Source: Ruania albidiflava DSM 18029
GTDB lineage: Bacteria; Actinomycetota; Actinomycetes; Actinomycetales; Beutenbergiaceae
NCBI RefSeq assembly: GCF_000421225.1
Contig: NZ_ATWL01000022.1
Span: forward strand, 1-45,603
Reading direction: 5' to 3'
DNA length: 45,603 nt
The first letter of the stretch is position 1. Each line of letters starts with the position of its first letter. Both the position numbers and the translations under genes were made by a program. The notes under the pieces are model-generated. The model was not told where the DNA came from. It did not search any database and saw only the letters and a list, made by a program, of their open reading frames with translations. Below are positions 1 to 45,603 of the stretch, in pieces.

Positions 1-341
1 AGGTGTCCTACCTGGTGTATCAGGACATCATCACCGCCTATCAGCACCCTGACCGGCGCACCGGCAAGAAGCTCATGGCCACCCTCATCGACAAGCTCCG
101 CCGTGGGCTGCCCGACGGGCTGGAGGAGATCGCCCAGCTCGGGCGCACCCTGTGGCGCAAACGAGACCAGATCTTGGCGTTCTTCGACCACGAGGGAGCC
201 TCGAATGGGCCTGTCGAGGCGATCAACGGACGACTGGAGCACCTGCGCGGGATCGCCCTCGGCTTTCGGAACTTCACCCACTACGTCCTGCGCTGCCTCC
301 TACACTCTGGCCAGCTCGCCGCCCGCATCAACGCACTCTGA
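1..341 (+). CDS. ISL3-family transposase, C-terminal fragment (cut by window edge)
   Basis: This is the C-terminal portion of a DDE transposase that catalyses cut-and-paste movement of the host element. The visible ~112 residues carry the ISL3 C-terminal signature: the segment GPVEAINGRLEHLRGIALG contains the last acidic catalytic residue (E of VEAIN), followed by the basic/aromatic stretch GFRNFTHYVLRCLLHSG that ends most ISL3 transposases. The reading frame is open to the first base, so the true start lies upstream of the window. The stop codon (TGA) is immediately followed by the terminal inverted repeat. The gene tail overlaps the end of cutC on the opposite strand by 14 bases. Whether the full transposase is intact cannot be judged. 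Confidence 0.85.
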   Translation, partial: VSYLVYQDIITAYQHPDRRTGKKLMATLIDKLRRGLPDGLEEIAQLGRTLWRKRDQILAFFDHEGASNGPVEAINGRLEHLRGIALGFRNFTHYVLRCLLHSGQLAARINAL

Positions 342-1065
342 ATCCGGAAGAGCCCTCATACTCCCCGGTGTCTGCTGAGCCGAGCGACAGGGCACCGGCC
401 GGCGCCGACCCCGCTCCCTGGGCCACCCGGCGCTTGGCCGATGCGTGCACCGCAGCAACCCCGGTCGCCGCCACCCGCACGACGTTCTCCGGGCTCACCC
501 CACCACCGGCCATGATCTCCAGCCCGTCACCGGCCAGCTGCTGCAGCCGGGCCAGCGCGGGCAGCGAGTCCACCGCCCGCGCACCTCCCCCAGAAGTCAG
601 CACCCGGCGCACACCGAGCGCTGCCAGCTGCTCCAGCGCGCGTTCCGGGACGGCAAGCACGTCGAAGGCGCGGTGGAACGTCACCTCACCGGCCAGGTCC
701 AGCACGGCCCGCAGCAGCGCCTCGTCCACCGCCCAGCCCCCGACACCATGCCGCGCGTCCCCGGGCGCAGTGCCAGCCACGGTGCCACCGACCACCACGC
801 CGGCAGCCCCAGCCGCCATCGCCGCCCGGGCATCCGCCACGATCAGCGCCCGCTCGTTCGAGTCGTAGTCGAACCCGCCGGCCCGCGGCCGCACCAGCAC
901 GTGCACCGGCACACCGGAGGCCACCGCGCGCTCCACCAGCGCCACCGACGGCGTCAACCCGCCCAGCGACAGGGCGGTGCACAGCTCGAGCCGGTCCACC
1001 CCGACCGCCTGGGCGATGCGCACCCCGGCGACGTCCTGGACCGCCAGCTCGACCGCCGTCATCAT
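328..1065 (-). CDS. cutC: CutC family protein with an IS-derived C-terminus
   Basis: CutC proteins are cytoplasmic TIM-barrel proteins linked to copper homeostasis; their exact biochemical role is unsettled. Family landmarks are visible in order: ELCTALSLGGLTPS near the N-terminus, LVRPRAGGFDYDSNE, TFHRAFDV, LTSGGGARA and IMAGGGVSPENV. Two start codons lie in tandem (ATGATG). The first overlaps the stop of the upstream peptidase gene, and an AGGAGG precedes them; by spacing the second ATG (1062) is the better start. The last eight codons (GSSGFRVR and stop) lie inside the ISL3 inverted repeat, so the native C-terminus has been replaced. The conserved barrel is complete, so the protein may still work. 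It is the last gene of a probable minus-strand operon. Confidence 0.85.
   Translation of the reverse strand: MMTAVELAVQDVAGVRIAQAVGVDRLELCTALSLGGLTPSVALVERAVASGVPVHVLVRPRAGGFDYDSNERALIVADARAAMAAGAAGVVVGGTVAGTAPGDARHGVGGWAVDEALLRAVLDLAGEVTFHRAFDVLAVPERALEQLAALGVRRVLTSGGGARAVDSLPALARLQQLAGDGLEIMAGGGVSPENVVRVAATGVAAVHASAKRRVAQGAGSAPAGALSLGSADTGEYEGSSGFRVR
341..354. repeat. ISL3 right terminal inverted repeat
   Basis: AATCCGGAAGAGCC, read on the other strand as GGCTCTTCCGGATT, matches the usual terminal sequence class of ISL3-family elements and begins within the transposase stop codon. The left copy is outside the window, so the exact repeat length is not known. Confidence 0.7.
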
Positions 1066-2511
1066 GCCTCCTCGCCGCCAGAGAGCCGCACAAGCCCAGA
1101 TGGCCGGTCGACCCCGCCGACCACCTCGCGCCCGCGCAGCACAGTTGCCGCGAGCGCCGGCTCAGCCAGGAACGCATCGAAGGGGAACATCGGCCGCCGG
1201 ATCCGTTGGTGCCCGAGCCGCGCGAGGTCCTGGTCCACCGGACCCGGCGTGAGCGCGAGCGTCCAGCCCGCCGCAATGTCGTGCAGCGTGGGTTCCAGGT
1301 AGCCGATCTTGGTCACGATGATCGCCGCGTGCGCCGGGTCCAGCCCGATCTGGGCGAAGTCGTCCACGGCGTGGAACGCCTTGCGGAGCTCGGTGATGAT
1401 CACCCGCAGCCCGCCGACCGCCAGCACAGCGATCCGTCCCGCCGCAGGGTCGCCCTCGTGCCGGCTGAGCAGCACACCCGTCACCGATACCGGGCCGCTC
1501 ACCCGGTCATCCACCCGCGCCCCCACGGTCACGCTCACCTGCTCGCCGAGCGGCGCGGCGAACAGCTCCTCGATGGCGACGGCGTCAAACACCGAGGCCA
1601 CGTACGTCACCGGGGCGCCGGGGCCGGTGAGGTCCGCGCGGCCCAGCAGCCGCGTCAGGGTCCAGGTCACGTCCCCAGAACCGCCCGCACCGGGGTTGTC
1701 GCCGGAGTCGCTGACCAGGTACGGGCCGGCTCCCCCACGAGCCACGTGCACCAGTGCCGCGTCGATCGCCTCGTCCAACGTGCCGGTCGGCGCCACGAAG
1801 TCGAACTCCTCCCGCACCCGCCACAGCTGGGCGGCCACCTCCTCCGCCGCAGATGTCACCGCCGCCGCGTCCGACCCGGTCACCAGCACGGTCGCATGGC
1901 AACGTGGTTCGTCCGCCCAGGCGTACCCCACCCAGATCCCGGCATCGGTCACCCCGGAACGAGCGGTCACCTCCGGCAGCCGCCCATACAGGATCCGGGC
2001 TGGTTCCACCCGGGTGGAGGTCTGCTCCCCAGCGAGCAGGATCGGCACCGGCACCCACGCCCGCACCGGCCGCTCGTCCCGCCCGAGCCAGTCCACCAGG
2101 TCCCGGGCGGAGCGCTCCCGCGTCTCCGGCCCCACCACCTGCCGCAGGGCGGTGACCAGGTCGCCCTCGGCGTCGTCTATGCCGACCACGCTCATCGCGC
2201 CGTGGATATCCAGGTACACGCCATCCACACCGCCGTCCGCTACCAGCGAGGCCAGCCGGCGGACCATCCGGTCCCGGAAGTCCGCATACACCCGCGGAAG
2301 CACCCGCCCACCCGGGGATGGACCGGGCCTGGAACACGCCCAGCCACTCGGCCGCTGCCCGCAGCGGCGCATCCGCCGCCAGGAACGGGTACCGCCCCAG
2401 TACCGCCTCCCCCTCCAGCATCCGGAAGTCCCGGTACCCGGCCCGGTGCTGGGAATACACACTGGACTCGATCGCCATGCCAAGAACGGCGATCCGGGGT
2501 CGGCCCCTCAG
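1062..2511 (-). pseudogene. M81 family (MlrC-like) metallopeptidase, frameshifted
   Basis: M81 peptidases are zinc enzymes related to microcystinase MlrC. The N-terminal part, RIAVLGMAIESSVYSQHRAG through VFQARSIPG, is in one frame. The remainder, beginning GGRVLPRVYADFRDR, is in another, and the two join at a G-run at 2314-2317 (four C on the coding strand). Removing one C restores IPGGRVLPRVY, the usual family reading. The downstream part keeps the LDIHGAM metal-site motif and SDSGDNPGAGGSGD. The 5' boundary is uncertain: no ATG/GTG precedes RIAVLG in frame, only a CTG overlapping the stop of the previous gene, or an internal ATG at 2478. It lies between an unrecognised gene and cutC. It is either a true pseudogene, a phase-variable homopolymer, or a sequencing error. 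Confidence 0.8.
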
Positions 2512-3104
2512 CGCTGCATCCGTCCACGCAGCTCGCGCAGCAGGCCCTCCAGCGCGGCGAACTCCGGATCCGCCTCGCTGGGGGTGAGGACCGCGGTGCG
2601 CCGCAGCAACCGCACCCCCGCATGGCTGGACCGTTCCTGGCGCCACTGCTCGGAGTCGGTGATCGCGTGCGCCACACCTTCGGTGAGCGGGGCGGACTGG
2701 GCACTGCACGCCCCGTCCGCCTCGGTGTGCAGCACGACCTCCTGCAGGGCACCGCTGCGCAGCAACCAGATCTCCCGCACAGTGCGGGAGGTGGCCGGGC
2801 CGACCTGGTTGCCGCGTTCGTCGAGGCGGATGGTCTCGTCCAGCAGCCGCTGGTACACCCGCCAGCCGCCGATGCTCGAGCGCCGTTCGCGCACGGGGGC
2901 GCTGACATCGTCGGCGAAGCCGGCGAACCCATACCGGGCATGCGGTGGAGGCTGACGTGCTTCCTGCACGGCGTAGGAGTCCTCGGGGACACCGGTCAGG
3001 GCGAGGTCGCGGGCCACCTTGCGGCCGTAGGCCAGCACCTGAGCGAAGGCACCGGACCTGTCGGGGCGTTGTTCGGGACGCAGCTCGTCGTTGGTCGCAA
3101 TCAT
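2508..3104 (-). CDS. Unrecognised 198-residue protein
   Basis: I do not recognise a family. The chosen ATG follows GGAGG with a 5-base gap; the open frame extends 14 codons further upstream but without a better ribosome site. The protein is soluble-looking and charged, with no signal peptide or membrane segment. A central segment (GGWRVYQRLLDETIRLDERG) and a C-terminal arginine/leucine-rich helix (LEGLLRELRGRMQR) are the most ordered-looking parts. Its stop overlaps the region where the M81 peptidase starts, and the MFS gene lies 127 bases upstream on the same strand. Membership of one operon with the transporter, peptidase and cutC is therefore likely. Function unknown. Confidence 0.6.
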   Translation of the reverse strand: MIATNDELRPEQRPDRSGAFAQVLAYGRKVARDLALTGVPEDSYAVQEARQPPPHARYGFAGFADDVSAPVRERRSSIGGWRVYQRLLDETIRLDERGNQVGPATSRTVREIWLLRSGALQEVVLHTEADGACSAQSAPLTEGVAHAITDSEQWRQERSSHAGVRLLRRTAVLTPSEADPEFAALEGLLRELRGRMQR

Positions 3105-3231
3105 GTCCGCCTCCAAGGATGGCTCAGCCGAAGTGTCCCACGTCACACTGCCGGGTGCAGGCCGACGCGCGGCCGTCCGCGCTGGTCACCAGGGGTGGTC
3201 CTCTGCACACCGTCCGGAAGTGCCACGCCGG

Positions 3232-4470
3232 TCATGGCCCGCTCAGACCGGCTCGACGGCGGGTGGTCGCGTTGGCATGGTCGCTCCAGCGGGGTACCCA
3301 TCGCCCGAGCGCGGCGGTGGCGAGCACACCGATGCCGCCCATCGCGATCACCCCGGCACCCAGAGAGCCGAGTGCAGCGCCGAGGGAGACGCCGAGCGGC
3401 CCGGCGGCGTTGCCGGTGTCGCCGAACAGCCGCCAGATGCCCAGGTACTGTGCGCGCCCACGTTCTGGGGCGGTGTCCGCGCCGAGGGTCATCAGGATGC
3501 CTGAGCCGATGCCGTTGCCGATGCCGAGCAGCAGCGCCACTGTGATCACCGCCGGCAGGCTCTGCGTCAGCGGCAGCAGCACCATCGCCAGGGCCATCAC
3601 CAGCATCGAGGGGATCGCGATCCAGAGCCGACCGAGCCGGTCCATCACCTTCCCGGCCGGGTAGAACAGCAGCATGTCCACCGCACCGGCGAGGCCGAAC
3701 ACCAGGCTGGTGGTGGCCGGGGCGAAGCCGAGGTGCTCGGTCCACAGCGGCAGTACGCTCTGCCGGGCACCACGCACCGCACCCACCAGCAGCACTGCGA
3801 TGCCCAGGGTGGCGAACGTGGCCCGGAAGCTGCGCAGCACGTCCCAGGTGGAGACCCGCGCTGGCGCAGAGCTGCCGCTGCCGTGCGGGCGGTGCCCCTC
3901 GCTGGGTACGAGGAACCAGACCACCAGGGCGGAGATGAGCGAGGTGATCACGGCCAGCCAGTAGGAGGGTGCCGGGTTCTCGTTGCCGTGCACGAGCGCC
4001 GCACCGGCGAACGGGCCGAGGAACAGGCCGATGCGGGCTACACCACCCAAGGCGGACATCGCCCGGGCGCGGCGCATCGGGGCGATCACCTCGGTGAGGT
4101 AGGCCTGCCGGGCCAGCCCGTAGACGGCGTTGGTCGCGCCGGTGAGCAGCACAGCCAGCGCGAGCACGCCCAGGTTGGGTGCCAGGGCGCACCCCGCCAA
4201 CGCGACCATCGCCACCAGGGACGAGCAGATCATCGCGAGCCGGTCCCCGAGGCGTGCGGCCAGTGCGCCGGCGGGCACGTCGGCGATGATCTGTCCGACC
4301 GGCAGGATCGCGACCAGCAACGCGGCCCCGGCCGCATCGGCGCCGAGGTTCACGGCGCTGACCGCGATCATCGGCATCATGGCGCCGATGCCGATGCTGA
4401 ACAGCAGCGACGGCAGGTACACGCCGGGCAGCAGCGGGCGCAGCGAGGTGAACTGCTGGGCGCCGCTCAC
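3232..4470 (-). CDS. MFS transporter
   Basis: A 412-residue integral membrane protein with about twelve hydrophobic segments, typical of the Major Facilitator Superfamily. The loop between segments 2 and 3 reads GALAARLGDRLAM, matching the MFS motif G-x-x-x-D/R-x-x-G-R-R/K, and a related VMDRLGRLW appears in the second half. It starts at GTG. The substrate cannot be read from sequence; efflux of a small molecule is the usual role for this drug-resistance-like layout. Downstream on the same strand are the unrecognised gene, the M81 peptidase and cutC, so it probably heads that operon. A strong hairpin separates it from the repeat-protein gene upstream. Confidence 0.8.
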   Translation of the reverse strand: MSGAQQFTSLRPLLPGVYLPSLLFSIGIGAMMPMIAVSAVNLGADAAGAALLVAILPVGQIIADVPAGALAARLGDRLAMICSSLVAMVALAGCALAPNLGVLALAVLLTGATNAVYGLARQAYLTEVIAPMRRARAMSALGGVARIGLFLGPFAGAALVHGNENPAPSYWLAVITSLISALVVWFLVPSEGHRPHGSGSSAPARVSTWDVLRSFRATFATLGIAVLLVGAVRGARQSVLPLWTEHLGFAPATTSLVFGLAGAVDMLLFYPAGKVMDRLGRLWIAIPSMLVMALAMVLLPLTQSLPAVITVALLLGIGNGIGSGILMTLGADTAPERGRAQYLGIWRLFGDTGNAAGPLGVSLGAALGSLGAGVIAMGGIGVLATAALGRWVPRWSDHANATTRRRAGLSGP

Positions 4471-4510
4471 CAGGTCATCACTCGAGTCATGATGCCAGAG
4501 GCTACGGATA

Positions 4511-4551
4511 CGACGGCGGCCGCGTCCGAGGCACGGACGCGGCCGCCGTCG
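4511..4551. terminator. Perfect 18-bp hairpin upstream of the MFS gene
   Basis: Two perfectly complementary 18-base arms (4511-4528 and 4534-4551) enclose the five-base loop AGGCA. There is no T-run, as is common for intrinsic terminators in high-GC actinobacteria. It lies 41 bases beyond the MFS start, so on the minus strand it would stop transcripts arriving from the repeat-protein gene before they enter the MFS operon. Confidence 0.6.
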
Positions 4552-4616
4552 ACGGGGGAACCCGTCTTGGCTCCGCCCTGCGGTGGGCGGTGCCTCATGG
4601 TGCTCAGGAGCCGATG

Positions 4617-4641
4617 GCTGACCCGTCTGGGGCGGGTCAGC
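4617..4641 (-). terminator. 9-bp hairpin just after the repeat-protein gene
   Basis: The arms GCTGACCCG and CGGGTCAGC enclose seven bases, 13 bases past the stop codon of the GWGDELI gene. Position and strength fit a terminator or RNA-stabilising hairpin. With the 18-bp hairpin beyond it, the gene is followed by two hairpins in tandem. Confidence 0.5.
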
Positions 4642-4653
4642 GAAGGCTCACGG

Positions 4654-4935
4654 TCAGATCAGCTCGTCGCCCCAGCCGAAGGTCTGGACGCCACCGCCGC
4701 CACCGTTGATGAGCTCGTCGCCCCACCCTGAGGTCTGAACGCCACCATCACCACCGTTGATGAGCTCATCACCCCAGCCCTGGGTCTGCTGACCGTCCGG
4801 GTTGAGCTGGATGAGCTCGTCGCCCCATCCTGCGGTAGTGCTGGCCGATGCGCCCGGTGCCATCAGCAGCACCGCACACACCGCACCGCCGGCAACCGCT
4901 GCCCACCGGGCCCGACGTGTCGCTTTCTCTCTCAT
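4654..4935 (-). CDS. Small secreted protein with four GWGDELI repeats
   Basis: A 93-residue precursor. Residues 1-32 form a signal peptide: basic start MREKATRRAR, hydrophobic core AAVAGGAVCAVLLM and an A-S-A cleavage-like site. The mature part is almost entirely a 17-residue repeat, with GWGDELI at residues 36-42, 53-59, 70-76 and 87-93. The spacers are LNPDGQQT- or NGGxGGVQT-like, and the last copy forms the C-terminus. AAGGAG precedes the ATG by 11 bases. It is a single-gene unit followed by hairpins; no modification enzyme, protease or dedicated exporter is adjacent. I know of no named family with this motif. It could be a precursor of short secreted peptides, a self-assembling surface protein or a repeat ligand. 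That is inference; secretion and repetition are direct observations. Confidence 0.75.
   Translation of the reverse strand: MREKATRRARWAAVAGGAVCAVLLMAPGASASTTAGWGDELIQLNPDGQQTQGWGDELINGGDGGVQTSGWGDELINGGGGGVQTFGWGDELI
4657..4830 (-). repeat. 51-bp in-frame tandem repeat (3.4 units)
   Basis: Three full 51-base units plus a final 21-base unit encode the GWGDELI array. Unit boundaries on the minus strand are 4830-4780, 4779-4729, 4728-4678 and 4677-4657. The codons vary between copies (for example GGC/GGT, GAC/GAT, CTC/CTG) while the seven residues do not change, which suggests selection on the peptide rather than very recent duplication. Confidence 0.9.
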
Positions 4936-5086
4936 GATTCTCTCGGCTCCTTAGCCTGTTGTCCCCCGAGAGACGGGTCTCCCACTGTAGCGAATCATGT
5001 GGATCATCGCTCGCGCGAGTCTGCCGCCTGCCTCGGCCTATACACGGGAATACCCCATGCAGCCCTGATACTACGCGGAAAAGTCG

Positions 5087-6043
5087 TTAGTCGGTGGTCT
5101 TTCGGGAAGCGGATTCCGACGACGTCTGGCCCGTGGGTGTGCCGCTGTCGCCCTGCTCGGGCGCCTCAGCGTCAGCGGCCTGGCCAGGCTCCTGCGCTGC
5201 ACCCACCGCAGCGGCCCCCGGTGCCGCATCGGCTTCCTGCGCACCAGGCTCCGCAGGCTGCCCAGTCTCTGCGGGCAGTGCCACCACGTCCAGGTCGTAC
5301 TCGTCCACGTGCAGGTCGGGCTGCTCCCACTCGTGCCCGCCGACGTTCAGGTCGGTCTCCGAGTGCGCCCCGCAACCGTGGTCCAGGGAGACCACCTTGC
5401 CGTCGTCCGGGGACCACTCGTTCGCGCACACCCCGAAGAGCTGCCCCAGCGACCCGGCCAGCGGCACCACGAACCCGCAGCTGGCGCAGGAGGCGCCAGC
5501 GGCGCGCGCCCCGGCCGTGTCCGGCCCACGGGAGCCTTCGTACCAACGGGTGGCTGCGTCGTCGAGAGCCTTGCGGTTCATCACCCGGTCGCGGCCGAGG
5601 CCCAGCTCGCGCAGCGCGAGCCGGTCCATCTCCTCGTCCCCGGTGCCAGCGGTCCAGCCGGGCTCGAGGCGGTCGTCGCCGGCCACGTAGGGCAGCCGGT
5701 CGGTGGGGCCCACGTCCCCCGGGGCGAGCCGCTCCGCCCACGGCAACCAGGCTGGGGCGAGCAGTGAGTCCTCTCCGGGCAGCAGCCCGGACTCGCACAC
5801 GGTCGCGTTGCGCGAACGCGGGATCCGGGAGAGCGTCACGTACCAGCGCCACCCGTGGTAGCCGGGGGTGGTGGCGGCGAAGTAGTGCGTGCCGAGACGC
5901 TCGGCCTCCAGGGTGAAGCCGAGGTGCTCGCCCACCGGCTCGTCGCCGAGCGCGGCGCGGGCGAGGTCCACGGCAGCCTCGAGCACCGTGTCGGAGGTGG
6001 GTTTGCGGCCCGTTGCCGGACGGGTGGCCGCAGCGGCCCTCAT
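5087..6043 (-). CDS. DUF3027 domain protein
   Basis: A 318-residue actinobacterial protein of the DUF3027 family; function unknown. The conserved body runs to about residue 235 and includes HYFAATTPGYHGWRWYVTL, a WLPWAERL block and a probable zinc-binding part with CASCGFVVPL followed by later C and H residues (GVCANEWSP, DHGCGAHSE). The remaining ~80 residues are a low-complexity Ala/Pro/Gln/Glu tail. The start ATG overlaps the stop of the cold-shock gene (ATGA), so the two are almost certainly translated together. Pairing of DUF3027 with a cold-shock protein is common in actinobacteria, but no mechanism is known to me. Confidence 0.85.
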   Translation of the reverse strand: MRAAAATRPATGRKPTSDTVLEAAVDLARAALGDEPVGEHLGFTLEAERLGTHYFAATTPGYHGWRWYVTLSRIPRSRNATVCESGLLPGEDSLLAPAWLPWAERLAPGDVGPTDRLPYVAGDDRLEPGWTAGTGDEEMDRLALRELGLGRDRVMNRKALDDAATRWYEGSRGPDTAGARAAGASCASCGFVVPLAGSLGQLFGVCANEWSPDDGKVVSLDHGCGAHSETDLNVGGHEWEQPDLHVDEYDLDVVALPAETGQPAEPGAQEADAAPGAAAVGAAQEPGQAADAEAPEQGDSGTPTGQTSSESASRKTTD

Positions 6044-6423
6044 ACGTCGAACTCGTCGGCGACGACGCGCAGCATCTTCGCCAGCTTCGCGGACTCGGCC
6101 CGGTCGGGGTAGCGCCCGGAGCGTAGCCGGTTCCCGGCCCGGTCCAGCAGGCGGATCAGGTCCTCCACGATCGGGCCCATGTCTTCGGCGGAGCGGCGCT
6201 GGTTGCGGGTGACCGAGTGGGCAGGATCGAGGATGGTCACTGACAGCGCCTGCGGACCGCGGCGGCCGTCGGCCACACCGAACTCCACCCGGGTGCCCGG
6301 GCGCGGGGCGGGGGCTCCTGCCGGCAGCGCCGAGGCATGCAGGAAGACCTCGCCGCCGTCGTCCGAGCCGATGAACCCGAAGCCGCGGTCGGCGTCGAAG
6401 AACTTGACCTTGCCGGTGGGCAC
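6040..6423 (-). CDS. Cold-shock domain protein with C-terminal extension
   Basis: A 127-residue protein. Its first ~65 residues are a CspA-type single-stranded nucleic-acid binding domain: PTGKVKFFDADRGFGFIGSDDGGEVFLHASAL contains the RNP1-like GFGFI and RNP2-like VFLH motifs (shown here only as landmarks). Residues ~75-127 are an extra mostly helical tail, ending LAKMLRVVADEFDV, that ordinary 67-residue cold-shock proteins lack. GTG is chosen as start because the family begins at this point; an upstream in-frame ATG would add 15 unrelated residues. The stop overlaps the start of the DUF3027 gene. It is divergent from the helicase-associated gene at 6527. Confidence 0.85.
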   Translation of the reverse strand: MPTGKVKFFDADRGFGFIGSDDGGEVFLHASALPAGAPAPRPGTRVEFGVADGRRGPQALSVTILDPAHSVTRNQRRSAEDMGPIVEDLIRLLDRAGNRLRSGRYPDRAESAKLAKMLRVVADEFDV

Positions 6424-6491
6424 GTGTCTACCCGTCTTTCTCTCGTGGGAGGGGAACGCTCGAGGCACGCAGTGCGTATCCGTGCACCCAG

Positions 6492-6519
6492 TTTACTGCA
6501 GGGAACCCCGCCGTAGACT
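6492..6519 (+). promoter_or_regulatory. Probable leaderless promoter of the helicase-associated gene
   Basis: TTTACT (6492-6497), a 16-base spacer and TAGACT (6514-6519) form a reasonable sigma-70-type promoter. The start codon ATG at 6527 lies 7 bases after the -10 box, so transcription would begin at or one base before the ATG. No Shine-Dalgarno sequence is present. This supports both the start choice and a leaderless mRNA. Confidence 0.5.
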
Positions 6520-6526
6520 AGTGCGG

Positions 6527-8824
6527 ATGCCCGGCCATGCTCCCACCGCAGGGTCCTCACCCGATCTCGCTGAGGCGGTGCGGACCTGGGACGACGCACG
6601 ACTGGAGCACCTGCTCCGCCGCCGCCCCGACCTGGCCACCCCGCCGCCGTCGTCGTTGACCGCGCTCGCTTCCCGCGCCGGGGCGCGAGCCTCGGTCTCC
6701 CGTGCCTTGGCGAGCCTGGACGCCCCTACCCTGACCACGCTGGAGTCGGTCGTGGTGCTCGCCGAGAGCAGAGCGCCGACGCAGGCCCAGCTGGACTCCG
6801 CCGTCGGGCGGGACACCAGTGCGCAGACTGCGGAGCTGACCGCTCTGGCGCTGCTGCTGCCCGAGGCGGGCCGGCTGGTGCCGGTGCCGACGCTGCGGGA
6901 GTGCCTGGGTCCGCACCCGTTGGGGTTGGGCCCGCGGCTGGCCGAGCTGGGTGTGCCGCCGGCGGAGGGGTGGCCGACCACACCACGGGCGGTGCGCTCC
7001 GCGCTGGCCAAGGCGCCGGAGCCGGCGCGGCGGATGCTGGACGCGCTCACCTGGGGCCCGCCGGTCGGCACCGTCTCCCACGACGTGCCACCCGGGGCCA
7101 GGTGGCTGCTGGACAACCACGTGCTGGTGCGGATGTCGGCCACGGAGCTGGTGCTACCCCGGGAGGTGGCGCTGGCGGCCCGGGGAGACCGGCTGGCGCC
7201 GCACGTGCCGCTGGCCCCTCCCTTGCCCGAGGCGCCGGTGCGCTCCCGCGAGATGGTGCTGGCGGAGTCGGCCCGGGCCGGGGAGCAGCTGCTGGAGCAG
7301 ATCGAAGCGCTGGTGGGCACCTGGCGGTCCCGGCCGGTGCCGGTGCTGCGTTCCGGTGGGGTCGGGGTGCGGGAGCTGCGTCAGCTTGCCTCCTCGTTCC
7401 AGCTCCCGACGGCGGAGCTCGCCCTGGTCGTGGAGCTCGCCGGGGCGAGCGGGCTGCTCGGGCAGCGCACCGACGCCGACGGTTCGTGGTGGACGGCCAG
7501 CGAGGAGGCCGTCGAGTGGCCAGACCTGGATCTGGCCGGGCGGTGGGCCGACCTGCTGCTGGTGTGGGTGGGCTGGGCCCGTACCCCGTGGCTGGCCGGT
7601 ACCCGCACCGAACGTGGGGTGCTGCGTGCGGCGCTGGAGCCGGACCTGCAGCGGCACTGGGCACCGGTGCTGCGCCGTCGGGTGCTGCAGGCGTTGGCAG
7701 CCTGGCGGCAGGATGCTGCTCCGAGCGCGGAGCAGGTGCGTGCGCACCTGGGTTGGCACACCGCCAAGGCGGTGCCGCCGCTGCCGGCGGTGCAGGCGCT
7801 GCTGGCCGAGGCGGCGGCGCTGGGGCTCACCGGGGCCGGGGCGCTCACCCCGGCCGGCCGGCTGCTGCTGGAGGTCACCGAGCCAGGCCGTGCGAAGGGC
7901 GAGACGGACCTGGTGGCGGACGGGGCCAGGCTGCTGGCCGCCGAGCTGGCCGAGACGATCCCGCCGGCAGTGCAGGAGATGATCGTCCAGGGCGACCTCA
8001 CCGCTGTGGTGCCGGGCCGGCCGGAGCCCGGGTTGCGGTCGCTGGTGGAGCTGGTCGCAGACGTCGAGAGCCGCGGACCTGGGATGACTGTGCGGTTCTC
8101 GGCGGACTCGGTGCGCCGAGCACTGGACTCCGGGCTGGCGGCCGAGGACCTGCTGGAGCAGCTGCGAGCGGTCTCGGTGACGCCGCTGCCGCAGCCGCTG
8201 GAGTACCTGGTGCACGACGTGGCCCGCTCGCACGGTGCCGTGCGGGTGGGGGCGGCCGGGGCGTACCTGCGCGCCGAGGACCCTGCAGCGCTCGGCCGGG
8301 TGCTGGCTCATCCGGAGCTGACCCACCTGGGCCTGCACACGATCGCACCCACGGTGCTGGTGGCCCGCGCCGATGCCCGGGACGTGGCGCACGCGCTGGC
8401 CGCGGCCGGGCTGGCCGGAGTGCTGGAAGGCCCCGACGGCACCGCGCTGACGCTACCGGCGACCGCCGCGTCCCCGGTGCGGGCGGTGCGTCCAGGAGCA
8501 CCGCCCGCTGAGCCTGGGGAACCGGTGCCGGCGGTGATCGCCGCGATGCGCGCTGGGGAGCAGCGCGCCCACGAGCTGCTCCGGGCCCGGGCGGAACAGC
8601 CCGGTCCACCGGCAGACACGTTGGAGGCGCTCCGGGTGGCCGCCTCCCGTGGGGCGGACGTAGAGCTGGTGATGGCCGGCGCGCAGGGCGGGGTGCAGTC
8701 CCGGGTGGTGCGGCCGCTGACCGTGGACGCCGGCCGGATCCGGGTGCTGGACGTGCGCCGCGATGCGGAGATCACCGTGGCGGCGCACCGGATCGCCTCC
8801 GTCCGGCCGGTGGGCACCGGCTGA
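6527..8824 (+). CDS. Helicase-associated domain protein (XPB partner type)
   Basis: A 765-residue cytoplasmic protein of the actinobacterial helicase-associated family (Helicase_C_3 type), which in mycobacteria lies next to the XPB helicase gene. It has alternating helical winged-helix-like stretches. The C-terminal third contains HLGLHTIAPTVLVARADARD (a helicase-C3 landmark), and the final ~40 residues, RPLTVDAGRIRVLDVRRDAE then HRIASVRPV, look like a WYL-type strand-rich end. It probably binds DNA or nucleotides in repair, but the role is not established. The start is supported by the leaderless promoter. Unlike the mycobacterial arrangement, the XPB gene here is about 19.5 kb away at 28294. 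Confidence 0.75.
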   Translation: MPGHAPTAGSSPDLAEAVRTWDDARLEHLLRRRPDLATPPPSSLTALASRAGARASVSRALASLDAPTLTTLESVVVLAESRAPTQAQLDSAVGRDTSAQTAELTALALLLPEAGRLVPVPTLRECLGPHPLGLGPRLAELGVPPAEGWPTTPRAVRSALAKAPEPARRMLDALTWGPPVGTVSHDVPPGARWLLDNHVLVRMSATELVLPREVALAARGDRLAPHVPLAPPLPEAPVRSREMVLAESARAGEQLLEQIEALVGTWRSRPVPVLRSGGVGVRELRQLASSFQLPTAELALVVELAGASGLLGQRTDADGSWWTASEEAVEWPDLDLAGRWADLLLVWVGWARTPWLAGTRTERGVLRAALEPDLQRHWAPVLRRRVLQALAAWRQDAAPSAEQVRAHLGWHTAKAVPPLPAVQALLAEAAALGLTGAGALTPAGRLLLEVTEPGRAKGETDLVADGARLLAAELAETIPPAVQEMIVQGDLTAVVPGRPEPGLRSLVELVADVESRGPGMTVRFSADSVRRALDSGLAAEDLLEQLRAVSVTPLPQPLEYLVHDVARSHGAVRVGAAGAYLRAEDPAALGRVLAHPELTHLGLHTIAPTVLVARADARDVAHALAAAGLAGVLEGPDGTALTLPATAASPVRAVRPGAPPAEPGEPVPAVIAAMRAGEQRAHELLRARAEQPGPPADTLEALRVAASRGADVELVMAGAQGGVQSRVVRPLTVDAGRIRVLDVRRDAEITVAAHRIASVRPVGTG

Positions 8825-8855
8825 ACGGACCGGGTTGGTGTGCCAGGATCGGAGC

Positions 8856-9896
8856 ATGGATCCGCTCACACCGAACACCGACCTGTACAACGTGACCTAC
8901 CAGGCGCACGACTACCAGGGCATGCCCTACCGCTACCTCGGCCGCAGCGGCCTGCAGGGCCCGGCGATCGGCCTGGGCACGTGGAAGTTCGGCTTCCCGG
9001 ACACCGGCGACGGCGCCCGCATCGACCCGGAGGGGGCGGCGGCGATCATGGACCGTGCCTGCGAGCTGGGCGTGATGTTCTGGGACACCGCGAACCGGTA
9101 CAACGCCGCCTCCGGTAACTCTGAGCGGCTGATCGGCCGTTGGCTGGCCGACAACCCGCAGCGCCGGCGGGACGTGGTGCTGGCCACCAAGACCCACGGT
9201 GGGATGGACGGCTGGACCCCGAACCACGCGGGACTGTCCCGGCTGCAGATCATCGAGTCGGTGAAGGCGTCCCTGGAGCGGCTGCAGACCGACTACCTGG
9301 ATGTGCTCTGGTTCCACCGGTTCGACGAGAACGTGCCGCTGGAGGAGAGCCTGGAGACCGTGGAGGACCTGGTCAGCCAGGGCACGGTGCGCTACCTGGC
9401 GGTCTCCAACTTCTCCGCCGCCCAGCTCGGTGAGTGCCTGCGGATCAGCGAGACGCTCTCCCGGCGTACCCGCCCGATCGCGGTGCAGAACCGGTTCGAC
9501 CCGCTGAACGGGGAGAGCCTGCCCGGGGTGCTGGACCTGTGCGCCCGGGAGGGTGTCTCCTTCGTGCCGTACTCCCCGCTCGCCCAGGGCCTGCTCACCG
9601 AGCGCTACTTGGACCCGGACAAGGTGGGCCCCGGCGACCGGCTGTTCGACGAGGGCACCTTCTCCGGGATCGGCGAGGACAAGCTCGCCGCCGTGCGCCG
9701 CCTCGGCGAGCTCGCCCGGGACTGGGAGGTGAAGGTGAGCACGCTGACGCTTGCCTACATCCTCACCCTGGACGGGATGGGCACGCAGATCCCGTCCTCC
9801 TCCAGCGTCGCCCAGCTCGAGGACAACGCCGCTGCCGGCACCTTGGAGCTGACCGACGAGCAGCTGGGGGCGCTGAAGGAGATCTTCGTGCGGTAG
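8856..9896 (+). CDS. Aldo/keto reductase
   Basis: A 346-residue NAD(P)H-dependent oxidoreductase with an (alpha/beta)8 barrel, in the potassium-channel beta-subunit-like AKR branch. The catalytic tetrad is visible: D and Y in FWDTANRY, K in LATKTHGG and H in VLWFHRFD. Cofactor-binding motifs are LAVSNFSAAQL, AVQNRFDPLNGE and FVPYSPLAQGLLT, and the C-terminal IPSSSSVAQLEDN is the usual phosphate-binding element. AGGA sits 8 bases before the ATG. It follows the helicase-associated gene by 31 bases on the same strand, so read-through transcription is likely, although no functional link is evident. The substrate cannot be deduced. Confidence 0.9.
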   Translation: MDPLTPNTDLYNVTYQAHDYQGMPYRYLGRSGLQGPAIGLGTWKFGFPDTGDGARIDPEGAAAIMDRACELGVMFWDTANRYNAASGNSERLIGRWLADNPQRRRDVVLATKTHGGMDGWTPNHAGLSRLQIIESVKASLERLQTDYLDVLWFHRFDENVPLEESLETVEDLVSQGTVRYLAVSNFSAAQLGECLRISETLSRRTRPIAVQNRFDPLNGESLPGVLDLCAREGVSFVPYSPLAQGLLTERYLDPDKVGPGDRLFDEGTFSGIGEDKLAAVRRLGELARDWEVKVSTLTLAYILTLDGMGTQIPSSSSVAQLEDNAAAGTLELTDEQLGALKEIFVR

Positions 9897-10047
9897 AGCC
9901 CGCACGGGCAGGTAGCGGACGACACAACCGTACAATCGTCACCAATCGGAAGTGCCGAGTGGTCTACTTAGAAGTGTTTCACGTGAGTTCATGACGTGAT
10001 TGCGGCCCCGCCGTCATCACGCAATGGCGGTAGATCGGGATGGGCCC

Positions 10048-11082
10048 ATGAGTCGTCGCTCTCGCACCAGGCTGGCGCTGGTCATTGCCGTGTCCTTGGT
10101 CGGCCTTCTGGTCGTGGGCGCGGTGGCAAGCGTGCTCTACGTGCAGCACCGGTTGGACAACGCGATGGAACGCTTCGGCGACCCGTTCGCGGACCTCGGG
10201 AGCGACCGCCCGACGCAGCCAGCGTCCACCGAGGGCGAGACGGAGACCGCCGACCCGGTGAACATCCTCGTGCTGGGGTCGGACAGCCGGATCTCCGCTG
10301 GCGACCCGTCCCAGTGGCAGGCCGGGGCACAGCGCACCGATGCGATCATGATCGCTTCGATCAGTGGCGACCGTGAGTCCGTCACCGTCATGTCCATCCC
10401 GCGCGACTCCTGGGTACCTGTCCGGGGATACGGGGACAACAAGATCAACGCCGCGTACTCCTTCGGCGGACCGACCCTGATGATCCAGACCGTGGAACAC
10501 CTCACCGGGATTCGCCTGGACCACATGGTGGTCACCGACTTCGAGTCCTTCCAGGACATCACCGACGAGCTCGGGGGCGTGGAGATCACCCTCACGCAAC
10601 CGCTCGAGGTCGGCGGGCAGACGATCGCGGCGGGAACCCGCACATTGAACGGTGAGCAGGCCCTCGCCTACACCAGGCAGCGGCACGGTCTCTCCGGCGG
10701 CGACTTCTCCCGGATGCAGCGTCAGCAGAACTGGATGCGAGCCATGCTCTCGTCGGCCTTCGACCGGGATGTGCTCACCAACCCAGTCGCACTGACAGAT
10801 CTGCTCACCGTGGTGGCCGAGAACGTCTCGGTGGACGAGGGCTTCAGCATCGGCGAGATGCGCGACCTGGCACTGTCCATGCGGGACGTGCGGCCAGGAG
10901 ATGTCACCTTCATCAGCGCACCGGTGCTGGGTACCGGGCGGAGCCCGGACGGTCGGCAGTCGATCGTGAACCTGGACCCCGAGGCGATGGAAGACCTCTG
11001 CCAGGCGTTCGCTGAAGACCGGGTGGCCGACTATCTCGACGACCACCCAGAGGTCGAGCGGCTCGGTTCCTCGGTGGAGTAG
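10048..11082 (+). CDS. LCP (LytR-CpsA-Psr) family glycopolymer ligase
   Basis: LCP proteins attach anionic glycopolymers to peptidoglycan from lipid-linked precursors outside the membrane. This 344-residue protein has a short basic cytoplasmic N-terminus, one membrane helix (about residues 8-30) and an extracellular LCP domain from about residue 70. The conserved residues are present: NILVLGSDSR, QRTDAIMIASI, VTVMSIPRDSWV (the pyrophosphate-binding arginine), KINAAYSFGG and, later, ALAYTRQRH. Two upstream in-frame starts exist (10024 ATG, 10000 TTG). 10048 is chosen because it gives a normal short cytoplasmic segment, but no strong ribosome site decides it. It stands alone, convergent with the LacI gene. 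Confidence 0.85.
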   Translation: MSRRSRTRLALVIAVSLVGLLVVGAVASVLYVQHRLDNAMERFGDPFADLGSDRPTQPASTEGETETADPVNILVLGSDSRISAGDPSQWQAGAQRTDAIMIASISGDRESVTVMSIPRDSWVPVRGYGDNKINAAYSFGGPTLMIQTVEHLTGIRLDHMVVTDFESFQDITDELGGVEITLTQPLEVGGQTIAAGTRTLNGEQALAYTRQRHGLSGGDFSRMQRQQNWMRAMLSSAFDRDVLTNPVALTDLLTVVAENVSVDEGFSIGEMRDLALSMRDVRPGDVTFISAPVLGTGRSPDGRQSIVNLDPEAMEDLCQAFAEDRVADYLDDHPEVERLGSSVE

Positions 11083-11227
11083 CTCATCGCTCACTGAGCG
11101 CGCACGCGAGCCGCCCCAGCGCCGGGAGCACAAGGACACGGCTGCGCGTCGACGTCCAGGCGCTTGCTGCTGCTCGGTTCTGCGGCAGAGCCTTCTTTAC
11201 GAAGGACACCTCCCGCGGGCACGAGAA

Positions 11228-12253
11228 CTACCGGGGTGCCGGCGGTGCACCTGTCGATGCGCGGACGATCAACTGGGGAGCTGGGTCGTCAACCACGACC
11301 TCGCCCGGGCTCGGGTCGTCAATCTGCTTGATCAGCAGATCCACGGCCAGCCTGCCGAGCTCGGGTAGGGGCAACGCCACCGCCGTCAGTGGCGGGTTCA
11401 GGTGCCCTGCGAACCAGGTGTCGTGCACGGAGATCAACGAGATGTCGTCGGGGATCGTGTGGCCGGCAGCGACGATGCCGGAGTGCACACCGAGCGCCGT
11501 AGTGGTCGTCACCGCGACAATCCCGGTGATGCCGGGCTGGGCGCGCACGAGTCTCACTGTCGCATCGTGGGCAGTGTCCGGCATCCAGCCAGCCTCGGTC
11601 GGTGGCAGCGCCGGCAGTCCGGCATCGGCGAGAGCCGCACAGTAGCCGTCATAGCGACGGCGCGACGACGCCCCTCCCCCACCGAGGTAGGCAATGGTCC
11701 TGTGGCCGGCGTCGATCAGGTGCTGGGTCGCCATCCGTGCTGCCGCCGCATCATCGAGGCGGATGGTGCGCAGGTCATCAGCCCGGTCGGCACCGAACAC
11801 GATCGAGGGCACCGCACGCGCGACTTCTCGTAGCGGGCTCTCATCGGCATCCACACCGAGCTGGATCAGGAGCCCGTCCACCCGCCGACCGAGCACGATC
11901 GCCCGGAATGCATCCCCCCGATCCTTCAGCTCAGCGGTGTTGAGGAGGAACAAGGAGTAGTTCTGCTCTGACGCTCGCGTCTGGGCCGCATCGACAAGCT
12001 GCACGTAGATCGGGTCGTTCGCGTGGTGCAGCGCGAAGCCCAGCATCCCCGTGTGCGCGCTGCGCAACGCCCGTGCCGACATGTCCGGCGTGTAGTTCAG
12101 CATCTTGACCGCGTCGAGCACCCGCTGACGGGTCTCTTCGCGCACCCGCAAGGTCGGGTCATCGTTCACGATGCGTGACACGAGACCGGTGGACACTTGG
12201 GCGAGCTTCGCTACCTCAGCGAGCCGAGGCGCCCGCCTCACCGAGCTACCCAT
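11228..12253 (-). CDS. LacI family transcriptional regulator (locus 1)
   Basis: A 341-residue repressor-type regulator. The N-terminal helix-turn-helix, RLAEVAKLAQVSTGLVSRIV, is followed by the hinge helix region (TPDMSARALRS) and a periplasmic-binding-like effector domain. GGGAGG precedes the ATG. Its recognition region, VSTGLVSRIVNDDPT, is very similar to that of the second LacI in this window (VSIGLASRVINDDPT), which suggests paralogues with related operators. The likely targets are the palindromes in the divergent promoter region near 13.7-13.86 kb. It lies downstream of the two unrecognised minus-strand genes and may be co-transcribed with them, which would give autoregulation. Confidence 0.85.
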   Translation of the reverse strand: MGSSVRRAPRLAEVAKLAQVSTGLVSRIVNDDPTLRVREETRQRVLDAVKMLNYTPDMSARALRSAHTGMLGFALHHANDPIYVQLVDAAQTRASEQNYSLFLLNTAELKDRGDAFRAIVLGRRVDGLLIQLGVDADESPLREVARAVPSIVFGADRADDLRTIRLDDAAAARMATQHLIDAGHRTIAYLGGGGASSRRRYDGYCAALADAGLPALPPTEAGWMPDTAHDATVRLVRAQPGITGIVAVTTTTALGVHSGIVAAGHTIPDDISLISVHDTWFAGHLNPPLTAVALPLPELGRLAVDLLIKQIDDPSPGEVVVDDPAPQLIVRASTGAPPAPR

Positions 12254-12399
12254 GAGACCTCCCTCTCTCGCGTCTAGCCTTGGACCGCATCGGCGCCCGG
12301 TGCCGAACGCAGCACTGCTGCCAGTATCGACTGCTCGTGCAGCGTGCTCGTACCGATTGACGCTCTCCCATACTCCGGACTGCGGCTGGGAGGCACGTC

Positions 12400-12726
12400 C
12401 TACCCCTTGAGAGAGACGTGAACGAGGACCCGCGCCGGCCTGCTCTCGCTCGCACCGGTCAGGACGAGGCGCACCCAGCTTCCGAAGCGGGTCAGAGCCA
12501 GGGCCGCCATGCGGTCAGCCTCGCCCAGCGTGACGGAATCACCCCAGGGAACCCAGCTGATCCCGTCCGGGGAGATCTCGGCGCCGATGGTGAGCTCGGG
12601 GTGGTCCTCTTCGGCCTGCGTGAAGAACACTGCCTCGGTCGCCCACCCTGCCTCGTACGGCAGCGTGGCATGCGGGCCGCGGATCCACACTCGGCGAGCC
12701 AGGACGGATGTGTGAGTCTTCTGCAC
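12400..12726 (-). CDS. Unrecognised 108-residue protein of sugar locus 1
   Basis: No family recognised with confidence. The sequence is strand-rich with alternating hydrophobic residues. Segments such as VFFTQAEEDHPELTIGAEIS, DGISWVPWGD and WVRLVLTGA resemble a small beta-sandwich, as in carbohydrate-binding or coat-like domains; this is an impression, not a match. GTG at 12726 is preferred because GAAGG lies 9 bases before it. An alternative GTG at 12759 would overlap the upstream stop codon as GTGA and add 11 residues. It has no signal peptide, so it is cytoplasmic. It follows the 310-residue unknown directly, so the two are likely partners. Confidence 0.6.
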   Translation of the reverse strand: MQKTHTSVLARRVWIRGPHATLPYEAGWATEAVFFTQAEEDHPELTIGAEISPDGISWVPWGDSVTLGEADRMAALALTRFGSWVRLVLTGASESRPARVLVHVSLKG

Positions 12727-12755
12727 GATGTCGCGCCTTCGATTCGGGACCGGAG

Positions 12756-13685
12756 TCACTCGGTCGAGTACAGGACGGAGTCAAGAAACAGGTGCACGGC
12801 GCGGTTCGTGTCCGTCTCGACGTAGAAGATCGGGTTGATCAGATTGTCGATCGCGCGGTACCGGTCGGACAGCGTCGGGGCGATCCCTCGCAGGTCGAAG
12901 ACCCGGTCCATGCTTTGCAGCTCGATGTACTCGCGATTGCGCACGTCGACCGTGAGTCGGAAGTAGAGCCAGTTGAGCTTGTCCGGACTCTCGTTGTACA
13001 GCAGATCCTGCTCACCATCCGGCACCCACTGGTAGCCGTCCGACGAGCCGTCCTCGTGACGTTGGCCGTACCAGAGATTGTCGATACCGGGCTTGCACCA
13101 CCCGCTCGAGACGCCGTGATTCCAGCTCTCGTGAGTGACGCCCTCGACTGCCTTCCAGTACTGCCAGCGCTTGACGAGCTTGCCATCGAGAGAATTCACG
13201 TAGCGCACCCCCGGCATATACCGGTGCTCCGAGTCCTGGATGTCGAAGTAGAAGCCGAACGCTCGGATGTCCTCCTCACCGATGCCGACTCGATCCTGTG
13301 CCGGGGTGTAGGAGTACCAGGCCTCGATCTGGATCTGACTCGGGTCGCCGTACCGGGAGAGGCGTTTGACGACGACCCCCATGCTGCCGTCGGCTGGCGG
13401 TTCGGTGTGCCGGGCAGCCACTGGCGCCGTGGTCAGCTTCAGGGAGTAGGTGCCGTCCATGGAGCCATTCGAGGCAGCAAAACGCATCGGTGCAGAGCTG
13501 AGCATGGCCGGCGCCCAGCTCGTCAGGTCGACGACGCTGTCGAACGACTCGTAGTCGTCGTTCACGAAGTTCGGTGTCAGGTCCATCCACCCGTTGAAGC
13601 CGGTGTCGAAGTCATCGAACGTCACGACCCGGGCCAGCGGGTTGAAGCGCTCGAGCTCATGGCCGTAGGCGACGACTCGCTTCAT
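12756..13685 (-). CDS. Unrecognised 309-residue protein of sugar locus 1
   Basis: A cytoplasmic protein with no signal peptide. It opens with MKRVVAYGHELERFNPLARV and a FDDFDTGFNGWMDLTPNF segment that recalls the start of carbohydrate-binding beta-sandwich domains. It is rich in Trp, Tyr and Asp (WYSYTPAQDR, WQYWKAVEG, WCKPGIDNLWYGQRH), a composition usual for glycan-binding proteins. It might belong to an uncharacterised DUF found beside actinobacterial sugar importers; I cannot name it with certainty. AGAGG precedes the chosen ATG. It is transcribed divergently from the ABC importer operon, and a LacI-type operator lies 14-29 bases upstream of its start, so it is probably induced together with the importer. 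Confidence 0.65.
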   Translation of the reverse strand: MKRVVAYGHELERFNPLARVVTFDDFDTGFNGWMDLTPNFVNDDYESFDSVVDLTSWAPAMLSSAPMRFAASNGSMDGTYSLKLTTAPVAARHTEPPADGSMGVVVKRLSRYGDPSQIQIEAWYSYTPAQDRVGIGEEDIRAFGFYFDIQDSEHRYMPGVRYVNSLDGKLVKRWQYWKAVEGVTHESWNHGVSSGWCKPGIDNLWYGQRHEDGSSDGYQWVPDGEQDLLYNESPDKLNWLYFRLTVDVRNREYIELQSMDRVFDLRGIAPTLSDRYRAIDNLINPIFYVETDTNRAVHLFLDSVLYSTE

Positions 13686-13698
13686 CAGTAACCTCTTC

Positions 13699-13714
13699 TG
13701 GTAAATCGCTAAAG
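13699..13714. promoter_or_regulatory. LacI-type operator, locus 1 (minus-strand unit)
   Basis: TGGTAAATCGCTAAAG has a central CG and TAAA-like arms. Aligned with the site at 13846-13860 it gives GGTWAAKCGYTAWA, a LacI-family-like pattern. It lies just upstream of the start codon of the 309-residue gene, where a bound repressor would block transcription or elongation. Confidence 0.5.
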
Positions 13715-13830
13715 TGCTGCGTTGCGGCGATCCTAGCGCCACGCTTCGCGCTTGTGCTACCGGAGGCTATGCGTGGAATCTCCGCACTGTCAACCGTTCA
13801 ACCGCTATGCAGGGGCACCCGAGGCAGAGG

Positions 13831-13860
13831 TTGACTTCTCATCTTGGTTAAGCGTTATAC
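13831..13860 (+). promoter_or_regulatory. Promoter and overlapping operator of sugar importer 1
   Basis: TTGACT (13831-13836), an 18-base spacer and TTATAC (13855-13860) form a good sigma-70-type promoter. The operator-like GGTTAAGCGTTATAC (13846-13860) covers the spacer and the whole -10 box, the classic repressor position. Transcription would start near 13867, leaving a leader of about 70 bases with AAGGAGG before the binding-protein gene. Confidence 0.55.
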
Positions 13861-13939
13861 TTCCCACGCAACGGCGCACACGTCAACACGCTTTTCGCAG
13901 GCAACGCTGCAACCAGCTACCGAATCAAGGAGGATCACC

Positions 13940-15238
13940 ATGCGTAAGCACTCCCGCGCACTGCTCACGGCCGCGTCGCTCGCGACGGTCAGCCTGGTAG
14001 CGGCGTGCATGGGCACTTCAGACGGGGACACCACCGAGGAGTCCACCGGCGATGATGTCGAGCTCCGGATGACCATCTGGTCGGCCGCTCCCGAGCACGT
14101 CGAGATGTTCCAGTCTCTCGGCGACGAGTTCGCCGAGGCCAGCCCTCGAGTCTCCAGCGTGACGATCGAGAGCTTCAACCTGGCCGACCTCGACACCCTG
14201 TTCACGACGCAGATCGCCGCGGGCGACCCGCCGGATGTGAGCTGGCTTCCGGTCGAGAGCAGCCGCGAGTACGTCAGCGCAGGTGCGCTCGTCGACCTGC
14301 GGGAAGCGATCGATGCCACCCCCGACTTCGACTTTGACGACTTCGTCCCCTCCTTGCTGGAGAACTGGGTGGACGGTGAGGCGGTCTACGGGATCCCGTT
14401 CTCCACTGGCCCCCTGATCATGTACTTCAACAAGGACCTCTACGCCGAAGCCGGCGTGAAGGACCCGGAGCAGCTCATCGCCGAGGGGAACTGGACCTGG
14501 GACGCGTTCCGGGAAACGTCCCAGCAGCTGAGCGATGAGCTCGGGCTGCCCGGCTACGCCCTCAACGACTTCGACTTCCAGAACTGGACACGTCTGCTGC
14601 CCTACATGGAAGCCTACGGCGCCTCCCCCTGGAATGACGACGCGACCGCCTGCACCATGGACTCACCGGAGATGGTGGACGCGATGTCGATGTTCCACGG
14701 CATGACGTTCGACGATGGCTCGATGCCCGTCCCCGGTCGGCAGGTCGACTTCTGGGGTGGTCAGGTCGGGGCAACGTCGGCGTTCCTCGGCTCGAGCGGA
14801 AACCTCAGCGAGGTGGAGTTCGAGTGGGGCATCGCCCCGACGCCTGGCGGCCCTGCTGGCGACGTGGTGGCAACCGGGCAGGCGTCGATCGTCGCGCTCA
14901 GCGCTGGCAACCACACCACGGAGTCCGCGGAGTTCGTCACCTTCCTGGCCACCAAGGACGCGATGGCGGAATACTCCGGCGCCTTCCCACCGATCCGAGA
15001 GAGCCTGCTGGTCCCGGAGACCTTCGTGGAGAACTCCGATGTGCTCACCACCGAAGCGGTGCAGCCGATCATCGACGGCATCACGGCCAACGGTCAGGTG
15101 TTCCCGGTAGCACAGGACAACTCGGCAGTCGCTGACGCCCTCAACTCCTCGTTGGACCTCAATCTCTACCAGCCGGATGCGGACGTGCAGGAAGCGATGA
15201 TCAGCGTCTGCGCAGACATTGCGCCCCTCCTGGGCTGA
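13940..15238 (+). CDS. Sugar ABC transporter substrate-binding lipoprotein (locus 1)
   Basis: A 432-residue extracellular solute-binding protein (family 1 type) that captures a carbohydrate for the two permeases that follow. Residues 1-22 are a lipoprotein signal ending in the lipobox VAAC with Cys23 as lipid anchor. The mature protein has the usual two-lobe landmarks: LRMTIWSAAPEHVEMFQSLG, FTTQIAAGDPPDVSWL, GIPFSTGPLIMYFNKDLYAEAG (hinge region) and the late FVTFLATKDAMAEYSG. AAGGAGG stands 5 bases before the ATG, the strongest ribosome site of the locus. The promoter is overlapped by a LacI-type operator. The substrate is unknown. Next gene 18 bases downstream. Confidence 0.9.
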   Translation: MRKHSRALLTAASLATVSLVAACMGTSDGDTTEESTGDDVELRMTIWSAAPEHVEMFQSLGDEFAEASPRVSSVTIESFNLADLDTLFTTQIAAGDPPDVSWLPVESSREYVSAGALVDLREAIDATPDFDFDDFVPSLLENWVDGEAVYGIPFSTGPLIMYFNKDLYAEAGVKDPEQLIAEGNWTWDAFRETSQQLSDELGLPGYALNDFDFQNWTRLLPYMEAYGASPWNDDATACTMDSPEMVDAMSMFHGMTFDDGSMPVPGRQVDFWGGQVGATSAFLGSSGNLSEVEFEWGIAPTPGGPAGDVVATGQASIVALSAGNHTTESAEFVTFLATKDAMAEYSGAFPPIRESLLVPETFVENSDVLTTEAVQPIIDGITANGQVFPVAQDNSAVADALNSSLDLNLYQPDADVQEAMISVCADIAPLLG

Positions 15239-15256
15239 CGGGCAGGGAACCAGAAC

Positions 15257-16183
15257 GTGGCTGTACCGCTCCAGCAGGTGAGTCCTGCCCGGCGTCGGCG
15301 TAGCAGTCGCCACGCCGGGCGGACCACCTTCGGGTATCTACTCCTCGCTCCGCAGACGCTGGGCCTACTGATCGTCGGACTCGTCGCCGTGGGCGGCGTC
15401 ATCCAGCTGAGTGTCACGCAGGTCAACGTCCTCGCCGGGACGCGAGAGTTCGTCGGGTGGGACAACTACCTCCGGATCGCGAACGATCCGGAGATGTCGA
15501 TCATCCTCTCGAACACCTTCTTCTTGGTGATCGTGCTCAGCGTCGTCGGCACCGTCCTGGCACTAGCACTGGCGACGCTGCTCAACCAGCCGCTGCCGGG
15601 TATCAACATCTTCCGCTCAGCGATCTTCATCCCTGCCCTGGTCACCACAGTGGCCTGGACCCTGGTCTGGCGCTTCATCCTCCAGCCGCAGGGGATCTTC
15701 GACGGGATCGTGGGGCTCGTCGGCATCGGCCCGATACCGTGGCTGCGCGGCGGTTGGCTCACGTTGGCGGTCTTCGCCGTCATCCAGATCACGAAGAACG
15801 TCGGCATCAACGTGATGATCTTCCTGGGGGCGCTGCAGGGTGTGCCCCAGGACCTGCTGGATGCGGCGCGCGTCGACGGCACGGGCCGCTGGGCGCGGTT
15901 CCGCCACGTGGTGCTGCCGCAGATCTCAGCAGCGGTCCTGATGGTGTTCATGCTGATGATCAGCGGGTCTTTCAAGGTGTTCGAACTTGTCCTGCTGCTC
16001 ACCAACGGCGGGCCCGGAGTGCAGACCTCGGTGCTTGCCTTCGAGATCTACCGTCAGGCGTTCCGACTCAACGACATCGGATATGCCGCGGCACTCGCCG
16101 TCTTCCTGTTCGCCCTCGTCCTCGCGCTCATCGGCCTCGTCTGGCTGGTTCGAAGGAGGCTGGTCTTCCATGAAGACGACTGA
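15257..16183 (+). CDS. Sugar ABC transporter permease, MalF/UgpA type
   Basis: A 308-residue inner-membrane permease with about six membrane helices. The EAA loop that docks the ATPase is DLLDAARVDGTGRWARFRHVVLPQI, in which DAA replaces EAA but the G and P landmarks are present. A basic N-terminus (SPARRRRSSRH) precedes the first helix. It starts at GTG. Its end overlaps the next permease by 14 bases, so translational coupling is likely. It forms the channel with that protein. No ATPase gene is present in this operon. Confidence 0.9.
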   Translation: MAVPLQQVSPARRRRSSRHAGRTTFGYLLLAPQTLGLLIVGLVAVGGVIQLSVTQVNVLAGTREFVGWDNYLRIANDPEMSIILSNTFFLVIVLSVVGTVLALALATLLNQPLPGINIFRSAIFIPALVTTVAWTLVWRFILQPQGIFDGIVGLVGIGPIPWLRGGWLTLAVFAVIQITKNVGINVMIFLGALQGVPQDLLDAARVDGTGRWARFRHVVLPQISAAVLMVFMLMISGSFKVFELVLLLTNGGPGVQTSVLAFEIYRQAFRLNDIGYAAALAVFLFALVLALIGLVWLVRRRLVFHEDD

Positions 16184-17024
16184 TCGACGCCGCTCTGTCG
16201 CGTTGCGCCGCGTGCCGAGCTACCTGCTGCTCAGCGTGATCTCCTTCCTCTTCATCGGCCCCATCCTGTGGATGCTCAGCGGGTCGTTGAAGTCGATCAG
16301 CGAGATCCTGCGCTATCCGCCGACGATCTTGCCTGAGGTCTTCCAGTGGAGCAACTACGTCGAGGTCTTCACGCTGCAGCCCTTCGGACGACCGATCCTC
16401 AACTCCGTCGTCGTGATGGTCCTGGTGTGCGCACTGACGCTGCTGGTAGCCATCCCGGCCGGCTACGCTCTGGGCCGGGTGCGTCCTGCCGGTGCGGCGG
16501 TCATCTTCGTGGTGCTGCTCAGCGGCATCTTCATCCCACCGGAGGCGGTCATCGTGCCGCTCTTCGAACAAGCCGCCCAGCTCGGATGGATCGACACCTA
16601 CATCCCCCTGGTGCTGTTCACCGCACTGCTGTCCACTGCGCCGGTGGCCATGTTCATCCTGCGCCAGGCCTTCGTCACCCTGCCGGCCGAGTTCGAGGAG
16701 GCAGCAACCCTTGACGGCGCAAGCCGAGCACGAACGATGGTGCAGATCTTCCTCCCGCTCGTGCGGCCCGCCATCGCCTCGGCCGTGGTGTTCACCGCGT
16801 GGTTCAGCTGGAACCAGTTCCTCGAACCTCTGGTGTACCTGCGTTCGCAGGCGAACTTGACCGTGCCAGTCGCCCTCACACTCTTTGAGGACCCGCTGGC
16901 GGGACCGCGCTGGAACGTGCAGATGGCGGCCACGACGCTGTCGGTGCTGCCAGTGCTGATCGTGTTCCTGATCGCCCAACGACACGTGGTCTCGGGGCTC
17001 ACCGCCGGTGGGCTGAAGTCCTGA
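16170..17024 (+). CDS. Sugar ABC transporter permease, MalG/UgpE type
   Basis: A 284-residue permease with six predicted membrane helices; the second half of the heterodimeric channel. The EAA loop reads EFEEAATLDGASRARTMVQI then FLPLVRP, a full match to the family pattern. GAAGGAGG lies 10 bases before the ATG, inside the end of the preceding gene. The C-terminus RHVVSGLTAGGLKS is the usual MalG-type ending. Next gene 27 bases downstream. Confidence 0.9.
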   Translation: MKTTDRRRSVALRRVPSYLLLSVISFLFIGPILWMLSGSLKSISEILRYPPTILPEVFQWSNYVEVFTLQPFGRPILNSVVVMVLVCALTLLVAIPAGYALGRVRPAGAAVIFVVLLSGIFIPPEAVIVPLFEQAAQLGWIDTYIPLVLFTALLSTAPVAMFILRQAFVTLPAEFEEAATLDGASRARTMVQIFLPLVRPAIASAVVFTAWFSWNQFLEPLVYLRSQANLTVPVALTLFEDPLAGPRWNVQMAATTLSVLPVLIVFLIAQRHVVSGLTAGGLKS

Positions 17025-17051
17025 CGAAATCCAGACTCTGAGAGGAAGCCA

Positions 17052-17849
17052 GTGCCCGCGGAATACTCCGGCCCCTTGCGGCTGAACTACCTGCAGTACA
17101 CGGTGAGGTCGGATCGGCAGATGTTCGAGACGATCATCAGAGTGCTCGAACCTGACGTCGTCGACGCCGCCACACCACGCCGACTCCTGTTCGTGCTGCC
17201 CTCGTGCCCGGAGCTCAGCCACCGCTCCGGGGACGGGCTCGATGAGATCCTGCGAAACGACCTGCACAACCGGTACGGCATGGTGGCCGTGGCCCCGAGC
17301 TATTCGGACTGGCCGTGGATGACCGATCTACCGGACCAGCAGATGTTCCAGCAGGTGCTGTACTTCATCGAGGACGTCGTGCCATTCATCGACGGGCTCT
17401 ACCCCGGTGCCACCAGGCTCCTGATCGGGCACAGCAAGGCGGGTTCGGCCGCGCTCCAGCTGTTGCTCCGGTACCCGGAGCTGTTCACCGCAGCGGCCGC
17501 GCACGACGCACCGATCATGAAGGAGCAGCCCGACCAGTGGGAGATGCCCTACTTCTGGCCGAACGCAGAGCACTTCCGAGACTTCGCCATCCCGCACCTG
17601 CTCCGGACACGGGGCCAGAGCCTCGGGCCCACCCCGCGGATCGGTCTGTACGGATACGCCAACTTCGGCAAGAACCCGCCCTCCTGGTCCTACGACCACC
17701 TGACCGCAGCCCATGAGCTCCTGGACGAGCTCGAAATTGCGCACGTCTACGCCAACGACACCAAGCACGAGCACCGGTGGGACGCCGGTTGGATTCCGGA
17801 CGCGGTGGCGGCGCTCGATCGCATGTCGGCTTCTTACCACCGCCGATGA
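17052..17849 (+). CDS. Alpha/beta hydrolase (esterase-like)
   Basis: A 265-residue cytoplasmic protein with an alpha/beta-hydrolase core. The nucleophile elbow LLIGHSKAGSAAL gives a G-H-S-K-A-G motif with the catalytic serine. An early strand RRLLFVLPSCPELSHRSGDG supplies the oxyanion region, and the late HEHRWDAGWIPDAV contains candidate histidines for the triad; the acid residue is not assigned. GTG start with AGAGGAAG before it. It ends the importer operon, so it likely removes an acyl or similar ester group from the imported compound. This is inference from context; no substrate is evident. Confidence 0.75.
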   Translation: MPAEYSGPLRLNYLQYTVRSDRQMFETIIRVLEPDVVDAATPRRLLFVLPSCPELSHRSGDGLDEILRNDLHNRYGMVAVAPSYSDWPWMTDLPDQQMFQQVLYFIEDVVPFIDGLYPGATRLLIGHSKAGSAALQLLLRYPELFTAAAAHDAPIMKEQPDQWEMPYFWPNAEHFRDFAIPHLLRTRGQSLGPTPRIGLYGYANFGKNPPSWSYDHLTAAHELLDELEIAHVYANDTKHEHRWDAGWIPDAVAALDRMSASYHRR

Positions 17850-18345
17850 GTTCATGTGTGCACCGCACGTGCCATTCCGACACCTGAGCATGGAGGCGCC
17901 GATCCGACAACACCTCTGACCGACAATTCCGGGCAAATATTGCGGCCGACCTTCGTTGCTACTGCCCTCCACTTGAACTCTTCTTTCGGGCGCATAACGC
18001 AACGATGAACTACCTGTGCCCGCACACATATACTCGAATGTTTGATCGACTATCGTCATACCGATCAACCCCTTCGCCCGCCCTCGCACTCCCTGCGGCC
18101 ATCCCGAGGCCAGCCCCGGGAACGCTGCGCCGATTCGCGCCTGAGCTCTGCACTACGCCTGCAGCGAGGCCTCCCCTGCGCGTGACTTCGGGCCCACCGC
18201 AGCCCTCTGCACCCCATCGATTCATCGAACCCCTGGCGTTCACCATTGGGTCGCTTCCCGGCAACACATGATGGCATCAATTAAATCTCTGTTAACGATC
18301 GGCCAACGATCGGTAAGCGCTTGACACGTGCGATACAAATGTCGC
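17850..18345. other. 496-base intergenic region, lower GC
   Basis: No gene is supported here; the short open frames on both strands overlap each other and lack ribosome sites. The region is visibly richer in A/T than its surroundings. It contains a 7-bp inverted repeat, TTGATCG (18042-18048) and CGATCAA (18062-18068), separated by 13 bases, which may be a regulator site. Its last 50 bases hold the promoter and operator of the surface phosphoesterase gene. Confidence 0.5.
18294..18339 (+). promoter_or_regulatory. Operator, 11-bp-spaced repeats and leaderless promoter of the surface phosphoesterase
   Basis: AACGATCGG occurs twice at 11-base spacing (18294-18302 and 18305-18313), so both copies face the same side of the helix. 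It is followed by GGTAAGCGCTTGAC (18312-18325), whose core AAGCGCTT is a perfect palindrome of LacI type. TACAAA (18334-18339) is placed exactly so that transcription would start on the ATG at 18346; the corresponding -35 is weak and lies within the operator. TTGACA at 18321 is a tempting -35, but no suitable -10 is spaced from it. Confidence 0.4.
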
Positions 18346-21300
18346 ATGCATACACTCACTGGATGCACGCCAAGGGCGACGCGGGGAATCAGTAGAACCA
18401 CTCGACGCAGAATGGCCGCAGGAATCACTGCGTTCACCGTTCTTTCGATCACAGGAGTGGTCACCCCTGCTGTCGCGGGTCCGGACACCTCGCCTTCTGC
18501 CACGGATGCGGCCGTCTCGAGCGTGCCTGAGCCGGACATCGTCAGTATCGACTTCACCTCCGAGGGCCCGGTCGAGCACACCAGAGACCGCACGGTCACC
18601 GCTGACGGCGTCGCCCCCTCGATCGAGTACGACGAGTCGGTGCAGCGTCACGTGGCGAACTTCGCCGCTGAGGAGGACCGGACCAGCACAGGCACCGGGG
18701 CGCTCATCACCGATATTCCGGACGCATGGTCGACCAGCGACCCCGAGCATGTCGACGGCGTCGACGTGCTCGACGGCGGAACATTCGAGTGCTTCTTCCG
18801 CTATGACGGCGACATACCGGTCCCCTCGGGGCAGACGAACCGCATCTGCTCGGGCGGCCCGGAGGGCTATGGGTTCTACCTGCCGGCCACGGGTGAGTTC
18901 CTCCGGTTCCAGGCCACCTCCACCTCCGCCGACAAGAACACGGCGACTGCGCCGATCCCGGTGCAGCCCGGCGAATGGGTGCACGCAGTTGCGACCGTGG
19001 GCGAGGGTGAGATCAAGCTCTACCTCGACGGCCAGCCCGCTTGGGAGCTACCGGTCCAGCCCGGCGTTGGTTCCGGGACGGGCCGCAACCACCTCGGCCC
19101 GTACACCCAGCTGCGGGTGGACTCTGTTCCGAAGTGGGGCATCGGAGGCCAGCCGACAGCCGACGGATTCACCGCGCCCGGAAACGTTGCCGTCGCGGCT
19201 TCACGTGCGTGGAGCAGCGTGCTCACCGACGAGCAGGTGCTGGATCTGTGGCGGGCCGAGCGACCGACACCGGCCGACGTGGACCTTCCGGACGCCGACA
19301 TCCTGGACGTCGACTTCTCCAGCCCGGACGACCCGTTCCAGGACCACTCCCCCGCTGCTCGTGCACCACGCTCGACGGGTACGACCGACGTGGCACGCAG
19401 CACCGCGTTCGCGAGCCAGCCCAGCTACGCCTACACCACAGACGGCGCGAACGACCATGTCTTCTACCCACTGCAGGATGCGTGGGCCGACACCGGCATG
19501 CCTCGCACCGACGACATCGCGACCTGGGCGGACGACACCTGGGCAGGTGAGGGCATCACCCTGCAGTGCGACGTCATGGTCCGGGAGGACCTCCCGGTGG
19601 ACGGCGCGCCGCACTTCTGTGCCGGCAAGAGCTCAGGCGGCTTTGGGCTGCACCTGAGCGACTCATCGATCGTGGCCTCGTTCCACATCAACGGCGGCTA
19701 CCGCAGCGTGACGTCGGCGCCGATCGACAGCGGAGTCTGGCACAGTGTCGTGGCCACGTTCGACGGCACCCAGGTGGCGCTCTATGTCGATGGGGCGCTC
19801 CAGGGGGTCAACTCCTCGAACACGGCCGGCAACGTCAAGGCGCCGACAGCGGGGTCGAGCATCGAGCCCTACGTGCGCTACTTCGCCATCGGTTCCGATG
19901 TGAAGGGGCGCGGCGACATCGAGACCCCGGCAGCGGTCACGGTCGGTCACGCCCGGATCTGGAGCACGGCGCTGAACGCCGACCAGGCCGCGCAGCTGGA
20001 CCGGGACTCCTTCGGGGACCGGATCGCCTCTCCTGAGCTCATCACCTCGGTCCCGGCCGCCGGCTCCCACCTGGAGTCACCCCAGGAGTTCGACGTCCAG
20101 GTCAGCGACCGCACACTGGCCACCGGCTGGCGCTACCTGCTCGATGGCGAGCCGATCGAGCTCGGTGAGGTCATCGGTGCAGGCATGGCTGCCGGCGACC
20201 ACGAGATCGCCATCACCGCTGTCGATGTGTTCGGACGCCCGGTGAGCTGGACCATCCCGTTCACGTCGCCGAACATCCCGGAAGGCGGCGGCACCGACAC
20301 CGGTCAGGGCCGCGGTACCGTGACCCTCTCCGCGATCGCGACCGGCTCGAGCGAGCAGGTCACGACCACCTTCCAGGAGGCCGACCTCATCGACGCCTCC
20401 GGCGGCGTGCAAGGAGTTGTCAGCGAGTCTCCGGAGCGTCTCGGACTCGACTTCACCAACGACCTGGACGATCTGACGGAGATCACCGGCTCGCTCACGC
20501 CCGATGACGGCGAGCTCGTCGAGACCCCCGCCACCGGCAACGGCTACCCGTTCCAGCGTTACGACATCGAGCTGCCCAGCAGCGAGCACGGCCAGCAGCT
20601 GCTGTGGAGCGGCCAGGTGGACCCGGCCCGGATGGCGCGGCTGTGGACCTGGGACGTCGACAGTGAGCAGTGGGACTTCATCGACGTGGCACCGGGTGCG
20701 GCCGATGACGACACACACCTGCAGGGAGAGCTGCAGCCGCGCATGATCGACACCAACAGTGCCGAGCGGCCCGTGGTGCACGTGCTGGTCACCGCCGAGG
20801 ATCCGTTCCTCGACAACCTCTCACCGCGCGATGACTCCGCGGGTCTCCCAGAAGCGAGGGATCATTTCGAGGATCCCGAGGACTACGACTTCTCCTTCGT
20901 GCACTACACCGACCAGCAGTACACGACTGAAGTCGCCTCCGGCAGCGACCACGGCTGGCCGAGCAGCCTGCCGTGGCAACACATCGATGGTGCCACGAAC
21001 ACCCCGGAGGAGTCCGCGGTCTTCCGCCAGGCGCTCATCGCACAGAACGAATGGATTGCGGCGAACCAGGACGAACGCAACATCCGCTACGTCGCCAACA
21101 CCGGTGACATCATCAACAGCGAGGTGCCGATCAACGACCTGCAGTTCGATCCGGACGCTGAGGATCCGATGGACGGGTCATCCGTCTATGACTACACGAC
21201 CGCAGACGGCGAGGTCGCTGGTGTCCAGGAACAGGTGCGCAGCGAGTTCGAGGTCGCCCGAGAGGTCCAGGAGCCGCTGTGGAGCACTGGCATCCCGAAC

Positions 21301-22980
21301 CAGACAGTGGCGGGGAACCACGACAACCACAACGGCGACCACAACGGTCCCTTGTCTCCGTTCGCCCAGTTCTTCCCGGCTTCGGCCTACTACGAGCAGG
21401 CGGAGACGCTGTGGCCGGAGGACGCCTCGTACCACGCCATGGACGAGGTCACCGATCCCGAGACCGGTGAAGTGATCACCCGAGGGGAGGACAACTCGAA
21501 CAACTACGTGCTCTTCTCCGCCGGTGGGCTCGATTTCGTCGCAGTCGGTCTGTCCTACGGCGTGACGGACGAGGAGATCGCGTGGGCCAACTCTGTCTTC
21601 GAACGGTTCAGCGACCGCAACGGCATCCTCATCACTCACGGCTACCTCAGCGCATCGAGCCAGCCCGACGGCCGGGACGCACCACGGGGCGCCGACGGAG
21701 GCAGGCTGTACGACCAGGTGATCAGGGACAACGAGAATGTGTTCCTGGTGCTCGGCGGTCACTTCCACGGGGTGGGCACGAACGTCGAGACGGTCCGTAG
21801 CTCTGACGGGACGACCCGAGTCGTGCAGATGCTCGCCGACTACCAGGGGTACCTGGTTCCGGCGGAGCAGGTGTTCACCCCGGAGCGCTGTGCTGCAGCC
21901 GGGCTCGACCCCGAGACGCAGTGCATCGTCGGGACCGGCGCTGACGCAGGAAAGATCGACGTCGACGGCGACGGGTCGTGGGATCACCTCGCCACCGACA
22001 AGCTCGCCCTCGGCGCAAGCTTCCTGCGGATGCTGCAGTTCGACACCGAGGAGAACACGATGTCGGTGGACACCTACTCACCGTTCCTCGATGAGTTCGG
22101 AGCCACCGAATACGACCATGGCAGCTCGCCCAAGACCACACCGGAGCCCATCGACCGCTATAACGGGGCCGAGGACAACCTCACCGTGCCGGTCAACTTG
22201 AGCACCCGCATGACATCGTTCGGGACGGATGGCCTGACCGTGGTCACACCGACCGAGAACGTCATCGGCACCAAGACGGTGAAGTCCGGCTTCCCGGCGA
22301 CCGTGACGTGGAGCGGCCTGACGGAAGGTCAACGATACGCCTGGATCGCAGTGAGCCGGGAGGCCGAAGAGCCCACCGGAGTGATCAGCCAGTTCGGTGG
22401 CACGTTCGTCGCCACGGCCGCTGGCACTGACACCGAGCCGCCGGTGCTCACCATCCCGCAGGGCACGACAGTGGCAGTCGGTGCGGCGTTCGATGTGCTC
22501 GCCGGAGTCAGCGCCGTCGACAACACCGACGGCGATGTGACCGACCGCATCGAGGTCATCGGCGGTGTCGACACCACCACGCCGGGCCACTACGCAGTCA
22601 CGTACGTCGTGGCAGACACCAACGGCAACCAGGCGATCGGATCGCGGGCCGTGGCAGTCCTCGACCAGTCGAACGAGCCGTCCGACCCCGACGACCCGAG
22701 CAGTCCCGGCGGCTCCAACGACGGTGGCTCCGACGGCGGCGGCTCCGACGGAGCTGGCTCCGACAACACCGGCTCCGACGGGACCGACGGGACCGGCACC
22801 GACACCGACGGCAGCGACGGCAGGGATGACTCTGCCACGGCCGCAGGCACCGGCGATCACCTGGTGCAGACCGGTGCGGATGTCGCCTGGCTCACAGCGA
22901 CGACAGCTGCCCTCCTCCTGCTGGGTGCCCTGCTGCTCCTCGCGCGGCGTCGCCGAGCCGCCAAGGGTAGCGCTCGCTGA
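18346..22980 (+). CDS. Cell-surface LamG-metallophosphoesterase
   Basis: A 1,544-residue secreted enzyme. Residues 1-44 form a long signal peptide (RTTRRR then a hydrophobic core ending TPAVA). Two LamG/concanavalin-like domains follow at about 64-305 and 319-555, then an Ig-like segment (~562-645). The calcineurin-type metallophosphoesterase spans about 847-1220, with metal motifs VHYTDQQY, NTGDIIN, AGNHDNHNGDH, THGYL and GGHFHG. A fibronectin-like segment and a DUF5011/HYR-like domain (~1364-1440) lead to a Gly/Ser/Asp linker. The sortase-like LVQTG (1506-1510), a membrane helix and an RRRR tail complete it. It is probably wall-anchored and removes phosphate from a glycan or lipid outside the cell. 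The start is chosen for its basic n-region and fit with a leaderless promoter; GTG at 18328 and ATG at 18412 are alternatives. Confidence 0.85.
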   Translation: MHTLTGCTPRATRGISRTTRRRMAAGITAFTVLSITGVVTPAVAGPDTSPSATDAAVSSVPEPDIVSIDFTSEGPVEHTRDRTVTADGVAPSIEYDESVQRHVANFAAEEDRTSTGTGALITDIPDAWSTSDPEHVDGVDVLDGGTFECFFRYDGDIPVPSGQTNRICSGGPEGYGFYLPATGEFLRFQATSTSADKNTATAPIPVQPGEWVHAVATVGEGEIKLYLDGQPAWELPVQPGVGSGTGRNHLGPYTQLRVDSVPKWGIGGQPTADGFTAPGNVAVAASRAWSSVLTDEQVLDLWRAERPTPADVDLPDADILDVDFSSPDDPFQDHSPAARAPRSTGTTDVARSTAFASQPSYAYTTDGANDHVFYPLQDAWADTGMPRTDDIATWADDTWAGEGITLQCDVMVREDLPVDGAPHFCAGKSSGGFGLHLSDSSIVASFHINGGYRSVTSAPIDSGVWHSVVATFDGTQVALYVDGALQGVNSSNTAGNVKAPTAGSSIEPYVRYFAIGSDVKGRGDIETPAAVTVGHARIWSTALNADQAAQLDRDSFGDRIASPELITSVPAAGSHLESPQEFDVQVSDRTLATGWRYLLDGEPIELGEVIGAGMAAGDHEIAITAVDVFGRPVSWTIPFTSPNIPEGGGTDTGQGRGTVTLSAIATGSSEQVTTTFQEADLIDASGGVQGVVSESPERLGLDFTNDLDDLTEITGSLTPDDGELVETPATGNGYPFQRYDIELPSSEHGQQLLWSGQVDPARMARLWTWDVDSEQWDFIDVAPGAADDDTHLQGELQPRMIDTNSAERPVVHVLVTAEDPFLDNLSPRDDSAGLPEARDHFEDPEDYDFSFVHYTDQQYTTEVASGSDHGWPSSLPWQHIDGATNTPEESAVFRQALIAQNEWIAANQDERNIRYVANTGDIINSEVPINDLQFDPDAEDPMDGSSVYDYTTADGEVAGVQEQVRSEFEVAREVQEPLWSTGIPNQTVAGNHDNHNGDHNGPLSPFAQFFPASAYYEQAETLWPEDASYHAMDEVTDPETGEVITRGEDNSNNYVLFSAGGLDFVAVGLSYGVTDEEIAWANSVFERFSDRNGILITHGYLSASSQPDGRDAPRGADGGRLYDQVIRDNENVFLVLGGHFHGVGTNVETVRSSDGTTRVVQMLADYQGYLVPAEQVFTPERCAAAGLDPETQCIVGTGADAGKIDVDGDGSWDHLATDKLALGASFLRMLQFDTEENTMSVDTYSPFLDEFGATEYDHGSSPKTTPEPIDRYNGAEDNLTVPVNLSTRMTSFGTDGLTVVTPTENVIGTKTVKSGFPATVTWSGLTEGQRYAWIAVSREAEEPTGVISQFGGTFVATAAGTDTEPPVLTIPQGTTVAVGAAFDVLAGVSAVDNTDGDVTDRIEVIGGVDTTTPGHYAVTYVVADTNGNQAIGSRAVAVLDQSNEPSDPDDPSSPGGSNDGGSDGGGSDGAGSDNTGSDGTDGTGTDTDGSDGRDDSATAAGTGDHLVQTGADVAWLTATTAALLLLGALLLLARRRRAAKGSAR

Positions 22981-23008
22981 CAACGGTCTCTCTGCACTGA
23001 CCGCAGCG

Positions 23009-23064
23009 CCCTCTTGTTCGGCGGACCGAGGCCCCACTCAGCCTGGGTCCGCCGAACAAGAGGG
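23009..23064. terminator. Bidirectional 19-bp hairpin between convergent genes
   Basis: The arms 23009-23027 and 23046-23064 are perfectly complementary over 19 bases, beginning CCCTCTTGTTCGGCGG, with an 18-base loop. It lies 29 bases after the phosphoesterase stop and contains the stop codon of guaD in its loop. It can serve as terminator for both convergent genes. No T-run is present. Confidence 0.75.
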
Positions 23065-24360
23065 AGGACGGCGCCGCATGCGCGGTGCCTCTCCCGCCAC
23101 CCACACCTGCGCGACATCGGCCGGTGTGCCGAGAGCGAAGATCTTCGCCAGCGCGTCCCCCGCGCTGGCCGCACTCCGGAGCACCGCCTCGGCGGTGGAA
23201 CCCTCCTGCGGACGGAACCACACGGCGTCGAAGGCCATCCCCTCGGACAGGTGACCGACCTGGTCCAGGCCGAGGGCGTGAGCCCCAGCCACCGTGGCCA
23301 GGTGCAGGAGATGCTCGGGCGCGAGCGGGACGCCGTCGGGCCGGGCCTGCTGGGCGAAGTACGCCTGGAGGCCCTCCTTGATCAGGCTGAAGCCCGTACC
23401 GCCGCCCACATCCGAGCCGAGGGCCACGTGCACACCCGCGTCCAGGTGCGCGCGCATCGGGAACAGCCCGCTGCCCAGGGAGGCGTTCGAGCTCGGACAG
23501 TGCGCCACGCTCACACCTGTCTCCCCCATCCGGGCCAGCTCCGCAGGCACCGGGTGCACGTTGTGCGCGAGCACCGAGCGCGGGCCGAGCAGGCCATGCC
23601 GGTCGTAGGTGTCCAGGTAGTGCGCAGCGTGCGGGAACAGCTCGGCGACGGCTTCGACCTCGGCGGTGTTCTCGTTGACGTGGCTGGTGAAGTACAGGTC
23701 CTCGCGGGAGGTGAAGGTCTGTGCGCAGGCGGCGAGCAGCTCGTCGGTGGCGGACAGGGAGAACCGGGGAGTGACGGCGTAGCGCAGCTTCCCGCGGCCG
23801 TGCCAGGTCTCGATCAGGCGGCCCGCCTCGCTCAGCGCTGCGTCAGGTGTGGTGTGCAGGGTGTCCTTGAGCAGCCGGTCCCCCACCACCAGCCCGGCGG
23901 TGATCCGCAGGCCAGACCCCTCGGCGGCGGCGAAGAACACGTCCATCGCGCTGGCCTGGTGGGCGCCGAACACCAGCGCAGTGGTGGTGCCGGCCTGGGC
24001 CAGCCCGGCCAGCAACTCATCAGCCACCTGGCCGGCGTAGCCGGCGTCGGCCATGTGCTCCTCCTCCGGGAGGGCGCACTCATCCAGCCAGTCCAGCAGT
24101 GGCATGCCCAGGCCGCCGATCGCGCGCACCTGCGGGTAGTGCACGTGGGTGTCCACGAACCCCGGCAGCAGGATGCCCGCCCGCAGGTCGAGGACCTCCG
24201 CCTCGGGCGCACCGACGCGGGCCTCGGCAAGCGAGCCACGGCCGGTGATGGTGCCGTCTGTGACGGTCAGGGCGACGTCCTCGTCGGAGCGGAGCTGACC
24301 GCCGGTGAACGGGTCCGAGGGCACGTCCAGGACCCGGGCTCGGTAGATCGTGGTTCTCAC
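23038..24360 (-). CDS. guaD: Guanine deaminase
   Basis: A 440-residue zinc amidohydrolase that converts guanine to xanthine and ammonia in purine salvage or breakdown. Metal-site motifs are in order: LPGFVDTHVHYPQ (HxH and the guanine-deaminase YPQ), TSHVNEN, VLAHNVH, VAHCPSSNASLGSG and LGSDVGGGTGFSL. The PSSN and SDVGGGT elements distinguish guanine deaminases from other amidohydrolases. It starts at GTG with GGAGGG before it. The last codons (PSCSADPG) are encoded by the terminator stem, so the C-terminus is probably not conserved. It lies 112 bases downstream of the binding-protein gene of a ribose-type importer, probably on the same transcript. Confidence 0.9.
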   Translation of the reverse strand: MRTTIYRARVLDVPSDPFTGGQLRSDEDVALTVTDGTITGRGSLAEARVGAPEAEVLDLRAGILLPGFVDTHVHYPQVRAIGGLGMPLLDWLDECALPEEEHMADAGYAGQVADELLAGLAQAGTTTALVFGAHQASAMDVFFAAAEGSGLRITAGLVVGDRLLKDTLHTTPDAALSEAGRLIETWHGRGKLRYAVTPRFSLSATDELLAACAQTFTSREDLYFTSHVNENTAEVEAVAELFPHAAHYLDTYDRHGLLGPRSVLAHNVHPVPAELARMGETGVSVAHCPSSNASLGSGLFPMRAHLDAGVHVALGSDVGGGTGFSLIKEGLQAYFAQQARPDGVPLAPEHLLHLATVAGAHALGLDQVGHLSEGMAFDAVWFRPQEGSTAEAVLRSAASAGDALAKIFALGTPADVAQVWVAGEAPRMRRRPPSCSADPG

Positions 24361-24472
24361 GGTGCCCTCCGCACGTCGTTGTCTACGTCCGACCGGCCCT
24401 CATTCCATCACGTTTTCACAGTGCGGACGAGTCTTTCCGTTTGGCTGCGCCGACGTGCGGAGGACTGGTGAC

Positions 24473-25444
24473 CTACTCGTAGAGCGCCTCCTGGATCTCG
24501 GGATCATCGATGTTGTCGGCGTCGTACCAGTAGAAGCCGGTGTCGATGGTCGCGGAGAGCTCTTCACCGTTGATCGCCTTCAGCGCGGCCTCGATCAGCT
24601 GCTCCCCCATCCCGACCGGGTCCTGGGTGATCGCACCGGCCATCACACCGGACTCGATCGCATCGATCTGCGCCTGGCCGGAGTCGAACCCGACGATCAC
24701 CACGTCGCCGTCCTTACCGGACTCCTGCACCCCCTTGATCACGCCGATCGCCGAACCTTCGTTGGCCCCGTAGATGCCGGCGAGGTCCGGGGTGGAGGTG
24801 AGGATGGACTTGGTGATGTTCGCCGAGAGGTTCTGGTCTCCCTCGCCGTACTGCGGCTCGAGCAGCTCGATGTCGGGGGCGTTCTGCTCCATCCACTCGA
24901 TGAAACCGTCCCGGCGGTCCTGACCGGAGCCGGAGGTCTGGTCGTGGATCACCATCGCGACCTTGCCCTGGTTGTCGATCAGCTCGGCCATGTGCTCTGC
25001 GGCGGCGGCAGCTGCCGCCTTGTTGTCCGTGGCGACCGTGGTCAGCGGGATCTCGGAGTCCACCCCCGAGTCGAACGCGATCACCGGGATGTCCTGGCTC
25101 TGCGCCTGCTGCAGCAGCCCTTCGGCTGCGCGGGAGTCCAGGGCGGCGAACGCGAGTGCCGCCGGGCTCTTGGCGATCGCGCTCTGCAGCATGTTGATCT
25201 GGTCCTCCACGTCGCTCTCCGTGGCCGGGCCGTCGAACGTGATCGTGGCTCGACCCTCGGCGCCGCGCTCGGCACCGGTCTTCACCGCCTGCCAGAACTG
25301 GTGCTGGAATCCCTTGGAGACGATTGCGATGTACGGCAGGTCGCCGTCGCCACCACCGCCGCCCCCGCTCTCCTCCGAGCAGGCAGCCAACCCCATGACG
25401 GCGGCGCCGGCCGCCGTCCCGATCAACAGTGTCCGTCTGCGCAC
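24473..25444 (-). CDS. Ribose/nucleoside-type ABC substrate-binding lipoprotein
   Basis: A 323-residue periplasmic-binding protein of the RbsB-like (type I) fold. The N-terminus MRRRTLLIGTAAGA has a Tat-like basic start and continues to the lipobox LAAC, with Cys22 as anchor and a Gly-rich linker after it. Fold landmarks include YIAIVSKGFQHQFWQAVKTG, FAALDSRAAEGLL, IPVIAFDSGVDSEIP, YGANEGSAIGVIKG and VIVGFDSGQAQIDAI. The frame stays open upstream into the permease gene, but GTG at 25444 has AAGGAG at good spacing and gives the signal peptide. It is the third gene of an ATPase-permease-binding protein operon. The ligand might be a pentose, a polyol or, given guaD next door, a purine-related compound. 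Confidence 0.9.
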   Translation of the reverse strand: MRRRTLLIGTAAGAAVMGLAACSEESGGGGGGDGDLPYIAIVSKGFQHQFWQAVKTGAERGAEGRATITFDGPATESDVEDQINMLQSAIAKSPAALAFAALDSRAAEGLLQQAQSQDIPVIAFDSGVDSEIPLTTVATDNKAAAAAAAEHMAELIDNQGKVAMVIHDQTSGSGQDRRDGFIEWMEQNAPDIELLEPQYGEGDQNLSANITKSILTSTPDLAGIYGANEGSAIGVIKGVQESGKDGDVVIVGFDSGQAQIDAIESGVMAGAITQDPVGMGEQLIEAALKAINGEELSATIDTGFYWYDADNIDDPEIQEALYE

Positions 25445-25488
25445 TTTGTTCTCCTTCGATTGGTGCCCCTGGTGGGGCGGGACAGGGG

Positions 25489-26508
25489 TCAGGTCGAGCT
25501 GGCGGCGCGCTTGCGCAGCGTGTCGATGTACACCGACGCGACGATCACCGCACCGAGGATCACGTTCTGCCACTCCTGCGGCACCGACATCAGCTGCAGC
25601 CCGTTGTTGATCACCGCGATGATCAGCGCACCGATCACCGTGCCGACGATCGAGCCGCGCCCACCCATCAGGGAGGTGCCACCGATCACCACAGCGGCGA
25701 TCGCCTGCAGCTCGTACCCCATGCCGATCGCGGGTTGCGCAGAGCCCAACCGGGCGGCGATGAGCACACCCGCCAGGCCGGTGAACAGGCCGGCGAAGGC
25801 GTAGACGGCGATCTTCCACCGGGTGACATTCACCCCGGAGATCGCCGTGGCCTCCTCGTTCGACCCGAGGGCGTAGGTGTAGCGGCCGAGGATGGTGCGG
25901 TTGAGCACGATGCCGGCGATCACGGCGACCACCACGAACACCAGCACGGCGTTCGGTACCCGGGGGATGAGCGTGCCGGTGGACAGCTGCATGAAGCCGC
26001 CGGCGGTCTCGGCGTCGATGTAGATCGGGGTGCTGTTCGACAGCACGAGCGCCAGCCCGTCGGCGGCCATCATCATCGCCAGCGTCGCGATGAACGGTGG
26101 CAGCTTCGCCAACGCCACCAACAGCCCGTTGACCAGTCCGACCAGTCCGCCGAAGAGGATCGCCAGGACCACGCCGAGCTGCCACGGCAGGCCCATGGTG
26201 GTGATGAAGTTGCCGGCCATCACCGCACACAGCGCCATACCGGTGCCGATGGACAGGTCGATGCCGGCGGTGATGATCACGAACGTGGTGCCCAGGGCGA
26301 GGGTGCCGATCACCACGGTGGAGAACAGCATGTTCCCCACCAGGTTGCCCCAGGTGAAGAACACCGGGGAGGCCAGGGAGAACACGATCATGATGAGGAT
26401 CAGGCCGGCGAAGGCGAACAGCTGCTGCAGCCCGGCCCGAAGGTGCCTGGTCATCCCGGTGGCGGGCCTCTGGTCCGTCTCGTTCTGACCGGTGGTCGTG
26501 GTGCTCAT
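25489..26508 (-). CDS. Ribose-type ABC transporter permease
   Basis: A 339-residue RbsC-like (BPD_transp_2) permease with about nine to ten membrane segments. Family landmarks are ITAGIDLSIGTGMAL, LPPFIATLAMMMAADGLAL, GRYTYALGSNEEATAISGVNV (with the following arginine-containing motif) and AIAAVVIGGTSLMGGRGSIVGT. The ATG overlaps the ATPase stop as ATGA, a sign of translational coupling. It pairs with the double-domain ATPase and the lipoprotein on either side. The spacing to the binding-protein gene is 44 bases. Confidence 0.92.
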   Translation of the reverse strand: MSTTTTGQNETDQRPATGMTRHLRAGLQQLFAFAGLILIMIVFSLASPVFFTWGNLVGNMLFSTVVIGTLALGTTFVIITAGIDLSIGTGMALCAVMAGNFITTMGLPWQLGVVLAILFGGLVGLVNGLLVALAKLPPFIATLAMMMAADGLALVLSNSTPIYIDAETAGGFMQLSTGTLIPRVPNAVLVFVVVAVIAGIVLNRTILGRYTYALGSNEEATAISGVNVTRWKIAVYAFAGLFTGLAGVLIAARLGSAQPAIGMGYELQAIAAVVIGGTSLMGGRGSIVGTVIGALIIAVINNGLQLMSVPQEWQNVILGAVIVASVYIDTLRKRAASST

Positions 26509-28040
26509 TGTGGTCCTGCCTCGCTGATCACACTGGGTTCAGAGTCGGGGCGGAGCGTGGCCAGCTCCATGATGTTCTCCTGGGTGGCGCGGTCCTGGTC
26601 GAGCACGCCGCTGACCCGGCCTTCGCTCATCACCACCACGCGGTGGGCCATGCGCAGCACCTCGGGCAGCTCGGAGGAGATCATGATGATCGACTTGCCT
26701 GCCGCCGCGAGCTGGTTCAGCAGGGTGTAGATCTCGTCCTTGGCGCCGACGTCGATGCCGCGGGTGGGCTCGTCGAAGATGAGGATGTCGCAGTCCTTGG
26801 TGAGCCACTTGGCGATGACGACCTTCTGCTGGTTGCCGCCGGAGAGGTGGTTCACCACCTGACCGGTGGACGGGGTGCGGATGCCCAGGGACCGGACCTT
26901 CTCCCGGGCTTCCTCAGCGATGCCGGTTGAGCGCACGAAACCTGCGGAGGTGAACTTCTCCCGCAGCGAGGACAGCGCGATGTTGTCCGCCACACTGAGG
27001 TTGAGCAGGAGGCCGTAACGCTTGCGGTCCTCGGACAGGTAGCCGATGCCGTGCTCGTTCGCGCGCGCCGGGTGCGGTATCCGCACCTGACGGCCGTGCA
27101 CGGCGATGGTGCCGCTGGTGATCGGGTCGGCACCCACGATGGCGCGCGCCACCTCGGTGCGCCCTGCGCCCATCAGACCGGCGAAGCCGAGGATCTCGCC
27201 CTTGCGTAGCTCGAAGGAGACATCCCGCAGCAGGTGCTTGGTGGACAGACCGGTGACACTCAGCACCGGCTCGCGCCCCTCGCGCACGTTCTGCGGTCCC
27301 ACGCTGGTGTCGATCTCCCGGCCGACCATCCGGGAGATCACCTCGGCCATCGTGGTCTGGGCGGTCGTGACCGTGTCGATGTACCGCCCGTCGCGGATCA
27401 CGGTGATCCGGTCGGAGATCGCGCGCAGCTCGTCCATCCGGTGCGAGATGTAGATGACGGCGGTGTGCGGGGTGATGAACCGACGGATCAGCTGGTGCAG
27501 AGTGGCCACCTCGGCGTTGTTCAGCGCCGCGGTGGGCTCGTCCATGATGAGCACCTTGGTGCTCTCGTCGCTGAGCGCCTTGGCGATCTCCACCATCTGC
27601 TGCTTGGCCACGGTGAGGGTGCCGACGATGCTGCGCGGGTCCAGGTCCAGGCCGAGCCGGTCCAGCAGCTCCGCGGTCTGCTGGTTCAGCGCACGGTCGT
27701 CGGTGAAGATGCCGGCTCGCCTGGGTTCTCGGCCGATGAAGATGTTCTGGGCGACCGTCAGGTCGGGCATCAGGTGGAACTCCTGGTGGATGATGCCGAT
27801 ACCCAGCTCTTCAGCGTGCTTGGGCCCGGTGGGCCGGTAGGGCTGGCCGTCCAGCTCGAAGGTGCCCGAGTCCGGGGTGTAGATGCCGGACAGCAGCTTC
27901 ATCAGGGTGGACTTGCCCGCACCGTTCTCCCCCACCAGCGCGAGCACCTCACCGGGATAGACCTGCAGGTGCATGTCCGCCAGCGCCTGCACCCCGGGGA
28001 AGCCCTTGGAGACGCCCTCGAGCGAGAGCAGTGGCGTCAT
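26505..28040 (-). CDS. Ribose-type ABC transporter ATPase, double domain
   Basis: A 511-residue RbsA/MglA-like protein with two ABC domains in one chain. Domain 1 has Walker A GENGAGKSTLMK, a degenerate signature (LTVAKQQMVEIAKAL) and Walker B VLIMDEPTAAL. Domain 2 has a degenerate Walker A (GLMGAGRTEVARAI), a canonical signature LSGGNQQKVVIAKWL and Walker B ILIFDEPTRGIDVG. This asymmetry is usual for the family, in which one site is catalytically weak. GGAGGGG precedes the ATG. It is the first gene of the operon and is preceded by a LacI-type palindrome. Confidence 0.93.
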   Translation of the reverse strand: MTPLLSLEGVSKGFPGVQALADMHLQVYPGEVLALVGENGAGKSTLMKLLSGIYTPDSGTFELDGQPYRPTGPKHAEELGIGIIHQEFHLMPDLTVAQNIFIGREPRRAGIFTDDRALNQQTAELLDRLGLDLDPRSIVGTLTVAKQQMVEIAKALSDESTKVLIMDEPTAALNNAEVATLHQLIRRFITPHTAVIYISHRMDELRAISDRITVIRDGRYIDTVTTAQTTMAEVISRMVGREIDTSVGPQNVREGREPVLSVTGLSTKHLLRDVSFELRKGEILGFAGLMGAGRTEVARAIVGADPITSGTIAVHGRQVRIPHPARANEHGIGYLSEDRKRYGLLLNLSVADNIALSSLREKFTSAGFVRSTGIAEEAREKVRSLGIRTPSTGQVVNHLSGGNQQKVVIAKWLTKDCDILIFDEPTRGIDVGAKDEIYTLLNQLAAAGKSIIMISSELPEVLRMAHRVVVMSEGRVSGVLDQDRATQENIMELATLRPDSEPSVISEAGPQ

Positions 28041-28162
28041 CGAATCCCCTCCTTCGTGGGCGCAGGCGAGGGAGCGGCACCGTGGCGGCTTTCGCGTGCC
28101 GCTGCGGTGTCGGGTCGCGGAGGTTCTCCCCAGTCAGACGCCATAGTCACGAACGCGCATCA

Positions 28163-28174
28163 GTAATCGTTTAC
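28163..28174. promoter_or_regulatory. LacI-type operator upstream of the ribose-type importer
   Basis: GTAATCGTTTAC, on the other strand GTAAACGATTAC, has GTAA/TTAC arms around a central CG. It sits 123 bases upstream of the ATPase start and 120 bases from the divergent XPB gene. No LacI gene accompanies this operon, so the regulator would be encoded elsewhere or be one of the two in the window. Confidence 0.5.
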
Positions 28175-28293
28175 CAATGTGACGCACGCTACACGCTGCT
28201 CTCGGGTGAAGTCCATCGACCGCTCGGGCGTGGCGTGATCGCCGGCGGTGAACGCCCTCGGGGTCGCCGGAGTCTGCGTGGGAGAATGACAAG

Positions 28294-29946
28294 ATGCCCA
28301 ACGGCCCGTTGATCGTCCAGTCCGACAAGTCCCTGCTCCTCGAGGTCGAGCACGACCAGGCGGCCGAGTGCCGCCGCGCGATCGCCCCGTTCGCGGAGCT
28401 GGAGCGCGCCCCGGAGCACGTGCACACCTACCGCCTCACCCCGCTGGGGCTGTGGAACGCGCGCGCCGCCGGGCACGACGCCGAGCAGGTGGTCGACGCG
28501 CTGATCACCTACTCCCGGTACCCGGTGCCGCACGCGCTGCTGGTGGACATCGCCGAGACGATGAGCCGGTACGGGCGGCTGCAGCTGGTCAGCGACCCTG
28601 CCCGCGGGCTGCTGCTGCACGCGCTGGACGCCCCGGTGCTGGCCGAGGTGATGCGCTCCAAGCGCACCCAGGGGCTGCTCGGGGAGAAGATCGACGACGA
28701 GACCGTGGTGGTCCACCCCAGCGAGCGGGGCCACCTCAAGCAGGTGCTGGTCAAGCTCGGCTGGCCGGCCGAGGACCTCGCCGGCTACGTGGACGGCGAG
28801 GCGCACGAGATCAGCCTGGACACCTCGGACTGGGCGCTACGGCCCTACCAGGAAGAGGCGGTGGAGGGCTTCTGGCACGGCGGGAGCGGCGTCGTCGTGC
28901 TTCCCTGCGGGGCAGGCAAGACCCTGGTGGGCGCCGGCGCGATGGCCCGGTCAGGGACCACCACGCTGATCCTGGTGACGAACACGGTCAGCGCCCGGCA
29001 GTGGCGGGACGAGCTGGTCCGGCGCACCAGCCTCACCCCGGAGGAGATCGGTGAGTACTCCGGGTCGCGCAAGGAGGTACGGCCGGTGACGATCGCCACC
29101 TACCAGGTGCTCACCACCAAGCGGAAGGGTGTGTACCCGCACCTGGAGCTGCTCGATGCCCGGGACTGGGGGCTGATCCTGTATGACGAGGTGCACCTGC
29201 TTCCCGCACCCATCTTCCGGATGACGGCGGACCTCCAGGCGCGTAGGCGCCTCGGGTTGACCGCCACGCTGGTGCGTGAGGACGGCCGGGAGGACGAGGT
29301 GTTCTCCCTGATCGGGCCCAAGCGCTACGACGCGCCGTGGAAGGACATCGAGGCACAGGGGTACATCGCACCGGCGGAGTGCGTGGAGGTGCGGTTGGAC
29401 CTGCCGCACACCGACCGGATGACCTACGCGGTCGCCGAGCCGGAGGACCGGTACCGGCTGGCGGCCACCGCCCCGGGCAAGCTGGCGGTGGTGGAGCAGA
29501 TCCTGGCCCGTCACCCCGGGGAGCAGACCCTGGTGATCGGGCAGTACCTGGACCAGCTCACCGAGCTCGGGGAGCACATCGACGCACCCGTCATCACCGG
29601 CGCCACCACCGTGCCCGAGCGGCAGCGGCTGTTCGAGGCGTTCCGCTCCGGGGAGCTGACCACGTTGGTGGTGTCCAAGGTGGCGAACTTCTCCATCGAC
29701 CTGCCCGAGGCGGCGGTGGCGATCCAGGTCTCCGGGTCGTTCGGGTCCCGGCAGGAGGAGGCCCAGCGCCTCGGCCGGCTGATGCGGCCCAAGGCCGACG
29801 GGCGCACCGCGCACTTCTACGCCGTGGTCACCCGGGACACGGTGGACCAGGACTTCGCCGCCCACCGGCAACGGTTCCTCGCCGAGCAGGGGTATGCGTA
29901 CTCGATCCTGGACGCGGAGGACCTGGCCGGGACCGAGGCGCCCTGA
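28294..29946 (+). CDS. XPB-type DNA repair helicase
   Basis: A 550-residue superfamily-2 DNA helicase of the bacterial XPB (Rv0861c) type, an ATP-dependent 3'-5' helicase. The N-terminal ~170 residues form the damage-recognition-like region. Helicase motifs follow: RPYQEEAV (motif Q-like), LPCGAGKT (Walker A, ~203-210), ILVTNTVSARQW (Ia), YDEVH (II, ~298), GLTATL (III), VIGQYLDQL (IV), VVSKVANFSIDLP (V) and EEAQRLGRLMRP (VI). GGGAG is 10 bases before the ATG. In mycobacteria this gene neighbours the helicase-associated gene, which here is at 6527. It is divergent from the sugar importer and convergent with a phosphatase gene, 19 bases away. Confidence 0.92.
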   Translation: MPNGPLIVQSDKSLLLEVEHDQAAECRRAIAPFAELERAPEHVHTYRLTPLGLWNARAAGHDAEQVVDALITYSRYPVPHALLVDIAETMSRYGRLQLVSDPARGLLLHALDAPVLAEVMRSKRTQGLLGEKIDDETVVVHPSERGHLKQVLVKLGWPAEDLAGYVDGEAHEISLDTSDWALRPYQEEAVEGFWHGGSGVVVLPCGAGKTLVGAGAMARSGTTTLILVTNTVSARQWRDELVRRTSLTPEEIGEYSGSRKEVRPVTIATYQVLTTKRKGVYPHLELLDARDWGLILYDEVHLLPAPIFRMTADLQARRRLGLTATLVREDGREDEVFSLIGPKRYDAPWKDIEAQGYIAPAECVEVRLDLPHTDRMTYAVAEPEDRYRLAATAPGKLAVVEQILARHPGEQTLVIGQYLDQLTELGEHIDAPVITGATTVPERQRLFEAFRSGELTTLVVSKVANFSIDLPEAAVAIQVSGSFGSRQEEAQRLGRLMRPKADGRTAHFYAVVTRDTVDQDFAAHRQRFLAEQGYAYSILDAEDLAGTEAP

Positions 29947-29965
29947 CCTCGACGGCTCCCCTCAC

Positions 29966-30577
29966 TCAGGAGCGCTCGGACGGCAGCGGCAGGTTGTAGT
30001 GAGCCAGCTCCCAACGCTCGGGAGCCAGATGCAGCACGGTCCGCGAGCAGTTGCTGGGTGGCCCCATGGAAGCATGCCCGGGGCTCGGCGTGCCGGCGGC
30101 ATGCGCAGAGGCGACCCGGATCGATCCACCGTGGCTGAACACGAGCGCCGGATCGGCCCCCTGCTCAGCGATCTCCATCAGGCACTCGATCATCCGTACC
30201 CGCAGCTCGGCGAACGTCTCACCGCCACCGCGCCGCGGGTCGCCTCCTGCGCGGGAGGCGGCGACGACCTCGGGCTCCTCCTGCTCCACGTCCGCGATGC
30301 GCCGGCCCGACCAGGAGCCCACGCTGACCTCACGGAGACGCGGATCCTCCACCACAGCGGCACCGACGAGATCGGCATACGCCTGCGCGGTGTCCCGCGC
30401 GCGTGGCAGGTCGCTGCTCCACACGGTAGCTAGTGCGCCCACCTCGTCGGCGAGGGCCCGACCGACCCGCTGGGCCTGCTGCCGCCCTCTGTCGGTCAGG
30501 CCGGAGTCAGCATGACCCTGGTGCCTGTCCTCGACGTTCCACAACGACTCCCCATGCCGTACCAGGATGATGCGCAT
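29966..30577 (-). CDS. Histidine phosphatase (phosphoglycerate mutase-like)
   Basis: A 203-residue protein of the histidine phosphatase superfamily. The catalytic motif LVRHGESLWN supplies the phospho-accepting histidine; SSDLPRARDTAQ, LREVSVGSWSGR and ALVFSHGGSIRV supply the remaining Arg, Glu and His. The middle, GDPRRGGGETFAEL, is typical of phosphoglycerate mutase-like phosphatases. ATG at 30577 is chosen because the fold starts exactly there; the frame extends upstream without a good ribosome site. It is 150 bases after the sulfatase on the same strand, so it could be the last member of that operon, acting on a phosphorylated intermediate, or simply be a separate gene. Confidence 0.85.
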   Translation of the reverse strand: MRIILVRHGESLWNVEDRHQGHADSGLTDRGRQQAQRVGRALADEVGALATVWSSDLPRARDTAQAYADLVGAAVVEDPRLREVSVGSWSGRRIADVEQEEPEVVAASRAGGDPRRGGGETFAELRVRMIECLMEIAEQGADPALVFSHGGSIRVASAHAAGTPSPGHASMGPPSNCSRTVLHLAPERWELAHYNLPLPSERS

Positions 30578-30727
30578 CTGTGTGTCGTGCTCCCTTCTGA
30601 GGCCGACGACGGTGTGTCGCCGGTCGTGTCTGCTTGTCCACCGCCGTAGTTCCCGGGCGCAGGTCGCTGCGGTCGGCGCCGCTGAGGCGTCAGCTTCCAC
30701 CCCGCTCACCAGCCAGTGGGATTCCTG

Positions 30728-32122
30728 TCAGCTCTGCGTGGCCTCTGCCCACGGCACCTGTGCGCCCTCGCCATGCTGGTGCCGCAGAGCGCGGGCCGCG
30801 GCCAGCTGTTCGCGCTGCACCGCGGCGGCGTCACGTGCCACAGCCTCGGGGTCGCACAGCTCCCGCAATGCTCGTTCGAGCGTGGCGGCCTGCTCCGGTC
30901 GCTCCGACCACAGGTTGTTGAGCTCGTCCGGGTCGTCGCGAAGGTTGAACAGCTGGTGTGGTGCGGCGTCGTTGTAGATGAGCTTCCAGTCGCCCTGCCG
31001 GACCATGCACCCACCCCCGCGCACGTTGTGGCCGTGGTAGGTGCAGAGCACGGCGCGCTGCGGGTCGTCCTCAGGGATGTCCTGCAGCGGCTCACCGCTC
31101 CAGTGCCCCGGGCGCCGGGCGCCGACGGCGCGGAAGAGCGCAGCCTGCAGGTCGAGGGTGCTCACTGGCGTGCGTACCCGCCGCCCGGCCTCGAAGCCCG
31201 GGCCGACGGCAAGCATCGGCACCCGCACCGAGGGCTCGTAGAGACTGGTCTTGCCCCACATCCCGAACGTACCCAGCATCTCGCCATGGTCGCTGGTGTA
31301 GCAGAGCACCGTGTCCTGAGCGAGGCCGGCTGCCTCGAGGCCGTCGAACAACCGCCCCAGCAGGGAGTCGACATAGCTGACGGCTCCGAAGTATCCAGCA
31401 CGCAGCTCCCGGACCAGCTCATCGGGATAGTCCCAGCGGCCATGGTCGCGGATGTCCTGCGCGTAGGGATGCTGGGCGGACCGCTCCCTCACGCCGTACC
31501 GCGGCAGGTCGGCGAGACCGGCGTACATCTCCCAGAACGGGGGCTCGGTCGTGTACGGGGGGTGGGGCGGGTGGATCTCCACCGTCATGGTCCAGGGGCC
31601 GTTGAGGGCACTTCCGGTGCGGTGGAACCAGTCCACGGCGGCATCGATGCGCTCGTCCTCGACCGCGTACTGGTCCTCGACCGGTCCGCTGGCTGCGGTC
31701 GTGACCAGCGGTCGGGTGGACGGACGCGGTGCGCGGATCGCCTTCTCGGCCAAGGACCGTTCGCTTCGTTGCACCCCGATCATCTCGGAGAACCCGAGCG
31801 CGAACGGGTCGCGGTACAGGTTCGACCCACCGCCGAGGTACACACTGTGCACACCCTGCTCCGCCAGCACCTGTCCATAGCTGGGGTGCCGGCGCTCGAT
31901 CACCTTGGAGTTGTTGTAGCACTGCACCTCGTGCGTCGGCCGGCCGGCCATGAAGGCCGACCGGGACGGCACGCACAACGGTGAGGGGCAGTAGGCGTTC
32001 TCGAACACGCTGCCACGTGCGGCCAGCCGGTCCATCTGTGGCGTCCTGACGATGTCATGGCCGTAGGTGGAGGAGTACAGCGGGTTGTGCTCGTCACTGA
32101 CCAGGAGGACGACGTTGGTCAT
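30728..32122 (-). CDS. S1-type sulfatase (formylglycine-dependent)
   Basis: A 464-residue sulfatase that hydrolyses sulfate esters. The maturation motif is CVPSRSAFMAG with Cys50 (C-x-P-S-R), which must be converted to formylglycine by an FGE or anSME enzyme not encoded here. Metal ligands are seen in VSDEHNP and in YTSDHGEMLG; WTMTVEIHPPHPPY and GDWKLIYND are further family landmarks. No signal peptide is present, so it acts in the cytoplasm after uptake. AGGAGGGAG precedes the ATG. It is 46 bases downstream of a binding-protein gene, in one unit controlled by the operator at 33864. It argues that the imported compound carries a sulfate ester; a phosphonate hydrolase-like activity is an alternative. 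Confidence 0.85.
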   Translation of the reverse strand: MTNVVLLVSDEHNPLYSSTYGHDIVRTPQMDRLAARGSVFENAYCPSPLCVPSRSAFMAGRPTHEVQCYNNSKVIERRHPSYGQVLAEQGVHSVYLGGGSNLYRDPFALGFSEMIGVQRSERSLAEKAIRAPRPSTRPLVTTAASGPVEDQYAVEDERIDAAVDWFHRTGSALNGPWTMTVEIHPPHPPYTTEPPFWEMYAGLADLPRYGVRERSAQHPYAQDIRDHGRWDYPDELVRELRAGYFGAVSYVDSLLGRLFDGLEAAGLAQDTVLCYTSDHGEMLGTFGMWGKTSLYEPSVRVPMLAVGPGFEAGRRVRTPVSTLDLQAALFRAVGARRPGHWSGEPLQDIPEDDPQRAVLCTYHGHNVRGGGCMVRQGDWKLIYNDAAPHQLFNLRDDPDELNNLWSERPEQAATLERALRELCDPEAVARDAAAVQREQLAAARALRHQHGEGAQVPWAEATQS

Positions 32123-32168
32123 GGTCGCGCTCTCCCTCCTCCTGCACCGGGTGCCTCGGTCGCGACCA

Positions 32169-33653
32169 TCAACCGGTCACCCCCACCTCGTCGAGCTGTT
32201 CCGCGGCCGCCTCGACGAACAGCGCGTACCCGAAGTCGTCGTTCAGCTTCTCCACGAACGCCTCATAGCCGGAGACCGGCTGCTGACCGGTGAGGAACTG
32301 GATCATCTGGTCCTCCGCGAAGCGGTCCGCATCGGCCCGGTTGTAGCCCTCCGGTGAGACGATGAAGTCCTCCCAGGTCACCAGCACCTCCTGAGCGTGC
32401 GCGCGCTCCCAGTACGGCTGCTGGTCCGGGAACTTGGCCGTCAGGTACGGAACCTCCTCACGTCCGGAGACCTGGTAGATGAAGAAGGTGCCGCCCTCCT
32501 CGGCCATGGCCGGTAGCGGGACGATCTCGTCGTCTGCGCCACGTTCGTAGTGCGTACCCTCGACACCGAACATCACGAACTCGTTCCCCTCCGGGGTGGA
32601 GACGTAGTTGATCAGGTCGATGAGCTTCTGGATCTTCTCGTCCTGACCGGCCAAGGTGGCCGGCAGGGCGTACATGACGGCGGCGTCGGTGCCGACGGCG
32701 ATCGAGCTCGGCGAGCCGTCCTCCTGGGTGAACAGGTCCAGCTGCACCCACTCGGCGTCGGGGTTGGAGGCGACCGCCAGCTCGGCAGCCTGCTCCTTCT
32801 TCACCCCGGTCCAGGACTGCGCCATCACCCCGGCAAGTCCTTGGAAGCCACGGTCTCGAGCATCGAGACCCTCAAGGGTATAGATGTCCGGGTCGACGAA
32901 CCCGGCCTCCTGGATGTCGTTGATGTACTCGATCGCGTCGACCATGCCCTCGTCCTCGTAGCTGGCATGCGCCTGGCCGTCGTCGCCGACGTAGAGGCGG
33001 CCTGGTCCCGGGGTGCCGAAGGCCCCCCACAGGGGGGCGAACGACGCCACGGACGCCCCGGTGAGCCCATACGTGTCATTCTGACCGTTGCCGTCCGGGT
33101 CGTCCTCGGTGAACGCACGCAGCACCTCCCGGAACTCCTCCACGGTCGTCGGGGCCTCCAGGTCCAGGTTGTCGAGCCAGTCCTGGCGGATCCAGAAGGT
33201 GTGGTCGTTCGTGTTGTTGACATACGGCGTGATGGCGGCGAGCTCACCGTCCATCCACCCCAGGTCCGCGGTCTCCTGACCGACGTAGGAGACATAGTCC
33301 CCCAGCTGGTCCTCGTACGGTGTCAGGTCGAGCACCAGACCCTGATCGACGTAGGTCTGCAGCTGGTTCCGGTCGACCCGGAACAGGTCCGGTGAGTCGC
33401 CGGCGGCCAACGACGCGGAGAGGTCCTCCGGAGTTGGCTCGTGGAGGACCGTGGCGCCGATCTCCTCGGAGAGACCGATCGCTATCGGGCTCTCCGGCTC
33501 CGTCTCGTGGTTGTCGGCCGCACCGCCGACTGCGATGCGCAGCTCGATCGTGCCGTCGCCCGAGCCACCCTCACCCCCGGAGCACGCCGCGAGCACCAGC
33601 GTGGCCGAGACGAGCAGCGCTGCTGCGGAGAGCGTCCGCTTCGAAGAAGCCAT
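32169..33653 (-). CDS. Sugar ABC substrate-binding lipoprotein, copy 1 (locus 2)
   Basis: A 494-residue LplA/LipO-like extracellular solute-binding protein. The Sec lipoprotein signal ends in LAAC with Cys24 as anchor. Long stretches are shared with the binding protein at 37521, for example WIRQDWLDNL, REVLRAFTEDDPDGNGQNDT, ARDRGFQG, NPDAEWVQLDLF and PAMAEEGG, so the two are close paralogues. It is not next to permease genes; it heads an operon with the sulfatase. An operator and a promoter region similar to those of the other copy lie upstream. It probably feeds the shared LplB/LplC-like permeases with a sulfated or variant ligand. Confidence 0.9.
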   Translation of the reverse strand: MASSKRTLSAAALLVSATLVLAACSGGEGGSGDGTIELRIAVGGAADNHETEPESPIAIGLSEEIGATVLHEPTPEDLSASLAAGDSPDLFRVDRNQLQTYVDQGLVLDLTPYEDQLGDYVSYVGQETADLGWMDGELAAITPYVNNTNDHTFWIRQDWLDNLDLEAPTTVEEFREVLRAFTEDDPDGNGQNDTYGLTGASVASFAPLWGAFGTPGPGRLYVGDDGQAHASYEDEGMVDAIEYINDIQEAGFVDPDIYTLEGLDARDRGFQGLAGVMAQSWTGVKKEQAAELAVASNPDAEWVQLDLFTQEDGSPSSIAVGTDAAVMYALPATLAGQDEKIQKLIDLINYVSTPEGNEFVMFGVEGTHYERGADDEIVPLPAMAEEGGTFFIYQVSGREEVPYLTAKFPDQQPYWERAHAQEVLVTWEDFIVSPEGYNRADADRFAEDQMIQFLTGQQPVSGYEAFVEKLNDDFGYALFVEAAAEQLDEVGVTG

Positions 33654-33863
33654 CAGAGGTCACCTTTCGTGGTCACAAGTGGGAATCACCAGACGCGCTC
33701 CGGCACGCAGGCTCGCGCGCAGCCCGTCCGCGCTGGTTGCAGTCGCCGGCAGAGCCGCACTGATGTCGGAAGGCTCGGACACTCCGCGTCCGAGTCGTGG
33801 ATCGATCACCCCGGTCGTGATCTTCGTTGCATCGAACGTAGAACGCATGGCGGTCGACGCGCT

Positions 33864-33880
33864 AGTAAAATCGGTTTACC
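33864..33880. promoter_or_regulatory. Locus 2 operator, site A (before binding protein copy 1)
   Basis: AGTAAAATCGGTTTACC, one of three copies of a 17-bp palindrome. It lies 211 bases upstream of the binding-protein start and overlaps the stop codon (TAA) of the lacI gene that probably encodes its own binder. About 17 bases downstream on the minus strand is GCGTTCT, also seen at the same distance from site C. Confidence 0.7.
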
Positions 33881-34955
33881 CCGGGCTGACCGGATGCTCC
33901 CGCCTCGCCCGTGCCAGGCGCGGTGGCGCCGCCGACTCGCGGGGGTGCAGGTACGGCTGCTGCGCGACCACGTGCGACTCCTCGACGTCCTCGCCGTCGA
34001 TGTACCGGATGAGAAGCCGTACCGCCTCCTGGCCGAGCTCACGGAGCGGCAGCACCACAGTGGACATGCGCGGCACGGTGAAGTCAGCCGTCCAGGCATC
34101 TTGGATCGCCACAACGGACAGCATCTGTGGCACCGACACCGATGAGTCCAGCGCCGCGGCGATAGCACCGGTGCCGGTGCTGACGTTGACCGTCACCACC
34201 CCGGTGACCTCAGGCCTCTCCCCGACCAGCTGATTCAGTGCGTGGAAGCCGCCCGGAGCGGTCCAGTCCCCATCGACCACGTGCAGCGAGCTCGCCAAGC
34301 CTGCCTCGGCCATCGCGCGGCGAGCGCCGTCAAGTCTCGCATCGTTGGTGTGGGTTCCCTGGACGCCGCCGATGAACCCGATCTCGCGGTGACCGAGCTC
34401 GATGAGGTGCTTCGCCGCCAGCCGACCGGCCAGGCTCTCGTCCACCAGCACGCCGGGTGACAGCGTGCGACCGGGCGTGTTGAAGACCACCGTCGGCAGA
34501 ACTGCACCGATCTCGTCGATCGCATCCCCCATGCTGGCGTGACCGTCCTGGAGGATCAGACCGTCGATCCGCGCGCCACCCAGGTACAGGCGCCGGCTCT
34601 CGGGCGTGAAGGCCAGCTCGTCGGCGTCGGTCAGCAGGAGCAGGTACCCACGCGCGACGGCCTCTTCGCGTGCTCCCTCCAGCAGCTTCACGACAAGGGT
34701 GCTGGCGAGATCGTGCACCGCCAGGCCGATCACCTTTGTGCGCCTCTGGCGTAGCGCCTGGGCAGAGGCCTGGGGAACGTACTGGAGCCGCTCAGCAGTC
34801 GCCAGCACTCGTCGGCGGGTCTCGGGTCGCACGCTCACCGTGGGATCGTCGTTGATCACCCGGGAGGCCAGACCGATCGAGACTCCTGCCGCCTTGGCCA
34901 CGGTGGCGAGCTTCGGCGCCCGGGCCCTCGGACTGGTGGAGTGCGGGCGCTTCAT
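33876..34955 (-). CDS. LacI family transcriptional regulator (locus 2)
   Basis: A 359-residue regulator. The helix-turn-helix is KLATVAKAAGVSIGLASRVI, followed by the NDDPTVSVRPETRRRV hinge-proximal segment and the sugar-binding-protein-like effector domain (VIGLAVHDLASTLVVKLLEG, IDGLILQDGH, LGHREIGFIGGVQG, VTGVVTVN). The ATG has GGAAGGAG 7 bases before it. It lies 87 bases downstream of the NPP phosphodiesterase gene on the same strand and is probably co-transcribed. Three nearby copies of one palindrome are its likely operators. Its recognition region is nearly that of the locus 1 LacI, so cross-talk is possible. Confidence 0.88.
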   Translation of the reverse strand: MKRPHSTSPRARAPKLATVAKAAGVSIGLASRVINDDPTVSVRPETRRRVLATAERLQYVPQASAQALRQRRTKVIGLAVHDLASTLVVKLLEGAREEAVARGYLLLLTDADELAFTPESRRLYLGGARIDGLILQDGHASMGDAIDEIGAVLPTVVFNTPGRTLSPGVLVDESLAGRLAAKHLIELGHREIGFIGGVQGTHTNDARLDGARRAMAEAGLASSLHVVDGDWTAPGGFHALNQLVGERPEVTGVVTVNVSTGTGAIAAALDSSVSVPQMLSVVAIQDAWTADFTVPRMSTVVLPLRELGQEAVRLLIRYIDGEDVEESHVVAQQPYLHPRESAAPPRLARARREHPVSPG

Positions 34956-35042
34956 GGGTGTGCTCCTTCCGCGGCCTGGAGCGGCCGGTCATTCACACGT
35001 CGCGTACCTTGTGGACGAGACTAGGCGAGCGCGCCGGCCGCA

Positions 35043-36350
35043 TCACACCCTGACCTGGGAGCCCACCAGCGCGTCCGACATCACGGTGCCCTGCGCCGTC
35101 GGCATGGCAAGACCGAGGGCCGCCGCGAAGGTGGGTGCCTGGTCGAGCATGTTTCGTCGGCCTAGGTCAAGGCCGGCTGTGAACGCCGGACCGGTGACGA
35201 TCAGCACGGGCTGACCGCCGTGCCGGGGCGCATGCCCGTGCGAGCCACGCTTCAGGGGAACGCCCTCATCACCAGCCACGACCACCGGTCGCCCGGTCAA
35301 CGCGGACGCCACCGTGACGCCGGGCTCGGACTCGACCACCCAGGTGAACGGCCCGTCCAGGCCGTAGTCGCTGCGGGCCTGTTCTGCGGTCCAGAACTTC
35401 TCGATCCGGTACCGAGGGTCGGCCTCGATCTCGGCCAGCAGCTGTGCCACCTGAGCCCGGCGCTCGGGGGTGATGCCGTCGGCCAGGAAGATCTGGCCGG
35501 AGAGACCGCCGCCGAGGCAGTACGCGTCGTAGTCGATCAGCTCACCGGTCGAGGACACCCGCAGGAACCCGCGCTCGGCGAGCACGACGTTCAGGTTCGT
35601 CACCTGCTCGACGTCGAGGTGGCCGTGGTCGGACACCACAGCGATGCTGGTCCGGTCCCGCTCACCGGTCTGCTCGAGGATGTCCAGGAAGGTGCTGAGC
35701 GCCGCGTCCACGCGACGCAGCGCCCGCTCGACGTGCGGACCGTGAGCACCCTCGGCGTGGCGCGCGAAGTCCAGCGCGGTCAGGTGCACGAACATCAGGT
35801 CGGGTCGCTCGTTCCGCAGGATCTGCGCAGACACCTCGTCGACCATGTCCAGGTAGCGACCCTTGCGGCCGTCATTGTGGATCAGGGAGATGTTCGGCAG
35901 CACGTACCGTTCGAACGACTGCGTGTTGGTGGTCTGCCGATACTGGTCCTCGAGTCCTGCGAACACCTGCGGGCTGGCGATCTCCGGTACCAGCCAGTCC
36001 ACGTCCGGCTCGTTGGCCGTGACGGGCCACTGCACCGCTGCCGTGGTCAGCCCACCGGCGCGGGCTGCGGCGAAGATCGTAGGCACCTGCAGCAGCCTGC
36101 TGTCCCAGAACCACTCCGGTCGCCGTGCCCACGGCTGGAACTGGGTGTTGTTGTACACGCCGCTGGTCGCCGGCGGGCATCCGGTGATCTGCGCCGCGTG
36201 GTTCGGATAGGTCAGGGAGGGATAGACACCCTCTACCTCAGCCACCGATGCCTGTGCCAAGATCCGCGCGAACCCGGGCATCTCCCGAGCGATCGCGATG
36301 TCGTCGTAGTGCATTGCGTCCACGGAGACCACGAGAAGCTTGTCTGCCAC
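35043..36350 (-). CDS. NPP-type nucleotide pyrophosphatase/phosphodiesterase
   Basis: A 435-residue alkaline-phosphatase-superfamily enzyme of the nucleotide pyrophosphatase/phosphodiesterase branch, which cleaves phosphodiester bonds. The two-zinc site is complete: D11 in SVDAM, nucleophile T47 in YPSLTYPNHA, D/H in LTALDFARH, SDHGH and the late GSHGHAPRHGG. No signal peptide is seen, so it is cytoplasmic. GTG start with AAGGGG 6 bases before it. Its promoter region is shared, divergently, with the inositol-monophosphatase-like gene and contains operator site B. It would release a phosphate-linked head group from the imported compound; phosphomonoesterase or phosphonoacetate-hydrolase-like activity remains possible. 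Confidence 0.88.
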   Translation of the reverse strand: MADKLLVVSVDAMHYDDIAIAREMPGFARILAQASVAEVEGVYPSLTYPNHAAQITGCPPATSGVYNNTQFQPWARRPEWFWDSRLLQVPTIFAAARAGGLTTAAVQWPVTANEPDVDWLVPEIASPQVFAGLEDQYRQTTNTQSFERYVLPNISLIHNDGRKGRYLDMVDEVSAQILRNERPDLMFVHLTALDFARHAEGAHGPHVERALRRVDAALSTFLDILEQTGERDRTSIAVVSDHGHLDVEQVTNLNVVLAERGFLRVSSTGELIDYDAYCLGGGLSGQIFLADGITPERRAQVAQLLAEIEADPRYRIEKFWTAEQARSDYGLDGPFTWVVESEPGVTVASALTGRPVVVAGDEGVPLKRGSHGHAPRHGGQPVLIVTGPAFTAGLDLGRRNMLDQAPTFAAALGLAMPTAQGTVMSDALVGSQVRV

Positions 36351-36405
36351 AGGATGCCCCTTCTTTGCTGTCCCGTCAGCCTACGAAAGGTCGGTGTGCC
36401 GCACT

Positions 36406-36422
36406 AGTAAAATCGTTTTACT
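36406..36422. promoter_or_regulatory. Locus 2 operator, site B (divergent promoter)
   Basis: AGTAAAATCGTTTTACT is the most symmetrical of the three copies: 7-base arms AGTAAAA/TTTTACT around TCG. It lies 56 bases from both the NPP gene start (minus strand) and the IMPase-like start (plus strand), so one bound repressor could silence both units. Confidence 0.75.
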
Positions 36423-36478
36423 GCCCGGTTCGCACCGGCAGCGGGTGGCCGACGCGCTGCGTGTGCGAACGTGCGGGG

Positions 36479-37288
36479 ATGAGCGCTGATGCAGTCCTTG
36501 AGATCATGAAGGAGGCCGCCGACACGTTCGTCAGGCCCAGGTTCCGCGCCCTGTCGGCGGACCAGGTGCAGGAAAAGTCGCCCGGCGACCTTGTCACGGT
36601 GGCGGACCGCGAGGCGGAGGTAGCGATCGCCGCCTCCCTCCGCCTGTCCTACCCCGGTGCCCTGATCGTCGGCGAGGAAGCGTGCGCCGGCAACCAGCGC
36701 GCCCTGGCCGGGCTCGCCGAGGCCGAGCACGCCTTCACCATCGACCCCGTGGATGGCACGCGCAGCTTCGTGGCCGGCTCGCCGGACTACGCGATGATGG
36801 TGGGCGAGCTCCGTCTCGGTCGACCCGTGCGCAGCTGGATCTGGCTCCCCGAGCACGGCATGGCCTACCTGGCCGAGGCCGGCGCGGGCGCCTGGTGCGA
36901 CGGCGTCCGGATCGATCCCGCTCCGCGGCCCACCGAGCCCGGCGACCTGCGGGGCGGGAGTGCCACGGCGATCCAGGGCACGTCTCCGGGCGGGCTGGCG
37001 CCGGTGCAAGCGCCGCCGTGGAGCGCCGGCGTCGCCTACACACACATCGCCACCGGTCGGCTGGACTACATGCTGTTCGGCAAGGACTGGCCGTGGGACC
37101 ACGTCCCGGGGTCGCTGATTCTCACCGAGCTGGGCGGACGCACCGGCTGGTTGGACGGAACGGACTACCACCAGCGAGAACGTCCGGGGTGGCTGCTCGC
37201 CGCCGGCACCCCAGACATCTTCGAGATCACGCGCGTCCCGCTGGCCGACGCCCGCGGGGCCCGGATGTCAGAGCCGCTGGACCCCTGA
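36479..37288 (+). CDS. Inositol monophosphatase family enzyme
   Basis: A 269-residue lithium-sensitive-type phosphatase acting on a sugar or polyol phosphate. The metal-binding motifs are present: SPGDLVTVADREAE, IVGEEA, the hallmark IDPVDGTRSFVAG and WPWDHVPGSLI (W-D-x-x-P-G). GCGGGG precedes the ATG by only a few bases, a weak ribosome site; an earlier start would extend into the operator. It is divergent from the NPP gene and is followed by binding protein copy 2. Its likely job is to take the phosphomonoester left by the phosphodiesterase. Inositol, histidinol or another polyol phosphate are all possible substrates. Confidence 0.88.
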   Translation: MSADAVLEIMKEAADTFVRPRFRALSADQVQEKSPGDLVTVADREAEVAIAASLRLSYPGALIVGEEACAGNQRALAGLAEAEHAFTIDPVDGTRSFVAGSPDYAMMVGELRLGRPVRSWIWLPEHGMAYLAEAGAGAWCDGVRIDPAPRPTEPGDLRGGSATAIQGTSPGGLAPVQAPPWSAGVAYTHIATGRLDYMLFGKDWPWDHVPGSLILTELGGRTGWLDGTDYHQRERPGWLLAAGTPDIFEITRVPLADARGARMSEPLDP

Positions 37289-37300
37289 GGCCACAACGCT

Positions 37301-37317
37301 AGTAAACCGATTTTACT
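37301..37317. promoter_or_regulatory. Locus 2 operator, site C (before binding protein copy 2)
   Basis: AGTAAACCGATTTTACT is the reverse complement of AGTAAAATCGGTTTACT, thus the same element as site A in the other orientation. A possible promoter, TTGCAC (37317-37322), 17 bases, TTACTC (37340-37345), overlaps its edge. It is 204 bases upstream of the binding-protein start and only 13 bases after the IMPase-like gene. Confidence 0.7.
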
Positions 37318-37520
37318 TGCACAGCGCAGATCCGCGTTCTTACTCTCGATCGACACCACGAAGTTCCAATCAGCCACGGTCGGCTTGACTCAGCCTCAGT
37401 CGTGACGACGACGAACGGTCGCTTGCTGAGGCGCAGACCACGGTGCCCGGGACACTCGCAGCCCCGACCTGTCCCGCACGTGCGTCCCGTCCGCCCCGAG
37501 TACCTGGAGATGAAGCGCAG

Positions 37521-39002
37521 ATGATCATCACACGACGGCAGGCTCTAGCAGCAGCCGGCGGTGCCATGGCAGTGACGGCCGTCGGTGCGTGCTCAGGCGA
37601 GGGAAGCGACCCGAACGCGCCGGTCACCATCAACATGGCTCTCGGCGGTGCCGCCAACGACTACACCCCCGACGACGACAACGTGATCGCGACGACGCTC
37701 GGCGATGCCATCGGTGCCCAGGTGGTCCACCAGCACTCGCCGGAGGATCTGGCGGCCTCGCTCGCGGCCGGTGATGCACCCGACATCTTCCGGGTCGACC
37801 GCAACCAGCTGCAGAGGTTTGTGGAGCAGGGACTGGTCCTCGACCTCAGCGACTACCAGGACCAGCTCGGCGACTACGTGGACTTCGTCGGTGAGGAGAC
37901 CGCCGGTCGCGGCGTGATCGACGGCAAGCTCAGTGCGATCACTCGATACCAGAACAACGTCAACGGCGTGACCTACTGGATCCGGCAGGACTGGCTCGAC
38001 AACCTGGGTCTGGAAACACCCACGACGCTCGAGGAGTTTCGCGAGGTGCTGCGTGCCTTCACCGAGGACGATCCGGACGGCAACGGCCAGAACGACACCT
38101 ACGGACTCACCGGTGCAGCACCCGACCCGCTCTTCCGTCCACTGTGGGGCTCGTTCGGCACCCCGGGCCCCGGCACCATCTACCTCGATGAGTCCGGCGA
38201 GCTCCGCTCCGGGTATGAAGATGAAGGTGTCGCCGATGCGATCGCCTACATCGCCGACCTGCAGACCTCCGGTTACGTCGATCCCGATTCCTACTCGCTC
38301 TCCAGCATGGAGGCCCGTGACCGTGGGTTCCAGGGTGGCGCCGGAGTGATGGCGCAGTCCTGGACAGCAGTGAAGAAGCAGGAGGCCGAGGAGCTGGCGG
38401 TCGCGGCAAACCCGGATGCGGAGTGGGTGCAGCTGGACCTGTTCCCCACGGCGGACGGCTCCGACGGGGTGATCCCGGTCAAGGCGGACGCAGTCTTCTT
38501 CGCCCTGCCGGCAACACTCGCGGGGGACGACACCAAGGTCGAGAAGATCATCGAGCTCATCAACTACGTCTCGACCGAGGAAGGTAACCGCCTCGTGCTC
38601 TACGGCGTCGAGGGCACCCACTATGAGCTCGGGGCCGACGGCCGTATCGAACCACTTCCGGCGATGGCTGAGGAGGGCGGGTACTTCTTCGTCTACCAGC
38701 TGGTGGGAAGAGACGAGCTGCCCTACCTCGAAGTGAAGTTCCCGGACCAACAGCGCTACTTCGAGCGCGCGCACGACCAACCGGTGGTGACGGACTACCA
38801 GTCCTTCATCACCTCGCCCGACGGTTTCAACCAGTCCGAGGCCGACAGGTTCAGCGAGGAGCAGCTGGTCAGCTTTCTCACCGGGGCGACAGCGCCCTCG
38901 GAGTACCCCGCGTTCGTGGACTCGCTGAAGTCTCAGTTCGGTTATGACGCCTTCGTCGAGGCGGCGGCGACCCAGCTGGACGACCTCGGCGTGAGGAGCT
39001 GA
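37521..39002 (+). CDS. Sugar ABC substrate-binding lipoprotein, copy 2 (locus 2)
   Basis: A 493-residue LplA/LipO-like binding protein heading the permease operon. The N-terminus MIITRRQALAAAGG is Tat-like (TRRQAL) and ends in the lipobox VGAC with Cys24; copy 1 instead has a plain Sec-type signal. The mature parts of the two copies align throughout, including YGLTGA, GVMAQSWT and the C-terminal FGYDAFVEAAATQLDDLGV. ATG at 37521 is chosen because it begins the signal peptide; the frame is open upstream. The next gene starts 5 bases after its stop. Regulated by operator site C. Confidence 0.9.
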   Translation: MIITRRQALAAAGGAMAVTAVGACSGEGSDPNAPVTINMALGGAANDYTPDDDNVIATTLGDAIGAQVVHQHSPEDLAASLAAGDAPDIFRVDRNQLQRFVEQGLVLDLSDYQDQLGDYVDFVGEETAGRGVIDGKLSAITRYQNNVNGVTYWIRQDWLDNLGLETPTTLEEFREVLRAFTEDDPDGNGQNDTYGLTGAAPDPLFRPLWGSFGTPGPGTIYLDESGELRSGYEDEGVADAIAYIADLQTSGYVDPDSYSLSSMEARDRGFQGGAGVMAQSWTAVKKQEAEELAVAANPDAEWVQLDLFPTADGSDGVIPVKADAVFFALPATLAGDDTKVEKIIELINYVSTEEGNRLVLYGVEGTHYELGADGRIEPLPAMAEEGGYFFVYQLVGRDELPYLEVKFPDQQRYFERAHDQPVVTDYQSFITSPDGFNQSEADRFSEEQLVSFLTGATAPSEYPAFVDSLKSQFGYDAFVEAAATQLDDLGVRS

Positions 39003-39007
39003 TCCGC

Positions 39008-39643
39008 GTGGGTGTCTCCGCGTCCGCGCCCATGGCCCCTCACGGGCGTCTCTACGCGCGCCTCGAGCAGCTGTGGGAGTGTGCGGGTCTCACCACCCTG
39101 TGGGTGGCAGCGTGCGTGCCGGTCATCACTGCAGGGAGCTCGACCTTGGCGCTGCTGCGCGTAGTCGCGGAGCGCCGTGAGGGCATCTACCGACCTGTCG
39201 TCAGGGCGTTCTGGGACGAGCTCGTCCGCGCACCCCTCGCTCGCGCCGCCGCGACAGTGGCCACGCTGCTCGCCGCTGTGGGCGTAGCCGCGACCCTCCT
39301 GTTCGGGCTGACCGCCACCGACGCGGCCACCGCCACCGCGGTGCAGGCCGCAGCCCTGATCGCGGGGGTGGCACTGCTGGCGACGATCGTGACCATGCTG
39401 CCCCTCATCGCGCGCGGAGAACCGGGCACGGTGAGTACGCTCTGGCTCTCTGTGCTGCTCTGGCTGCGGCGCCCGCACACGGCGCTGGCCGGCGCGGCGC
39501 TCACTGTGGCGGTCGGCGCCGGGATCGTGCTGGCGCCCCCACTGGCGCTAGCCATGGGGTGGGTCTGGGCGCGGTTGTTGATCGGGCTGTCCCATTCCGC
39601 CATCGGCTCGGTCCCGATCGGTGTGGTGCGCAATGAGCGCTGA
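39008..39643 (+). CDS. YesL-like (DUF624) membrane protein
   Basis: A 211-residue membrane protein with about five hydrophobic segments. The segment LWVAACVPVITAGSSTLALL matches the DUF624/YesL pattern of a leucine-tryptophan helix ending P-V-V/I-T-x-G. YesL proteins are regularly found beside LplA/LplB/LplC-type polysaccharide importers, and this gene sits between such a binding protein and its permeases. The role is not established; an accessory function in uptake is inferred. GTG start; the end overlaps the next gene by 11 bases. Confidence 0.75.
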   Translation: MGVSASAPMAPHGRLYARLEQLWECAGLTTLWVAACVPVITAGSSTLALLRVVAERREGIYRPVVRAFWDELVRAPLARAAATVATLLAAVGVAATLLFGLTATDAATATAVQAAALIAGVALLATIVTMLPLIARGEPGTVSTLWLSVLLWLRRPHTALAGAALTVAVGAGIVLAPPLALAMGWVWARLLIGLSHSAIGSVPIGVVRNER

Positions 39644-40631
39644 GACGACCCTCGCAGACTCCGAGCAGCGTGTGGCCGCCACGAAGCAGCCACCGGGACG
39701 AAACCGCAAGAAGGCCAGGGGCCGCAACCGGCTCTGGGCCCACATCTACCGGTATCGGGTGCTGTACCTGCTGATGGCCCCAGCACTGGCCTACGTCCTT
39801 GTCTACAAGTACGGGCCACTGTACGGACTGCTGGTCGCCTTCAAGGACTACAACCTCGGCCTGGGGATCCTCGACAGCCCGTGGGCGGACCCGTGGTACT
39901 CGCACTTCGCCGCGTTTGTCACTTCACCGTACGCCGGCCAGCTGATCCGGAACACCCTGGTGATCTCGGTGTACAAGCTGGTCTTCGGCACCGTCGCGGC
40001 GATCGGGGTGGCACTGTTGTTCAACGAGTGCCGGGTGCGCTGGTTCCGCCGCTGGGTCCAGACCCTGTCCTACATGCCCCACTTCCTCTCCTGGGTGGTC
40101 GTCTACGGGGTGGCTGTGGCACTGCTGTCGCAGAGCACCGGCTATCTCAATACGTTCTTCCGGCAGACGTTCGGTGACACTGTGCCGTTCCTGACCTCAA
40201 CCGAATGGTTCCGCACGGTGCTGGTGACCTCCGACATCTGGAAAGACATCGGCTGGGGAGCGATCATCTACCTCGCCGCGATGGTGGGCATCAACCCCGA
40301 GCTCTACGAGGCCGCCCGGATGGACGGTGCCGGCCGGGTCCGCCAGATCTGGCACATCACCCTGCCCGGGATCCGAAACGTCATCATCCTGCTGCTGGTC
40401 CTCAAGCTCGGCGGGATCCTAGATGCGGGGTTCGACCAAGTCTTCATCTTCCTCAACCCGCTCGTGCTCTCGGTGGGCGACATCATTGACACCTGGGTCT
40501 ACCGAGTCGGCCTGGTGGATCTCAACTACAGCGTGGCGGCGGCCGCCGGTCTGTTCAAGTCGATCATCGGCCTCGTGCTGATGGTGACCGTCAACCGGAT
40601 GGCCCGCAGATGGGACGGTCAAGTATGGTGA
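39633..40631 (+). CDS. LplB-like sugar ABC permease
   Basis: A 332-residue permease with six membrane helices. The first helix region, YLLMAPALAYVLVYKYGPLYG, is the hallmark of the LplB/YteP branch. The EAA loop reads ELYEAARMDGAGRVRQIWHI then TLPGIR. A basic stretch (RNRKKARGRNR) precedes helix 1. The start lies within the end of the YesL-like gene, so translation is coupled. It pairs with the following permease; no ATPase gene is in the operon. Confidence 0.92.
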   Translation: MSAETTLADSEQRVAATKQPPGRNRKKARGRNRLWAHIYRYRVLYLLMAPALAYVLVYKYGPLYGLLVAFKDYNLGLGILDSPWADPWYSHFAAFVTSPYAGQLIRNTLVISVYKLVFGTVAAIGVALLFNECRVRWFRRWVQTLSYMPHFLSWVVVYGVAVALLSQSTGYLNTFFRQTFGDTVPFLTSTEWFRTVLVTSDIWKDIGWGAIIYLAAMVGINPELYEAARMDGAGRVRQIWHITLPGIRNVIILLLVLKLGGILDAGFDQVFIFLNPLVLSVGDIIDTWVYRVGLVDLNYSVAAAAGLFKSIIGLVLMVTVNRMARRWDGQVW

Positions 40632-41488
40632 AGCGCTCCGGCGGGGACCGCACCTTCGACACCGTGATTCTCGTCCTACTGCTCGCCGTCGGGTTATTTG
40701 CCCTGGTGCCACTGCTGATCGTGGTCTCCGCGTCGTTCACGCCCTACTCGGAGGTGCTCGCCAACGGTGGGTACGTGCTGATCCCAAAGAAGTTCACACT
40801 CGAGGGATACATCGCGATCTGGACCCAGACCCGCATCCCACGCGCCATGCTGATCAGCACCTTCGTCACAGTGGTGGGCACCGCACTCAACATGGTGCTG
40901 AGCACCGGCCTGGCATGGGCGCTCAGCCGCAAGGAGATGCCCGGTCGCACCGTGATCCTGCTCGCACTGGTCTTCACCACGGTGTTCAATGCGGGCATCA
41001 TTCCGACCTACCTCATCGTCAAGGCGACCGGTCTGCTCAACTCGGTATGGGCGATGATCATCCCAGGTGCCGTCAGCGTCTTCAACGTCTTCATCATGAA
41101 GACCTTCTTCGAGGGGCTGCCCGGTGAGCTCATCGAGTCCGCACGGCTGGATGGTGCGGGAGAGCTCCGGTTGCTGGCCCGCATCGTGTTCCCACTCGCG
41201 GTTCCCGTGCTGCTGACTATCGGACTGTTCTACGCGGTGAACAACTGGAACACCTTCTTCGCGGCGATCTTCTACGTGCGCGATACGGCACTGCAACCAC
41301 TTCAGGTCGTCCTGCGAGATCTTCTCACCACCAGTATCGAGGCTGAGAGCTCACCCGACAGCGTCACTCCGACGGTGACGCTGCGGATGGCAGCCGTGGT
41401 CATCACGGCACTGCCGATGATCGTCGTCTATCCCTTCATCCAGAAGCACTTCCAGAAGGGTGTCCTCATCGGCTCCGTGAAGTCCTGA
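40625..41488 (+). CDS. LplC/YtcP-like sugar ABC permease
   Basis: A 287-residue permease with six membrane helices, partner of the preceding protein. Landmarks are SASFTPYSEVLANGGYVLIP (the LplC-type periplasmic loop), the EAA-like loop GELIESARLDGAGELRLLARI and the C-terminal FPFIQ-like YPFIQKHFQKGVLIGSVKS, a very common ending in this branch. ATG at 40625 overlaps the end of the previous gene and has GGACGG 7 bases before it; ATG at 40610 would add five residues but lacks a ribosome site. Confidence 0.92.
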   Translation: MVKRSGGDRTFDTVILVLLLAVGLFALVPLLIVVSASFTPYSEVLANGGYVLIPKKFTLEGYIAIWTQTRIPRAMLISTFVTVVGTALNMVLSTGLAWALSRKEMPGRTVILLALVFTTVFNAGIIPTYLIVKATGLLNSVWAMIIPGAVSVFNVFIMKTFFEGLPGELIESARLDGAGELRLLARIVFPLAVPVLLTIGLFYAVNNWNTFFAAIFYVRDTALQPLQVVLRDLLTTSIEAESSPDSVTPTVTLRMAAVVITALPMIVVYPFIQKHFQKGVLIGSVKS

Positions 41489-41567
41489 CGTGAGCGCACA
41501 GCGCACCGCACTTTGTTGAAGAGATGCCATTCGATCGCTCGGCCATGCCTGGATGCAGGCCGTGCAC

Positions 41568-41573
41568 AAGGAG
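41568..41573 (+). promoter_or_regulatory. Shine-Dalgarno that fixes a TTG start
   Basis: AAGGAG is 8 bases before TTG at 41582. An ATG three bases downstream of the site (41577) is out of frame with the oxidoreductase and too close to be used, so the TTG is the most probable initiator. Confidence 0.6.
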
Positions 41574-41581
41574 CAAATGCA

Positions 41582-42958
41582 TTGTTTATCAGGGAAAGCA
41601 GTCGGACCGTACCGGTCGAGGGCAGCTTTGACGTCATCGTTTGTGGAGGTGGTCCGGCAGGTGTCATCGCCGCGGCGGCAGCAGCGCGCAACGGTGCGAA
41701 GACACTCCTGATCGAGAGGTACGGCTTCGTCGGGGGTATGGCGACCAGCGCCCTCGTGACGCCCATCAGCGAGTTCCGCATCAACGACAAGCAACACATC
41801 GGCGGTATCCCGTTCGAGCTGATGGAACGAGCCGCGGACCTGGACGGCGCGGAGATCACTCGGCGCAGCGGCAACTTCCCTGTCAACGACGAGATCCTCA
41901 AGCTCGCGGCCCAGCGGCTGGTGCTCGAGGCGGGGGGCACGCTGCTCTACCACTCGTGGCTCGCTGACTGCGTGGTCGCCGACGGCCGGCTCACCCACGT
42001 CATCGTCCAGAACAAGTCTGGCCGGGTTGCCTACGAGGGCAAGTTCTTCATCGACTGCACAGGTGATGCCGACCTGGTTCGCGCAGCCGGCTTCGAGACG
42101 ACCAAGTCCGATGTCCTGCAGCCCGCGTCGTTGTGGTTCCAGCTCGGCGGTGTGGACACCGACGCCCTCGCATACACCTTCGGTGACGCAGTCGACGGCA
42201 TCCTGCCCATCTCTGAGCAGATCCGAGGTCGCCTGACCGAGCTCAACGAAGCCGGCGTGATCCCCAACTTCGGCGGTCCATGGATCAACTACTTCTTCCA
42301 CCCCGGCATGGTGAGCATCAACCTGTTGCGTGAGCCGACCGATGCCAGCGACCCGGAGTGGTTCACGCGCACCGAGTGCAGCATGCGCGAGAACCTCGAT
42401 CTGATCATCCGGGTGCTGCGTGCCAACTTCCCGGAGTTCGCCGACTGCTGGCTGGCAAAGTCCGGCATCCAGACTGGTGTCCGCGAGACGCACCACATCG
42501 TCGGCCACTACCAGCTGACCCGTGACGACATCCTCGTGCCCAAGCCGTTCCCGGACACGATCGCCAAGGGCGCGCACGTCATCGATATCCACGAGCCGCA
42601 CACCAACGACCAGGCGGAGCTGGTGGTGCTGCGGCAGGAGTACAACGTGCCGCTGCGTAGCCTCATTCCCCAGGGCAGCATCAACGTGCTCACAGCTGGC
42701 CGCTGCCTGAGTGCGGATGGTCCCGGGTTCGGGTCGGTGCGCGTGATGGCCACCTGCATGGCGATGGGCCAGGGAGCCGGGACGGCCGCAGCGCTCAGCC
42801 TGTCGAGCGGCTCTGACATCAACCAGCTCGAGTACCCGACCCTTCGCGAGGCGCTGATCAGCCAGGGGGCCATCGTGGACTTCGACAACTGCAGCAGCGA
42901 TCAGGCTGACCCGTCGACCGTCTCCTCCTCGGCGGCCGTCGGTGGTAGAGCCCGCTGA
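41582..42958 (+). CDS. FAD-dependent oxidoreductase (FAD_oxidored type)
   Basis: A 458-residue flavoprotein. The N-terminal dinucleotide-binding fold is FDVIVCGGGPAGVIAAAAAA (G-x-G-x-x-G), ending in LLIERYGFVGGMAT. A second FAD contact is FFIDCTGDADLVRAAGF, and the C-terminal AGRCLSADGPGFGSVRVMAT closes the flavin site. This arrangement matches the PF12831-type family often found in carbohydrate or aminoglycan catabolic clusters. It lies 93 bases after the permease and probably ends the operon. It could oxidise a hydroxyl of the imported sugar or polyol; no direct evidence of the substrate. TTG start supported by AAGGAG. Confidence 0.85.
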   Translation: MFIRESSRTVPVEGSFDVIVCGGGPAGVIAAAAAARNGAKTLLIERYGFVGGMATSALVTPISEFRINDKQHIGGIPFELMERAADLDGAEITRRSGNFPVNDEILKLAAQRLVLEAGGTLLYHSWLADCVVADGRLTHVIVQNKSGRVAYEGKFFIDCTGDADLVRAAGFETTKSDVLQPASLWFQLGGVDTDALAYTFGDAVDGILPISEQIRGRLTELNEAGVIPNFGGPWINYFFHPGMVSINLLREPTDASDPEWFTRTECSMRENLDLIIRVLRANFPEFADCWLAKSGIQTGVRETHHIVGHYQLTRDDILVPKPFPDTIAKGAHVIDIHEPHTNDQAELVVLRQEYNVPLRSLIPQGSINVLTAGRCLSADGPGFGSVRVMATCMAMGQGAGTAAALSLSSGSDINQLEYPTLREALISQGAIVDFDNCSSDQADPSTVSSSAAVGGRAR

Positions 42959-43054
42959 GCGGCGAGCCTGCGACCACGGTCCCGCGCTTGGCGCACGACG
43001 ACCACCACCCACGGGCTACGGCAGCGCACCAGGAGCTGACCTTGAAGTCCCCGT

Positions 43055-43654
43055 TCAGTGGTCACCGGCCAGGAACCTCAGCACCGTCTCCCGCAGCACC
43101 GGCTCCTCGCGCTCGGCGGTGAAGTCCTCCTCGGTGGCGATCCGCTCCAGGAACCCGTCCAGCAGCAGCCGTACCCAGGAGGCGAGCCGGGCGGCCGGCA
43201 GGTCGGTGCGCACCCGGCCCGCGTCCTGCGCGCGGGCGAGCCACTCGGTGAGCAGCGCGCGGTGTGCGTCCTCGTCCGCCTGCAGCGCGGCGACCACCTT
43301 CGGTTCGTGCATCACCGCGGCGACGGCGAGCACGAAACCACCCACGCGGGGATCGGCCGCGTCAGCCACTGCCTGGTCCACGATCGCCTCGATCGCGGCC
43401 ATCGGGTCCTCCACGTTCGCCAGCCGTTCGGCGAGCTCGCTCACCTCGGCGGTGCCCAGCGCGAGGATCGCCAGCAGCAGCTCCACCTTCGTGGGGAAGT
43501 AGTGGAAGAACGTGCCGGACCCGATACCCGCGGCACGGCAGATGGCAGCCGTGGTGGCGCCCTCGTAGCCGCGGGCGGAGATCACCGTCAGGGCGGCGTC
43601 GATGATCTGCAGCCGGCGAGCCTCATGACGCTGCGGGTCGACGGTGCGTGCCAT
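43055..43654 (-). CDS. TetR family transcriptional regulator
   Basis: A 199-residue regulator. The N-terminal DNA-binding domain runs RRLQIIDAALTVISARGYEG to ATTAAICRAAGIGSGTFFHYF, with the TetR hallmark TFFHYFPTKVELL. The C-terminal ligand domain is helical with no recognisable specificity. ATG at 43654 is the family-typical start with AGGA about 8 bases before it. The gene overlaps the end of the YqeB-like gene by 32 bases on the same strand, so the two form one translationally coupled unit. The regulator probably controls the common promoter at 44.35 kb. Confidence 0.9.
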   Translation of the reverse strand: MARTVDPQRHEARRLQIIDAALTVISARGYEGATTAAICRAAGIGSGTFFHYFPTKVELLLAILALGTAEVSELAERLANVEDPMAAIEAIVDQAVADAADPRVGGFVLAVAAVMHEPKVVAALQADEDAHRALLTEWLARAQDAGRVRTDLPAARLASWVRLLLDGFLERIATEEDFTAEREEPVLRETVLRFLAGDH

Positions 43655-44339
43655 GTCTCGATCCTGCCGTGCGACGAACCTGGATGCGACCATCCCGCTC
43701 GCGGATCGCCAGGCCTGCCTGGCGCAGGTCGACCTCCACCTCCGTTCGGGCCTCAGCATCCTTGCCGGTTGCGCGCCAGCGGCGCACCAGCCGGTGCTCT
43801 GCGCTGTCCAGCCCGGGCCGACCGTCCTGCCAACGCCGGTAGTCCGCCTCGAACGGGTCGACCTCGAGGTAGCGGTATCCGTGCTGGACCAATGCCGCGC
43901 GCAACCGCTGGGTGCTGACGCCATCCGCGTCCAGGCGGGCGAGTACACCGCCGTCGTGGCCGAGCACGACGGCGTAGCGCCCGTCCCGGTGCACGCTTGC
44001 CACGTCCGCGTGGTCCAGCCAGCCTTCCCAACCCTTGTGCTGGTACTCCAGGCCGTCGGAGTCCACGGTGAGCGTCAGGCCGTCCTGCACGATCGATGCG
44101 GCCAGTGCTGCCCCTGCCACCACACCGAGCACCAGCCCGATCGGCAGGCTCCAGGGCAGCGTCAGGCCCGCCAGCACCTCGATCAGCTGGTGCACCGGGA
44201 TCGGCGTGCGCTGCAGCAGGTCCACCAACCAGCGCGCTACCGGCGTAGCCACCGCGCCGAGCACTCCGCCGAGTGCCACCGCCCCGGCGCCGAAGACCAC
44301 CGGGATGGCGGCGTGCTGTCGAATCCGCGTCGGTTCCAT
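43623..44339 (-). CDS. YqeB-like membrane protein with PH-like domain
   Basis: A 238-residue protein. Two hydrophobic regions (about residues 13-35 and 57-85) anchor it in the membrane. They are followed by a strand-rich cytoplasmic part, LTVDSDGLEYQHKGWEGWL then DVASVHRDGRYAVVLGHDGG, that resembles the bacterial PH-like domain of YqeB-family proteins. The basic tail ends RHGTHRRPAAS within the tetR gene. Function unknown. ATG at 44339 is chosen because a -10 box lies 6 bases before it, implying a leaderless transcript; an upstream in-frame start would lie inside the promoter. Confidence 0.7.
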   Translation of the reverse strand: MEPTRIRQHAAIPVVFGAGAVALGGVLGAVATPVARWLVDLLQRTPIPVHQLIEVLAGLTLPWSLPIGLVLGVVAGAALAASIVQDGLTLTVDSDGLEYQHKGWEGWLDHADVASVHRDGRYAVVLGHDGGVLARLDADGVSTQRLRAALVQHGYRYLEVDPFEADYRRWQDGRPGLDSAEHRLVRRWRATGKDAEARTEVEVDLRQAGLAIRERDGRIQVRRTAGSRHGTHRRPAAS

Positions 44340-44345
44340 CCGCCA

Positions 44346-44375
44346 ATAATAGAGTACACACTCCATTAATGGCTA
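44346..44375 (-). promoter_or_regulatory. Leaderless promoter with TetR-type palindrome
   Basis: On the minus strand TAGCCA (44375-44370), 18 bases, then TATTAT (44351-44346) form a promoter whose start point would fall on the ATG at 44339. The spacer holds GAGTGTGTACTC (44352-44363), with GAGT/ACTC arms, next to the 10-bp perfect palindrome CCATTAATGG (44363-44372). Either may be the site of the TetR regulator encoded downstream. Confidence 0.5.
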
Positions 44376-44515
44376 GGGCCCTCGGGCTCCTCCCCGAGCG
44401 GGGAACCAGGGTTGAACCGGGGTGGTCCCCGATAGTGACAGCGACCACGAGGCCGCCAGAGTGGACTCAGGCCCGCTGGAGGGGCGGGCCACCCACTTTC
44501 CACAGGAGGACTCCG

Positions 44516-45223
44516 ATGGCACTTCGACTGGTTCTCGCAGCTGCGGCGGTTGCCGCGGGCCTGCTCGGGCTCACCGGGTGCGGGTACCTGTCCGCCGGGC
44601 CCACGGATTCCGAGGACCGCCCGGTGCCCTCCGGCCTGTCCGAGGTGGTCCTCGAGGACACCGGCAGCCTCACGGTGACCCCGGGAGACCCAGCACTGCA
44701 CATCACCGCCGGTGAGAACGCACTGAAGCGGATCACCTCCGCCGAGCAGGCCGGCGCCCTGCACCTGACGGTCGGCCGCGGATTCTGGAACAGCCCCGGC
44801 CCGATCGACTACCAGCTCAACCTGCCCGAGCTGAACGCGGTCACCATCGACGGCGCCGGCGAGGTCACCGCGCAGGCAGTGCCCACCGACTCGATGGTCG
44901 TGCGCATCCTGGGCGCCGGCGAGGCAGTGATCACCGACATCGACGCCGAGCACGTCACCGTGCTGATCGAAGGCTCAGGATCCGTCCAGCTGCGCGGCGA
45001 GGCCGACCGGGTGGAGGTGCACATCGACGGTGCCGGCGAGTTCCACGGCGACCAGCTCACTGCCCGCAATGCCGTGGCCGCCATCGACGGCGCCGGCGAC
45101 ATCCAGGTGCACGCCACCCACGCCCTGGACGCCACCATCAGCGGCACCGGCACGATCCGGCACACCGGCGGCGCCGAGGTGACCGAGAACATCGACGGCC
45201 TCGGCGAGGTCGTGCGCGGCTAG
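44516..45223 (+). CDS. DUF2807 (head-GIN domain) lipoprotein
   Basis: A 235-residue lipoprotein with signal MALRLVLAAAAVAAG and lipobox LTGC (Cys22). The rest is a right-handed beta-helix-like DUF2807 domain with the recurring I-x-G-A/S-G turn: TIDGAGEVTAQ, RILGAGEAVITD, LIEGSGSVQLRG, HIDGAGEFHG, AIDGAGDIQVH, TISGTGTIRH and NIDGLGEVVRG. Family function is unknown; an adhesion or envelope-sensing role is sometimes suggested. AGGAGGA precedes the ATG. The stop codon is one base from the left end assigned to the IS481 element, but length and ending look complete. Confidence 0.88.
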   Translation: MALRLVLAAAAVAAGLLGLTGCGYLSAGPTDSEDRPVPSGLSEVVLEDTGSLTVTPGDPALHITAGENALKRITSAEQAGALHLTVGRGFWNSPGPIDYQLNLPELNAVTIDGAGEVTAQAVPTDSMVVRILGAGEAVITDIDAEHVTVLIEGSGSVQLRGEADRVEVHIDGAGEFHGDQLTARNAVAAIDGAGDIQVHATHALDATISGTGTIRHTGGAEVTENIDGLGEVVRG

Positions 45224-45277
45224 GTGTACCCGGCCAGGACGTTGGTGACACTCGTCGGGGCGGTTCGTTGACGTAGG

Positions 45278-45337
45278 GAGGACCTCCGGGTGGGGTGTGG
45301 CTTGTCGAAGAGTCACTACCAGATCCCGGAGGTCCTC
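45278..45337 (+). promoter_or_regulatory. Hairpin that can mask the transposase ribosome site
   Basis: GAGGACCTCCGGG (45278-45290) and CCCGGAGGTCCTC (45325-45337) are perfect 13-base complements separated by 34 bases. The right arm contains the ribosome binding site GGAGG (45328-45332) and ends immediately before the GTG start. A transcript entering from the left would fold and hide the site; one starting inside the loop would lack the left arm. Confidence 0.6.
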
Positions 45338-45603
45338 GTGTCCCACCGTAATGCCCGGCTGACGTTCCAGGGACGCCTGCTGCTGGTGCGTCGGGTACGC
45401 CAGGAAGGGTGGGCGGTGGCCCATGCCGCCAAGGCGATGGGCATCTCGCGCAAGTGCGCCCACTACTGGCTCAAGCGCTATGACCAGGAGGGCGAGGATG
45501 GCCTGCACGACCGCTCCAGCCGGCCCCGCCGCAGCCCCCGGCGTACCCCGCGCGAGGTGGCTGAGCGGATCGTGGCCTGCCGGCGTAGACACCGCCGCGG
45601 GCC
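45338..45603 (+). CDS. IS481-family transposase, N-terminal part (no stop in window)
   Basis: The first 88 residues of a DDE transposase. They start VSHRNARLTFQGRLLLVRRV and continue through a helix-turn-helix, AVAHAAKAMGISRKCAHYW, and the linker LKRYDQEGEDGLHDRSSRP, which is the standard IS481 N-terminus (HTH followed by GxxGLxDRSSRP). The catalytic core lies beyond the window. It starts at GTG with GGAGG 5 bases before it, inside a hairpin arm. Confidence 0.85.
   Translation, partial: MSHRNARLTFQGRLLLVRRVRQEGWAVAHAAKAMGISRKCAHYWLKRYDQEGEDGLHDRSSRPRRSPRRTPREVAERIVACRRRHRRG

Follow-up and report, generated by a model that had tools for sequence, protein, structure and literature searches.

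A small gene of Ruania albidiflava DSM 18029 encodes a signal peptide followed by four identical GWGDELI heptapeptides; its relatives occupy the same chromosomal locus with a core that changes from lineage to lineage, and two Occultella prophages carry tiny open reading frames (ORFs) that end in exactly the heptapeptide of their hosts. Our preferred explanation, to which we would give a probability of about one half, is that the gene product is a precursor holding several copies of a short signal peptide or ligand specific to each lineage, and that temperate phages imitate this peptide. The gene lies in the window, by which we mean the whole stretch of 45,603 nucleotides that was analysed, on one of the 60 contigs of a 4.17 Mb genome, and the features of the window referred to below are as follows:

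4654..4935, minus strand: array precursor gene, 93 aa, with conserved orthologues and only synonymous changes in the motif
4843..4935, minus strand: Sec-type signal peptide, residues 1-31, with APGASA and cleavage after the A-x-A site (cleavage assigned by eye)
4810..4830, minus strand: GWGDELI copy 1 (exact motif search)
4759..4779, minus strand: GWGDELI copy 2 (exact motif search)
4708..4728, minus strand: GWGDELI copy 3 (exact motif search)
4657..4677, minus strand: GWGDELI copy 4, C-terminal (exact motif search and translation)
4947..4952, minus strand: Shine-Dalgarno-like AAGGAG, 11 bases upstream of the ATG (by eye; identical in G003)
4984..4989, minus strand: TACAGT, candidate -10 element (by eye; identical in G003)
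4617..4641, minus strand: 25-base inverted repeat (hairpin), 12 bases past the stop (by eye)
5087..6043, minus strand: DUF3027 protein, conserved upstream neighbour
6040..6468, minus strand: cold-shock-domain (CSD) protein, conserved upstream neighbour
3232..4470, minus strand: MFS transporter, conserved downstream neighbour

Translation of positions 4654-4935 on the minus strand gives MREKATRRARWAAVAGGAVCAVLLMAPGASASTTA-GWGDELI-QLNPDGQQTQ-GWGDELI-NGGDGGVQTS-GWGDELI-NGGGGGVQTF-GWGDELI-stop. The sequence-only reading had described a signal peptide and four identical heptapeptides at an exact 17-residue spacing, the last forming the C-terminus, and the translation bears this out on the minus strand, with spacings of 17, 17 and 17 and 0 residues beyond the last copy. 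The N-terminus holds five K/R within its first 12 residues and then a hydrophobic core, as judged from hydropathy and by eye, and residues 2-24 form a helix in the predicted structure model. Codons and spacers vary, as had also been claimed: at the DNA level the copies are four distinct 21-mers, and among the six motif pairs the codons differ 14 times, always synonymously (0 amino-acid changes), whereas among the three spacer pairs 16 of the codon differences are non-synonymous and 4 are synonymous. The gene looks monocistronic, as it has its own ribosome-binding site and an inverted repeat downstream, the latter being a probable transcription terminator. An AGGAG- or AGAGG-like sequence stands upstream of the array genes in the 14 regions that were compared by eye, and G+C-rich inverted repeats are visible, again by eye, 3' of most array orthologues. 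The array ORF is a real gene and not a chance frame.

When 99 genomes were searched with the window protein, 12 (the window's own included) gave a match at E<=0.01. Besides the window gene, six of these matches are clearly orthologous and share its motif, at E 5e-44 to 4e-6; the remaining five genomes gave weak matches only (E 0.001 to 0.009), and L014, one of the five weak-match loci, contained no such repeats when scanned. GWGDELI arrays are thus found in 7 Ruaniaceae genomes of Ruania and Occultella, with 4 to 8 copies each: 4 in the window (G000), 5 in G003, 4 in G007 (where the gene is truncated by the contig end and its N-terminus is not visible), 6 each in G010, G017 and G020, and 8 in G023. 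Named relatives that carry arrays are Candidatus Ruania gallistercoris and, from Occultella, three strains, and this kinship probably places the window among the Ruaniaceae. All 39 copies in the seven translated arrays are exact GWGDELI, a count that comes from the exact pattern, the lack of degenerate copies being read from the translations. Within one gene, copy pairs differ on average by 1.5-3.1 nucleotides, all synonymous, and the codons vary at both glycines, D, E and L. Selection on the heptapeptide, as the sequence-only reading had proposed, is supported by these synonymous-only differences and by the contrast with the spacers of the window gene. The exact heptapeptide occurs in 7 of the 24 genomes of the family, always in the arrays or in one of two additional tiny ORFs, and the reversed control pattern had 0 matches; the looser GDE-[LFVIM]-I-stop is found in the same 24 genomes at exactly 9 places, namely the 7 arrays and the 2 prophage ORFs, again with 0 for the control. 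The 17-residue spacing, on the other hand, did not hold as a rule of the family. The period is 17, 16, 16 and 16 in G003 and 9 in Occultella, whose spacer consists of two residues, RN or RA, so that it is the heptapeptide core that is conserved and not its spacing.

In relatives lacking GWGDELI, other precursors were found by reading the interval between DUF3027 and MFS. G002 and G005 encode a signal peptide and 4 and 3 copies of GGDEELI, respectively, with a spacing of 17 or 18; G004 and G006 encode a signal peptide and one C-terminal GADEEVI; and G001 has one GGDEEVI. The arrays of the genus g8 (L139:1442-2353, L140:1445-2137 and L141:1870-2622) are the longest, with 15 copies in G021 and 16 in G014, both KDGDEFI (GGKDGDEFI), and 22 in G018, of which 20 carry GPKDGS, one is GPKDGTEFI and one GPKEGSEFI. 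Arrays or single cores were therefore recognised in 15 of the 24 family genomes (7 of the GWGDELI type, 5 of the DEE type and 3 of the g8 type), and none outside the family in the searches made. The cores share, approximately, a Gly-rich start followed by [D/S/E]-E-[L/V/F]-I. Their number per gene runs from 1 to 22, and in every member the last core directly precedes the stop or, in g8, is separated from it by one residue. DEE-[xTx]-I-stop occurred in the 24 genomes only at the 5 array loci (control 0). A repeat scan that recovers all 12 multi-copy arrays, and is blind to single copies, found no array at the eight loci L142-L149, nor does any frame there end in E-[LVFIM]-I-stop; this survey of loci leaves out G008, which has no DUF3027 match.

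An EF-hand reading of KDGDEFIRAA was considered and dropped, as by eye the acidic positions 1 and 12 of the EF-hand motif are missing. Multi-copy members range from 3 to 22 copies, and three species (G004, G006 and G001) have a single one. A copy number that varies down to 1 fits a precursor, and a folded repeat would not tolerate it. Such single-copy members, together with the one-copy ORF of the phages, make the multi-copy peptide precursor the best supported among the options that had been offered for the window gene. Homologues without a conserved motif would, on its own terms, have refuted the sequence-only reading, and this was half the case: GGDEELI, DEEVI, KDGDEFI and KDGSEFI replace GWGDELI elsewhere, yet these cores are themselves repeated exactly or nearly so, and at the same locus.

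The order CSD-DUF3027-array-MFS, all on one strand, is kept across carriers, although the G007 contig allows only the MFS side to be seen. No receptor, protease or importer linked to the array was found among these neighbours. Judged from 4-kb slices, 15 of the 16 genomes with an MFS gene at the DUF3027 locus have an array or a single core, and 0 of the 7 genomes without MFS do. We do not claim that the MFS protein is a dedicated transporter of the array product, as in G009 the MFS gene adjoins DUF3027 without an array. A tree was built from DUF3027, MFS and CSD (MFS is missing in 7 genomes, the rooting on G011 was chosen, and supports were taken from the Newick output). Support is 100 for each of Ruania-A, Ruania-B, Occultella and g8, and 99 both for Ruania and for Ruania plus Occultella. 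All carriers together with G009 form a clade with support 100, in which G009 alone, with DUF3027, CSD and MFS together, lacks the array gene; the branching order of g8 and G009 has a support of only 55. On this tree the core switches by lineage while the locus stays fixed. Because GWGDELI is present in both Ruania-A and Occultella, it is probably the older state of these two, with the core presumably switched in Ruania-B.

The sequence-only reading had called the protein secreted, and here the outcome is divided. In Ruania and Occultella the N-terminus is visible for 11 members, and all of these start with a Sec-type signal, as judged by eye and hydropathy (for G017 from the translation only). 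The three g8 array proteins, however, have no classical signal peptide, but a short Ser/Thr-rich N-terminus instead, and the claim of secretion is therefore weakened for the family. Such difference would suit an intracellular protein with a short linear motif, in which the core would be a docking or degradation tag, the arrays would titrate a host protein, and the phage ORF would act as a one-copy inhibitor or adaptor. The phage ORFs, too, are without a classical signal peptide, and the position of the core at or beside the C-terminus in every member is what a tag of this kind might show. The Sec-type signal in all 11 members that could be judged argues against it, and we consider this explanation improbable.

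Searches for known families gave little. The window protein has no Pfam, NCBIfam or PHROGs match, and searches of open-licence PMC papers gave none with GWGDELI or the other cores and no description of the family, in agreement with the earlier statement that no described family was known. Seven array proteins compared with NCBIfam reached the cut-off of no model; the G002 array shows a weak resemblance to thiovarsolin (E 0.075; 13 bits, where the cut-off is 35). With Pfam, cut-offs are reached by the g8 arrays, for SH3_2 (L140 and L141), DUF3924 (L139), and Myb_DNA-binding_2 and Hypoth_Ymh (L141), but we take these matches as artefacts because they are sums of weak repeats, with 0 stretches passing alone. 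No RTX model is among the profile matches of the arrays. On the basis of sequence, we have filed the family as one of the multi-copy peptide-precursor kind, apparently outside any known family.

The weak thiovarsolin match, along with the identical repeated cores, might suggest a RiPP, a modified peptide with several cores, for which the tailoring enzymes would be encoded away from the array. As had been noted from the window, no tailoring enzyme is adjacent: none lies between or beside DUF3027, CSD and MFS, with G007 visible on the MFS side only. A Sec signal, moreover, would take the precursor out ahead of any cytosolic modification, and the phage ORF leaves little space for a leader, all of which makes a RiPP very unlikely in our opinion.

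The main rival of the precursor reading is a secreted multivalent binding or surface protein, whose uncut repeats would bind one partner, such as a cell-wall component, a protein or a metal, with avidity, and for which the prophage ORF would be a decoy or a block of binding, for example in superinfection exclusion. Tandem repeats of variable copy number are common in surface proteins, and AlphaFold gave a moderately confident model for the 8-copy array of Occultella (pLDDT 71, pTM 0.60), with a helix predicted for most repeats. This model was built from only 3 close sequences, 89-99% identical, and had no PDB fold match; we did not accept it as evidence of a fold, but a folded repeat keeps some probability. 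The window array, in contrast, is predicted to be disordered (pLDDT 46). Single-copy members also speak against avidity, as does the end of the chain, which stops at the motif or one residue on (0-1 residues past the last core), with no sorting signal, membrane segment or anchor after the repeats. We regard a surface protein as unlikely, although it deserves to be kept in mind.

The two isolated GWGDELI matches that a single-motif search of the 24 family genomes returned outside the arrays are both 16-residue ORFs in Occultella: MFGFFFGLFGWGDELI in G010 (L246:927-977) and MFRFFFGFLGWGDELI in G023 (L133:9905-9955). Their consensus is MF[GR]FFFG[LF][LF]GWGDELI, with a hydrophobic N-terminal half and a C-terminus identical to the heptapeptide of the host, and GGAGGTGA ahead of the ATG provides both with a strong ribosome-binding site. 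In G010, 40-base direct repeats of a tRNA-Arg end (L246:215 and 16056) enclose about 15.9 kb encoding an excisionase-like protein, an HNH endonuclease, terminase, portal, major head, tail and integrase (the last two scanned on L150); in G023, 44-base tRNA-Thr repeats flank a region of about 31.5 kb, and the proteins scanned there include tail and endolysin proteins. The ORFs sit about 0.67 kb (G010) and 0.15 kb (G023) inside the attachment sites. Between the 501-base stretches around them good alignment is limited to the ribosome-binding site and the ORF, and blastp of the ORFs of the two 20-kb prophage loci, which cover as prophage about half or less of each region, gave no pair above threshold. 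The two prophages thus differ from each other, as far as these comparisons reach. A PHROGs scan of 17 prophage proteins gave no AimR-like match.

The presence of the host core in two different phages suggests that a signal of the host is being imitated or saturated. Could the phage ORF instead be the leader peptide of an attenuator, with a function unrelated to the arrays? An inverted repeat follows the short ORF in both prophages, by eye, which would suit an attenuator, but the ORF and the arrays have exactly the heptapeptide and the stop in common. In G023, furthermore, there is no ORF of at least 60 residues between the 16-residue ORF and the attachment site, and hence no evident downstream phage gene to regulate. 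This explanation seems to us far-fetched.

Further searches gave one more match to the phage ORF. A tiny-ORF pattern run over viral contigs matched 12 stretches, of which L150 alone was correct; this IMG/VR contig holds the 16-residue ORF and the surrounding G010 sequence, and is for this reason probably the same prophage and not an independent one. Pattern searches found no cognate tiny ORF for the other cores, and the lineage patterns of those cores gave nothing apart from one unrelated enzyme-like protein. WGDE-x-x-TRR, run over 396 order genomes, had two matches outside the family, G609 and G566 (with TGG for TRR), which we put at chance level since the reversed control had matches in 4 genomes, including one of the family. 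A pattern of the N-terminal half of the ORF gave 6 matches in 396 genomes, and the 4 besides the known two were taken as chance from their DNA. Tblastn against phages and against plasmids yielded one weak match each (E 8 and 4), and the plasmid match, in Euzebya, consists of a few GWGDD/GWGDE pieces in different frames with no regular array on translation.

The two-copy DNA pattern matched none of the viral contigs. The three-copy [DE]E-x-I pattern matched 5 viral stretches, of which 4 are unrelated acidic repeats and one, L258, has no three-core frame. The viral contigs L256 and L260 share a stretch with PAPDEVIAPAPDEVIAPAPDEVIAP repeats, also based on [DE]E-x-I and unrelated. Over genome contigs the two-copy pattern found 28 stretches, among them 4 known arrays (3 in Occultella and 1 in Ruania) and 4 WGD-repeat proteins of Acidobacteria-type MAGs (L048, L054, L056 and L061). 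The remaining 20 are not arrays: L046, L049 and L069 have in-frame repeats of another kind, and in the other 17 the frame is short, the copies are out of phase or the sequence is unrelated. The Acidobacteria-type proteins carry C-terminal QIVWGDQIVWGD or QIIWGDEIF repeats, but their frames of 231-672 residues, a mostly 6-residue repeat and their other phyla set them apart, and we judged them unrelated to the arrays. L054 alone among them includes an S8-peptidase-like sequence, by eye. In 394 class genomes, a profile search matched 16 at E<=1e-4, strongly only in G000 (3e-30) and G010 (8e-51), the other 14 (E 6e-8 to 1e-4) being judged compositional from frame size and score. The two-copy pattern matched 29 of the same 394, all of which besides G000 look, from their DNA alone, like ordinary coding sequence; its sensitivity is limited, as it missed the known G010 array.

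Taken together, exact cores, a free copy number, a C-terminal core, switching between lineages and a phage copy fit a short released peptide ligand better than a folded repeat. According to the precursor reading, the Ruania and Occultella protein would be exported by Sec, extracellular proteases would free the C-terminal copy first and the internal copies later, and the released peptide would be sensed by a receptor whose gene lies at another place in the genome. The phage ORF may deliver the same ligand from the lysogen, and the host signal would in this way be imitated or saturated. Against a precursor are the spacers, which by eye have no common cleavage site, and the two variant copies among the 22 of G018, and the phage side is drawn from two prophages only.

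In spite of its peculiarities, such an arrangement would not be without parallels. SHP pheromones of the Rgg systems are encoded by tiny ORFs that begin with hydrophobic residues and end in a short active peptide, and in both respects the prophage ORF resembles them, although the host carries its peptide as a multi-copy array. In Bacillus phages, Arbitrium AimP is likewise a phage-encoded precursor ending in a short peptide; unlike AimP, however, the prophage peptide described here is identical to one encoded by the host chromosome. For the RRNPPA systems of Bacillota it is reported that 6.7% of atypically large propeptides have more than one peptide copy (PMC9765709), that tandem propeptides with up to 8 copies have been reported and two phage-borne Rap-Phr systems dissected (PMC11343458), and that the active peptide is mostly C-terminal in multi-copy propeptides (PMC11343458, PMC9765709). 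In those accounts, RRNPPA propeptides (Phr3T and Phr105; Rap, AimR, NprR and PlcR) are, like the arrays, small Sec-exported precursors with a C-terminal peptide and internal copies, an architecture found here in Ruania and Occultella but not in the three g8 arrays, and they occur on phages and chromosomes alike, as does GWGDELI (PMC11343458, PMC9765709). RRNPPA systems, however, have their receptor next door, whereas the arrays have DUF3027, CSD and MFS as neighbours and no adjacent TPR receptor, and because of this we did not file them as RRNPPA propeptides. The arrays, in addition, belong to Actinobacteria and not Bacillota, reach 22 copies against the up to 8 reported for RRNPPA propeptides, and the likeness drawn here is one of architecture; the phage version, a 16-residue ORF without a classical signal, also differs from RRNPPA propeptides.

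Signals between cells of Actinomycetota are usually described as small molecules that enzymes make, in contrast with the oligopeptides of Bacillota (PMC10075063). It is a tentative possibility that the arrays represent an actinobacterial form of peptide signalling, with lineage-specific types, an array at a fixed locus, and different temperate phages that have taken the signal as a minimal 16-residue gene, with which the prophage would address the host in its own terms. The core differs between sister lineages at one locus and phages carry exactly the local version, and, in practical terms, a peptide this short (seven residues) is open to chemical synthesis and the array is present in named Occultella strains. 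If our reading is true, this family would provide a concrete peptide for signalling tests, and an instance of peptide mimicry between phage and host outside Bacillota.
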